Shown here piece after piece: positions 1 to 64,000 of a stretch of DNA of 64,000 bases. Positions within the stretch are counted from its first letter, which is position 1, and each line of letters starts with the position of its first letter. Under the pieces are notes generated by a model. That model had not been told where the DNA came from and made no database searches. It saw nothing but the letters and a program-made list of their open reading frames with translations. Location: assembly GCA_903813345.2 (NCBI GenBank), contig CAIIXF020000006.1, positions 23,815,936 through 23,879,935 of the forward strand. The letters run 5' to 3'. The translations under genes were made by a program, and so were the position numbers. This DNA comes from Owenia fusiformis (taxonomy: Eukaryota > Annelida > Polychaeta > Sabellida > Oweniidae).

Positions 1-67
1 CTTAGTGTACTAAATGTTTAATAACATTAAAAATAAATTGATATTAATTATTGGCAAAATGAATAAC

Positions 68-164
68 CGGAGGATGTCGTGATGATATACTTCGGGCGGA
101 GGATATCGTGACGATATACTCCGGAAAACCCAATATGCGGAGGATATTGTGACGATATACTCTG
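68..164. repeat. Three copies of a palindromic 27-29 bp unit
   Basis: Three copies start near 68, 97 and 138. Each has the core GGATATCGTGACGATATACT or a one- or two-base variant. The core is a near-perfect palindrome (ATATCGT/ACGATAT about a central G), and the outer CGGAG/CTCCG pair extends the stem. Confidence 0.8.
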
Positions 165-251
165 CTTGTTGATTTCCCGCCAAATTGACTCTATTTGGCA
201 TGAAATTCATTTTGCAATGATATTACACTCCTTGTAACCTTGTAGGATAAT

Positions 252-375
252 AAGGACATCCTATGATTTTTCAGAATATCATTTTAATCTACTCGTTTGC
301 TTTGCTCTCTCGTGCTGATATCAATATCACCTCGTAGGTAAAAATGATATTCCTCAAAATCATAGGATATCCTAT
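252..375. repeat. Inverted repeat (MITE-like hairpin)
   Basis: Arms of about 28 bp, beginning ATCCTATGATTTTTCAG and ending in its approximate reverse complement near 372, flank about 65 bp of spacer. The size suggests a small non-autonomous DNA transposon or an isolated hairpin. No coding content. Confidence 0.6.
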
Positions 376-1338
376 AATTATCTTGAGTAAAATGACTGAG
401 AAAACGATTTATTTTGAGATGGGCGATTAAGTTTGCACTTCGCATTTTAGGGGTAAATCAGAGAATTTTGAGCATGTGAAAGTTCAGTGATGTACTGCAC
501 GTGGTGCACCAAAGTCCTGAACGCTAGAAACTCTATTTTTGGTCAGGAGTCATTTTCAAAATTGTTTCCTTTCACTGGAACTCACATTTTTGCTGATCTT
601 TTGCCTCCTATATATTTGAAGAGCACATTGTGCAAGTAATGGAAATAAAAGACAATTGAATTACACAATCTATATTTGAATTAAATTCGGGGGAGTCTAT
701 GTCTGATGATGCCCTTGAGCTATTTATTTTGGATTTATTTTTCTGACCTATCCAGAAAGTGGTAAAAACATGGGGATTTTAACAGGCCTTTGCTGAAAAA
801 AGTTCTAGATCTTTGCCCTTAAATGTTCCAAATGAACGGAATTGGTCAAAAATTGGGATATTTCACTTGTCTTACGATTTTGCGATTGTCTGACAAAGGT
901 AAAACTTCCAGCAAACCGGTAAAAAAATCTTAAAATGGACCAAAATGAAGCAAAGGCAAATTTTAACCTAATTTGGTATTTAATCAAATTAAGCAGTGAT
1001 TAAGCACATTTGAAAGGGTTTTCACCAAATTCACCATCAGGTGGCTCTTAAAAAGATTTGCCGAAAATATTCGAACCCCCTCCTGTCAAATGCAAATTCA
1101 AATTGTTAATGTCAAACTAGGAAAGTAGCACAAAAAGCAAAGCATAATTAGTTGCATGTGCTTTCGTACTTTCATCAAAACTATCTGCTTGAAGCATCAT
1201 GAAGCGAAGCATCATGACAATATTCATTTTGTATTCATGTTTGTAACACTGAGTAGCAATACTCAGACATGTAATATGACCTCGACTATTATCAACTCAA
1301 ATTATTCATTTCCAATTTGTTTATTGTTTTTCATCAAG

Positions 1339-1599
1339 AATGTTCTGGCTCAATCGGGATGGATTTCTTTGTACCAGACGCGAATGACAATACAAAATAC
1401 TATACGTGCCGCGAGAATCGGCCAGTAAATCTCGACTGCCCAGCTGGTCTATGTGTTCCTGATGACTTCACCCTAGGTTTTGAGAACCCTTGTACGGAAC
1501 GGTGCAGTGTTGTAACAGCACGACCAACTCCTAAACAAACTTCAAAGCCTACCAACGCACCCACAGAACCGCCACAGACTGTCACATCAATCATGGAAA
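1339..1599 (+). other. Exon: first six-Cys chitin-binding-like module and T/P linker
   Basis: The acceptor is TTTTTCATCAAG before 1339 and the donor is GTAAGA at 1600. Both ends are phase 1, so this is a shuffling-competent module exon. It encodes a domain opening with CSGSIGMDFFVPDAN and ending FENPCTERC, followed by a linker rich in Thr and Pro. The same module is repeated in the next exon with identical Cys spacing. Confidence 0.65.
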
Positions 1600-4500
1600 G
1601 TAAGAATTTTCTCAGTATAACGGTTTTTATCCAAATGTATCCGTGCATACTGAGCGAGAGGTTGAGCGAAAGGTCTTATTACTACAAATACAGAATACAC
1701 GTTAAAAAACTTATCTCACTACTTTACAGCCATTATTTACATTCATTACATTATATTTCATCTTAATCATTGAATTTTCAGATCAGTGCTTCGGGACAAT
1801 AGGGCAGTGGTTCATTCAGGATTTCTTCGACAATACTAAATACTGGGAGTGCGTAGATCAACGTCCACACCACCGAGATTGTGCACCTAAGTCTTGCGTG
1901 CCTGGCGACTATGGTGCTGGTTTCAACAACCCTTGCACAGAACATTGTGGGGCCACTTCAGAACCAGATGAACCATCAGAGGAAGAGGATTGCTCAGGTA
2001 GCAAGAATACTAAAGGATGTAGCAAAGAGAGCAGTAAAGAGTCTAGCAAAGAGAGCAGTAAAGAGTGTGGAAGTAAAGGAAGCAAAGGGTGCAGCAAAGA
2101 GAGCAGCAAAGAGAGTAGCAAAGAGAGCAGTAAAGAGTGCGGCAGTAAAGGAAGCAAAGGGTGCAGCAAAGAGAGCAGTAAAGAGAGTAGCAAAGAAACC
2201 AGTAAAGAGTCCAGCAAAGAGACCAGTGACGAGTGCGGCTCTAAAGGTAGCAAAGGGTGCAGCAAAGAGAGTAGTAAAGGAGACAGTAAAGAGAGCAGCA
2301 AAGGAGACAGTAAAGAAAGTAGTAAAGGTTCAAAGGAAGGCAAGGGAAGGCGAAGAAGGGGAACACAAAAATCTAAGGAAAGTGGATCTAAAGGTGGCTC
2401 GAAGGAAAGTGGATCTAAAGGGGGTTCAAAGGAAAGTGGATCTAAAGGGGGCTCAAAGGAAAGTGGATCTAAAGGGGGCTCAAAGGAAAGTGGATCTAAA
2501 GGGGGCTCAAAGGAAAGTGGATCTAAAGAGGGCTCGAAGGAAAGTGGATCTAAAGGGGGCTCAAAGGAAAGTGGATCTAAAGGAGGTTCGAAGGAAAGTG
2601 GATCTAAAGAGGGCTCGAAGGAAAGTGGATCTAAAGGGGGCTCGAAGGAAAGTGGATCTAAAGGGGGCTCAAAGGAAAGTGGATCTAAAGGAGGTTCAAA
2701 GGAAAGTGGATCTAAGGAAAGTGGCTCGAAAGAAAGTGGATCTAAAGGGGGCTCAAAGGAATGTGGATCTAAAGCGGGCTCAAAGGAATGTGGATCTAAA
2801 GGGGGCTCAAAGGAAAGTGGATCTAAAGGGGGCTCAAAGGAAAGTGGATCTAAAGGAGGTTCAAAGGAAAGTGGATCTAAAGGGGGTTCGAAGGAAAGTG
2901 GATCTAAAGGGGGCTCGAAGGAAAGTGGATCTAAGGAAAGTGGCTCGAAAGAAAGTGGATCTAAAGGGGACTCAAAGGAAAGTGGATCTAAAGGCGGCTC
3001 AAAGGAAAGTGGATCTAAAGGGGGCTCAAAGGAAAGTGGATCTAAAGGGAACTCAAAGGAAAGTGGATCTAAAGGCGGCTCAAAGGAAAGTGGATCTAAA
3101 GGGGGCTCAAAGGAAAGTGGATCTAAAGGCGGCTCAAAGGAAAGTGGATCTAAAGGGGCCTCGAAGGAAAGTGGATCTAAGGAAAGTGGATCCAAAGGTA
3201 CCTCGAAGGAAAGTGGGTCTAAAGGAAGTGAATCGAAGGAAAGTGGATCTAAAAGTGACAGCAGTAGATACTCTGACACCTCCAATTCGGAATCTTCTGA
3301 AGAGAGTGGTCCATCCAAGACAACCGAATGGCAGTTTGAGCGATGTAATGTGGATAGTTGTGATGGTAAGCGATGCCCCAATAATACCATTTATCTTTTT
3401 TTATCGCACTTTGAAAAAGTGCTTTATTGTCGTCGTCTTGTGCTGTTGGGCGGGCGTGCGGGCGTGCGGGCGTGCGGGCGGGCGGGCGGGCGGCACATAA
3501 ACCAAATCTTGTCATCAAATTTCCAGGATAACTGATTATTAGGTTAAGGGCATGCTGGGTAAACTACGTGGCGGCCATTTTGAATTTTTCAACAAATCTT
3601 GTCATCAAAATTCCAGGAAAACCACTTATCCGTTCAACTTGAAATTTTTACAGATGCAAGAGCAGACTATTGCCAAGATCTGATTAGGTTTTGGGTATGC
3701 TGGCTGAATTACATGGTGGCCATTTTGAATTTTTCAATTTGGCGGCCCTTTTGAATTTTTCAACTTGCTCCAAATTGACAATTTTTTTTAAAAAACATCT
3801 ACAAGTTCTCAGAAGTTCAAATCTGACCTTAGATTTCAGATTTGACCTTTCGTTCACCTTCAGTGACCTTGAAAAGGTCAAAAAAGTTGATTTTCGAAAT
3901 TGATATTTTGGATTTAAATTTAGGTCAGCTTAATTACAAAACACCTACTGAGGTCTGAAAAAGTAAAATTTTCGAGGTCGAAGGTCAAGGTCATTAAACT
4001 AGGTCACAAATGATGTTATCCAAGTTTCTCAAAGTTTGAGACTACAAATCAATTTTTGTCATCAAAATTCCAAGAAAACCGCTCACCTGTTCCACTTGAA
4101 ATTTTTACACATGCAATTGCAGACTAGTGCCAAGATCTGATTAGGTTTAGGGCATGCTGGGTAAATTACGTGGCGGCCATTTTGAATTTTTAAACAAATC
4201 TTGTCATCAAAATTCCAGGAAAACCACTTATCCGTTCAACTTGAAATTTTTACAGATGCAAGAGCAGATTATTGCCAAGATCTGATTAGGTTTTGGGTAT
4301 GCTGGCTGAATAACATGGTGGCCATTTTGAATTTTTCAATTTGGCGGCCATTTTGAATTTTTCAACTTGCTCCAAATTGACCAAATTTTTTTTTTAAAAC
4401 ATCTACAAGTTCTCAGAAGTTCAAATCTGACCTTAGATTTCAGATTTGACCTTTCGTTGACCTTCAGTGACCTTGAAAAGGTCAAAAATTTGATTTTCTA

Positions 4501-7332
4501 AATTGACATTTTGGATTTAAAAGGTCAGCTTAATTACAAAGGACCTACTGAGGTCTGAAAAAGTGAAATTTTCAAGGTCGAAGGTCATCAAATTAGGTCA
4601 CAAACAATGTTATCTAAATTTTCCCAAAGTTCAAGACTACAAATAAATTCTTGTCATCAAAATTGCAGGAAAACCGCTAACCTTGTCAACTTGAAATGTT
4701 TACAGATGCAAGAGCAGACTAGTACCAAGGTCTGATTAGGTTTTGGTCATGCTGGGTAAATTGCATGGTGGCCAGTTTGCTCTTCAAAGTGCGATATTTA
4801 TCACTGTGTGTCTTGTTCAGTCCCAGATTGCTCATAGACTAAAATGCATGGATATGTTGTAATTTAATTAAGGTCACTGCATCTAAACAACAACATCACA
4901 ATGTGTACATGTATAATATTTCAAATTTTAGATGATATTCATATGATTATTATCCACAAACTATAACGCAGTAAATGATAGTTTGTTCTTTTTCTTTATA
5001 GCTATTTTATGCAACCACAGAAGAGCCATTGACTACTTTGTTGAGTCGATAAACTCTGATTGCATTTTCGAATCAATCCAGTGTAGTTTGGAAGATGTAC
5101 GAGCCGTAAGTTTCACAAGTTTCATTTCTACAGTTTGGACCATGAATAAATGAGAAGTCGATTTTTTTCACCATTACCAAACCAAGGTGGTTTGAAAGTC
5201 CATAGCTTCCAATTATGCATATATCCTAAAATTTGTATATTTTGCATTTTGTATACTCTCATTCACTGATGTATGGTCTCTTGAAAATTCTCCTATTTTC
5301 AACATGGGAAATCCATGCTTCAGCAAATCCATGACTCTTTTATTTATGGTCCAAACTGTGTATAGTATCACAAAGCATAAAACAAACAAAATAATCCAAG
5401 TCTATAAAACTGTTTATTTAAATAGAGTCAACCACACTTGCTCAAAGTATACCCAATTCTAGCAAATTATCTTCGTGTCATTAAGGTATTTGCCATTGGA
5501 ACCATTGCCATATTTGTTATATTCAATTTAACTTCTTACTCTATTCAAAAGGGAAACTGCCAAAGTGACTCTGGTGAAAGTGTGGCAGGTCCACCAATGG
5601 GCTATAACACAGAGCGAGTACGCTCCAGATTGAACACATTCTATGTCGAAACAAATGCTAGTCCAAGATACTGTATTCAGCCACCTCCACCTATGAATGT
5701 AACAGTCGACATTTCATATGAAACAGACATCGACGGATGCCCTGATCCTGAAAAACAACGCTGCTTTCTAGGGAACTTCCATAGTCTGGTTGACAGCATA
5801 GGAATCCCAGACATTTGCACATGTAAATCCGATGTACAGTATTTGTGTAATCGAGCATATGAGTTCGATATTTCATTGACAATATCCGGCAGCAAGATTG
5901 ACAGGGAGACATTCAGGATTGTTGATATGGTCAAGGATGCTGTGAAGGGGGCAGTTGGATTTGATTGTGACTTCATAAAAGCCGTATCCATAATTGGGGA
6001 TGAACCTGAGTGAGTAGAGTTTCCGCACTTTTGGTGACCGTATTATCAACCAATCAAATGGTAGAACTAATATCATTAAAAGCGTCAATTTAAAAATTCC
6101 AAGGTGCAATGCTTATCAATTGTCATGGTATTTGGACCAATACTAACGAAATACCAGACCCATTCATCTTATTTACTGAACACCAGTATATTTAGACACA
6201 AGTGATAAGGACAAAAAGGACAACCAAAATACACAGATAAAAAAAGTAGATAACCCCCAACACCCTAAACAATTATCTAATGAATATCTATATTTTGAAA
6301 TCACTTGTCTTATATGAATCTCATTTCTGTCACAATTTAATTCGAATATGAAACTGTGACTCGTCATGAACACATATTCACTGGTACCACACTCTTAAAA
6401 CTAGTTACCGAAACGTTTCGGTGACAGAATGTTGTCCTCCAAGAGTCCTGCTATATTTTGAGAAATCAATGAGAAAGAAAAATCTCACCGAAATTTCCAA
6501 CCGGAGCCGTAGTAAACAGAAAAAGCATAATCAAGAGCAGTACCGGTGCTATTGCTGAAGTAAAATTGAGAGCTGGTGTCTTTCTTGCTGGTTCTGAGAT
6601 AAGGTGTGTAAGCCCTGCATGATATTTTATATCTTTTTGTATCATATTGCAGTTCGTCTACTGAAAGTGGCTCCGGTGAGGAGAGTGGAGACGATAACTT
6701 GACAACTACTGCACCAACAAGAGCACCGATCACACGTGCACCCACCACACCCGCACCCACAACAAAACTAGCAACAACCACACTGGCACCCACAACTCCA
6801 ATCACCAAAAAGATGCTGGTCACAACGGTAGAGTACCTCGCTGACTCTTGCCCTTCGACCATGGACCAAATATTGCTCAACTCTGCCCTGTCTGTTATTG
6901 TCACTGGTTTTGATCTGTATTCAATCTGTGATGACTGTACCTCCGAGACTAGCCTTGGGTACTCCTGCACGGTGGGCGAGCCTGGATCTGTCACTATCAG
7001 TGGCAAGTGTATCGTACGTGGAACTGATCGAGCCAAGCTGGAAAGTGTCGGTCGCGCCATTAAACCCGTCCTGGAGCTACAGAACAATCTTCCAACTGGT
7101 TTCACTGTCCAAGCCGTAGTTGTAGGCGATGTTGGTAAGAATTCATTTTGATTTTATATAAATATTATCTATAACTAAAAGGGCCTGAGTGTTTTGTGTT
7201 TCTTTGTACAAGTAGCCTTTTGGCTATTTTGGTATCATTGTTTGCGTGTAACGAATAATAAAAGATGATACAATGAACGATAATAAACAATTTATTTAAA
7301 TATAACTTTTATTTTCAGAAGTACTACCGTAA
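1339..7332 (+). CDS. Secreted mosaic protein: chitin-binding-like modules, S/K/G/E repeat, lipase-type tail, duplicated Cys domain (5' end missing)
   Basis: Exons in compatible phase: 1339-1599, 1782-3365, 5002-5105, 5552-6009, 6653-7134, 7319-7332 (stop TAA). Introns are GT-AG. The first two exons each carry a six-Cys module (C-x19-C-x9-C-x4-C-x12-C-x3-C, with KYYTC or KYWEC and a following Cys-Pro or Cys-Ala), resembling peritrophin-A/CBM14 chitin-binding modules but lacking one canonical Cys position. A Thr/Pro linker joins them. Exon 2 continues into about 400 residues of SKESS and SKESGSKGG repeats. The next two exons match the end of the pancreatic lipase catalytic domain: CNHRRAIDYFVESI, then a GNC...PPMGYNT...FYVETN stretch. 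The Ser-Asp-His triad regions are not visible. The rest is two copies of an unrecognised domain separated by a TTTAPTRAPITRAPTT mucin-like linker. The order suggests an extracellular or matrix protein with an inactive or incomplete lipase part. Joining of all exons into one transcript is inferred. Confidence 0.65.
2374..3256 (+). repeat. 27-bp coding minisatellite (SKESGSKGG)n, about 32 units
   Basis: The unit is close to GGAAAGTGGATCTAAAGGGG plus GCTCAAA. It encodes nine residues, SKESGSKGG, with variants carrying E, A, D, N or T in place of the second G. It is a multiple of three and lacks stop codons, so several other frames on both strands also stay open here; I treat those as shadows because only this frame continues from the Cys module into the lipase-tail exon. 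Each unit carries a Ser-x-Glu, the consensus of secretory-pathway Fam20C kinase. Confidence 0.9.
3448..3493 (+). repeat. GGGCGTGC/GGGC tandem tract
   Basis: About 45 bp of near-perfect G-run repeat (GGGCGTGCGGGCGTGCGGGC and then GGGC units), starting roughly 80 bp after the donor at 3366. At least eight G-runs of three lie on the + strand, giving clear G-quadruplex potential in the nascent RNA and non-template strand. Confidence 0.8.
3541..4780 (+). repeat. Two-and-a-bit tandem copies of a ~600-bp dispersed repeat
   Basis: Near-identical blocks starting about 3541, 4143 and 4737 all begin with AGGTTWWGGKCATGCTGGGTAAA and run through CTTGTCATCAAAATTCCAGG, GATGCAAGAGCAGA, CATCTACAAGTTCTCAGAAG and TGACCTTGAAAAGGTCAAA. 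The repeat fills most of the intron 3366-5001. It is rich in AGGTCA/TGACCT half-sites. A related copy in opposite orientation lies near 50.0-50.6 kb. Confidence 0.85.
5130..5359. mobile_element. MITE with ~27-bp terminal inverted repeats
   Basis: Left end ACAGTTTGGACCATGAATAA and right end TTATTTATGGTCCAAACTGT are inverted copies. The element is about 230 bp, internal to the intron 5106-5551, with TA-like flanks. It has no coding content and is probably a Tc1/mariner-type non-autonomous element. Confidence 0.7.
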
Positions 7333-8889
7333 AAGGAGCATACAGACCAGTGATAACCAAAAATGGACAATGTCAAAATATATGACTGAAAATGTATAGT
7401 TGCTCAATCACCAAATTAACTTATTTTTATAAATACGTGTGACAAATCTGTATATTATTATGACTTTGATTGACTAATGTATGTTGGAGTAGCAGTGTCC
7501 ATCATGATCGTTTGGCAACAAAAGGAAAAAACATACTTCGGAGGGATGAGCGATTCACCTCTTGGTTCATACCCTCCCATCACTAGGTTTAGATCACTTA
7601 TATCAAAGCCAGTTTATGCTCGGCGAATTTTAAAAAATCAAATTTCTCATGAATTTCCAAATTATTGTAATAAACGAAAAATGAAAGATTCAATCTTTGA
7701 CAGACTTTAGTATGCTTTGTTATCAAATGAATCCTTCCGATCGTTTAATGGAGTGAAATGTATGAGAAGTCCCTGTTACAAATTGTTAGAAACAAGAAAC
7801 CTCATTTTAGAATCCTCTGAATAACAATTATCTTTTTCCAGACTATATTATATTAAATCCATTTTGTTCACATTACGAACTTGAACTCAAAACGAGAATG
7901 TAACACGTACAAAATGCAAACAATTAAATGAAACTGAATACCCACTAAATAATGAATACGATGAATAATGTAATTTATGTTGATAACGCAGAGATTCAGT
8001 AATGAGAAATAAAGAATTTAATTAAGACATAATATCTAGTATTCGTGTTTATTTTTTTGAAAAAGTTGGTATAGTTTGAGACCATGAGTGCTGTTCCTTC
8101 ACCTTCATGGATATCATCTACTATATCTAATATTAAAAACTTTGAATATACCGATTTTTTGAAGAAGTCCAAAAATAAAGATATACAAACGTTTCCTTTG
8201 TTGAACTTATAATTATTTATTGAGAAACCTTATTATGATAATACTAGATTCGCTATACTCATTATAATTCCCACCAAATCTGAAATGTGAGAAAATCAAT
8301 TTTTTTAATACTAGAAATAGGAAAATATCGGGAATGAAAATTCAAAACTTCATTTGATAAGCTTACAAAAATCACCGTTCCTATGTAGGCAAATGGCACG
8401 ATGAAATAATTTGATTTGTGCAACATTAACAAAAAATGCTTCAGAAGTCAGAACTTATGTTTGTATGACCTGATTCTAACTCAAGATATGATTGTGAATA
8501 TACCCATAGCGATAGCTTAACTTCGCAGATAAACTCTTTAAACTATAGATATTTCAATTCATTCATGTAAAATTCATTTCATATTGAAACTTCTGTATTA
8601 TGTCAGAAAAATACATTTGAGATCGTTGAGATTTCATCAGACTCAGAATATGAGGCAATTTGTAAACGCCTGAGAGTGTAAAGTACGGCAAGCCGTTGAG
8701 GGTACATATATGATGTAGTTCTCCTGAACACACATTCAAGTGTCTGCTGTCACAGAACTTTGGACTTGATTATCAAAACAATAGAACCAACATTAGACAT
8801 ATGACAACAGTCCTGCACTTGGCCTGAGAATATCCAAAATGAGATAAAGCAAATAATAAACATTGGTCATACTATTGCAGATCGATCAA
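7333..8889. other. Intergenic region with 3' UTR of the mosaic gene
   Basis: AT-rich DNA with no supported exon. A candidate polyadenylation signal AATAAA lies at 8008-8013, about 680 bp after the stop codon, in a context compatible with a 3' UTR end. The remainder should hold the promoter of the GH31 gene. I could not identify a TATA box with confidence. Confidence 0.45.
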
Positions 8890-11800
8890 ATGGCAAATCT
8901 GGTAAGTTAATACCCTGCGTGCAGAGTCTAGTTAAACTACGAAGTTGAAGACGAAGCTCTCTTTTAAGAAGTGAAGTCAAACGAATGCAAAGGGTAGTAA
9001 GTTAATGTTCTCAACTCTTAATTCAACTTAATAACATACTGTGTTCCATGAAATATCGATATTACTTGGTGTATAATCGTAACTGCACCAATTAATTTAG
9101 ACGAGGCGAAAACAGGTCCTTAACTGTATCCGAATCTTATTTTAATGTAGGCATAACTTGTTCACGAGGTGCGATTCCCATTACTTCGTTTCATATTGTA
9201 GCTTTTCATTTCAGGTCTTCTTTGCATTATGCAGTTTATGCTTCGCATCTCACGCTTCTTCCCAATCTCTAGACATCACCGCGATAGTTGAGGGAACCGA
9301 TGTTGTAATCACGGGAGGGCCAACCCGTGTATTTGTCAATACCCTTATATGGAATATCACCGTTTTGGACGATAGATGGAGTGATGTTATGCTCCGGTCG
9401 TCTGCAGACGACATTTCGTTTGGTTATTCAACCTGGCTGGGAATCGACCCTCATATCTATAGTGGCTATTCTTTCAGAGTGTCGACAAAGCTAAAGCAAG
9501 TCAAGGCCACTGGGGTCGAGTTTTGGACGAAATCTGATGACCGCAAATCAATAGTGTTCTTAATAACGACAGAAGATCCTGAGCATTGGATACGTTTTCA
9601 AATAGGGGACTTCACGGAGACTCATTTTAGTATCTCCGCTAAGTTGTTCAATGAGAATACAGATGCCAAGGAACCGGGAAGCAAATACTGCTACGACATA
9701 GCGAAAGAAGTCGGTGATGATGTTTTCCGAGCTCTTAAAGATCTTACACCAAATGGTATTTGTGATGGGTTGGACATATGCTCGAAAAGTACCCATGGTT
9801 TATACTCTAATAACTTTAAAAAGAAAATGTTGAAATTACTTAAACAGCAAAGGATATCCAATTTTCTGAAAAACAATACTATTTGTGATCTCTGCTTGGA
9901 GGTTTTTGAAAAGCTTAGTTCAGAGCTACATTCTTTTTTACCAAATCCGGAACAAAACATAGAAGAAACAATGATGTCATTATGTGATCAAACCGGTCAA
10001 TACAGACTTGACATCGGCTTTCAAGGAGGCTCAGAAGAGGGATTCTTCGGGTTCGGGGAGCGGTTTAACGGGGTAAACCAAAGGGGAAATTCCCTGTATT
10101 GCTGGACTGAAGATGGTGGATTCAGTCTTAACATCTTGCCTGATACAAGAATTCCTCATTTCTTTACGCCAACAGAAACATACATTCCTTCTCCATATTT
10201 TGTATCTTCGAGGGGATATGGGCTTTATATGAATACAACTTTTAGGACATCGTGGGATATGCTTCATACAAATGGACAAAGCTTCTCGATACAGAATGAA
10301 AATACAGAAATGCAGTTGATTGTATTAACAAGGAGGACTCCATTAGAGAACATGCAAACGTACACTGCCCTCACTGGTCGCCCCTTAATTCCTCCAACAT
10401 TTGAATTTGGTCCTTGGATCCGTGCGTCTCAGGAAATCCATATCAGTGACAATGTCCAAGCGTTCCAGAAGCTGCACCAAATGGACATCCCATCAAGTGT
10501 ACTGTTTGATTCAAACCATTTCTTCCCCGAAGGTGGTGACCATAGCAACACGAAAAAAACAACAAATGAGAAACTGAAAACGATGGGTATAATCCCTCTA
10601 GCGTACTTCAATAGCATGATATCAACATCATACATTCCTGTCTTCGAGGAGGCTGAAAACTCGGGTTACCTCATCAAGCTTAATAATCAGACATACATAT
10701 TTAGCTATAAAGGGGCAGGTCCAAACCCATTCAAGGTTGGCATGATTGATTTCACTGCACCGGGAGCCGTGGATTGGTATGGGAGACAGTTAAACCAATC
10801 GGTCCTAGTTTCCTATAATGGGTTCACATATGACTATGGGGAGTACATCGATCCTGAATGCACTTTTCATAATGGCATGACAGGGAGAGAAATGCACAAT
10901 TTATATCCAGTTCTCTACCAAGAGGCAGCATACTCTTTCTTTGAAACCTTTGATGCCAATCCAGATGATGAATATGCTCCACCATACGTTTATTGCTGTC
11001 GATCAGGTTATAGCGGATCTGGGAAGAGTAACTGGGCGACATGGACAGGTAGGGCCATCTTCTTAAAGCCTAACGGTCATTTTACAACGGTTAATCACGT
11101 TGCTGTTATCAATTGCAATCATTTTGGTTTCCTGATTTTTACTGAAATATTCCGGAATTCGATATTCATGAACACTTTGCTGTAATAGGTAGTAATGACT
11201 TCATCGAGGTTGAATCATCATCTCATTATTCCAGGAGACCCGATGTGTGATTGGTCAAATGATTCAGGCCTACCTGCACAGGTGCATGCCATGTTGAGTG
11301 CCAGTATCTCTGGTATATCATTCATAGGATCTGACATAGGTGAGTATGCAAAGACATTTTTTGATTTGATTCTCAAAATCAAATCATAGAATTGTACAAC
11401 ATCGACGCAGTTTATCACTTCCCATAATCTCCATGCTGAATCACTGAGTGAATGAGCAAGTTTGATTTGGACTCGGAATGACTGAGCGGAAGGAAAGATC
11501 CAAGACAGAGCTGAAATCTGTTGAACCAAAAGTTGCATACACATGTACATAGTGCTCGTTTTGTAGGTGGATTTGTTTGGTTTGATCCGCCTTCTGCAGA
11601 ACTGTGGTGCAGGTGGGCCCAAGTCGGTGCATTTTCAGGCATAATGCGCACGCAAGATGGGGGTACTGCAATGTCGGGTCAACCCAAATCCCACATATTA
11701 GACACACCGGAAGGGGTATACGTGTGGCGAAAGATGGCTAAACTCCGAACGGCACTTTTTCCTTACATCTACACCAGCGCGCATGCCTCACACTATGAAG

Positions 11801-12843
11801 GGATCCCAATCATGAGACACCACATATTAAGTTTTGCAGACGACCCTACCGCTCGCGCCATTGATACACAATATATGTTTGGACCTGATTTCCTGGTTGC
11901 TCCCGTCATTGAGGAACATTCCAAAAAGCAATTAGTATACCTACCTCGTTCTTCAACTGACATAGACCCTGTTGAATGGTACGATATATCTCAGATGAAC
12001 TACGACAATAGAACTGATGGGAGGTTCAGAGTTGGCAATACAAAACTCGTCAGTGGAGGACAGAGTGTCGTAGTTGATGCCCCCCTTGATATAGTACCAA
12101 TATTCGTACGAGCAGGTGTGTAATATAATCGAAGGATAATCGAACACGTCTTTATCAAGTATTTTGCTTTAGTTCAAAGAGAAAATAGTTCGTATTTGAA
12201 TGTCTATCTTCCCTTACGTAATATTCACAACTATTGTCACTGTTTATTTATCTCATTTGCAGGAGCCGCTGTTCCGACACTTGATCCCTCAGTTTGGAGC
12301 CTTGGTAACTCATCTGATCCTTCCTTCGTATCGTTAGGCAATCGCTCTAATATCCTGCATTGGTGGGTATGGCCAAATAAGACAGGTGGCGCTATTGGTC
12401 GTTCGTATGACGGTACCTACATCGTACTTCATCAATTGTCAAAACGCTATATTGGTGATCATTATAAAAATGGTGACGTCATTAGAATGTCAATCGATTC
12501 GGATAATAGCGACATGGGAAATGAACATGAAGTAGCAATCAAAATGTTGGAAATATATGACAGAATGGAAAGAACAGCTATCATACAAATAGCCCTACCC
12601 GATATAGGAGCACAACCCATTGAATTCTCAGTCACTGATGACCGAAATTATGTATACAAAATGGCGGAAAGTTGGAAAGTCCTAAGTGATATAACAATGC
12701 CCACATCTAACCACTGCCAGTGGTTCTTTGACACGGACAACTTGGTCCTTTGGATAAAAGGAACTTTTACGTGCAATGATTTGAGTTCAAACAATAATTT
12801 TGAATCATTTGGCAAAAGAACATTGACAATAAGGCAGATATAG
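8890..12843 (+). CDS. Secreted GH31 family glycosidase with inserted saposin-like (swaposin) domain
   Basis: Model: 8890-8901, 9215-11048, 11235-11339, 11567-12115, 12263-12843, giving 1026 residues. Exon 1 supplies only MANL before GTAAGT. Exon 2 (acceptor TTTCATTTCAG) continues VFFALCSLCFASHASS, so together they make a typical signal peptide, and this decides the start; CAAATGG is a fair Kozak context. An N-terminal beta domain is followed by a saposin-like insert at about residues 157-263, then GH31 motifs: FFGFGERFNGVNQRG, FTYDYGEY (Asp544 the probable nucleophile), TWTGDPMCDWS (Asp617 the probable acid/base) and GSDIGGF. DYGEY and the later MHNLYP resemble the bacterial YihQ/sulfoquinovosidase-like and alpha-glucosidase subgroup of GH31 rather than lysosomal GAA. 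About 190 residues of C-terminal beta domain complete it. It is expected to be secreted or lysosomal and to act on alpha-linked glycosides; the substrate cannot be read from sequence. Confidence 0.9.
8911..8998. repeat. Short dispersed repeat, TACCCT...AGGGTA ends
   Basis: An 88-bp unit with GCAGAGTCTAGTTAAACTAC and GAAGCTCTCTTTTAAGAAGT in intron 1 of the GH31 gene. Similar copies occur at about 37835-37920 (opposite strand) and 62245-62335 (same strand). Short inverted ends TACCCT/AGGGTA suggest a tiny MITE. Confidence 0.7.
9674..9990 (+). other. Swaposin domain inside the GH31 protein
   Basis: The six Cys at residues 163, 187, 193, 228, 231 and 261 fall as C-x23-C-x5-C, a 34-residue linker, then C-x2-C-x29-C. 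The first half (YCYDIAKEVGDDVFRALKD through ICDGLDIC) matches the C-terminal half of saposin B domains. The second (ICDLCLEVFEKLSSELHSF through MMSLC) matches the N-terminal half. This is the swapped order known from the plant-specific insert of aspartic proteinases. The linker is basic (KKKMLKLLKQQ) and an NNT glycosylation sequon precedes the second half. It lies within one exon, just before the GFGERF motif. Confidence 0.85.
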
Positions 12844-14096
12844 TTACACAGCAATGGCATAATATAGTAAGCATTCGTGAAGTGGAAAACATCCCTCAAT
12901 ACAATACTCTTCAAAGAAAACCCTTAACTTTATTAGTACTATGATAAGTCATGAGAGTTATCCAAGACATCATTTGACACAGTGCCTTGATGTTTGGATG
13001 TTTTTCTGGCATTTAGAATTCTTTCTCAGAGGCTGACCTTCAATCTTCAATGTAGTTCTTTCATATTTTTCCTAAAGAATCATCTCAGATAGAACTTTAA
13101 TAGACTTATGTTGTATGATTCCTCTGAGATCAAGCTGAGATAATGATAATTTTATGAGACAGACAACATGAGCTTAATGACTCGAAACATTCCGTTATAA
13201 ATCAGTCTACCACGATCAGTATCGATATAATGAAATTCTATTTCGAGTTTCAATAAAATGTTCTCATCGACATTTGTTTCATGTAGAAAACATGGGTGTC
13301 TCAAGAACTTCTAATTTATTTATATCCAATTCCTTGCAGAAAAAGGGAGAAGACTTAAACTAGGAATTGAATATAATCATAATGGTTTGCATTGTAGCTC
13401 GTTTGTGATCATTCAGTAAAGTCGTAAGTCTGTACTCGTCTTTTTGCACGAATAAAGACACGTTTTAGCTATATTTAGGTTATGTCCGTTCTGGAGATGG
13501 ATTTTAATAACTTGGTGGCGTCCAATGACTCTACTATTGCAATGAACCTTGCCTTTAATTGCTTAAAAATAGTTTTATGAATGACGTTAATGTTTTCATA
13601 ATAATGCAAATTACCAATTAAGCATCTCACAAGATAAAGTTAATGTGTTTTCGTTTTTTATTTGTATTTCTCAGGGTGTAAACATGATTGATCCATGATG
13701 AGACAATGATTATACACAATTAATATAACAATAAAAGTTATCAGTATCAACAGAGTAAGATGTACATTCTAAGAAACAAAAATATAATGTTCCAATATAC
13801 AATTACAATTTTGAATTTAAATTTACTAAAGCGTTATGTTCAAGCTTTCTAATAGATGAGTTGAAAGCTTACAATATGTATCATTCTACACTATGTAAAT
13901 TAATAGAGTCAAATGACATTTTTGATGAATTTCTATTACAGATTATAACCTTTTAATATTGCTTTTGACATCTGAATCCCCTAATTTTACGAATATCAAT
14001 TTTCTCGAATATAAGATTTAGCTTTTCAAAAGTCCCAATGCAATTTGATATTAACCACAAAGGATTGAGCGGTCGTATTTGAGATCTTCAAAATGT
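12844..14096. other. Convergent intergenic region
   Basis: This lies between two 3' ends that face each other. Candidate polyadenylation signals on the + strand are AATAAA at 13252-13257 and 13451-13456, after the GH31 stop. I see no exon or strong repeat. The minus-strand gene's own signal was not pinned down. Confidence 0.5.
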
Positions 14097-17000
14097 CTAT
14101 GCACATTGCTCTACACAAGTCTTCCTCTTCAAGCCACCCTCAACATCAACGTATTCACCGCTAACATCTAAGTGAGCGTGAGCGTAACGACCACCTGGTA
14201 TCGCGAATCCGTAATATCGGATCTGAAACGTATAACAAATTAAATGAATGATCGTCAACAGATGGTTAAAATAGCAGTTTGATAACAGAGAGTCTTGACA
14301 TCAACTGGAAGTAACAAGTTTTCAAAATCCCCATGCATCGATCGTCGTATTGTTTCGGCATATAGTTTGATTACTACTCATGTGTTTCTAAATTACACCT
14401 CTTTATCTAAACAAGTAAAATATTTATTTAACAAATACGTAATACACAATTTCAAAATAAGACTTTAAGACTTACCTTGACGTAGATATCGTCACCACTT
14501 CTGCAGTAAACCCTTGGCTGGAATTTGGTATATGGAGGATCAAGGGCAAGATCAGTTACTATTACATCTTTCAACTAAAAATCACAAAATTTTATTTTAT
14601 AAAACTGAAATGCTTCAATCTTCTTTGATTTCTCAGAAGCATTTGATAGAATCCAATTCAGTGTAGCCTGCGTTAAATATATGTCTCTTCTTATATGACA
14701 TGGATCTCTTTTCACACAATCGTTATATGCAAAACTATCTTGTTACATCTGTGATTCGAATGACAATAACAGTCTATAACAGTTTTACATTTATGCATGG
14801 TGTTTCACATGGGTCGACGTTAAACGCCATGCTATTTATTTTATGATCATTGTAAGAGACGCTAAATGCATGTATACATATGTGTCTGTTCGTCATAAAC
14901 AACAATTGATGGTGATGTATGGGTAGAACTCTCCTTACTTTTTGTACCATTGAGATGCATGTTAAATTGACAAAGTTCAAATTAGAATTTCTCAAATCGC
15001 AGACCATCGATTTTCAAAGTATTTCAGAGAAATACAACGAAACATCTCACCTTCATGTCAAAAAAAATTCAGCAAAATACCCACGAAAATCAAATATTCT
15101 GCTCCCTTACATAGCTGGAGTAACAAAACGTCATCATATTTATGTAGATTGACCAATTCACCACTATCAAGCTCATTCATCCGCAAAAAAATAATCCCAA
15201 ATATTTTACTGATCACTGTTATGATCACGGTTTCCCAGTTATTCTGGGCATAATATGTCTGCAAATTAGAGTATGCTATCCAATGATGTGCTGTAGTGTA
15301 CCATTGAAGTCCCTAAACAGGTTTTTAATAGAACTAATTTCCTCATACCACGAAATAAACAAACCGAGTAAGGATAGTACACTCATACATGTATGTAATT
15401 ATCACTGGGACCTACATTTTTGATGTCATCAAAGAATGAACCATTCACTTTCCAATATTGCACACCACATCGTTCTGTCATCTGTCTTGAAAAAGCTCCC
15501 TCTACGTCATCGCCAAATATAGGAACTGAAATTGGTCAGATCTCAGTTAGCCTTGAGACGAATAGAAGTCTAATTTGTTTACATTCTCCCAGATCAAATT
15601 GCTCAGCAGGATATACTGCCATCTACTTATCTATATCTGTTCAGACCTGAATTTCCTTTCGATAATATGCGACAAAAGTTTGATGTATCCAAAGAGATTT
15701 TATCAGTATCAAACTGTCAAATTCTTGGTTTTTGCATTTGCTTTCTAGAAATCCATAGTTTCGAGGTACTAACTGAAGTTTTGTTTTTGGCCATGTACAT
15801 ATATTGACTCATGATTAATCATCTCGCTCATCTTACCATCTTGTTGAGGTGGAACTTTAAGACAATCTTTTCTACCATAGAGGCCCTCATCTCGGCTGAG
15901 GAAATTGCCCTGGGCGTCAACACGGATATGGATGAACGCTGGTTTGTCTTCCATAGTCAGGACCCGTATCTTGAAAAATACAATTTGAAGAAGTAAGTAA
16001 ATACAGGGAAAATAAATTATTCTGTGTAGTGAAAAATATGTGCTCGAACAATATTTCAAGGGCTGCATCTTCTCATAAAGAACATCTCTTTCGAAAATCA
16101 ATTTCTAAAGAAATAGCAATATTAATTTCAACATATCATTTGACCGCATGATTTTGATTTATGTATTATGTTTCATTAATGGCATTGTTTTCGAATGACT
16201 TCAAATGAATTAGATGCATGGATGACCGTAGGTTGACCACGATTTCGTTGTCTTCGATTTACAATAATCTATTAACTAATTCAAATAGACATGTCTAATG
16301 AAAGTATTTAATAAATATGATTGTCAATTCATTTCATGCATGTGGGATATAAGGCAGTTTACTCCAAAGTCCCAAGAAATGCATCAACTGAAATTAGTCC
16401 CTTCAACATTTAGGCATTTGAACAAGCTGTGAACGGGACTGTGTTCGGCTACTTGCAACGACTATGCTTTGCTATACTATTTCACTGCACTAAATACACT
16501 ACACTACACTATACTGTTTACTATACTACCGGCTGATAAATGTCACTCACTTTCATGATATATTCTTCTCCAACTTTTATGTACGTGTTGGCGTCCCATT
16601 TTAACTGTTTACCATACTCTGCTTCGAACCCTGCTCGTGCCTTATAAAAAAATGGAGATTTTTTTTATTAAAGAACCTATAAGATCAGAACATTGATTCA
16701 GTTTAAATATTCAAACTGGGAAGTCAAATTAAGTCTATCAAGAGACATGTCATAAATTGAGAAAACTATGAAATCGAACCATGGACTTACAGATAATGCT
16801 TTATCTTTGATTTCTTCATCTTGTTGTACCAACTTGTATTCTACAGGCGGGAACTCTGGACACTTCTCGTTCATGATTTTCAACAGTCTGGCGCGTCTAG
16901 CATCCGCTTCCGGATCATCGCCAAGGTTACTGTCCGGTAATTCCAATACTTCAAATAGTATAATAATTTAATAACTTCAACGTTTCAAATGGGTTCTGAT

Positions 17001-18962
17001 AGATGTGGAAAGAATTTCAAGCAATGTTTTTGTCATAACCAATGTGTCTTGGACTATCGCATTCAAATGTAATTTCTCAAAGGGACCATCGCTATTATAT
17101 AAATTATAATATGTATTCAAAGAGATGTGATCAGTGCTGAAAATGGCTGCAAATGTTCAAGAATATTTTTTAAACCTATCAAGTGTAGAATACACAATAT
17201 AACTACACTCTCACTTTTAATAATAGTTTAAGAAAGAATTGACAAAAAGTTTTTTTCACATTTTCAATTGAAATAAAACGCTATCGTTAATCGCTGTATG
17301 ATTTTGTTATCAGAATGATTGTATTGATTCTATCAGGATCTCTGACGTCCATTATGCGAAATTAACATATAAAAGTCATTTATCTATTTACGATTTTATG
17401 TTGGTAATTATAAACATGCGTTGATTATCATTCAATGCACACAAGATGTCTAAACGCATCTTAATTGATATTTTATCATTTTATGTATTTTAAATCCAAT
17501 TGTCCAGAAAGGCAATTATCAGTAACAAAACAATATTAATCTTCAAAAACATCTTGTTTAAGAAATTCTAGATTGGGTTATATTTAGAAACAATTTGCAT
17601 TTTATAGAATTCGAATGATCAAACCCAAATATAAACAACTAGACGTCAAAATTGCTAGCAACCCAACAGAGTTAAAAAAGCTTCAAGAAGTCTAAGAAAT
17701 GTAAGAAAGTCCTCTTCCCTTCCTAATACAGAAAAGGTAGGAAACCCCTCTTTCCACCTCATAAAAAAGGAAAGAAAACCCTCTTTCAGAGGAGCTCTAA
17801 ACTAAAAACACAAAGCATCAAATCCTCATAATGTGGAGCTAGTGAGAAATAAAGACTTGTTATAAGACTAAATTCACTTTTCAACGTTTCCAACTTACCA
17901 GGAGCTTCGCAACAGTCCATTCTGTGTTTGCCATCCTCTACTAAAAGTACAGCGCCATCTGGATCCAAATGAACATGAGCATACCTCCCAACTTCGTCAT
18001 CCTGACTTCCACCATAGATTTTCACCTGGATCAGATATATACCGTTTACCCTTATTTCTTTTATTTTTCAACATATTTTAAAAATATAAATCTAGACTTT
18101 ACATTGTACTGAGGTAGGAATCACTTATTTCGTCGCGATCGTGGAATTTTAACCCTTTCTTGCCTAGAATTATTTTAGGATCTAGGAAAAACTCATCAAT
18201 ACATTATGTAACATGCATTATGACTCAGAACTAATAGAGATATTAAAGTTCAGGCAAACAAATAAATACAAGGGTCACATAATCATGCCAAGTGGTATGA
18301 TTGGGCAGGAAAGGGTTTGAAATATGACTGACCAAACCTGAAAATATATAGATAGAATGTGAATATCCTTATGGGATAATAACATTGTGAATAGTCTCAG
18401 ATGGCTGCTCTATCTACCCTTGATCTTTAAATTTGAAACAACCCTACCTTTATACACAAATTGTCTCCAAACGATGTACTGGCCTTTGGATTATACATGC
18501 TGCTATCTCTAGTCACTTTGGATAATACCTCATCCTTTATCTGAAATCAGGGTGGATATGAATTATGAAAAGGAATTCGAATCGCCTACAGAGAAGATGA
18601 CACAACTACGAGTTGTATCTAAAATAAGTGACCAGCCATTACGCCATTCCAATTTGTCAATAAAACGTTGAAGTCACTAAGGTTCTGTGTCACTACGTGT
18701 GGTGGTGACATAATAGTTGAAAAAACAGTGATTTTATTTGGAGTGTGTATGCCATCTTCGCTTGTACCCACCCCTACCCCATGGTCTACGCTCTCTGTTA
18801 ACATCCAGACGTTTCTCTTACCCCATCAGCAACCTCCCTCAACGAATCATCGGCCCCGTTGTATTCACCTCCACATTTTTCACTTAGTTTACTTGCTGTT
18901 CCACTAGGTGTCGCCACTGTCACAGACACCACCCCCAGTAGATACACCAGCAAAAATGACAT
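14097..18962 (-). CDS. Secreted protein of three tandem cystatin/stefin-like modules
   Basis: Nine minus-strand exons: 18962-18822, 18540-18448, 18025-17899, 16948-16791, 16640-16551, 15969-15837, 15525-15416, 14574-14476, 14222-14097 (TAG). All junctions are GT-AG and in phase; total 358 residues. The first exon gives the signal peptide MSFLLVYLLGVVSVTVA. The three modules each end in a pair of exons with matching phases (0 then 1). Module 1 (EKCGG...SLREVADGIKDEV...LCIKVKIY...YAHVHLD), module 2 (EEIKDKALS...YIKVGEEYIMKIRV...FIHIRVD) and module 3 (FFDDIKNLKDVI...CRSGDDIYVKIRYYG...YAHAHLD) follow the stefin pattern of an N-terminal helix, a QxVxG loop and a VHLRV strand. In all three the QxVxG loop keeps Gly but not Gln, so cysteine-protease inhibition is doubtful. 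Extra Cys pairs may bridge the modules. The family call rests on pattern only. Confidence 0.65.
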
Positions 18963-18968
18963 CTTTGT
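18963..18968 (-). other. 5' UTR splice acceptor segment of the cystatin-like gene
   Basis: On the minus strand a TTTTGAAATTCCAG acceptor ends just after 18969, leaving six bases (ACAAAG) before the ATG at 18962. This implies an upstream non-coding exon; a fitting donor lies near 19898. Confidence 0.45.
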
Positions 18969-19898
18969 CTGGAATTTCAAAATATAGAACAGTACATCAC
19001 GTATGGATTTGGAACATCGGATGGCTGCTTTAGATATAACCGATAGTCGGGCAAGAATAGAACTTGACAATACACGAAATAATGCGATGACCAGTGTACA
19101 CCGTCCAAAAGTTTGGAAAACCTGAGTTCCAGCAGTTGGATATACTAATTGAATCTGTTCACCAGCTTCCAAGGTAAGTCCTCGCGATACAAAAAATATC
19201 AATCTGATTTAAGACCCCACCTTCTCTAAAAATACTTATTTTTAAAGAATGACTTCTTTATTGTATAGATAGAAATACAACGTAAGAAATCAACGAAAGA
19301 AGACTTTTTAAAAGTAGAATGGTTCTTTATTGAAACCTTGAAATGTAACCTTGAATTCGTTTCACATCAGTAAAACCAAGTGTCTTCATGAACTATCCAT
19401 AAAATAGGAAACTAGAAAAACAAACAAACAAGCAAATATCATAGTAAATAAGACAAGGACATTCACTTGTCCCTCATCAATTTCTATAGAACTTCGAATT
19501 CCCAAAAAGTACTTAAACCACACAGCATGGGTAGCAGAGAGAGTCTAAGTAACAAACGTTACGTCCAGTGAAAATGCAAGCTGTAATATTTTAATTGTAA
19601 GTAACTGTCCGTTGGCACCATGAATATATGTACGATCGTTTTAATGTTTTTTGAGACATAAGTTGCTGAATTATGCTTTTCAAAACTCTTAAAAATGATA
19701 AACATGTCTACCCAGAACGATGAACAAATGACATGCCGAAATCATTCTTTTTCTTTTATAAAGCATAACGTCCGTTTTGTATTTTGGATAGATTAGACCA
19801 AAGAGATTCTAAAATTAGTTGTTAATCCGTCGCCAGTGCTCAAAATCTCTTTGGAGTTTGAATATAAACATATATGCAAAAATGAACGAAAAACTTAC

Positions 19899-19960
19899 CT
19901 GAAGTTTTTAAGTAATCGTTGTCTTTGGTGTTTCCCAGCTTTAAAGTATCTACGGCTTTT
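19899..19960 (-). other. Candidate non-coding first exon of the cystatin-like gene
   Basis: On the minus strand the sequence ACTTAAAAACTTCAG is followed by a consensus donor GTAAGTTTTT at 19898 and below. It lies about 930 bp upstream of the acceptor at 18969 and on the same strand. The 5' limit is not defined; 19960 is approximate. Confidence 0.3.
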
Positions 19961-20404
19961 TTGCTTGTAGAAATACTAATAAACCCGTTCGATGTTATAT
20001 GTTACGCACTGTTGATTTTATTATTACAGAAATATAACGATAAGATAAAAAGAGAGTAAAACAAGAGTAATGTTTGATATCGATTGTTTATTAATGAAAT
20101 GATAAATACGTTTGCTATAAACTGTAATGGGCAGTACACAAGTATACATGTAGATTCTGAAACAATCCAGAGACCAAGCAATTAATACTTAACGTCACTG
20201 ATCACGGGACTCCTCTGCATCGGCAGATTCTCCACTAGGTTAATATTGCACTGGATTTCAAAGAGGTTAATTGGAATTTTAATTGACTATTTATATATAA
20301 AATGTATATAAAATAACACTTTAATGTGTACTGTACCAATTTATTTACAATCTTAAGTATATAGATCATATGACCTCAATTACTTTCCCTTACTTTACTT
20401 TGTA

Positions 20405-20465
20405 TTGTATATTGTATTGTATTGTATTGTATTGTATTGTATTGTATTGTATTGTATTGTAATGC
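20405..20465. repeat. (ATTGT)n pentanucleotide microsatellite
   Basis: About eleven uninterrupted TATTG/ATTGT units, followed by degenerate copies to about 20515. Confidence 0.9.
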
Positions 20466-20570
20466 AATTGTGTTAAATTGTATTATACTGTATTGCATTG
20501 TATTGTGTTGTATTTCAGTTTATTTAACCATCCTGGGCAAACCCCCAGACCGTTCACGGTCACTATCAAG

Positions 20571-21320
20571 TACAGGGTGTTAAAAAAACGCAACCCAAAG
20601 AAATCGCTATATCTTGGAAAATACTAGTCCAATTGTGTTCATTTTTTCAGGAAGGAAAGAAGAGACTGTGTATGTATAGCTCATGTTGTTAGTTAGTTGT
20701 AAAACATGATGCCTTGGACAAATGCTCAAAAGACATTAGTATTGGAAAGATACGAAAAACGCAGTCAGAGACTACTGCCACAGCAATAAAACCAAATAAC
20801 TTTCTAACCATAGTGTTTTGGCTATTCAAATTTGGCACAAATCATCTTCATTCAATGTATGATAAATCTGTAGAGTGAAATTAAAATCACTCCAGGGACT
20901 TTACAGTTTTGGTCGAAATGCTTTCAAAACCCAGTCAAACACCCTGGTTCAGCCAGACTTAAGAAGGCATTTTGACCATGACTGTAAAGTCCCTGGAGTG
21001 ATTTTAATGAAACTCCCCCAATTCACTACAAATTATATGAAAAATAATTTGTGGTGAATCTGAAGTGCCAAAACACCATGGTTAGAAAGTTATTAGGGTT
21101 TATTGCTCTGGCAGTCACCTCTGGTTGCGTTTTTCGTATCTTTCCAATACTAATGTCTTTTGAGAAGGTGCCCAAGGCATCATGTTTTACAACTAACTAA
21201 CAGCAGGAGCTATACACACATAGTCTCTTCTTTCTTTCCTGAAAAAATGAACACAATTGGACTAGTATTTTCCAAGATATAGCGATTTCTTTGGGTTGCG
21301 TTTTTTTTAACACACTGTAT
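20571..21320. mobile_element. 750-bp foldback element, TACAGGGTGT ends
   Basis: The whole element is an imperfect palindrome. The left arm begins TACAGGGTGTTAAAAAAACG and the right arm ends in the matching CGTTTTTTTTAACACACTGTA. Matching inner blocks (AATCGCTATATCTTGGAAAA, CACTCCAGGGACTTTACAGT) reach to within about 50 bp of the centre at roughly 20945. The CAGGGTG ends and TA flanks suggest a Tc1/mariner-derived non-autonomous element. No transposase. Confidence 0.85.
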
Positions 21321-22830
21321 ATAGTAAATCACATACAACAAGTTAACATAATGTCACTTACTACTTAAGGAAAAGTCGGTTATAGAGCAATAAATGTCAT
21401 TTGATGAGATAAAATATATTAATTCTAAGTAATACTAAAATATAAGTCAGTTATATATCATAAATCTAAGGCATCATGCGACCGCACGCCTTTGCAACCT
21501 GGCACATGTATGTATAAATTGGCAATCATAATTTCCAATTTTCTCTCATCGTCCAAATTTAAAAACGTTGGTACTTTAGTTCAGATTTTGTGAAAAGTCC
21601 TGTCGTTTTACATGACGTTATGCAGTGTAACATTACATGGTTCGCATCCTCTATTAATTGTTATTACACAGTATGGACAGTCTATCATCAACCGCTGGGC
21701 GCTCGAATCTTCCCGACCCAATGCATAGTGTCGCAACGCCACACCTCATGCTCGAGAACGCCCCCTCTATCCATTAGGGAGATATTTGCTATTAATAATC
21801 TGTATGGCCTAAATTTATTGCGTCGATCCGGTCTCCGTCATTAATCATTTCAACGGTCCGCCCTCCATGTTCCCAGTGTAATAGCAGAAAGAGTGCCTGC
21901 TACCATTGACCTTGGCTCGAATGTTAAGTCAAGGTCAGTTGGAATTATGTTCAGATTGTAATATCAGTTACATTTCCAATAAGATACAGTTTTATACTCA
22001 ATCAGGCAGTATGTTACGACGCAAGGGAAAACTAATCCCCAGAGAATCACAATTCTACACGTCCACGTTAACAACGTGTACGCGTTCTCTTGAAACAAAT
22101 AGCTAGTTTTTGTCTGCATGAGACTATTAGTACTGAATATACAAAACTATTTATTATATGTTTTGCAAAACTTTGGACCAGAACTTTGGATCACCTCAAT
22201 ATAGACTAGTCTATAAAGATAACTTATCTGACTACTATGCATATGATGTGTACATGTACCTTTCTTTGCATAGCAAATGTTGTCAAGGTCAGCTGGAATT
22301 ATGTTCAGATTGCAATACCAGTTACATTTCCAATAAAGTTTTATACTCAATCAGGCAAGTATGTTACAACGCAAGAAAAAACTAATCCCCAGGCCCAGAG
22401 AATCACAATTCTACACGTCCACGTTAACAACGTATTGCCCATGAGAAAGAATGACATAAAAATGAATTGTTGTGACCAGATTAGAATTTTTCGGTACTCT
22501 ATCTTGGACGATGAACCTTAGCCATTTGGGACTAATGACATCAACAATTGTATCAAAACAAGACTTTGATCAGATCAAGAGATCAATGTTCAATGTTCAC
22601 TATATTTGAAATCTAACATTAGTGTTTAAAGGCAGGCTTAGCAATATTTACTTGAGAATATTACGGGTTCGCACAATATCTCGCCATGAATATCAATGGG
22701 TAAAAATCGAGATGTAATCTCTCAATAACAGTGAACGAGGTGAGAGTTGAAAATACAAAATGGGGTTTGGGGGTAAAGAATATAAACCCATGCCCTATGA
22801 CATTTGATCTATTAAAGTGTCACATTCATA
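21321..22830. repeat. Intergenic DNA with an internal ~150-bp direct duplication
   Basis: The block around 21930-22060 (GTCAAGGTCAGTTGGAATTA, ACATTTCCAATAA, ATACTCAATCAGGCA, CTACACGTCCACGTTAACAA) recurs at about 22280-22430. No exon was recognised, and the short open frames look random. Confidence 0.6.
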
Positions 22831-24728
22831 TACAGGGTGGTCCAAAAAATAGGACATTCGTATTTCAAAAATAAATATTGATTTTCTTGATGAATACAAG
22901 TCATATTTTATACCAATGGATAGGGAATTTACAGGGTGACCCAAAAAAATGCAACCCTCCATTTCGTCAATATTTTTCTTAAATGGAGGTAAATTGCTCT
23001 GAGATTTGGCACACAAGGATTTCATTCTATGTGGGATCCTTTTGCAAAGTTTTAATAATCATAGTCTTATATTGATAGAGTTATAGTTGTTTCAAAATAT
23101 GCTCCAGATATCGTCAATTTCGCTGAAAACAAACTTGCAATGTTCAAGGAAAACTGTTCATAACACGTATGCATTCTTCCCCATGGGTATGGCTCAAATT
23201 TTTGCAGCCATTGCTTATTGGAGTTCTGCAATTGCAGTAGGGTTATTTTCATACACATTAACCTTTAAATAACCCCGTATATAGAAGTCAAAGGCATTGA
23301 GAACAAGACTGTGGGATGACCATGGCTCCTCCGTCCTAGGAGAGATAATCTTATCATAGAAATGACTAGTGAGCCAGGCTATGCTATCATTAGAAGTGTG
23401 AGGAGTAGCTCCATCCTTCTAGAACCACTGTACTCTTGTCTATTGAAGCCTCTGTGTCACTCTAAAACTGCCTGGGAACGCCAATATTGTGCTGTGTGTT
23501 AACAGTAACAGTGTTGCCATTATCAACCTCAAACCAAAAGGGGCTGATGAGTTCATGTTTGGAAATTGGCAGACCAAGCTGTGCATTTAACAGAATGTAA
23601 GGGCCTGTGAAGCACTTTATTTGGAATTTGCGATCCCAGAACACATTATTTCTTGAGTTTACATGTTCAGAAAGAAGGGAATGTGACTCATCCGAAAACC
23701 TTACATTGGAAATGGACGACATTTGGAGCATATTTTGGAACGACCATAACTCTATCAATATAAGACTATGATTATTGAAACTTTGCGAGAGGATCCCACA
23801 TTGAATGAAGTCCTTGTGTGCCAAATTTCAGAGCAATTTACCTCCATTTAAGAAAAATATTCGAGAAATGGAGGGTTGCATTTTTTTGGGTCACCCTGTA
23901 CCCATCTTTAATTTGGTATACAATGTGTTTAAATTTACTATAATGTCTGTCAACCAGCGTCCACAATATAAATGACGTCATTTTTGTTTCAAAATGGGTT
24001 TTCCAAAACCTGCAAAAACTAAGTTTTGTGTAAACTTGATTTACATACACAGACTCTGCTCAATATGTCAACCATTTTGATCAATTATAACATTCAATTT
24101 TGGCTTAAACTGGTCAATGGCATCATGACTTGGCATCAATGACATGTTGTTGAGACAATGAATTCCGCTTCCCAACAATTCTATCCTTAACAAGGGACTG
24201 TTTCGAACAAGATGGGGCTAAAAGCAATAGTTCCCATACACGAGTGTCAAATGTTTAAAAGAAAATATGCTTCGATTCATCCTCATTAATCACTGCCTCC
24301 TTCAGATCACCCGATCACCCAACATCTGCGACTACCATGTATCTATTCAGTCCCTTAAGGACAGAAATTATTGAGAAGTGAAATTCATTGTCTCAACAGC
24401 ATACCAATGGTGCTTTTGACCAGTTTAGGCCAATATTGAGGGCTACAATTGATCAAAATGGTAGACATATTGAGCAGCGTTTGTTTATGTAAATCAAGTT
24501 GACAAAAATCTTGATTTTTGCAAGTTTTGGAAAACCCATTTTAAAACGAAAATGACGTCATTTATATTATGAGCGCTGGTTGACAGACATCATAATAAAT
24601 TTGAATTTATGATATACCAAATTAAAGATAAGTAAATTCCCTATCCACTGTTATAAAATGTGACATGTTCTCAGGGAGAAAATCAATATTTTTGAAATAC
24701 GAGTGTCGCATTTTTGGACCGCCCTGTA
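22831..24728. mobile_element. Outer TIR element interrupted by a second mariner-like element
   Basis: The left end TACAGGGTGGTCCAAAAAAT and its inverted partner ending GGACCGCCCTGTA at 24728 define the element. The terminal repeats continue for over 100 bp (AAAATCAATATT, GGATAGGGAATTTA). The inner half-palindromes about GGTTGACAGACATCATAATA show it is a foldback form. A separate element sits inside the left arm at 22930-23900. Confidence 0.75.
22930..23900 (-). pseudogene. Degenerate mariner-like element with transposase remnant
   Basis: The ends TACAGGGTGACCCAAAAAAA and its inverse TTTTTTTGGGTCACCCTGTA enclose 971 bp. Minus-strand translations show broken DDE transposase motifs: an FSDESHSLLSEHVNSRN region, then FWFEVDNGNTVTVN, then a frame with DGATPHTSNDSIAWLTSHFY and LNAFDFYIRGYLK. 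Stop codons and frameshifts break it. The family resembles the DDE_3-type mariners common in marine invertebrates. Not functional. Confidence 0.75.
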
Positions 24729-26212
24729 CATATTAGCACTTCTCAAAACATAAATTGTATATCTTTTACTAGCTTACAAGATATTCAAAGCATCTCATAC
24801 TTTCATAAAGTACAGCAGTACCAACCTTGGGGAAGGTACGATGATACGCTATGTCTTATTTTTAATTTTATAGAAAATGCACTTTCCATAATGTCATTGT
24901 TTTGTTAATCTCAAGAGTGTTAGGTAACAGGTCTTCTAGGCCTGCGGCGTGCGTCTACGCGGTAGCTAGGCGTCGTCGCCAGTCCAAAACAACAACAACA
25001 ACAACAACAACAACAAAACAATGAGTGTTTGTAAAATATAGTGACTTTTTATAATTGCGTTACAATAAGGTACTAGGCCAATCTTGGTCGGCGGCGTGCG
25101 TCTACGCGGTAGCTAGGCGTCGTCGTCAGTCAAAAAATATTGTTTGTTTGTAAGTAGTGATCATTTTCAATTTAACATTTACACAATTTGTATACATGTA
25201 TCTCCTTTATATAAAGGGCAATAAATGTATACATACATACATACATACAAAAGACATCTGTTTTATTTTGTTGTTTTTTTCCCGAAAAATATTCATTTCT
25301 GGGGCCATTGTTATTGTTACATTTCTGTCTTTCCGCTCTCTTTTTCAGAGGGTACCTTGACTAATGTTACGTCGTTGATGACGCCAAAAAATATACAGAA
25401 ACAGAAATGATTAATAGAAAATAAACATAACCTAATTATAAATAGACTTTGCTGTGTATTTTGACCCGAATGAAGAATTTAACCTGAACACTACCTTATC
25501 GATGTGTACTATTACTACGACCGACAACTGGGCGCTTATCAAATTCATTATTTTGGGTGTTTTTATAACCGCTTCTTTTTGAAATTGTAATTTGCACTAC
25601 AACTACTCCATATTCATTCTCGATCAAAATATATCCATCGACGATGATTATGCTTTGAATGGCAATTGCAACCATAACGGTATTTTGGTATTTTTGGTAT
25701 TGTGTCATTCTCCTTCGTGTAGACTATGACCCTGATAACTCAGTTCTAAACACTCATACTATTTACATTTATCATCCACAATAACATAATTGATAATCGT
25801 TGCATCAGTCTAAGGAGAGGAGAGAAAGCTGATGGACATAAAAAACTGACTTTCGGGAATCGGGACTTTCATGGTGAGCGTTCGTGAAAAGAAACACGGC
25901 CTTAGCGCTAATTATTTCATTTTTTTATTTTTTATATAATCGTAATGTTCGGTATGTCAGAGATATTGGTGTGTGATCCTTGCAGCAATGTCCATATTTT
26001 TCAAAATGAATTGCTTTGGAGATAAAATCACGAGTGGTGAAGCAATATCAAATAACTGGTTGGGGGATGGGGGTTCAAAACAAGACCATTGCAACCTTTT
26101 CTGGAACTTTTCAAAAGGGCTCAATTTTACGGGACCCCTGACCATCGACTCTAACACAGTTGTTAAAATAGGTAGTACATGGTCTTGAAGCACGACGTAA
26201 TTTTACTTGTAG
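24729..26212. other. Intergenic DNA upstream of gene A, with simple repeats and a duplicated motif
   Basis: A block GCGTGCGTCTACGCGGTAGC plus TAGGCGTCGTCG occurs at about 24950 and again at 25087. A (CAA)n run lies at about 24989-25014 and (CATA)n at about 25228-25248. No exon is supported before 26213. Confidence 0.55.
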
Positions 26213-29200
26213 ATTACAACCTCCAGGTGTCCCGGGAGTACATCGTCCAGAAGAGGCTTATCTCGCATCAACGTGGACTCTCGCCTGGTCTAACGTTCAC
26301 TTCACTTTATACAACACCATGGAGGGGCAGGTAAGTGAATCCCAAAGTCATCATATGAAAACTGAATTTTGAACAAATTGTTTGGAATAAAATGTTGAAA
26401 AGGAAAAATGATGGCGTCGTTGGATAACTTTTTAAAGCAACTTGGAAACAAGCGAAGAAGTTATTAAACTAAAACAGTTTGAGCTAATGTCTATGGTGTT
26501 TAAACTGCTTCTTTATTCGGTACATTAAATATTCCATAAATACTAAATAAAACAAACAATTTACCAAACCTTTACCAAATCTATCGAATGTTTTTTTATT
26601 TTATCGAATGTAATAATCTATACAATTTATATTCGCTAAATAGTTTCACTTGTTCTTTGTGTTGGCATTCACATTTGATATTTATACACACAGTGTACAT
26701 GTATTTGTGTGATGCAGCGAATCTATTTGTTTTCCTTAACGCACGTATAATTCAATTAATTATTTGTACATTCGGTATTTAAATTATTTATATTCGGTAA
26801 ATACCGGCTTTCGGTAAAATGCATTAACTATGTCATAGAAAAATAAACCATTCGGTAAATATAGGCAAACTTATTTTGGTAGGGTTCAAATAGAAATTCA
26901 ATATTGTGCATATAATGTGTTACTCTTAAGGAATACCTTAACAATTTACGCAAAAAACATGTCATTTAGCGAATGAAATATGTAATTTAATGCACATAGT
27001 ATTAAGTGATTGGCTATTTTGAAAACTTAATTTGCTGTAACAAACACATAAACGTTTTTACCGAATGGAAAATGATTTAGCGAATATTAATATTTCATAT
27101 ATCGAATATATTTGAATTTAATGAATAAAGAAGCAAAAATAATGCCATAAATGTCAGTCTGCGTGGCTTATGCTAATCTAGCAATATACAATGTTGTCAT
27201 CGTGAAATCTTAAAATGAGAACGTATAGGTAGATCATAAACAGTTTATTGTTCAAAAGAATACGACACAAAGAAATCAATAAAAAGTAAAAATAAAAAAA
27301 CATTTGAACACGGTATCATACTGAAGAGGTGAAAGCTAAAAATTGTGATTTTATTATACAGATTTTATTAATTCGAAAACAAAACATTTAACAACTTTTC
27401 CTAGGCTTATATCTAATTCATTTAATTGATTTTTAGGGTATTGCATTGCTGTTGGTGATATCGCTAGCAGTATTTGGATTATGTAGATCGAATCCGATCA
27501 GTAGAGGACCTAACGACTCCAAGTCCATGCTAAAAGAACACCTCAGATATGCCCCAAAGAACTACAAAGGTACGTAAATTCACGTGTATCACGAATTCAA
27601 TGTTAATTGCGAAATATGAGTACAATTGATCGAATCATTCTTGAAATCTTTGGACCGGTACACCCATTTCTATGAGATAATACATAAGGAAAGGGAAACT
27701 TTGTCTTTAAATGTTGTCAAAACTTTAAAAGACGATTTCGCAAGTTACTATTGGTAGAATGTTCCCAGGAATACAGGCTTTACTGTACATTTACATGCGT
27801 TTACTTATCCCACTTTAGTATGACATTAGAGATGCATTATACCATAGGTTTCTCGCCCAGACAATCAATGATGTCCCCTTGTCATTGCTTATATAATATC
27901 TCACATAGCATGGATATATCTTGAGAATAACTTCCGGGTATATTATTGCCGAAATATTTATATAATCAACAGAACAACCAACCTCCAGAATTAAACACAA
28001 TCGATTCCTCGGCTAGTGAGGGGAATAATCCCCGTTGAGTCACACAAGCGCCCAAACGTGCCTTGAACCAAGCAACCAATCAGGTTCATGATAAACAAAT
28101 TCAACGACTAATCAGATAACATGGGGATTTTCCCGGTATATTTAAACTTCAGATTGAATTATAGGTCAGCACAATGGCAAAATTAACACTGAAAGCGGGG
28201 GATTTGAGACTTCTTCTTCCAAAAGGTCCAGAGGGGTCCTGAATGTGCTATCCTAGAGCCTCTTATATAATATGTATACACTTACGTACAGTAACTGAAG
28301 TTATTTTGTCATCGAATGCAGAACTGTTCTTATTTTCACTAATGCATTCCTCGAATGTCTGGTTTTGTGTTCTAAAATGAATTGTTTTCGTTGATGTTGC
28401 CTTCCATTCTTTTAAACATGTAGTAATACCATGATAACGTCTGTTCTGGTGGCTCCCTGAGTATGATAAAGTAAATTGGTTACTGGTATCCAAACCTTTC
28501 AAAGTCAATGAAATATATGTGCCGATCAAAACATATTGTTTTGAAGTTACATTACGAAATGTAAATGACTGTACAAAAGCTTGAAGATCATCGTGTGATA
28601 GTTTTGGTTTTAGAATGTATTTGGTTAAACTTTTTTCTTAGTGTCTTTAGAAAATAAAGCATGGTTGAGGAGCCACATTTTGGCATTCTGTTATATAAGA
28701 CCAACTGTCTATTGAAATTTTTAGTGAAATCATATCTTTCAAATCATAGACTTCAAGTTACACGTAAAGTTAATGGTGAACTATCATCAGTCTCAAATGA
28801 ATATTTCATTAATTAATAGTTCGGTACCCCATCGAAAACAGTGGCATCTTGAAAATGTTGAAAATGTCATATGTATAAGGAAAGTTTCGTGTCCCTAAGC
28901 CATCATAATTAACATACCTTCTTTTGCAGAGGTAGTTTTCCCTTGAGACAATAACTTAAAGAGGCTTTAAGGATGACAAAATAATATCCAAACGCTGATA
29001 AATTCAAACGGCTATTCGGGAAATAAAAGACAAATATTCAGTATTTATTTTTTGTAATTTCAGACCATCCAGATGGATATTGGTTTGGCACCCAAAATCT
29101 AAACTGTATGATGGGCTGGTGGTTCCATAGAGCTCGCCGCGATGTTGCGCCTGCACGCCACACATTGACCTATGCCCATCGTTTGGTATTTTATGGCGGG

Positions 29201-29560
29201 AAGGTATTCGAATGGGGCGTAACATCTAAAATGACATATAATGTTGGATACGACCCATCAAAACCTCATTGTGAAATAACATGGGAAGAGCAACCTGCAG
29301 GAAGATCAAACTGTAGTCACGTAGACATGGTCGAATTTACGAAATCTTACCCGGATAATTATGGCATGTACAATGCCTTCACCAACAATTGCCACCATTT
29401 TGCAAATTACTTTTCCCATCGTCTTATAAGTGGCCAATGCGGAATGCAGGACAACGCCTGGCAGGAATTTATGCGCCATCTATGGCAGGGACTATCGTCT
29501 GTTGTTAATATTGACTTCACCATTTTAATACCAGACGGAGGAAGACCAGCTAGATCATAG
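26213..29560 (+). CDS. Gene A: small secreted protein with His...NCHHF signature, permuted papain-fold-like
   Basis: 5' UTR plus start in exon 26213-26330 (coding from ATG at 26319, context ACCATGG), then 27437-27569 and 29064-29560 (TAG); 213 residues, junction phases 0 and 1. The start is set by MEGQ joining GIALLLVISLAVFGLCRS, a good signal peptide. The mature part has a TLTYAHRLVFYGGKVFEWG segment (His87) and a later YNAFTNNCHHFANYF (Cys158). His before Asn-Cys-x-x-Phe is the order seen in circularly permuted NlpC/P60-like families such as LRAT and PPPDE, which act as acyltransferases, amidases or thiol peptidases. Additional Cys (63, 118, 132, 174) fit a disulfide-bonded extracellular form. 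The family link is inference from the motif alone. An AATAAA at 29856-29861 is a plausible polyadenylation signal. Confidence 0.7.
28275..28525 (-). other. Possible minus-strand exon within gene A intron 2
   Basis: An open frame on the minus strand reads IGTYISLTLKGLDTSNQFTL through KNSSAFDDKITSVTV and is followed by a consensus donor (GTAC then GTAAGT). I do not recognise the product and see no partner exons. It may be a stray exon, a gene fragment or chance. Confidence 0.2.
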
Positions 29561-31167
29561 ATTTGAATACTAGTAGACGGCATGTATTCTTCTCGATAAA
29601 CTCCTTGAAACTATATATTCATGAACGACATTACGTGCTGAAAGGAATGCGTGTAGTGGAAACATAAATCTATGCTTTGAGAAAAAGCATGCATGAAACA
29701 TGTGAAAGGTTCCGAAATTACAAGCCATCTTGTCAAAAATATCGAATGGTACCACAAATATTGACAATGTTTGAAAACACATAAATGAGTTGGATATTGT
29801 AAAGACACATATTTATCGTGCATTGCATGTGATCATCCTTATTTATTGAGGTGTGAATAAATCAAATGAAAAATATTTTAATTACTTTTATTATGCAAAT
29901 AATAATTTGTCACTCATGGAGCAAATTGTTACTGCTTAATATATGGTGAATGACAAATTAGGTTTTATAAGTATGAGAATAGCATGATGTCTTGATATTT
30001 TAGCGTAACGTCGTTTGAAAAGTGACGGCGGTGATTGAAAAAAACGATGTAAAGATAAAACCGCAACGAAATGTTTGTAGATTTCTTCGAAGAACTAAAA
30101 AATGATCGGACATATGTAATAAATTACGTAGCATAACGTAATTTGATGGTTGATCTCCAATATGCTATATTCGTTCAATGTTTAACTGAAATAGATGTAA
30201 GAGACATCTACATTATATCATTTTTTTTAATTTTCTTATTTTCTAAGGGTGTATTATTTCGAGGTCTCCTCTGCCGAAGGCAGCGCGAAGTAGGAGCGTA
30301 GCGACTACTTTGCGGGAGACCTCGAACCATTGATCACGTTTGCTCCTGTAATTATTCACTTCTTCACCTCTTTAAAATGTGATTTCAATCAGTTGATCAA
30401 AAGTTCGGACTTTGACCTCAAATTCAAATATTAATATTTATAAGAAAAAATACTGACTCATTGATATATTTTTAAAAGTCTTTTAAATAAAGTGAAATGA
30501 AGCCAAAATCAGCTAAAATTATGCAATGTCGTAAAATGGCGTGACTGGAATATGATGCAATCACCCGTGACGTCAGACACGTATTGCCACATCAACAACT
30601 AAACAAACAATTAATATAGACTTCACTGATTGGTTTAAAGATTCTTCGCATCATTTGTGACGTCATTAACATGTTACCCAACCAACAACTAAACAAATAA
30701 CAAATAGGCATATAGGTTCGTTCAGTGCCACGCTCTTGAATCAGTTATAAACAGGGATAATCAACAGATATGAGAGGGTCAGGCATTTTTTTGACTTGGA
30801 GACCTCGATTCGAGGAGTTTGCTGCATTTTCTTGTTTTTAATTATGTATAAATCAAATAATATATTCAACATTACATCCATAGGATGCTATCATATGTTA
30901 TCAGGAGGTCGAAACGCGTGGAGTATTTTCGTTTCGTACAACCGGAAATACTCGAAAACAACTGAAGCCACCTATATTCAAGAACTCTGTTAGATATTTG
31001 GGTAAGGAGCTTTGTCAGCTGTTGGTGAGTTCCTACATTGTCGCTTAAATATCTGCTTCTGGTCTGACGTTGATGCCCAAAAGAAATGTATATATCGTTT
31101 CTATGCGAACATCTGCCAGTCTGAACACTTGTATATTTATAGATATTACTACAATTCAGCGTATGTA
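29561..31167. other. Intergenic region with hairpin at 30258-30326
   Basis: This holds the 3' UTR of gene A, then non-coding DNA. A 69-bp palindrome has ends TTCGAGGTCTCC and GGAGACCTCGAA and an internal CTGCCGAAGGCAG stem. The segment at 29838-29900, including the AATAAA, recurs at about 33281-33345. Confidence 0.55.
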
Positions 31168-32461
31168 CGAGGGAAGATCCAAAAGTTTCCGGCCTAACAT
31201 AGTTCTAGTTGATGGATTTTCAAAATGATAGTGTCATTTTTCAATGTAGTCTCCCTGTACTTCGATGCACTTGGCCCATCTTCTTGGCAGCATCTCAAGT
31301 CCAGTTCTGAAGAAATCAGGAGCATGACCCTCCAACCACTGGTTAACAGCTATCTTGACCTCATCATCATCATCATAGCGTTGCCCTCGTAGAGATTTTT
31401 TGAGTTTCCCAAATAGGTAATAGTCACTGGGTGCTTGATCTGGAGAATAGGGTGCGTGCGGTAATAATTCCAGATGGCATTCTTCCGCTGCATCACGAGC
31501 AACTTGGCTTGTGTGAACAGGTGCATTGTCCTGTTGATGCAAAACTCCAAGACGGACTTTGTGTGGCCTGGTTTCATCAAGTCTAGCTTTTAAAGTACGC
31601 AACAAAGCAGCATAATATTCTCCGTTCATTGTAGTACCTCTTGGAAGGTAGTCTACTAAGATAGGACCTTCACAGTCCCAGAAAATAGTGGCCATCATCT
31701 TTTTGTTGGATGGGGTGGTGCGAAACTTCTTTGGGGGTGGAGACCCCATATGTTTCCATTGCATTGACTCATGTTTGGTTGAAGGCTCAAAATGACGCAC
31801 CCATGTTTCATCACAAGTGACTATTCTCTCCATAAAACCTTGTGGATCAGTGTTATACATGTCCAAAAGCTCTCTTGCAACAGCAACTCGTTTTGTTTTC
31901 ATGTCCTCTGTGAGCATACGGGGCACCCATCTTGAGCTTAACTTTTGCATGTGTAAATCTTCATGAATTATTCTACAAACGGTACCATATGATAATCCAG
32001 TTTCTTCTACAAGTTCACGTATAGATTTCCGCCTATCTTCCAATATTGTTCGATGTACAAGATCAACATTTCTATCTGTAGTGACATCTTTAGGTCTTCC
32101 AGAACGTGGTGCATCATCAATTGATTCCCGTCCACGTTTAAATTCAGCCACCCAAAATTTTACAGTAGAATAGGAGGGAGCACATTCCCCATACACATCC
32201 TTAAGTCTATCGTAGATTTCATGCCCTCCATTTTCTTCTTGATATAGAAACTTTATCACATCTCTATATTCAGTTTTCTCCATTGTGCAGCCACTGTGAC
32301 CTGACCTCATTATGAATATTCTCAAAATGAGGCTGTGACCCCTAGAGGTTAATCATATGCATAAATTATGTTCATACATAAGCAACATTTGAACTGTGAA
32401 GAATGGTTGCTCTCAGACATCGGGAACTATGTTAGGCCGGAAACTTTTGGATCTTCCCTCG
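31168..32461 (-). mobile_element. Complete mariner transposon
   Basis: 1294 bp with 38-bp terminal inverted repeats that match perfectly by eye (starting CGAGGGAAGATCCAAAAGTT) and TA target duplications at 31166-31167 and 32462-32463. It encodes one uninterrupted transposase on the minus strand. Perfect ends plus an intact frame point to a recent, possibly autonomous insertion. Confidence 0.95.
31234..32283 (-). CDS. Mariner transposase (DD34D), intact
   Basis: Cut-and-paste transposase of 349 residues. The start is taken at MEKTEYRD (32283) since 345-350 residues is the usual length. Two helix-turn-helix segments lie at about residues 5-50 and 85-110, the latter with SIRELVEETGLSYGTVCRII. 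The linker WVPRMLTE is at about 119-126. The catalytic triad is Asp158 (VTCDETW), Asp252 (HQQDNAPVHTS) and Asp287 (YSPDQAPSDYYLF), with 34 residues between the last two, as expected for mariner. No stops or frameshifts. The flanking terminal repeats match it in orientation. It acts in the nucleus on its own ends. Confidence 0.95.
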   Translation of the reverse strand: MEKTEYRDVIKFLYQEENGGHEIYDRLKDVYGECAPSYSTVKFWVAEFKRGRESIDDAPRSGRPKDVTTDRNVDLVHRTILEDRRKSIRELVEETGLSYGTVCRIIHEDLHMQKLSSRWVPRMLTEDMKTKRVAVARELLDMYNTDPQGFMERIVTCDETWVRHFEPSTKHESMQWKHMGSPPPKKFRTTPSNKKMMATIFWDCEGPILVDYLPRGTTMNGEYYAALLRTLKARLDETRPHKVRLGVLHQQDNAPVHTSQVARDAAEECHLELLPHAPYSPDQAPSDYYLFGKLKKSLRGQRYDDDDEVKIAVNQWLEGHAPDFFRTGLEMLPRRWAKCIEVQGDYIEK

Positions 32462-32562
32462 TATCTATATATGTCTGGGTTATTATCATTTCAACAAAAG
32501 CGAAGCCGTCGATGATGAGTGGTGGAGTATTGGAGTGTTAGTTATTCCACCATGGGGAGAAT

Positions 32563-32916
32563 TCAGGTTGTTTCAGCCACGCCAACTAAACAGGAGGCTG
32601 TGCCCATAGCAGGTTTCACGAATACGGGGAAGCTCTTGTTCGCACTAAGAGGCGTATGATTTTTTTTGGCAAAATCAAATCTCGTGACATCAGTACAATC
32701 ATAGGCGACATTAACACTCGCCTTACTACCCACTAATTGGCGGGTGTAGTATTTGTTGAGGCAGACGTAAGAACCTTCAAACGATGGGCCTGTAAGATGC
32801 GGATGCGTTGCCACCAGTGCTGCCTGGACAATACCACCCAAATCGGCAATACCGACTACACATCCTATGGATTCCCTATCAATGATGACACAGCAGTTTG
32901 AATATATAATACTCAA
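32563..32916 (-). CDS. Unrecognised Cys-containing open frame (exon or gene fragment)
   Basis: About 110 codons on the minus strand with protein-like composition (NCCVIIDRESIGCVVGIADL, GPSFEGSYVCLNKYYTRQLV) and a stop at 32563. It has no ATG near its 5' end, so it would be a terminal exon or a fragment. It sits about 100 bp from the mariner. I do not recognise the family; no partner exon was found upstream on this strand. Confidence 0.3.
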   Translation of the reverse strand: MSIIYSNCCVIIDRESIGCVVGIADLGGIVQAALVATHPHLTGPSFEGSYVCLNKYYTRQLVGSKASVNVAYDCTDVTRFDFAKKNHTPLSANKSFPVFVKPAMGTASCLVGVAETT

Positions 32917-34986
32917 ATCTTAAGGGATTTCCACAGCATAGAAATTGGAGTAGAAATAAAATTCATCATTTTCGAAACATCCTCTTTGTTTTTTCGTTTT
33001 CACGTGCTTCTTTAATACGAGATCCAGCGCTTTATCTGGAGCAACTACCAATATATTCCGCGATCTATCTCTGATGTTAGTCATGTTTGGTACAAAAATT
33101 TATATGTTCGATTCCTCGTTTTTGTATAATTTAGTTTAACAGCTTTAGCAGCTTAGGCGTCTGACCTCAATGTCATTATATCTTATCAACAAACGTGTCC
33201 GAGCTGTTTGTATACGCAAAAATAGACTTTTAGGTTAATCAGGTCCAAGTTCACGGTGGATAGAGGTGACAAGGTACTTCTTATTTATTGCAATGTGTGA
33301 ATAAATCATTTGAAAAATATTTCAATTACTTTTATTATGCAATTGCATTTATATATAAAAGACTCTAGGCCCCTAGCTATATGCATATATGCATTATGTA
33401 CAGGCTGGGCCAAAACAACGTCCATTTTTTTTTATTTCGATATGACTTTTTTGAACATGCATGGAGTTCATAAAATCTTGGCAGGATATGCAGGAATCGA
33501 TTTTACAATTGTTCCAAAAGTTGGATAAATAAATCTTGAGAGTCTTTGAGAAATAAAGGTAAACAGACACCAGGGGTCTATATCAGAAATTACAGGTATC
33601 AGAATGTTATTCAAAGCAACAATTCAGACAAAGGATCTTACAAATGCCAGTATGAATTTCTGATCATTAGCTTTGAGTCTCAGAGTCTAGTATCACATCT
33701 AATGAAGCATGAAAGCATCCCCTATGACATGTATGACATCACACAATCCACATGATCATTTTCTAATAGTAAAAGCACTTAACAACATATTCAAGGTAAC
33801 ATTTTAATGTGTTTGGTAATTTATGAGAGTTTATTATTATGTATGTTAACATGGTTAATTAGAGCCATTCTCTCACTTTCTTTTATTTGCTCCGATTTCC
33901 TTGATTTCCCGTTACTATGCAACCATTTCTTATTCAATATTTCTGTTAAACTAAATATTTTTCACTGAATTAATAAGCCATTCTATGCTGCACATTCTGT
34001 GAACTTTATGATCAGCCCTCGTATGATGACTCATGATTCCCATTGATACAGGGCTTATTATTGTAACAATACTGTACTGTTAATACACCATGGCGATTGT
34101 TCCCTATAATATATAGTGAAAATGGCCGCCACTTTATTGTGAACCGCAAACGTAAACCTTTACGTTCCCGTTTACGTACTATGAACAAAAGTGCTTTAAG
34201 CTGAGCACTTTAGACGTAAACGTAAACCTCAAAATGTTTTTTTCCTTTTTCTTAGCGGCCTTTCGTTTTTTTTACTTTAAGAGTATAAAAAATATTACTT
34301 TCTTGACAAAATGATAAAAGTGTTTAACAGAGGAGATGTCTCACAGTCTGGCAGTGTTTTATGACATCTTAAATCTTACAAAATACAACATGTTAATACT
34401 AGTTCAATGTCGTCTTCCATGTACGTGTTGTCTCCATGCTGCTTAATTTAGTTCTTGAACACAATATGTACTGTAGAATTAGATGAGTTGAGATGTGGGC
34501 AATAGCCATGTATGTAATCTCATCAGATTTTACATATGAAATGGGTGCCTCAATATTCAAGTTATATTTGATTAGATTGGACACAAATGATCTCGATATG
34601 TTCATAGATTTGTGTCAAACATATTCTTGCATTCGACCTATATCATATTTATCTCGATCGAACTTGATAAAGCACTAAAAATCCTTTACGGAACGACCTA
34701 CCTAGACTTTGATTTTTCACGTTTGAATGTACGTAAACCGGTAAGTAGAACAATATGACGTCACATCCTGAGAAAAACCTGCGTGCGCCTTCCCGTTCGC
34801 GGTTTACGTTGTAAAAAGGAGTGTTGCTTAACCTCTTTATTAATTCAGTTATAAACACGTGTATTTTCATATTTTCATTTGTAGTCCACAAAAGCATAAT
34901 TGGTCGCAAAGTCATTGCATCATTTTGAGGAGAGAAAATAAAACTATTGGAATTAAAAAACTTGGTGGGCTTTGTTTCATTTGTAG
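32917..34986. other. Intergenic DNA between mariner and gene B
   Basis: No supported exon. It contains the copy of the gene A polyadenylation region at about 33281-33345, a lone TACAGGCTGGGCCAAAACAA end (about 33399) like those of nearby foldback elements, and inverted GTAAACGTAAACC motifs near 34150-34230. The gene B promoter should lie at its right edge. Confidence 0.45.
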
Positions 34987-36843
34987 ATCACAACCTTCGA
35001 GTGTCCCGGGAGTACTCGTATATTGTCAAGAATTCGAAGAGGTTTATCGCTCATCAGCGTGGAATCTCGACTAGTACATTAACATCCACTTTACCTCATA
35101 CAACAGTATGGAGGGACATGTAAGTTTAAATTCTCCCAAATAAAAAAATGGTAACCATAAGAATAGAAAAATAATACATTATTGTAAAATTTGTTAGTTT
35201 TCCTGGAACCAAGTATGGGATTTTTACATGACAGGAAGTGATGATATGAGGCAAAAATATTCTAAAATTGAAACAATTTTTGTTTAGCTTCGCTAGATCT
35301 GATAACTGTAGATAAAAGTGTTTTGGTGTTTCAGAGTGATGACCACAGGCACATTCTGGTGAAGGCACATTGTTTAAATTATGTGCAAAAAGCTTGCTTT
35401 TTAAATAAAGATCTACTCCACCCTTAGGCTAAGCAAATGGGCTCATAAAAGGCCCAAACATCCCAAAAATTGCAACAGTTTTTAAATTAGTCTTATATTA
35501 TGTATTGATATCAGTTGAAAAACATATCAAAAATATAGAAAAATGTATGCAGTGGACAAATATGAAATTTCACTTCCTAGGTACCCCCTACAACCCTACC
35601 CCAAAATTGAATATTGGTAGGAAACAATTTTTTCTTCCCAAATGGAATACTTTAGTCAAGTATTCAAGCTTTATTATAATAGATAACATATTCACAAATA
35701 ATTAAAATATTATTTTAATCATTTCTGAGACCAGTAATTGGTCATTTGACCCCAAAGTATAACAAAATAGGCCACAAAACAGACATGTTATCACATATCT
35801 ATTTAGATATTTTAGGATCAGTTTGTCAGAAAAACATGAAAAAAATCATGGTGTTACATATTCATATGAACTTCATATTTGGAGAGTGTCAGAATTCTAA
35901 CGTGTATACTTAGGAAGAAAAAAATTATTTCATTTTCATAGTTTTGCCCCACCCACTATAGGGGAGACTATAGTTTTGATGACTAACTCCCACAATACAT
36001 CACATCTGTGTTAGAGTTGACATCTAAATCATTTATATAGGCTTGTCATCATCTAAAATACAAGTTTTGTGAAGGTTTATACCTTATTAGTATGAAAAAT
36101 AGGAATTATTAGTTGCACCAGGTGAAATGTTAAGGTGACCTCACTTTTATTTGATGAATAATTACAAATCACCACTCTGATATTAGGGTATTTGATAACT
36201 GCTCTATACTAGGCTTATCTAAATAATGTAAGTTGTAGTTTCTGTGCAATTTAATATTGTTTAAATTAAAATTATTAATTACAATCCGCAATTACAAAAT
36301 TTGCATATATTTAAATTCATCAGATATATAAATCATCACATAAGAGTACATTACTATGGAACTATCAATTGGATGTATAATGCTGTAGAAACGAATTTAT
36401 GGTTATTAAACGGAATTTAAACTGATAGAGCACATTTAAATCTCAGATATCTGGGGAGTCTTTCATTAATATAATTTCAGTGCGTAGGAATGATGGTAAT
36501 TCTGTCTGCCAGGTTGGAAAACATCGAGTGTACATGTGCTACATTCAGAATCGGATGCAGATATTGTGATTGTGAAAACTGTAATCCAAAGTGTCCAAAC
36601 CTCAAATACAGTACTCATACAGATCTCCTTGTAAAAACAAATTTCAACATTTTCTTCAAACCTGAACCAAAAGCAGTAACCCAAGAAACAAAATGTTGGA
36701 ATATAAATGAAATAAGATTGTCTTTTGTTTATCTTTTCTGGGGTGTGACACCGCATTCTGGTTATACCTGGCATAGACAAGAAGCTATCATTGAGGCAGA
36801 TAAAAAAGATAGAGTTCTTGAGAAAACAAGCGGTTGTTTTTAA
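34987..36843 (+). CDS. Gene B: small Cys-rich protein using a duplicated gene A first exon
   Basis: Exon 1 is 34987-35119 (coding 35108-35119, MEGH, donor GTAAGT). Exon 2 is 36481-36843, read in phase after a TTAATATAATTTCAG acceptor; total 124 residues. Exon 1, including its acceptor, UTR and ATGGAGGGACA, is clearly homologous to gene A exon 1 (CAACCT, GTGTCCCGGGAGTAC, TCAGCGTGGA and CAACA..ATGGAGGG are shared). The body is unrelated: IECTCATFRIGCRYCDCENC followed by NPKCP and an 80-residue tail ending KTSGCF. The N-terminus is only weakly hydrophobic (CVGMMVILSA), so secretion is uncertain. The function is not recognised. Exon 2 lies inside a large inverted repeat, so this may be a new chimeric gene or a non-functional splice product. 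Confidence 0.45.
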
Positions 36844-36858
36844 ATTACCAAATGGGTC

Positions 36859-37332
36859 GTTTCGGTAACAAAATGTCTAAACGTCGAAGGTACGATTTTT
36901 TTTGATTTTTTTCACGCGTTATAGGCAGAATCCCCACGATGATTTTTCTTACAATCGTGATCGTGTATCAGTATCATATACATAATATATTATACACTAT
37001 TTTAGAAAATGTACATGTTTGTGCAAAAATAGCTCAGAAGACAACAGAATTGTTGATTTAATTCCTTACTTAAGTTACATAAACGATTTGGGTTAAAAGT
37101 GCAGATCTTAACTGTTTATCGAAATAACGTTTATGTAACTAAAGTGAGGAATTAAATCGACGATTCTGTTGTCTTCTGAACTATTTGTTCGCAAATATGT
37201 ACATTTTTTAAACATATAATACTGATACATGTTTGTGATAACAATGTTGTGTAAATTCTGCCTACAACGTGTGAAATAAGGAAATAAAAAGAAAAATCAT
37301 ACCTTTGATGTTCCAACATTTTGTTACAACGT
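36859..37332. mobile_element. Foldback MITE
   Basis: The ends CGGTAACAAAATG and CATTTTGTTACAACG, with inner matches (ACGATTTTTTT/AAAAATCATACC, GTACATGTTTG, AAGTTACATAAACG/CGTTTATGTAACT), make a near-complete palindrome centred near 37095. It begins about 15 bp after the gene B stop. Confidence 0.75.
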
Positions 37333-37834
37333 AATAAGTGGAAAACCAGTGAAATGCAAGCAACTCTGTCATTGCAGAGGAATATGCTCTTTTGTCAATT
37401 TATGGTGGAAAAATGGTGAAACCCTAAATGAACTTAGGCTTCAAAAATTCTATTAAAAGAGAGCAGCAAGATCTGAATTATTGCAGCCCCATGTTCTTCC
37501 TCCAACTTCTGATGCTGTGGAATACCACAGTTATAGAATGTACCATCAGATCCAGGAGTGGGAGGGAAATAAACTGCCTCCATTATAATTGGGCTGGGAA
37601 ATAAGCAACGAAGCTTTTGTACCAATTGCCTAAATGCAGCTCCCCTCTCTCAGAGATCATCCATTGTGTGTGTAAGGCATATTGTAATTCTATGAGATGT
37701 ACTTGCAGAAAAATGGAATAATTGTTCTATGGCATGATGCAAAGGTATTTGCGCAAATACCTCCATTACTGATTATGAAAATAATGATGACTAAATAATG
37801 AACAATGGCAGATCTGGCCCCACCTTGGGTTACC

Positions 37835-37920
37835 ATTTGCATTCGTTTGACTTCACTTCTTAAAAGAGAGCTTCGTCTTCGTCTGTAGTTTAACTAGACT
37901 CTGCACGCAGGGTACCCTTA
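37835..37920. repeat. Copy of the TACCCT...AGGGTA repeat (reverse)
   Basis: Contains CATTCGTTTGACTTCACTTC and GTTTAACTAGACTCTGCACG, the reverse complement of the 8911-8998 unit, with only scattered differences. Confidence 0.7.
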
Positions 37921-38575
37921 GGTGGGCCCCGAAAAGTGGGCCTTTTTGGTCATAAGTGGCCCTTTTAAGGCCTTATTTTTTAATTACAGGCCACATTTTG
38001 AAGAAAATGGGCCTCAATGTTTCAAAATTTAGGGTTTTAGGGGCCCAAAATTTTTTCCAGCGCAAGCCCAGATGTTTTTTCTCAGACCTGAAATTTGCCC
38101 CCCCCCTTGTTGTTTCCCAGATCCGCCCCTGATGAAGTTTGGTGATAGACAAGTTTGTAACTGATTGTTGCCATATATGAAGGTTAAGAGTACAAAATTA
38201 AGGCAGCTTTTTGAAAATGAACATAACGTAATCAAACCATGCCCCAGGGGCGGATCTGGGAACCAACAAGGGGGGGCCCAAACTTCTGGTCTGATAAAAA
38301 AACGTCCGCGCTTGCGCGGAAAAAAATTTTGGGCCCCAAAAACCCAAAAGTGGGCCCAAATTTTGAAATTTTGAGGCCCATATCTTCAAAATTTGGCCTA
38401 AAATTAAAAAACAAGGCCTTAGAAGGCCAATTTATGACCAAAAAGGCCTACTTTTTGGGGCCTTAAGGCCTTTTTTGGCTCAAAATTTTTTTTGGGCACA
38501 ATTTTTTTTTTCTGGGCCCACCCAAGGGGGGGGGGGCCCGGGCCCCTGGGCCCCCCCCCCCCCAGATCCGCCAGT
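37915..38575. mobile_element. GGGCCC-rich foldback repeat
   Basis: Two inverted blocks (AGGGGCGGATCTGGGAACCA at about 38246 and CCAGATCCGCCCCTGATG at about 38120) share runs of GGCCC...AAATTTT in both orientations. A palindromic poly-G/poly-C tract lies at 38524-38570. It resembles a short composite of two MITE copies. Confidence 0.55.
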
Positions 38576-38776
38576 GATGCCCTGTATAAAGACCAGGGAT
38601 TTACTTTGTGTTACACTAGTTAACTCAGTAGGATTTATTAACGTAGAAACCTTTTCCTCATTAATTATTGAATTTCATCTTGAAATCCAATTCTTCAGTT
38701 GAACTTCTTCATTTCATTTCTCAATATCACTGTGTGGTTAAGAACACCTTAGTCAAAAGTAACACTTTTTCCTTAA

Positions 38777-39323
38777 TACAGGGCGAGCCAAAAAGGTAAC
38801 CCAAACAAATCTTAATAACTCAGTCCAGTCATTCTGCATGAGTTGAGTCTTGGTCAATGTATTATTAATCTACCCAATCTCAGTGGTCTATCTCTAGTGG
38901 TCACGATTTTATGTCCATTTTATACCATGCCATGAAATATGGGTGTCATGCCTGGAGGCCAACTTGAACGTATCGTGCGTAGTTGTTCAAATCAAGAGCA
39001 TACAAATCTTGTGTTATGGCTCTCATCTTCATTCTTATCTCTTGTTTTAATGTTTCATGTGTTGCTAGTATAGAAAAAAGGTCGACAGATAAAAGAAAAC
39101 TGGACTTGGTATTGATGTCCAGTCAGTTAGGCACATTTCGATATTTTGAGCACATTTTGTAAATGGCCATAAAATCGTGACTATTAAGGATAGATCAATG
39201 ACACTTAGCAGAATGAAAGAACATTGAACAAGGTAATTGTGCCAAATATGATGTCAAACCAATGCTGAATGACTGGGTTATTAACAAACATTTGGTTGGG
39301 TTACCTTTTTGGCTCATACTGTA
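38777..39323. mobile_element. Foldback MITE, TACAGGGCGAGCC ends
   Basis: The left end TACAGGGCGAGCCAAAAAGG and right end CCTTTTTGGCTCATACTGTA are inverted. Inner matches include GGTAACCCAAACAAAT and AAATCGTGA. It is 547 bp and has no coding content. Confidence 0.8.
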
Positions 39324-40211
39324 TTAATAAACTGATGTCAGGGACAGGGATATTTAACATTTTGTTGCCTTTTCAAGGATATTTTTAGACCACTGATTCT
39401 ACTTAATTTCTAACAAATCGTTCTCTGTTTTACCAGAAAAGGTATATTATATATCAAATTGAATTTAAAAGGAAAAAACATTCGATAATTTAGCAGTTAT
39501 CAACTAAAACTAGGGCTTCCCCTATATTTCACCTGGCATTTGCTGTTTTTTTTACTTTTTTTTACACAATCCTTTCCTGAAAACATCAAAAAACTGATTT
39601 CAGGACAAAATAAGCCTTTACAAATAATTTAGTTGTGCTATTGAGTTCAAATATGACATATCTTTGAAGTAATTAATCAAAAGTAAGGTCACCCCAAAAG
39701 TGGGTGTGGTAAAATATTGAAATTTCAAATATTATTTTCACCCTCAATATTCACTTAATGACCCTGATACTCATCAAATACAATAGTCAGGTGTACAATA
39801 ACCTCTTTGATTTTTTTCATGCAATTCAGATAAATTGATACAGAAATAAATACAATGTTAAATTAAATTCGGGCTATTTGATCGCCTATTTTCAGATAAT
39901 TGGGGCTAGAAATGCCAATTTTTGCACTCAAATAGTTGGTTAACAATTTTTAGTTGCTCTTATGTCAGTAAACTATCATAATATTACTCGTTTAGTTGAC
40001 AAGAGCATTCCATTTTGAAATAAAAAAATATTTACAATCCCATACTCAAATTTGGAGGGGGGTACCTAGAACCTGACATTTCATATTTGTCCACTGCATA
40101 TATTTTTCTATATTTTTGATATGTTTTTCAACTGGTATCAATAAACAATATAAGCCTAATTTGAAAACTGTTGCAATTATTGGGATGTTAAACTTCCATT
40201 TGCCTAGCCTA

Positions 40212-40727
40212 CCTATGCAGACAGAGCCTGTGGGAAATATTGGGTGCGGAGCAAATGAGCGGAGGGTGCGGAGCTAACGGTCATTTTTGAATTTAAATTT
40301 GGGATATTTCTGAAACTAAGCCGTTTTGGGACTTCAAATATACCAAGATACAATTTACATTTCCGAATTTTTATAAAATCACACAGATACAGGCTTCCAA
40401 GATGCAAAAATAATTTGCATGGGTAGTGTATCTTGAACACCATTTTTTATGAATGCTGGGGACGCAGTATTAAAAGGATAGTCTCAAAATATATAGGTCT
40501 GGGAAATGTTTAAGGCATACTGCGTCGCTATAAAATGAATTGCACTACTATTTTCACAATTTTATTGATATTTGGTGTCAAATACACATATCTTGGTATA
40601 TTTGAAGTCCCAAAACGGCTTAGTTTCAGAAATATCCCAATTTGAAATTCAAAAATGACCGTTAGCTCCGCACCCTCCGCTCATTTGCGCCGCACCCAAT
40701 ATTTCCCACAGGCTCTGTCTGCATAGG
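40212..40727. mobile_element. Near-perfect foldback element of 516 bp
   Basis: The left arm CCTATGCAGACAGAGCCTGT and the right arm ending ACAGGCTCTGTCTGCATAGG continue as inverted copies for about 200 bp each (GGTGCGGAGCAAATGAGCGG, CTAACGGTCATTTTTGAATT, AAGCCGTTTTGGGACTTCAA). It abuts the right end of the 4.8-kb inverted repeat and the 3' end of the LINE fragment. Confidence 0.85.
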
Positions 40728-41081
40728 GTGTACTCTGGGTCTCTTAAATGAGACTTCTTTTAACATCTTAATAAGTTATGAAATTAGTACCATTGAAAGT
40801 GTGCCTTGATCCTACGTTTGAAAATTGAAATTCGCTCACAATTTCTTATATCAACAGGTAACCTATTCCAAGATTCAATTGCTGCATAGAAAGTAGATTT
40901 CTCAAACCTTTTACTTATGTTTAAAGGAATATTGTATTCTCTGAAAGCTCTCAGAGTTCGAGTTGGAATATTTCTGCAACCATTGAAAACCTATTAAATT
41001 ATGTCTGCTTTTGAAAAGAAAAGTATATAAATGAGATTTTCTTCTATCGGGTAACTTTGTCCAATTAAAATATCTAACACC
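40728..41081 (-). pseudogene. LINE 3' end fragment (reverse transcriptase C-terminus)
   Basis: Read on the minus strand, this continues the reverse transcriptase of 45683-46545 across the LTR element. It includes a WTKLPDRRKSHLYTFLFKS-type segment and ends with RNCERISIFKRRIKAHFQWY and a stop. Internal stops show decay. Confidence 0.7.
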
Positions 41082-41304
41082 TGTAATGATCTGATAGATC
41101 GGTAGATATTGATTGGTTATTGGTTATTGATGTGAGTCTATAGAATATAATAATGACAAGCACAAGATGTAGTGTGTTCACTCATGGTGTATATTCTTAT
41201 AACTGATGAACCAGGATGTCTCCTGGTAAGATGATACATATGGGTACATGTGGTCAGTGGTCAGTTAGTACAACATATGGTATTATATAAATGAGGTCAT
41301 TACA
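41082..41304 (-). repeat. LTR of Ty3/Gypsy element (3' LTR)
   Basis: 223 bp starting TGTAATGATCTGATAGATCG and ending GAGGTCATTACA. It differs from the other LTR by one base that I could find. Five-base target duplications ACACC flank the element (41077-41081 and 45683-45687). A purine tract (AAAAGGAGGGA on the minus strand) lies directly inside this LTR, as a polypurine tract should. Confidence 0.95.
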
Positions 41305-41646
41305 TCCCTCCTTTTGTTTAGATTAGAAAATACATATACAGGTTTTGAACTTATGATATAGAGATAATATAAGTTATGATATAGCAGTAATATAAACAGT
41401 ATTGTACATAAAGATTATGGTAATTCACTTTGCTGATTTGCACTATAACAATAGATAGTTTCTGGTAGATCAGCTGATGTGATAATAATCTCAAGAGTTC
41501 ATGACTTATGATAATGAGGGTTACTCTGTGGTCAAGTGTCTGTTTATAAACATTCCATAGTAAAAGTCAATGTTTGTAAACATTCCATAGTATTTCAGAT
41601 TTCATTCATGGAACTGGGTCAAACTAAAGTTCATTGTGTATCAGCT

Positions 41647-43583
41647 TCAGAGTCTATGAGGGGGTACACCGCGGTTGTGCCTTACGGGATATCTTTGGTG
41701 TTGTTCAGGTATTTCATCCTCCTCATTTCTTAATGGGATATTGGGGTGGTATTCCTGATTACGCTGAGGCTGGGGTGGTTGGCGAGATGCTGGTATTGGG
41801 TCAGGGTTTTGTAGTAGGGGTTTGAAGAATGATGAATTCCTTGTTCGTGTGATGTCATCATTCTTGGCGGTGATAGTGCTTCCTCTGACTTTGGTAACTG
41901 TCATAGGTTTGGGGATATATTTTGGTATAAGCCTTTCTTGGTGTCCTTGCAAAGTACCTTGTCGCCAACTTTGATGGTATGTTGTTTTATCGACCTGTGA
42001 TTCTCGGCATTTGTTTTCATTGCAGCCTTTCGTTTTTGGTCTGCAGTGCGGAGAGGGTGGTCAATCTCTGGGTTTGGGGTAGGTCCAAGATCAGGGATGC
42101 CTATGTACATTTTGCGATTGAACATAGCTTCATAGGGGGATATTCCAGTGGTAGAGTGGGGTGTTGCATTGTGGTTACGTAGCCATCTAAATAGTTGCTG
42201 TTTCCAGTTTTGGCCTTCTACGATTGCTGCCTGGGCTACTTTGTTGATGTTTTTCATGATTGACTCAACGCTGCCATTACTTTCTGGCCAGAGTGGTGTG
42301 ACTCTGTGGTGGTTGATTCCATTGTGAGTCATAAATTTGGCGAATTCATGACTATCGAAGGGTGGGCCATTGTCGCTTTTCAGATTGCGGGGTGTTCCAA
42401 AAGAGCTGAACATTCTGTCCATTTTGGGTATAACTGCTCTTGATGATGTGCTTGTGGTTATAGCAATGTCCAAATATCTTGAGTAGTCATCTTTTACAAC
42501 TAGGACATACTCATTGGATGGGTAGGGTCCAGAGAAGTCAACTGATAAGTTTGTCCATGGGGCAGGTGGTAGCTCGCTCATCTTGATGGGGTCACGGGGA
42601 GGGTTTGTTGTGGTTGCCTGGCAGGGAATACACGTTTTAACTTTGTGTTCTACCTGTCCACTAAGGTACGGGAACCAAACTTTGGTACGCAACAACGATT
42701 TTGTCTTTGTAGCTCCTTGATGACCTGCGTGTGCTAATTCAATAGCCTTCGATTGAAGATTCTCTGGTAGGACGAGCAGGTTTCCTCTTATGAGGATGTC
42801 GTCCTGTGTAACGGATAGTTCATCTTTCACTTTGGCGTATATTGCCATGTGACGTAAGTTCACCGCTTGATCAGGGGGTTGTTGTGAGATATGCCACTGG
42901 TTTGATGTGATTATTTGGCGCAGCCACTTAAGGGTAGGGTCAGTGATACTGGCTGATTTGACCTCAGCTAAGGTCATGGCCTTGGGTATATCATACTCAG
43001 AGACTAGGTTCAGATAGCTCTCTGCGATTTGTGATAATTGCTCATTACCAGATGTGGGTAGGGGGTGTCTGGATAGGTAATCAGCAGGGTTGTTGTTTCC
43101 AGGTTTGTATACAACAGTAAATGTATAGTCCTGTAGTCTCAGCATCCATCTTTGTATGCGTGGAGGGGGGTTAGCTCCAGGGTTACTGAACATGGGGACT
43201 AATGGCTTGTGGTCTGTGGTTATGGTGAACGGCTTTCCAAGCAGATATAGACGGTTAGATTCTATACCCCAGCATGCACCAAGGGCCTCACGCTCGGTCT
43301 GTGAGTATCTGGCTTCAACGGGGGTCAGGGATCTGCTTCCGTAGTGGATGATTTTACCATTTTGAGATAATATGGCTGATAGTCCAACTGGGGATGCATC
43401 AACATGCACTATGGTATCCAACTGGGGGTCAAAGTAAGCCATGCAGGTTTCAGATTTGAGGGCGGCTTTGGTTTCATCAAAAGCCTGTTGGTGTGTGGGG
43501 GTCCATGTCCATTTGACATGCTTCAGGGTGAGGTCACGAAGTGGTTTGGTTATGGTTGCTAGATCCACTTTTGCTGAACTCAC
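41647..43583 (-). pseudogene. Ty3/Gypsy pol, second part: RNase H and integrase (frameshifted)
   Basis: Continues pol in another frame. RNase H motifs are HVDASPVGLSAIL, REALGACWGIE and TDHKPLV. The integrase zinc finger (AHAGHQGATKTKSLLR with a later CIPC) is followed by LSVDFSGPY, LKSDNGPPF and NGSVES as the DDE core. The C-terminal tail (KVRGSTITAKNDD to about 41647) is in a third frame after a slip near 41935. The N-terminal connection segment normally found between the RT KCEF motif and TKPLRDLT is missing, about 50 residues compared with relatives. Confidence 0.85.
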
Positions 43584-45459
43584 ATTTTTGGGAGTTTATT
43601 GTGAGATTGTTCTCATCCAAGCGTTGTAGTACAGCCTTCAGTGCACGATTGTGGTCATCAGTGGTTTTTCCGAATATGAATATGTCGTCACTGATGTTGA
43701 TTTGATTAGGTATGCCTTGTAGGACTTGACGCACTAGATCCTGGAAAACCTCACTGGCGCTACATATTCCAAAGTTCAGCCTTTTATAGCGGTATAGGCC
43801 ACAGTGCGTCTGGAATGTGGTAATGTATCGTGACTCAGGATTTAGCTCTATTTGGTGATATCCTTTGTTGAGGTCAATTTTGGAGAACGTGGTCGCGCCA
43901 TTGACCTGGCGTATGATATCATCCATGGTGGGTGTGAAATGACGTGTTCTCATGATGGCGGTATTCGCGGACCTCATATCAGTACAGATTCTGATTTGAT
44001 CCGACTGTTTCTTGTTAACGATAACGATAGGTGATACCCATGGGGTAGGGCCGTCAACTGGTTCGATGATATCATGTGATAGGAGACTTTCGATTTCAGC
44101 CTCTACTTTTCCACGAAGATGAAAGGGAGTTCGGTTGTGTGTTTGGGCAACAGGGGGTACGGTTTTATCAATGTGTAGTTTCACTTGTTTGTCCTTTAGT
44201 TTCCCTATTCCCGTTAAGATGGAGCTGTGGTTGTTTAAGATATCCTGAATAACTGAGGGTGTCCCAGCATGGTTGAGGTTGTAGGTTATGTTGATGAGCT
44301 CCAGCTGTCTTGCAGCTTCATAGGATAAGATGGGTGTTATAGAGGGGTCATCTATAACATGGATGGTGGTAGTAATAGTTATGCTTCCATAGCTAAGGGA
44401 GGTCTTGAAGCTTCCCATAAAACTCAGGGGTTCCTTTCCTGCAAAGGCATACACAGGGGATCTGATTGGTGCCAGTTGTGGTTCTGGGTGTAGATTCTGC
44501 AGTGTCTGGTTATTGATCACATTAACAGAGGATCCTGTATCCAGCAGGAAATTGATATCCAGGTTATCCAATTTCAGGGTGATATGTGGGCATCTGGGTA
44601 AGGATTTGAGAGGAAATGCGTAGTCTGCAGACGGGTTAATGGGTGCTTCGTCTGGATTGGCCATGTGCTCAGTGACCTGCCTGACCTTCTGGCTTTGGCT
44701 AGGGGCTGGTTTCTGCCCTGATCTACACATCTTCGAAAAATGGTTCATCCTCCCGCATTGCCCGCAGTGCTTTCCTTTTGCTGGGCATGTAGATGTGTGG
44801 GGGTACGGTCCGCCGCATAGTCCACAGGTAGATGATTTCTGGTTGGTTGAGGTTACATTGTTATTCCTGTGGCGATATGCCTGCTTATGTAGTGCATTAA
44901 TGTCCTCTTTTGTGGTTTTTGTTATGTCCTCTGCTTGGGACGATGATTGGATTTGGTACCTGGCGTAGTCCAGTAATTTCTTGAGGTCCCAATTGTTTGA
45001 CGGATTTAGTGCCTTTTTTCGCAAGGTGTCATCAGTGGTGCCGACGATGATTTGCCGTTTCACCTCAATATCCTCCTGGTCGTTGAAGTCGCAGTTTACG
45101 CTTTGTGATCTCAGGCGTGTGTAAAACTGCATGATGGTTTCAGATTCTTCTTGTTTGAGCAACCTGAATGATATAATTTCAAAGTCAATATTCTTCCTTG
45201 GTTCGAAATACTCCAAGAGGTTCTGTTTCGCTGATTCGAAATCATCATCCGATCCAGTGTTTCCCAATGTTTCGAATAGATCGTGGAGTTGAGGACCTCC
45301 AAAATGCAATAGCATTGCTCTTTGCCTTTTTGCATTGGTAATGTTTTCAGCGACTAGAAACGTCTCGAATCGCCGAATCCATTTCTTCCAAGCGGTGGAT
45401 GCGTTGGTTTGGTGGATGTCAAATGGTGGGAACGTGATGCCGTTACTCCTCGTCGCCAT
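43534..45459 (-). CDS. Ty3/Gypsy gag-protease-RT open frame (3' truncated)
   Basis: 641 codons beginning with the ATG directly inside the 5' LTR (MATRSNGITFPPFDIHQTNA). The Gag-like region is followed by two zinc knuckles (CGLCGGPYPHTSTC and CGQCGRMNHFSKMC), an aspartic protease motif LLDTGSS, and reverse transcriptase with FSKIDLNKGYHQIEL, LNFGICSASEVFQ and NISDDIFIFG in the catalytic-loop position. It ends soon after KCEFSKSG in a non-homologous tail, because the frame is shifted there. Gag and Pol are fused in one frame without a stop between them. Confidence 0.9.
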   Translation of the reverse strand: MATRSNGITFPPFDIHQTNASTAWKKWIRRFETFLVAENITNAKRQRAMLLHFGGPQLHDLFETLGNTGSDDDFESAKQNLLEYFEPRKNIDFEIISFRLLKQEESETIMQFYTRLRSQSVNCDFNDQEDIEVKRQIIVGTTDDTLRKKALNPSNNWDLKKLLDYARYQIQSSSQAEDITKTTKEDINALHKQAYRHRNNNVTSTNQKSSTCGLCGGPYPHTSTCPAKGKHCGQCGRMNHFSKMCRSGQKPAPSQSQKVRQVTEHMANPDEAPINPSADYAFPLKSLPRCPHITLKLDNLDINFLLDTGSSVNVINNQTLQNLHPEPQLAPIRSPVYAFAGKEPLSFMGSFKTSLSYGSITITTTIHVIDDPSITPILSYEAARQLELINITYNLNHAGTPSVIQDILNNHSSILTGIGKLKDKQVKLHIDKTVPPVAQTHNRTPFHLRGKVEAEIESLLSHDIIEPVDGPTPWVSPIVIVNKKQSDQIRICTDMRSANTAIMRTRHFTPTMDDIIRQVNGATTFSKIDLNKGYHQIELNPESRYITTFQTHCGLYRYKRLNFGICSASEVFQDLVRQVLQGIPNQINISDDIFIFGKTTDDHNRALKAVLQRLDENNLTINSQKCEFSKSGSSNHNQTTS

Positions 45460-45682
45460 TGTAATGATCTGATAGATCGGTAGATATTGATTGGTTATTG
45501 GTTATTGATGTGAGTCTATAGAATATAATAATGACAAGCACAAGATGTAGTGTGTTCACTCATGGTGTATATTCTTTTAACTGATGAACCAGGATGTCTC
45601 CTGGTAAGATGATACATATGGGTACATGTGGTCAGTGGTCAGTTAGTACAACATATGGTATTATATAAATGAGGTCATTACA
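45460..45682 (-). repeat. LTR of Ty3/Gypsy element (5' LTR)
   Basis: A 223-bp copy matching 41082-41304. On the minus strand it is followed at once by A-TGGCGACGAGGAGT, a TGG-starting sequence in primer-binding-site position that overlaps the gag start codon. Confidence 0.95.
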
Positions 45683-46545
45683 ACACCTTCTCAGTGTTAG
45701 AGCCATGCAAAGCGCCAGTTATCAAACAAGCTGCATTATATTGAAGTCTGTTTCACTTAATCAAAGATAATTCAGGGGCACTAGAATATATAACCATAGC
45801 CAATTCGACTCAAAATAAAGGCATTATGAATGGTTTCTAAGTGTTTAGATCTTAAAACATGAGTCAACCTTTTAAAAGGGTTTAGCAAAGCTTGAGACTG
45901 TTTTATTAATTCATTTATATGCTCTTTAAAGGATAGTTTTTGATCTAAAATGATACCCAGGTGCTTATGGGTATTTTGTTTTTCTATTGGGTTAGTTCCC
46001 AAAAATAGAATTGGTTCATTTTGAATACGGTTGTTGGTGAAGTGAACGTCAAGTCAACCGATTTTGAGGCTTTAAAGTTCATTTGCCATGTTTGGGCCCA
46101 GTTATATATTTTATTAAGATCTTGTTGTAAATCAAGACAATTTTGTGGCTGATCTATTGGATAGGGGCTAAAAATTATCATCTGCATAGATAAATGTTTT
46201 GGATTTTAAATTTGTTGGTAGATCATTTATATAGATAAGAAACATCAAAGGCCATAAGATGCTACACTGGGGTACACCTGCATTTAGAAAGTTTGGTTCA
46301 GACAAATTTGAAAGTTTTTCATTTATCTTGACTTTAACCTGTCTACCAGAAAGATAGGACTTTAAAAGTAAGAGTAAACCATCTTTTATACCATAAGCTG
46401 ATATTTTATGAAGCAAAAGATGATGAGGGACAACATCAAATGCTGATGCAAGGTCCAAAAAGATTGTGCGGACATTGTTACCATTATTTAACTCCTCGTG
46501 GATACAATGAATAATAACCTTTCTGTTGAGTATATTGTTTATGTT
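45683..46545 (-). pseudogene. LINE reverse transcriptase fragment
   Basis: Minus-strand non-LTR RT broken across three frames: FLDLASAFDVVPHHLLLHKI, a GVPQ..SIL.PLMFLIYIND motif in which both conserved Gly are replaced (VPQCSILWP), FIYADDN, then a KHLGIILDQKLSFKEHI segment and a RIGYGYIF region. It continues at 40728-41081 beyond the Gypsy insertion. The upstream end near 46545 is a 5' truncation, as usual for LINEs. Probably a Jockey/CR1-like clade; not functional. Confidence 0.85.
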
Positions 46546-48349
46546 AATATAGTTTATCGAATGTGCAACTCACCTGACACCTTGACTCATTTTATAAAAG
46601 AATGTGAAATGATTGAACATTTAAGGGGTCCGATTCGACCATATTTATTGGCAAATCGGTAAAATTATGTCAGCTTTTTTTGCACCCAGTTGTTTTGATG
46701 ATAGTCCATGGTATAAAATCTCTAGGACGTCTAATAAAGGAGCTGGTAGCACACTATAGCGCAGCGATATTTGACCTTACATTAACATACCTATATATGT
46801 TCCCTAATGATTTTTATTATAACCGTTTAATATACTCCCGGCTTTTAGGCTGAATTATGCCTGCCATTAACAGAGGTCAAAAAATCACCAAAAAATAAAA
46901 ATTTTCACAATTTGGAGTAGACAATGCAACAGAAAATAATACAAAATGATTTTAAATATATGATTTAGGTTTCTAAGCTATAAGTTTGAGGTTAATTTTC
47001 TTATCAATACCCAATCAGTGTATCGACATTTTGTATTGTTTCTCAGGTATTAATAAGATTAATGCTACAAATGAATCACTTTTATATTGGAATGACAAAT
47101 GCTTATATTATGCTAGATTTTCACAAAATGGGTCTCAATACGTTTTGAGAAATGCACTTTTATTCAGCGGTAAAAATTGTCAATAAAGATAGGCCTATTG
47201 CTCTTCCTTGACTAATTGGGACTACGGCTAAAATTCTATTTCCCGTAGTCAGATATAGCTCAGTTGCTTATAAAACAACCATCAAGATTTGATCAAATTC
47301 ATGAATAATTGAGAAAAATCGTTATCATTATCTTCCTAAAATTTGATTATATCCAGCGGTAAGGTCAAAGAAGAAACAGCCATCAGAAAACTTGATGGTA
47401 GCCACAAGTAACGTCGAGGAAGAATTGTTAGGCGTTCGATTGCATATGACTCTATTTGATTATTAGACATGCCCTTGGAATATATGAACATTCCAATACC
47501 TCTGTAACATCTAATTAGATATAAATCTTACCTATTTGTTATTGTATTATGTTTTATAAAACATGAACAATAATTTGTTGTTTGACCCCTTGCGATTACA
47601 TGGAAAAATTCTGGTAATAAAATGTTCTAAATAGTAAGAAAACTAATATGTTTTCAATCATAAATTACCTAAATATTCCACATAATTTTGTTGAATCGGC
47701 TTGGCTCATATTTGAAAAATCAAACAAAATCTGAAAAACACACTTGCACAATTACACTAATTAAACACCGACATTTACAGTAAAATTAAATAGTATATTT
47801 TTAAATTATGATAATCTATTTTTGTTCGTATGCTTAGAATAACGGTCTGTGTCTTATAAAATGTATAAACGTTCGAATCAAAATATTTACGTTTTTTGAC
47901 CCCCTGTGATAAAAGACATTTTTCGACCCGAAGGCCGGAAGTTTTTTCAGCAAATGGTATTTCAAAAGAATCAAGACATGTACACCTTCATAAATATTGC
48001 TTCAAATGTTGCTGCAAGTCTCTCACCCTGTAAATAATCAACACTAAAAGTGTATATATTATTTTTAATTTTCTTACATCACATTGTCTTTAGATAATTA
48101 TGTATGATGATCAGAATTGGTCGCAATAAAGAAATGTAAATATATAAGAGGGTCGTAATCGAATAATAAACACCTCATACCAAAGTAATACCAAGGAAAG
48201 TTTAGAAAAGGTTTTGAATTGCCCTTGTATCAATTTGGATATGGTTGCTTTTTGATTTATAAAACTTTTCTAATCAACGAAAAGCAAAAGTATCCATTTT
48301 AATGTAATTTTGTCAAATTCGAGGCCGAGGGGCATTCGAAAACCATTTA
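46546..48349. other. Intergenic DNA, no recognised feature
   Basis: AT-rich, with only short random open frames on both strands. I saw no splice-bounded exon, TIR pair or tandem repeat that I could support. It includes the 3' flank of the LicD-like gene. Confidence 0.5.
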
Positions 48350-49453
48350 CTAAATGTATGATAATGGTTCTACATGATCTTTATCTAATATTTCAGGAAT
48401 AAAAACTGAATGCAAAGATACATTTCTGTAAATTAATGTTTCAATGGCTCCTTCGCCATGTCGGCTCCTTTTCACAGTTGGATAACACGAGTTTGCTATA
48501 TCCGAACACTTTACTTTTTTCCTGTCCTTTGTTAGCTTCTCTTCCATATGGTTGTACCAATAATACTCACACTGGAACTTTTTCACACCATATCGTGCTT
48601 TAAAAAGAGACACAGGATTTTTTATAGAAGGGTACCAGCCACGGCTAATTGGACGCTTGTGTATCGGATAAAAATCGTTTATACTGATGAATTCTTTCAG
48701 AAGTTTACGTTCCCATACATGCGTTCCATTGTTTACAAAAGGATAAATGTCTATAAATGGCAATCTCCATTGGAAAGGTTTCCTAGCCGGAGGTGAAGAA
48801 CATTTGTAAAACTTTGCTTGGAGGAAAAGGGAAGTGTCTCCGTTGTTCCAAATCTCTCTCCAAGCAGAGAAGTTTCTTCTTTGAATGCCACACTGAAATT
48901 CTTTGTATATGTTTCGTCCATCTGTCATACTATGAACGCCGTATCTGCCCGTCTCGACCAACTCCTGAAAAGCCAACATTTGCCTTTCATAATCTCTTTG
49001 GTCGGTATTAATATCAATGTCATCATCCCATGGGATAATGTCATGGAAGAGATACGAGCCAAGTAGCGACCCACCCTTTAACACATAGGTGACGTTATAT
49101 TTTTTGAAAGCACGATCTAGTTCTGCTAGAATTTCATAGAGGTCGCTGAACATCGAGTCGGGTACACGCCTTGGTAATAATGAACAATTTGTTATAAATA
49201 AAGGATGCAGCACATTATTTTTCTCTCGTGTAAAGGTCGCATTTCTGAACCGTGAACGTTCTAAAGATTTCGTTAGATCCATACTGTACTTCTCCTGTTT
49301 TGCATTTCCCGTACCGTTCAAAAGTATCCGATCGTTGTTTGTAATGTTTGGTGTTCGCTTTACCATTCTATGAGATACGAAAAAGAAATAGTATGACAAT
49401 AGCATCGAATTGAAAATAACAAAAATAGCTATGGATCTCTGTAAGGTCTTCAT
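48350..49453 (-). CDS. LicD/fukutin-type type II membrane protein (intronless)
   Basis: 367 residues in one exon, starting at MKTLQRS. A hydrophobic signal anchor at residues 8-26 (IAIFVIFNSMLLSYYFFFV) and a stem with N-glycosylation sequons predict a Golgi or ER lumenal enzyme. The catalytic part shows LKGGSLLGSYLFHDIIPWDD (residues 125-144) continuing DIDI, and FIDIYPF at 233-239; these are the Gly-Gly and metal-binding Asp motifs of the LicD/FKTN-FKRP nucleotidyltransferase-fold family. Relatives transfer phosphocholine or ribitol phosphate onto glycans; the actual donor here is unknown. All family motifs are intact and there is no frameshift. Absence of introns among intron-rich neighbours suggests a retrocopy or a lineage of single-exon genes. 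Confidence 0.88.
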   Translation of the reverse strand: MKTLQRSIAIFVIFNSMLLSYYFFFVSHRMVKRTPNITNNDRILLNGTGNAKQEKYSMDLTKSLERSRFRNATFTREKNNVLHPLFITNCSLLPRRVPDSMFSDLYEILAELDRAFKKYNVTYVLKGGSLLGSYLFHDIIPWDDDIDINTDQRDYERQMLAFQELVETGRYGVHSMTDGRNIYKEFQCGIQRRNFSAWREIWNNGDTSLFLQAKFYKCSSPPARKPFQWRLPFIDIYPFVNNGTHVWERKLLKEFISINDFYPIHKRPISRGWYPSIKNPVSLFKARYGVKKFQCEYYWYNHMEEKLTKDRKKVKCSDIANSCYPTVKRSRHGEGAIETLIYRNVSLHSVFIPEILDKDHVEPLSYI

Positions 49454-50029
49454 AATTCATCTACTTAATCCCAATTAACCTTGTTTAATTAAGTTATATC
49501 TCCGAGTTTCCAACAATATTGTGAGAACTGGTTAGGACGGTGGCTATTTAACTTCGTCTTTAATATACGCTCTCCCTCAAAAGTTTGGGAACCTGGATTC
49601 TCCATGCGTTGGTGATGTGTTAATATTTAATCCACTTTGGGAGATTCAATTTAATTCAAACTCATATTCAGGCTGAATAAAATTATACCATTCTAAAAGA
49701 CATTGTCTAGTTAAAACTTAGTTCATTAGAAACTCAATGTTTCCATAGTTTTGGAGTTGATATTTATGCATATGCTCATAATAAAATCAATTTTATAGCT
49801 ACCTGGATTATATGTTTGATCAATAAATACAAAAGCACTAAAAATACTTCTTGTAACGTGCAATTATATAATTTATTATAAGTCATATACGCGTCCCGAG
49901 TAAAGAAGGCGAAATCCAAGAATGTGCTGGCTCAGTTAGAATGAATGATTCAGAGCGATTCAGTGATCATGCTTATTAATAGTACCCAAGTCGTGTCTTA
50001 CCCAATCAAATTGAAGCAATATGAAAACA

Positions 50030-50650
50030 GACCTTTGTGACTTTGAGAAGGTCATTGAAGGTCAAATCTTTAGTCAGATTTGAACTTTTGAGAACTTGTA
50101 GATGATTTTGAAAAAAAATTGAAGCAAGTTGAAACCTTGAAAAGGTCATTGAAGGTCAAATCTCAAATCTTAAGTCAGATTTGAACTTCTGATAACTTGA
50201 AGATGATTTTGAAAAAGAAAAATTGGTCAATTTGAAGCAAGTTGAAAGTTTTTGACCTTTTATGACCTTGAAAAGGTCATTGGATTTGAACTTCTGAAAA
50301 CTTGAAGATGATTTTGAAAAAATTGAAGTTAAAACAGTATTTAATTACCGGAAGCAAGTTGAAAAACCTTTTGACCTTTTTTGACCTTGGGAAGGTCATT
50401 GAAGGTCAAATCTCAAATCTGAAGTCAGATTTGAACTTCTGATAACTTGAAGATGATTTTGAAAAAAATTGTCAATTTGAAGCGACTTGAAAAATACCTT
50501 TTTGACATCTTTTTGACCTTGAAAAGGTCATTGAAGGTCACTTAAATATCATATTAAATATATAGTCAGATTTGAACTTCTGAAACTTGTAGATGATTTT
50601 GAAAAAAATTGAAGTCAATCTAAACAGTATTTGTTAAGTTATTGGAAGTT
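50030..50650 (-). repeat. Inverted-orientation relative of the 3.5-4.8 kb repeat, tandem
   Basis: About five degenerate units of some 110-140 bp carry GACCTTGAAAAGGTCATTGA, AGGTCAAATCTCAAATCT, AGTCAGATTTGAACTTCTGA and ACTTGAAGATGATTTTGAAA. These are the reverse complement of blocks at 3790-3880 and 4390-4500. Confidence 0.8.
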
Positions 50651-50659
50651 TTGGTGGTG

Positions 50660-51545
50660 ACATAAAAATCATTTTGACTTTTCCCCTAAATATATACTTT
50701 AGATACCAAAAGACAAATCTTTCTCGAATAATTTGACACCATCAGATTCAAAATCTGTCCTTGATTGGCTCCACAGGACAACTTTTAGTGTCCCATTGTA
50801 AAATCTGACTTGCGCCAACTTCTAAGTAGAAGCTTGACCTTTAACTGAGTCATTCTGTAATTTTCCTATTTGTCTTACATATGATCATTGGGTCTATCCA
50901 CATAAACATGCGATCCCCTCAACATGTTCTCCAAAGCAAATCTGAGGTACCCTTGCCCATGCGCACATGCATTGTAATATCACACTGATTCCATAAATTA
51001 TTTTTGCAGAAGTTCATTTAGGTCAGTTTTTGATGCTGTAAAGTGCTTTCAGAGGCCCTTCAAAAAATCAAGGGTGTAAAGTGGGATGACCCTGGGGGCC
51101 AATCCATCGGGTAATTCAATGCTATCTTCTGATTTCCAAAGAGTTCTACCAAACGATCTGACACAGGTCTTTGCACCATCCTGTTGCCATCATACATAGC
51201 AAAATTGAACACTCCGACAGTGAAATCTTGTACTTCTATCCAGGAAAGAAACAACTGGATCATTGATCATATCAAGATATCACTGTCCACAGCATTCACA
51301 CAAAAAATAATTGATCACCACATGTCCAACCACTGAGAAATTGGCGCAAATATAATTTCACATGCGTCTATGAAATCTGTCCTGTACAGCCAATCATGGA
51401 CGGATTTTCAATCTGATGGTGTGGATTTATTCGAGAAAGTATTTTGGTATCTAAGTATATTTTAGGGGAAAAGTCAAAATCATGAAAGATATTGAACTTT
51501 TTTTAATTTGTAAGTGTAACATTTTTTTGAGACACTCTGTATAGT
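50660..51545 (-). mobile_element. Decayed TIR element with transposase remnant
   Basis: Inverted arms at about 50665-50775 and 51370-51480 share TTTTGACTTTTCCCCTAAAT and TTTGGTATCTAAGTATATT-like blocks. Within it the minus strand at 51060-51263 reads NQKIALNYPMDWPPGSSHFT and PLIF, a degraded match to the WPP-RSPDLTPLDFF region of mariner-like transposases with the catalytic Asp position lost. Confidence 0.6.
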
Positions 51546-51854
51546 ATAGAGTTGAGTAGGGTGGGAGCAAAGTCAGCCTCTGGATCTATGAATGTTTCAA
51601 TCTCTTCCCCATCTCCACCTAATGTAATATTAGTCATGCTGAAACAAAGACAAAAATATGATTGTGAACAAACATCTGACTCTGATCAGTCCAATAGTAA
51701 TTCAAATTCCAGTATCTCCAAAAAAGTGAGTAGCTCCCATAATTCTTTGGTATTGCTTGGTATCAGTGTATCCCCCTTAGCTTTCCTTACATGGTCCTAC
51801 AAGCCTTATATGGATCTATCACATGACATATTTAAAATGAAGGACAACAGTAAT

Positions 51855-51991
51855 GCCTGGGTCACATATGCTCCAATCCATCGGCCGGCGCCCGGCCGAT
51901 CGGGTGTTTTGTTCAATATTGTTTTCAATTTTGAACAAATACTCAATCGGCCGGGCGCCGTAGTGAAAATCGGAACAAATGTGACCAAGGC
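51855..51991. mobile_element. 137-bp MITE with GC-rich CGGCCGGGCGCC arms
   Basis: The left end GCCTGGGTCACATATGCTCC and right end ACAAATGTGACCAAGGC are inverted, with inner ATCGGCCGG/CCGGCCGAT stems. It lies inside an otherwise open frame, which I therefore do not call a gene. Confidence 0.8.
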
Positions 51992-52455
51992 ATAACTTGG
52001 ATTCCTATGGTCCTTTATCATCAACAATCACACTCGTATAAATGATGTAGTGCTCGTAAGGCTCTTGTATGGGCTTTTCAGAATCCAGTTAAATGTCCAA
52101 TTGCTGGAATTAAAACATTTCTTATCAGTCTGCAGTCAAATATAGTAAAAACCTGCCAATAAATGCTAATAACAGCTTGCAAGTAGAACACTTTACTGAA
52201 GTCAGATTTATTGGAACACCTCCTATTTGAACATTGAACACACCATTATCAAAAAATTGACTTAGAGGAAGTGGAACACTCTATTTTCAAAAATCATTTG
52301 GATGAAGCTCAACAGTGATTTCTTGGCAGGAAAAACAAGACAACTTGAGAATTAGCAAATCAGGATTATAGAGTTTCATTATAAATTGAATTGGAAGGAC
52401 CTTCCAAGTGGAAGTTATGATAGTTATGATTTTTGGCGAAATATTCCAGTCGGGT

Positions 52456-52520
52456 CAACCCAGTTGTCCGAAACCCAATTCTCCGAAACCCAGTTGTCCG
52501 AAACCCAGTTGTCCGAAAAT
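52456..52520. repeat. 15-bp tandem repeat, four copies
   Basis: CCCAGTTGTCCGAAA repeats four times, the second copy with two changes. Confidence 0.85.
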
Positions 52521-52940
52521 TACAGCTTATAACAGCTCTGTGAACGAGCACTCTTTCATTGGGGGCCTTCATTGGTAAGCTAAAGGGTGTATTTGAGAGT
52601 AAATATCATCAACTGAACGATTCCTTTATAGGCTGGTATTAATAAAACTGTCAAAAGATGAAAGTACAAGGGACGATACAGGTGATATAGATGTTCAAAC
52701 AAACAAAGTTAAATTATGTTATTCTCAAACTCATTCTCATACTCATGTTTGAATGGGTCGGGGGATTCCGGAAGTCGTCAACATGGTCAGAATGAGGCAA
52801 TATTTAATGACGTCAGAAAATACCGTGAAAATAGTCCTAACGTGAGGACTGGATGTTTTCTTTTACCCATAATATACTACTGAGCTATTACGGGTGTTAT
52901 ATTCACTCCCTCAACTTTTGTATTTGCAACGAAAAAGCAG

Positions 52941-53090
52941 ATGGATGCACAAAAAATGAAGGAATTGCAATTCATAGTTCTGCTTAAGAATGAACTGGCT
53001 CAAATTGAAAGAATATCTGAATATATTAACTATGAGGAAATATTCGATTCAGAGGGAGAAATCCAGATCGGCCACCCATCTAAAATGTGA
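52941..53090 (+). CDS. Small open frame of 49 codons
   Basis: The ATG follows a pyrimidine-poor AAAAAGCAG. It encodes MDAQKMKELQFIVLLKNELA then QIERISEYINYEEIFDSEGE and stops at TGA 53088. Composition is helix-like and charged. The family is not recognised and there are no neighbouring exons, so it may be a fragment of a transposon gene or chance. Confidence 0.2.
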   Translation: MDAQKMKELQFIVLLKNELAQIERISEYINYEEIFDSEGEIQIGHPSKM

Positions 53091-54535
53091 AACTGACTTA
53101 AACAACTTGACCCGTGCAAAACATGTTCTTTAAAGTGATTTCATATCGTATCGCATTCGATATCCTATAAACTATTTTGCAATGTGTGAAAAGAATTCAA
53201 GGCTTGCACTCAACTCAATTTGACTATTCAGATTGAAATATTCTAAATTAATCATTCAGAAACAAGTTGTTCAATTCTTCAGGAATTTATCAGACAGTGC
53301 TTTTTAATTCTTCAGGTTTTCTGATTTAGGATTCAATAATCATTAGCTTATGACTATGAAAAGCTTTTTATGCATCTGTTCTTGTTTGGAAAATCTGTTG
53401 AATTGATTTTGATTTGTAAGAAATACACTTTAAATCAATCAATTTAAAATCAGTTGTAGATACTTAAGAACATGAACCTTATACAGATGGTAGAATATTG
53501 GAGAAACACTATTTTTGATTCTAAATAAATACTTAGGAAACACTGCTGAAAATCCTGAAAAGGAAGATATCTGTTTCTGCTAACTCAAGAGCCAGTTTTT
53601 ATTAAACATATGTATAATATTGAGAGTATATTGATTTGAAATTGTTAAATGTAATGATAAGCATCTGTTCTACTGTTTTGGTTGACTATCCAACATACCT
53701 TTTAGAGAAAATGACTGGTATATCCTCCTATAAAGATTTGGTTACCTTATTTTCGCATTTGAAAAAAGAAAAGGGTTGAGTATTGAACTTATTCAACAAA
53801 AAAGAGAATAGGATTATGTGGCCTTTGAATGGGTTATTCAATGATGCCTAAAACTAAAATTATTTTCAAAAAGTACATAATTATTTACTTAAAGGCCCCA
53901 TGTAAAGTTAAAACCACTTTGGCTTTTATTACAACCCTCCCAAAAATTACCAGATGGTCATTTGAAACTTTTCAATTGAATTTCAAATAGTAGATTTTGA
54001 AGGACTCTTTGCTCGAAAAATTATGGATTTATTTCAAATTAAATTTAGTTGTAATTGCATACATTGTTCAGCAATAATTTACATTAACACATAAAATAAA
54101 TCCTTACCTAGTTTGCGTTGAAAAAACTGGTTAGAAAATAAGCAAGAAATTATATCATAAATATTTGTCAATCTCATTTCAAGTAAAAACTTAACATTAC
54201 AAAGACACATTGGAAAATTCATTTATCAATCATTTAAGAATTTATAGTCAGAATGCAGGGTATGTGCATCACACTTTAAATGTAACTTTGTCCTTTCATC
54301 ATGATGTATACTTCCTTTTATTTTTGGTTTTTGTATATCTCGTATATATTTTTCTACTTTTGCTTTAGTTAGTATTTGTAGTTTAGATATTTAGTTTTTC
54401 ATAGTTATGACTAATGTAATCATGTTATGACACAAGATGTCAATAAAAGTTATATGTATATATAAAATAAGTCAAAAAGTGCTAATATCTATTTTATGTA
54501 GATTTTCATTTTCATTTCAGTTACAATTATTTCAG
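53091..54535. other. Intergenic DNA, no recognised feature
   Basis: Very AT-rich; I find no exon, tandem repeat or paired termini. The 3' edge has an ACTAATG...CAATAAAAGTTATATG tail near 54445 resembling a polyadenylation region without an assignable gene. Confidence 0.4.
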
Positions 54536-54548
54536 ACAAGACCGCAAA

Positions 54549-56206
54549 AGGCATAGCTTCCTGGTCATCTCAACCCCAAGTCAACTCAACCCAGTAAAAC
54601 TCAACCCCAAGTCAAGTCAACCCCAAGTCAAGTCAACCCCAGTAAAACTCAACCCCAAGTCAACTCAACCCTGTAAAACTCAACCCCAGTAAAACTCAAC
54701 CCCTATATTTCTATATATTGATAAGTTTTATTTATATTCGTTTGAGTGTAACGAATTAGAATATAAATTATTTCTACATATTACTACAGAGTGTAGCTTT
54801 AAGCGTTACGAAAATCGAACGCTATTTTCGAATGCGAGTAGAATATGAGTGAGTGAATAGGTGTGTAGTGTTTAGGAGAGAAGAAATCATTCTGGCTACG
54901 TCATCTATACAGTGAACACCTTCTTAAACGTCATTGCAGGTTAAACATGTTCAACGTTCGATAGGTTCCATGCATTAGTTCATACCTTTTCAGGCCACAT
55001 TTCGAGGCTCCTCACATAGAGGTTTTAATGGTGAAAATTAATGCATTCAATCAATCGAAAGTTTTTTTTCAACATATCATTAAGTCTCAGTCTTTACGAT
55101 TTTATGTACTCGTAATCCAAATCAACTCGGACATGCATCTGTAGGCATACTTTATTACTGATGTTCATAAATGATGCGTAAATTTACACTACTGGAAAAT
55201 TATCTGATGTAATTCAATGGGTCCTGGCCTTAATAATTAATAAACGAGATGCGACCTCTAGCCAAAGCTATTTTTAATATCTAATGAGTGTCATGTTATT
55301 TTAAAAGCGCAACGCTTTGTAATGTATAGAAACTTATAAGAAAGTTTATTTCATAAAAATAATTTTGATTATTCAGTTTGTGATTTTCATTATTAGACCA
55401 CTGCCTTTTTAGATTATAGTTAATAATGAGTTTATCTCCAAAATCTCAACATGGTACTAATAGGATTAAAATATGGGTCATTTTATTAATCTTGCTAATA
55501 CATTTGTTTTGTTGTAATCCCTATGAGGTTGACACTCGTGATTATTTGGAAAACTGGAACATGACCATTGCTTTCCAGGGGCAAAGCCAGCTTTCAGTCA
55601 GGAGGGATGCGATCGCCCAAAAAATCAGGTTTTCAGTCAGAGGGTGCCGATCGTGGCATAAGCCAGCCAAAAAAATATGTTTTGACAAAAAATGATGCAA
55701 CTTCCTTCAAAATTGGGAGAGGGTGTGTGCACACCCCCCCCTGGCTACGCCTATATGCTTTCAGGCTATTAATTAGTAAATGTTAATGGTTTTGTTAATG
55801 CATGTTCATATAAATGAAAAGTTATATTACATTGCTAATTATTTCTAAATTATCTGAAATTTGATTTCAAAAGATGTCTTAAATTAAATAATCGTGACAA
55901 CTTGATGAATTATCCTTGAGCTTAACCGTTTTTTGGAATACTTTTACAACTTTCTATTCAAATTATCATGCAAAATGCTAGATTTTCAGAAATGAATGAC
56001 TTAAATTATTCATCATAAAAAAATTAAATTAGACATTACACAAATGAATAGGGTTGAGTTTTACTGGGGTTGAGTTTTACAGGGTTGAGTTGACTTGGGG
56101 TTGAGTTTTACTGGGGTTGACTTGACTTGGGGTCGAGTTGACTTGGGGTTGAGTTGGACTGGGTTGAGATGACTTGGGGTTGAGATGACCTGTCACCAAG
56201 GCATAT
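54549..56206. mobile_element. Inverted-repeat element whose arms are CAACCCCAAGTCAA satellite
   Basis: The left arm (54549-54703) has tandem CAACCCCAAGTCAACT and CAACCCCAGTAAAACT units. The right arm (56051-56206) has the inverse GGGTTGAGTTTTACTGGGGT and GGGGTTGAGTTGACTT units. Outer ends GGCATAG...TGGTCATCTCAACC and its partner near 56200 match. About 1.35 kb lies between, including a fragment of the TTCAGTCAGG repeat family near 55590. No transposase. Confidence 0.7.
55580..55750. repeat. Copy of the GGGGCGTAGCCAG/TTCAGTCAGGGGGGATGCGA family
   Basis: Contains AGCTTTCAGTCAGGAGGGAT, GCGATCGCCC and a poly-C run with CTGGCTACGCC in reverse. Related copies lie at about 59865-60085 and 61818-61930. 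Confidence 0.6.
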
Positions 56207-56367
56207 ATGTGTGGTGGGATAATAAACCGTGTAACTTATATTTGAAGGTAGGAACAGTATATTAATCTGACAGGAACTTCTAGCCAGCACCAGCCTTTTA
56301 TCGACCCAGCAGCACTCTAGTAGTCACCCTCTGGTATAGCTGATAATTCGTCAATATTAAAACTTAC

Positions 56368-56461
56368 CAACATGAGCATGTTTCAAAGCCCCTACATCGT
56401 TGGTCCCATCGCCACACATGAGTGTAGTGAACCCAAGCTGCTTCAATGTGGTAATGACAAC
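56368..56461 (-). pseudogene. Isolated P5A-type (ATP13A1-like) ATPase exon
   Basis: A 94-bp exon (phase 0 to phase 1, donor GTAAGT at 56367) encodes [20 protein letters not shown] followed by [28 protein letters not shown] is the hinge motif that binds Mg2+ in P-type ATPases, and the wording is that of the P5A group, ER transmembrane-helix dislocases. The acceptor pyrimidine tract is short. I find no neighbouring exons of the same protein on this strand from about 49.5 to 64 kb, and a minisatellite begins about 40 bp upstream. It may be a gene fragment carried by a mobile element, or one exon of a gene with very long introns. Confidence 0.6.
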
Positions 56462-56499
56462 CTCCCACAGCAAAAAATGTGAATCAAACCACTGAATCC

Positions 56500-57005
56500 T
56501 GGAGTCAGGATTCATACAGGATTCATATGCACATATGAATCCTGTATGAATCCTGCCTCCAGGATTCATACAGGATTCGCTGTTTAAATAGTTTACAAAT
56601 GAATCCTGCCTTCAGGAATCATACAGGATTCATATGCAATATAGTTTACAAATGAATCCAGCCTTCAGGATTCGTACAGGATTCATATAGAAGGTAGTTT
56701 GCAAATGAATCCTGCCTTCAGGAATCATACAGGATTCATATGCAATATAGTTTACAAATGAATCCAGCCTTCGGGATTCGTACAGGATTCATATAGAAAG
56801 TAGTTTGCAAATGAATCCTGCCTTCAGGAATCATACAGGATTCATATGCAATATAGTTTACAAATGAATCCAGCCTTCAGGATTCGTACAGGATTCATAT
56901 AGAAGGTAGTTTGCAAATGAATCCTGTAGCCAGGATTCAAGCAGGATTCATATGCAATATAGTTTACAAATGAATCCAGCCTTCAGGAATCATACAGGAA
57001 TCAAA
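56500..57005. repeat. 53-bp minisatellite with alternating units (106-bp dimer)
   Basis: About nine copies of a 53-bp unit (GTTTACAAATGAATCCAGCC, TTCAGGATTCGTACAGGATT, CATAT). Two variants alternate: one with GCAATATAGTTTACAAATG and one with AGAAGGTAGTTTGCAAATG. Each unit contains AATCCTG/CAGGATT inverted pairs. Confidence 0.9.
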
Positions 57006-57213
57006 CGAAAATTGGAATTGATGTGTATGTTTCTATTCTAACACTCACATTGGCGTATCGCATATATTACGCCAAATGCGCACAGGCGTACCAAATGAAT
57101 TCGAAAAATTTAATAAAAATGTGTAATTATTTAAAAGTTGTTCTGTGTGCTAATTTAAAATACATTGTTTTATTTATATTGTCTTCCCCGAATGGGTATA
57201 TAAACTTTAAATA

Positions 57214-58343
57214 TACAGGGTGGGCCAAAAAAAACCAATACCCAACTTCAAATCAGGATAAAAATAGTTACATTCAATATGGTACATTGACTTACATATC
57301 ATTTTAAAGGTTATACAATTTCAAACAATTTGGTATGTAACACTATGTCATGAAATCAATAGTAAAGTTTTATTATACTTATTTCGGAGGCCGGGTTGCT
57401 ATTTAAGGTCTCCAGATTTAAGGGAGAAAATAGTAAATCTGCGGAATTATGTTAATTTTTTATTTATAGAATATCATTCATTTGTTAGGTGAATACATGC
57501 TTGGATATTACTATTTGCATCATTGTGTGACTAAACTTATTGTTTATGAATTTCAGTGTTGTTTAATAACATTTTACACTTTATTTATCTAAACAATTTT
57601 CACAATTGCTCAATATACCCCCACCCCCTCCCCTCTGCATCAACAATAAGCTTCAAGTGGTAGCGCAATCTATCAATAGCTTTATTGAGAGATTTCTGTT
57701 GCAATTCATTTCAGCACTTTAGGATTCTGTTTCAACTCATCAAAGCTGTTTATTGGATGCTTTTGATTGTACCATTTCCTCGAGATGGCTCCATGTATGG
57801 TAATCAAACACATTACATGTAGCATTGGGGCTGTTGGGTGGCCGAGCATCGAGATCAATCAAATTGACACCTTGTTTGCAAAGGAATGCCAATGTCTCCT
57901 GAGATCTATGGTACGAGGCAATGTCTTGTTTGAAAATAAAATCCTCGTCACATATACGTTTAATGTCTTTTAACAGATCCCCTTTGAGTACTTATTGATA
58001 ATAAACAACACTAAAATTCATAAACAATAAGTTTAGCCACACAATATGCAAATATACAAGCATTTATTCACCTAACAAAATGATATTCTATAAATGAAAA
58101 ATTAACATTATTCCACAGATTTACTATTTTCTCCCTAAAATCTGGATACCTTAAATACCGACCCGGCCTCGCAAATAAGCATTATAAAACGTTAATATTG
58201 GTTTCATGACATGGTGTTATATACCAAATTGTTCGAAAATGGATTACCTTTAAAATGATATATAAATCAATGTATCACATTGAACATAGCTATTTTCAGT
58301 CTGATTTGAAGTTGGGTATTGTTTTTTTTTGGCCCACCCTGTA
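57214..58343 (-). pseudogene. Tc1/mariner-like element with degraded transposase
   Basis: The ends TACAGGGTGGGCCAAAAAAA and TTTTTTTTGGCCCACCCTGTA are inverted, with arms extending over 100 bp (ATACCCAACTTCAAATCAG, TTTTAAAGGTTATACA, TTTATTTTCTCCC). The minus strand between 57600 and 57980 reads DFIFKQDIASYHRSQETLAF, then PPNSPN and FDYHTWSHLEEMV, with stops, a decayed match to Tc1/mariner DDE transposases. Confidence 0.75.
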
Positions 58344-59864
58344 CATGTAGCCATGTTTATTGAAAAAAGGACATTGGTTTTATTCGGTCCGTTTTATTCT
58401 TATTGGTATTAACTCGCAAATGTCACTACTGGAAATGGTTTTGTGTGGCCATGGCAGGGCAAGAAGGGCCCCCGAGGGTCAAAAGGGGCCGTTCTGTAAG
58501 ATAACTTCTTCGGACGGGAGGTTTTTTACCACAGACTTACAGAAGTGGTGCCGTTAAAAGAGTTTCTTCTTGGAGAAGGTGCCGCCTAAATGAAACAAAG
58601 TGCAATGGCCATTGAGATCGATGCTGTCCCTGTCAGGAGATAATATCAGGCGATGTATATTTGATGATAAACAAACTTGGTGGGCCATCTTGCCCAATGG
58701 TTCTTCTTATCCTGGGTCTCTTACTCCGCTCCTACGCCCATTTCTCATTTCTTAATGCTAATATAGAATGCGTCACGTGTTATGAAAGATTAGTAGGCCT
58801 CAATATTACAATTTGAACCCGATTTTGAAGCATCCTTCAAGATCGGTCCTTCACTGCTTTCATAGCAGCTCATGAATGTCACAATGCAATGAATTACTCT
58901 TGGGCCGCAGGGATGATTTTGAAGCACCCCTGTAAGCCTTTAAATTACATTGAAATGATAGGCCCTAGGATAGATACGATCAATAATTCATTGGGAGTTC
59001 GATTTGGTATCTTTGGTGTTTGCTTTGGAATAGCCTAATCCCGGGGGAATAATCACGAATCTCGCGAATCTACCCGGGGAATCTACCTTACGTGAAAGTT
59101 AGTTAGCCTACATTCTATTGACAACGTAACATTCATTTGTCATCGTGACCTGCAGGTCATGCGAACCATCAACATGCAATGGTGTATGTTTACAAAAAAC
59201 TGGAAATCAGGAGTTTTATTAAGACGTCTGTAACAAATGGCGGGTGGTGACATTTTTCATGTTTATGCCTTGTTTAATATTTAAGGCTCCAAATGAAATA
59301 TGATATCTGATATCATCATGATGTTATTCTTATTATATTATTCTGTTTTGCAGGTGCCAATGAGTATGACACACAAGCAGTGACAATTGAGTTATAGCCC
59401 AGGGAGTTCAAGTTTATGCATCTTGCCTCAAGTAAAGTGTTAGTCCTTAAAGACAGGACTGTTGGGGAAATGGCACAGTTGCTTGATGCAAGAGTAAAAC
59501 TTTGAAATAACCATAGATAATATTACAATAGATAAAAGTTTGGCATGCATTATTTTTTTTCGTTTCATTATTAGATTTGAGAGCAGGTAGACGTATACAG
59601 CAGTGCAGTGAATTATGTTTGTATTTTAAGAAGTTGTTTTTCAGGTGTGACCAGCGATGATTGCAGGCATGAATACACTTTAAATATATTTCCTAACATA
59701 TTCCTTCAGTAAATACACCCGTTTGCATGTTTTAAATAAGCCGTAAATAAAATGTTTAAACTTTGTTAGCATGGTCTATAATCTACAACGACCGTCAACC
59801 TGTTTAGGTTTTGATTTGTTTTGTTGAAATTAGATTAAGAAATTAGTCTTTCAAATGTCACCAG

Positions 59865-60085
59865 CATGGGCGTAGCCAGGGGGGGTGCGATGGGTGCGAT
59901 CGCACCCCCCCCCATAACCTTTGAAAATATGACCATTGGATAGAGGTAGAAAAGAGCTTTAAAATGCTTTTTATTTGAAGCTTCTAGCTCAATTTTGAAG
60001 GAAGTTGCATCAATTTTTGTAAAATTCAAAAGAAAACTTAATTTTTTGTGTTGCTTATGGCAAAATCGCACCCCCCCCCCCCTGA
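59865..60085. repeat. Copy of the GGGCGTAGCCAGGGGGGGTG family with inverted ends
   Basis: Starts GGGCGTAGCCAGGGGGGGTG and GCGATCGCACCCCCCCCC, and ends with AAAATCGCACCCCCCCCCCC; the inner sequence CAATTTTGAAGGAAGTTGCA is shared with the copy near 55690 in inverse. Confidence 0.65.
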
Positions 60086-61817
60086 CCGAAAACGAAAACT
60101 CTTTAGGGTTGAGGATTCACGTCGGTTTAAATTAGAATAATTCTTTACTATCTGGTTTTGTTTGCTTCATTGTGAAATGTTCATCGAATTGTTATTTTTC
60201 GAATCATTTCCATTTCGTTACATAAGTTATTTGGAATAAACTTAATTTCAGCTAAAATGCAGGGTAGTGCATGGCTGTTTTTGAAAATTTTTATTTTAAC
60301 CTTTTGTTGCTTATCACCGTATTAATTATGAGCACAAGTTTTTATGTTTGTTTATTTGTTTTTATTTCTTATACAAGTACAAGTAAGTTATACATTGCAA
60401 GTCACACCCGTAGCAAACCCTACATTGCCTTACAAAGTTAACATGAGCAGTTTCGAGAAACATTAGAATATGGGAGGGGTTCAAGAAGAGACCCGGTGTA
60501 AAAGGGTAGGAGGTCAAGACAGTATCTGTTGGAATGTTATATATTTCCCTATCCATTATATGATAGGCGTATGCATGAGTGGAGGGTTGTGGAAATAGGG
60601 CCTCGTGAGAGATACATGTACTTGACAGTCAGTAATTGTTTACACCCCCCCCCCTTCCTTGAAATGCTGAACTAATGTGCTTTTTGTTCATTGAAACAAT
60701 ACGAAATCAAAATTGATTAGTTTCCTAATTACAATAAAAACAAACGGCTGATTAGAAGATTACAGTGACTGTTTCCCGTCATTACATAACAATGTTGAAG
60801 GTGGGCAAAGGAAATCGAGTCTGTATTGATCTAGTTAATAAGCATGATACGTGATTATAAACGTAGAGTAAAGGAAATGCCAGGATTTTTTTTTAGCATT
60901 CTCATTGTAATCAGAACTATGTGAATTTATACCATTCGCTTAGACATGGGCTAAAATTTTGATTCTTTTCAGCCTAATATTCTATCCAACAGCATTAAAT
61001 GATCAAACTCAATTATTTAGTAAAACTTCAATAAGGGATCACGTGAATTTCGATACAGCGGTAAATGAAAGTTTTATGCTTATTATGCGGGAACTATGAA
61101 ATATTAGATTTAATTACCTAGGTACCGTATTCGAGGGGACATTTTATCCTTTTTAGATTTTATATCGATTTTGACATTTTTGGCCTCTGGCTATGAAATA
61201 TGTCTCTGATATTTATGTATTTCCCGAGAGAAAATTGGACATTTGCGGGGCCTGATGCAAGACTAGTTATCTGTTTTCCTGGCTTGTTTGAAATGGATAA
61301 ACTTTGTCGTATGTTTCAATGAAGCCCATGTGGGACTGTAGACCTAGAAATTCATATTTATATACTATAGATCGAGATAGAATAGTAATACAAAATATAG
61401 TATTCCAATTTCCAGTATCATAATAGACACCAACTTTTAAATCCTAGTAACAGATTTAGAATTCCTATTTTAAAATCAAGAGTCAGTTTAATCAGGAATT
61501 CATTGATCAAATGCGATCGAGATAGACTGGCGGACAGGATGAGCTGGGATGCAATCAGGAAGGCGCTCAGTTGTTTATATTAATTATTGGGTCTTATAAC
61601 ACCTTAGTATAGTATACCCCTCCCTCCCAAATCACAACTTCGCAACCACCGTCAATTTTATAATCAAATCCCTTTCCCTCACTAATGCAAATACATGAAT
61701 AAATATAATATTGGAGTGAATTGCATGCGTTTCGAATGAAGTTATCTTTGTAGTACTAGTATTAATTTGTTCAAACAAGTTTACAGAAGATAAATGAAAG
61801 GGGACAAAGGGAAACAC

Positions 61818-61930
61818 AGGGGCGTAGTCAACTTTCAGTCAGGGGGGATGCGATTGCCCCTTAAAAATTCGATTTTCAGTCAGAATGGGGTGGGGGTGCG
61901 ATTAGCAAGCCACAATATTTTTTTAAATAA
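61818..61930. repeat. Copy of the TTCAGTCAGGGGGGATGCGA family
   Basis: Starts CAGGGGCGTAGTCAACTTTC and continues AGTCAGGGGGGATGCGATTG, GATTTTCAGTCAG and a GGGGTGCGATTAGC segment, closely similar to the copy at 55580. Confidence 0.65.
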
Positions 61931-62244
61931 TAAATCAAAACAAAGCTTTTTTTAAATTATGAATGTAACATTTAAAGATTAGACTGCAGCTTCTTGAAAA
62001 GAAAGCAGAACGTGTCATCACCGCCAACATAGAGAGCAACGTGTACTAATTATAAGTATCTGAAAGATAACGCAAAAAAACTTAATTATTAACTTTCAAG
62101 TCTTAACAATTTAACATGTAACTGTAACATGTAACTGTAACATAACACATATATCGCCTCGAGGGGTCATTTAGCTTGATGAATAACCCCTCTGGTATTA
62201 GAGAGGTTTCGCACAATGGATTAACCTCAACTCGTTTAAGTGCT

Positions 62245-62335
62245 GTACCCTACGCGCAGAGGCCTAGAAATAAACTACAGAAGATGAAGCTCTCTTTTAA
62301 TTAAGAAGTGAAGTCGAATGTAAAGGGTAATAAAT
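62245..62335. repeat. Third copy of the TACCCT...AGGGTA repeat
   Basis: Contains TACCCTACGCGCAGAGGCCT, AAACTACAGAAGATGAAGCT and AGAAGTGAAGTCGAATGTAA, matching the unit in intron 1 of the GH31 gene. Confidence 0.65.
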
Positions 62336-64000
62336 CTGGTGAACACAACACATTGAGCCAAAAACTTGCGAAACCTCTCTATAAACGCATTGTTGAACGC
62401 AAATGATCATGTGGATTCACTTAAATTCTGAATTATATTCAACTGTTTCTGTAAACTTCAACGAATGCATTTAATCCCATGATGCGTTTCACTCCTATCT
62501 GGAGTCTGGGAGTGCAGACTTGCACCCCGGGACTTGCACCAACCCTTGCCCCTCTTCCACCCCGTGTCATCCTTGAGGTCCATGCATAGCCAAACACTTC
62601 ACATGCCTGTATCACCCCGTTAATGGAAACAACCTGTAAAAAATAAATATCATATTAAGCAAATGCCTTTTATGGCCAGGTGACCGAGACATCAAAGTGA
62701 TATTGAGTAAGTTTCCTCCAACTCAAAACGTAATTATATAGATATAAATAACTCTCTTCATAAAATCTAAAGTTCACAATCCTTATCTAAATTGTGTATG
62801 GAACAAAACCAGAAGTCTGTTATATTATTAGTCTACAAAATGTCCGGTGACTTAGCTGTATGGAATTTTGAAATATAAAAATTTTATTGTAGATATATAA
62901 CATAAACACATCAACATAGAAAAATTCAATACAGTTATATTGTAACAATATTCATATTATATTAATATTAGAGGGACCAAACACATTCGCTATTGCTAAG
63001 GTTTCTACGACTTTAACTGTCTTATAAGCATCTTGATCCATCAAGGTATTACAATATTGTATGACTGAAGGAATACACTGGTATGCTATGTCAGAGCATG
63101 AAATTACAATTACACTATGCTTAATAGGCGGCTTCATACTCCTTACGTCTCAAAATCTCTTAATTTTCAAATGGGAGTATATCATTTTCGTGAGCGGGAT
63201 TTGGCGGGACAATACGATTTTCTTTCAAAATCAAAAATATTCCAAGGTGTTATTCATCGGGAAGTAGTATCATGGGATAAATTTAGATATATCATTGCAT
63301 CCCACGACCGGTTTGATTATCAATACGCAATCAGCCTGGTACTGGTCAACAGTAATAAATAACAGACGCTAATAAGACACAGGATCCAATCAGGTTAATT
63401 ATCGTCTTTTATTGTCTTAAGTCTCAGCGTACCTTGTAAGATAATCATTCCCGTTTGATTTTGTTTGAATCGAAATTAAACGGAGGAGGGGGGGGGGTGA
63501 ACATTTAAATCTTAATTTTATTCCTTACAATAGTTAAGAAAACAAACAAAAGACCATTCACTTATCCATCAATTTCCGTGCTCTGCGGATGTTTGGCTAC
63601 TTTGATTACAGAAAAGTCTGAACATCATCCAGGACTCTGATTGCAGCAGAAGTCGTCTAGGACTCTGATTATAGAAAATATCGTCTTAGCCTTTGATTAC
63701 AGAGATCGTCTAGGTTTTCATCTTTAGACCCACCTTGTGGATTGAGTGTATCATGATCACTTCCAGAGTGATGGGGGCAGGGGGTTCACATTAAACAAAA
63801 TTGGTCATCACTTAAGTTTAAAAAAAAGCTCAGAATGATGAAAAACTGCACGATTTTAAATAAATTTTGGAGAAAGGCGTTCTTGAACCCCCCCCCCCAC
63901 CCCCTTCTCTGACTAGGGGTCTGACTTTGTCAAATGTCATGGAGGTCGCAATTATATTCATAGAAAAGCATAAATTAAATAACTTCCCCACATTTTTACG

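Follow-up and report, generated by a model that had tools for sequence, protein, structure and literature searches.

The GH31 glycosidase gene on the plus strand of the window (the whole 64,000-nucleotide stretch of DNA analysed here) carries an in-frame insert with six cysteines in the order of a saposin whose two halves have changed places. On balance, its product appears to be a secreted GH31 enzyme with a circularly permuted saposin-like domain in its N-terminal beta domain, through which the enzyme would contact lipids or membranes in cis. This is probably a swaposin-like domain outside the plant proteases, and its origin is probably independent of theirs. The gene is modelled with five exons, which once joined encode an open protein of 1026 residues. 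The features of the gene and insert, by position in the window, are as follows.

8890..8901, plus strand: exon 1, with the initiation codon and the opening 4 residues of the putative signal peptide, followed 3' by a GT donor; the joined frame is open.
9215..11048, plus strand: exon 2, with the remaining signal peptide, the N-terminal beta domain and insert, and most of the catalytic TIM barrel.
9680..10000, plus strand: the permuted saposin-like (swaposin-like) insert, residues 160-266, inside exon 2.
9689..9781, plus strand: first half of the insert, the counterpart of a saposin's C-terminal half (SapB_2-like), with C163, C187 and C193; aligned with saposin profile positions 45-77 and saposin C residues 46-85.
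9782..9883, plus strand: linker of the insert, 34 residues, basic, partly predicted helix, with the sequon N224-N-T.
9884..9985, plus strand: second half of the insert, the counterpart of a saposin's N-terminal half (SapB_1/ARMET_N-like), with C228, C231 and C261.
10832-10834, plus strand: codon of the presumed nucleophile D544, in exon 2.
11235..11339, plus strand: exon 3, with the presumed acid/base D617 at 11237-11239 (position reckoned by hand from the spliced model).
11567..12115, plus strand: exon 4, with the end of the barrel and part of the C-terminal beta domain.
12263..12843, plus strand: exon 5, with the C-terminal region and stop codon.

All four introns (313, 186, 227 and 147 bases) have a GT donor and an AG acceptor. 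The encoded protein starts with a signal-peptide-like stretch, as judged by eye, and is matched in Pfam by the GH31 barrel (PF01055; residues 395-720, E-value: 2.2e-45), the C-terminal domain (PF21365; residues 729-836, E-value: 4.6e-19) and the second part only of the N-terminal domain (PF13802; residues 268-352, model positions 109-184 of 184, E-value: 4.5e-9). Its top relatives among solved structures are the Listeria cycloalternan-forming enzyme Lmo2446 (E-value: 4.8e-48), the GH31 sulfoquinovosidase 8r56 and YicI. The protein is thus nearer to the bacterial Lmo2446 than to the animal chains of lysosomal alpha-glucosidase (E-value: 1.8e-23) or MYORG (E-value: 1.5e-9); either an old transfer or the retention of an ancient lineage may account for this. 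Because sulfoquinovosidases rank high among the solved relatives, this substrate class was considered and not adopted; by eye, the protein does not show the sulfonate motif of such enzymes. A search of the same genome with the whole protein gave nine matches, four of them pieces of the gene itself and the other five weak and distant. A scan of genome contigs with exon 2 alone gave 13 candidate stretches, none of them a relative, and no saposin or GH31 relative was confirmed in the viral contigs searched.

In all, 97 prokaryotic relatives were found, 80 of which were retained and 79 aligned (one 447-aa ORF was excluded). The columns of D544 and D617 are 100% Asp among the homologs that have a residue there, and both residues also line up with Asp residues of Lmo2446. 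D544 is taken to be the GH31 nucleophile and D617 the acid/base. Like Lmo2446 and the YicI-type GH31 enzymes, the window enzyme combines the catalytic barrel and C-terminal domain with both of these residues. Two other positions depart from the relatives: Gln680 (exon 4) lies at a column that is His in 76 of 79, and Ser471 (exon 2) at one where Pro is invariant among the relatives that cover it. Judged from the alignment, these substitutions may alter substrate specificity. The first-pass annotation had called the enzyme otherwise intact, which holds for both catalytic aspartates but not for the near-invariant His, nor for a hairpin-like stretch of the relatives that was not found (see below).

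Further features lie elsewhere in the window. A long Ser/Lys/Glu-rich tandem repeat frame follows a short cysteine-bearing stretch at 1706-3532; it has no Pfam match, and much of it is also open in another plus-strand frame and on the minus strand. Positions 1275-1763 show a weak match to peritrophin-A (CBM_14; E-value: 0.00038), just under the curated cut-off. The minus strand encodes an open mariner-type transposase frame at 31237-32352 (Transposase_1, E-value: 7.3e-23), gypsy-like retroelement frames at 41904-45501 (RNase H and integrase matches in 41904-43595, with 43537-45501 assigned by eye) and a LicD-family protein at 48353-49456 (E-value: 8.8e-11). Together with the introns of the GH31 gene, the transposase, gypsy-like element, peritrophin match and LicD gene indicate that the genome is very probably that of an animal.

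In the spliced model the cysteines of the insert read C163-x23-C187-x5-C193, then 34 residues, then C228-x2-C231-x29-C261, as first described from the sequence; the first bases of their codons are 9689, 9761, 9779, 9884, 9893 and 9983. They form two groups of three with the spacing of saposins. The insert also proved to be in frame within one exon, as had been proposed: 9674-9990 is free of stops in the GH31 frame and lies inside 9215-11048. Base-shuffled copies of this stretch were stop-free in 7 of 20,000 cases, as were 3 of 990 stretches of 318 bases sampled at 50-base intervals across 13500-63000 in a single frame. Among 4151 ORFs of at least 60 aa, taken from the window and from every locus collected up to that stage, 4 show the swapped order of six cysteines: the frame in the window, L001 and L010 (both the same place) and L016, a tandem saposin array of the same genome. 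A search of the same genome with the insert returned only itself and four places at chance level (E-values from 2.4 to 8.6).

Likeness to saposins was scored with a canonical profile of four sequences, two from the same genome and two human. The insert reaches 13.9 bits in native order and 15.8 bits with its halves exchanged, and in neither order did any of 4000 cysteine-fixed shuffles reach the score. The best piece sharing no sequence with the insert scored 8.4 bits among 7630 background pieces of up to 107 aa, counted after removal of the insert and saposin loci (L001, L010, L015 and L016). With the halves exchanged there is a single alignment over profile positions 3-77 with the cysteines in register. 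In native order there are two partial matches: the first half takes positions 45-77 in register, and the end of the linker with the second half takes positions 12-38 out of register, leaving C-x2-C unaligned. The swapped order of the saposin halves, a central point of the first-pass annotation, is borne out by the alignment of the first half with positions 45-77, the single in-register alignment of the exchanged insert and the position of C-x2-C in the second half; the cysteine spacing is like that of the plant-specific insert (PSI). Most of the saposin signal is carried by the first half of the insert and the second half is weak (10.5 and 4.5 bits alone; 11.5 bits for the native order without the linker). 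Profiles of single halves gave scores reached by 162 of 5000 shuffles for the first half and 1842 of 5000 for the second. When the profile was instead built from three swapped-register sequences, 13 of 4000 shuffles reached the score of the native insert and 24 of 4000 that of the exchanged one.

Pfam appears less sensitive here. The SapB_1 and SapB_2 profiles had been put forward at the outset as a check whose failure would count against a saposin, and at E-values up to 10 neither matched the protein as a whole or the complete insert. The second half alone matches ARMET_N, which is taken to be a saposin-like family (E-value: 0.0056), and SapB_1 (E-value: 0.066; 13.7 bits, where the cut-off is 25.2), neither of which reaches its curated cut-off; SapB_2 was not reported for it. 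The missing match to the whole insert is read as low sensitivity of Pfam, and the insert is classed as saposin-like, not as a member of a curated family.

Two saposin C chains come first when the native insert is compared with solved structures by phmmer, with E-values (0.54 and 0.74) that are not significant alone; the C-terminal half of saposin C (residues 46-85) aligns with the first half of the insert. The exchanged insert again has these two chains at the top (E-values: 0.038 and 0.042), and they now span both halves in an alignment that is out of register at the C-x2-C of the second half. Plant PSI is absent from the 12 matches of the native insert (E-values up to 10) and the 9 of the exchanged insert, both being short and divergent queries.

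The saposin array mentioned above lies outside the window (L016, G000:C9:34619135-34624480, third frame). It is a prosaposin-like gene with a 1782-residue open frame, in which 17 SapB_1 and 18 SapB_2 matches follow one another in a row, nearly identical and mostly at 267-base spacing; further, more diverged repeats lie on both sides. The array served as a control for half order. In swapped register it matches potato PSI 3rfi collinearly over residues 11-108, and in canonical register its best stretch covers one half of 3rfi. The swapped register between neighbouring repeats thus matches PSI and therefore shows how a tandem array can yield the swapped order.

Structure prediction for the insert alone, without an alignment, gave mostly helices (AlphaFold; pLDDT 58.9, pTM 0.50), and Foldseek and VIA-align searches with this low-confidence model listed no saposin among their matches. 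Exon 2 was modelled with an alignment of 51 of the 80 prokaryotic relatives (12 with the N-domain, 39 trimmed). This model has the GH31 fold (mean pLDDT 68.6; its fold matches are GH31 enzymes) and a mainly helical insert with pLDDT mostly below 50 and one low-confidence strand at 257-261. Of the helical saposin fold named in the first-pass annotation, the models show the helices, but no saposin appears among the fold matches and confidence is too low to confirm the fold; as modelled, the insert is compatible with it. Amphipathicity is strong in the helix of the first half, where 1 of 5000 shuffles reached it, and moderate in the first helix of the second half (108 of 5000). For the linker helix 203-222 it is not significant: 3435 of 5000 shuffles reached it, and 346 of 5000 did so for the core at 203-216.

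The exon 2 model also places the insert more precisely. It is flanked by the predicted N-domain strands 141-150 and 267-274, and so lies inside the N-terminal beta domain and not, as originally annotated, past its end and ahead of the GFGERF motif. At the same place prokaryotic relatives such as L033 carry about 58 residues (counted by eye), including a hairpin-like stretch, which from its sequence is presumably a beta-hairpin. A profile of this stretch, built from 70 of the 79 aligned relatives, matches the window protein neither at the insert site nor upstream, and the insert is for this reason considered to stand in place of the hairpin. A YSN motif suggested that the linker might itself be the hairpin-like stretch, a candidate that was rejected when 918 of 3000 shuffles scored as high. 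The first-pass annotation had suggested looking for the insert in other GH31 enzymes, and its swapped cysteine pattern is absent from all 80 prokaryotic relative loci.

The mechanism proposed for the insert is as follows. Its helices would run in the order 3-4-linker-1-2, and it would fold autonomously with three disulfides across the halves, C228-C193, C231-C187 and C261-C163, by analogy with those of potato PSI (C6-C99, C31-C71 and C37-C68, as given in the available text of PMC5717070). It probably originated as a piece of a tandem saposin gene made up of the second half of one saposin, the linker and the first half of the next; a permuted saposin would seem well suited to insertion into a loop. 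The amphipathic helices and basic linker would let the enzyme dock at membranes or glycolipids, and docking would bring sugar head groups to the GH31 active site. Free saposins, which aid other glycosidases in trans, and the saposin domain of acid sphingomyelinase, which acts in cis, offer a parallel. A bolder account, held only tentatively, is that the swaposin was born a second time, independently and outside plants: a half-plus-half piece of a tandem saposin gene may have replaced the hairpin of a bacterial-type GH31 enzyme. An animal glycosidase would in this way have acquired a permuted domain of its own, similar to a sphingolipid activator, through which glycolipids are lifted into its active site.

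The same domain could have other uses, with defence and sorting as the chief rivals to the reading above. The likeliest of these alternatives, although improbable, is a role in defence, in which the permuted saposin would be a membrane-disrupting module on a glycosidase that strips microbial glycans. The linker has the basic character expected of such a module (+7.8 at pH 7, computed on 31 of its 34 residues) and the nearest solved GH31 relatives are bacterial enzymes. Killer saposins are cationic, however, and the halves of the insert are acidic (-3.6 and -7.5 at pH 7; -2.4 for the whole insert). In favour of defence, plant PSIs disrupt bilayers and one of them is active as an antimicrobial peptide, according to the available text of PMC5717070 and PMC7407137, respectively. 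PSIs also function in vacuolar sorting (available text of PMC6784193 and PMC11547502), and the insert could likewise be a sorting or folding element that targets the enzyme to a lytic compartment without handling substrate. The signal-peptide-like N-terminus, as judged by eye, and the sequon at N224, next to the second half, are in keeping with such a role, but the PSI pathway belongs to plants, and this explanation is considered quite improbable.

It is also improbable, to a similar degree, that the GH31 N-domain has gained a cysteine-rich helical expansion of some other kind, whose resemblance to a saposin is due to chance. The whole insert has no match to a Pfam saposin family, the fold models are weak, and the second half is weak and partly out of register. 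Because two of the second-half alignments are out of register, chance resemblance was given more weight and the preferred explanation less. Against chance stand the saposin profile score, which no shuffle with the same cysteines reached, the cysteine spacing near that of potato PSI, the saposin C chains at the top of the solved-structure matches in both orders, and the confinement of the swapped pattern elsewhere among the 4151 ORFs to a tandem saposin array. Finally, an unspliced intron or gene-model artefact can be given very little credence: the introns of the model are short and 26 in-phase GT..AG pairs lie around the insert, but these pairs are weak by eye, stop-free frames of this kind are rare among shuffles, and the cysteine pattern and amphipathic helices are signals at the protein level.

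The permuted saposin-like domain favoured here is most readily compared with the PSI of plant aspartic proteinases. According to the available text of PMC3320104, the swaposin was the first case of a natural circular permutation to be recognised between two genes, and it is termed exclusive to plants. No saposin in a GH31 enzyme and no swaposin outside plant proteases was found among the literature matches listed, which cover few subscription papers and leave room for such a report; in the available text of two non-plant papers (PMC9576764 and PMC5087659) the word 'swaposin' occurs in a reference only. Potato StAP (3RFI) and barley phytepsin (1QDM) share with the insert the half order 3-4-1-2, a length of about 100 residues, a linker of approximately 30 residues and a position within a hydrolase. 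The cysteine spacing of potato PSI, derived from its disulfide positions in PMC5717070, is close but unequal to that of the insert (24/5/30/2/27 and 23/5/34/2/29, respectively). The two differ in that the linker of the insert is basic, unlike that of plant PSI, and the host is a GH31 glycosidase in a genome that is very probably animal, instead of an aspartic proteinase. If the proposed reading is true, this would be a second swaposin in another enzyme class, and tandem saposin genes could seed permuted domains more than once.

Saposins and prosaposin (the C9 tandem array and human saposin C) resemble the insert in the cysteine pattern of each half, the helix pattern and a weak profile similarity. 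They are in canonical order and occur separately or in tandem, whereas the insert is permuted and fused to an enzyme. Hydrolases with a saposin-type domain of their own are also known. In acid sphingomyelinase and acyloxyacyl hydrolase (5w78) this domain is canonical and N-terminal to the catalytic domain, and not permuted and set within a glycosidase's N-terminal beta domain as here. Acid sphingomyelinase requires the interface between its saposin and catalytic domains for activity (available text of PMC4961792). The available text of PMC11014568 describes saposin B as an essential activator of alpha-galactosidase A on glycolipid. If the insert acts as proposed, the window enzyme would provide a single-chain model for saposin-aided access of glycosidases to glycolipids, which otherwise takes two proteins, as with saposin B and alpha-galactosidase A.
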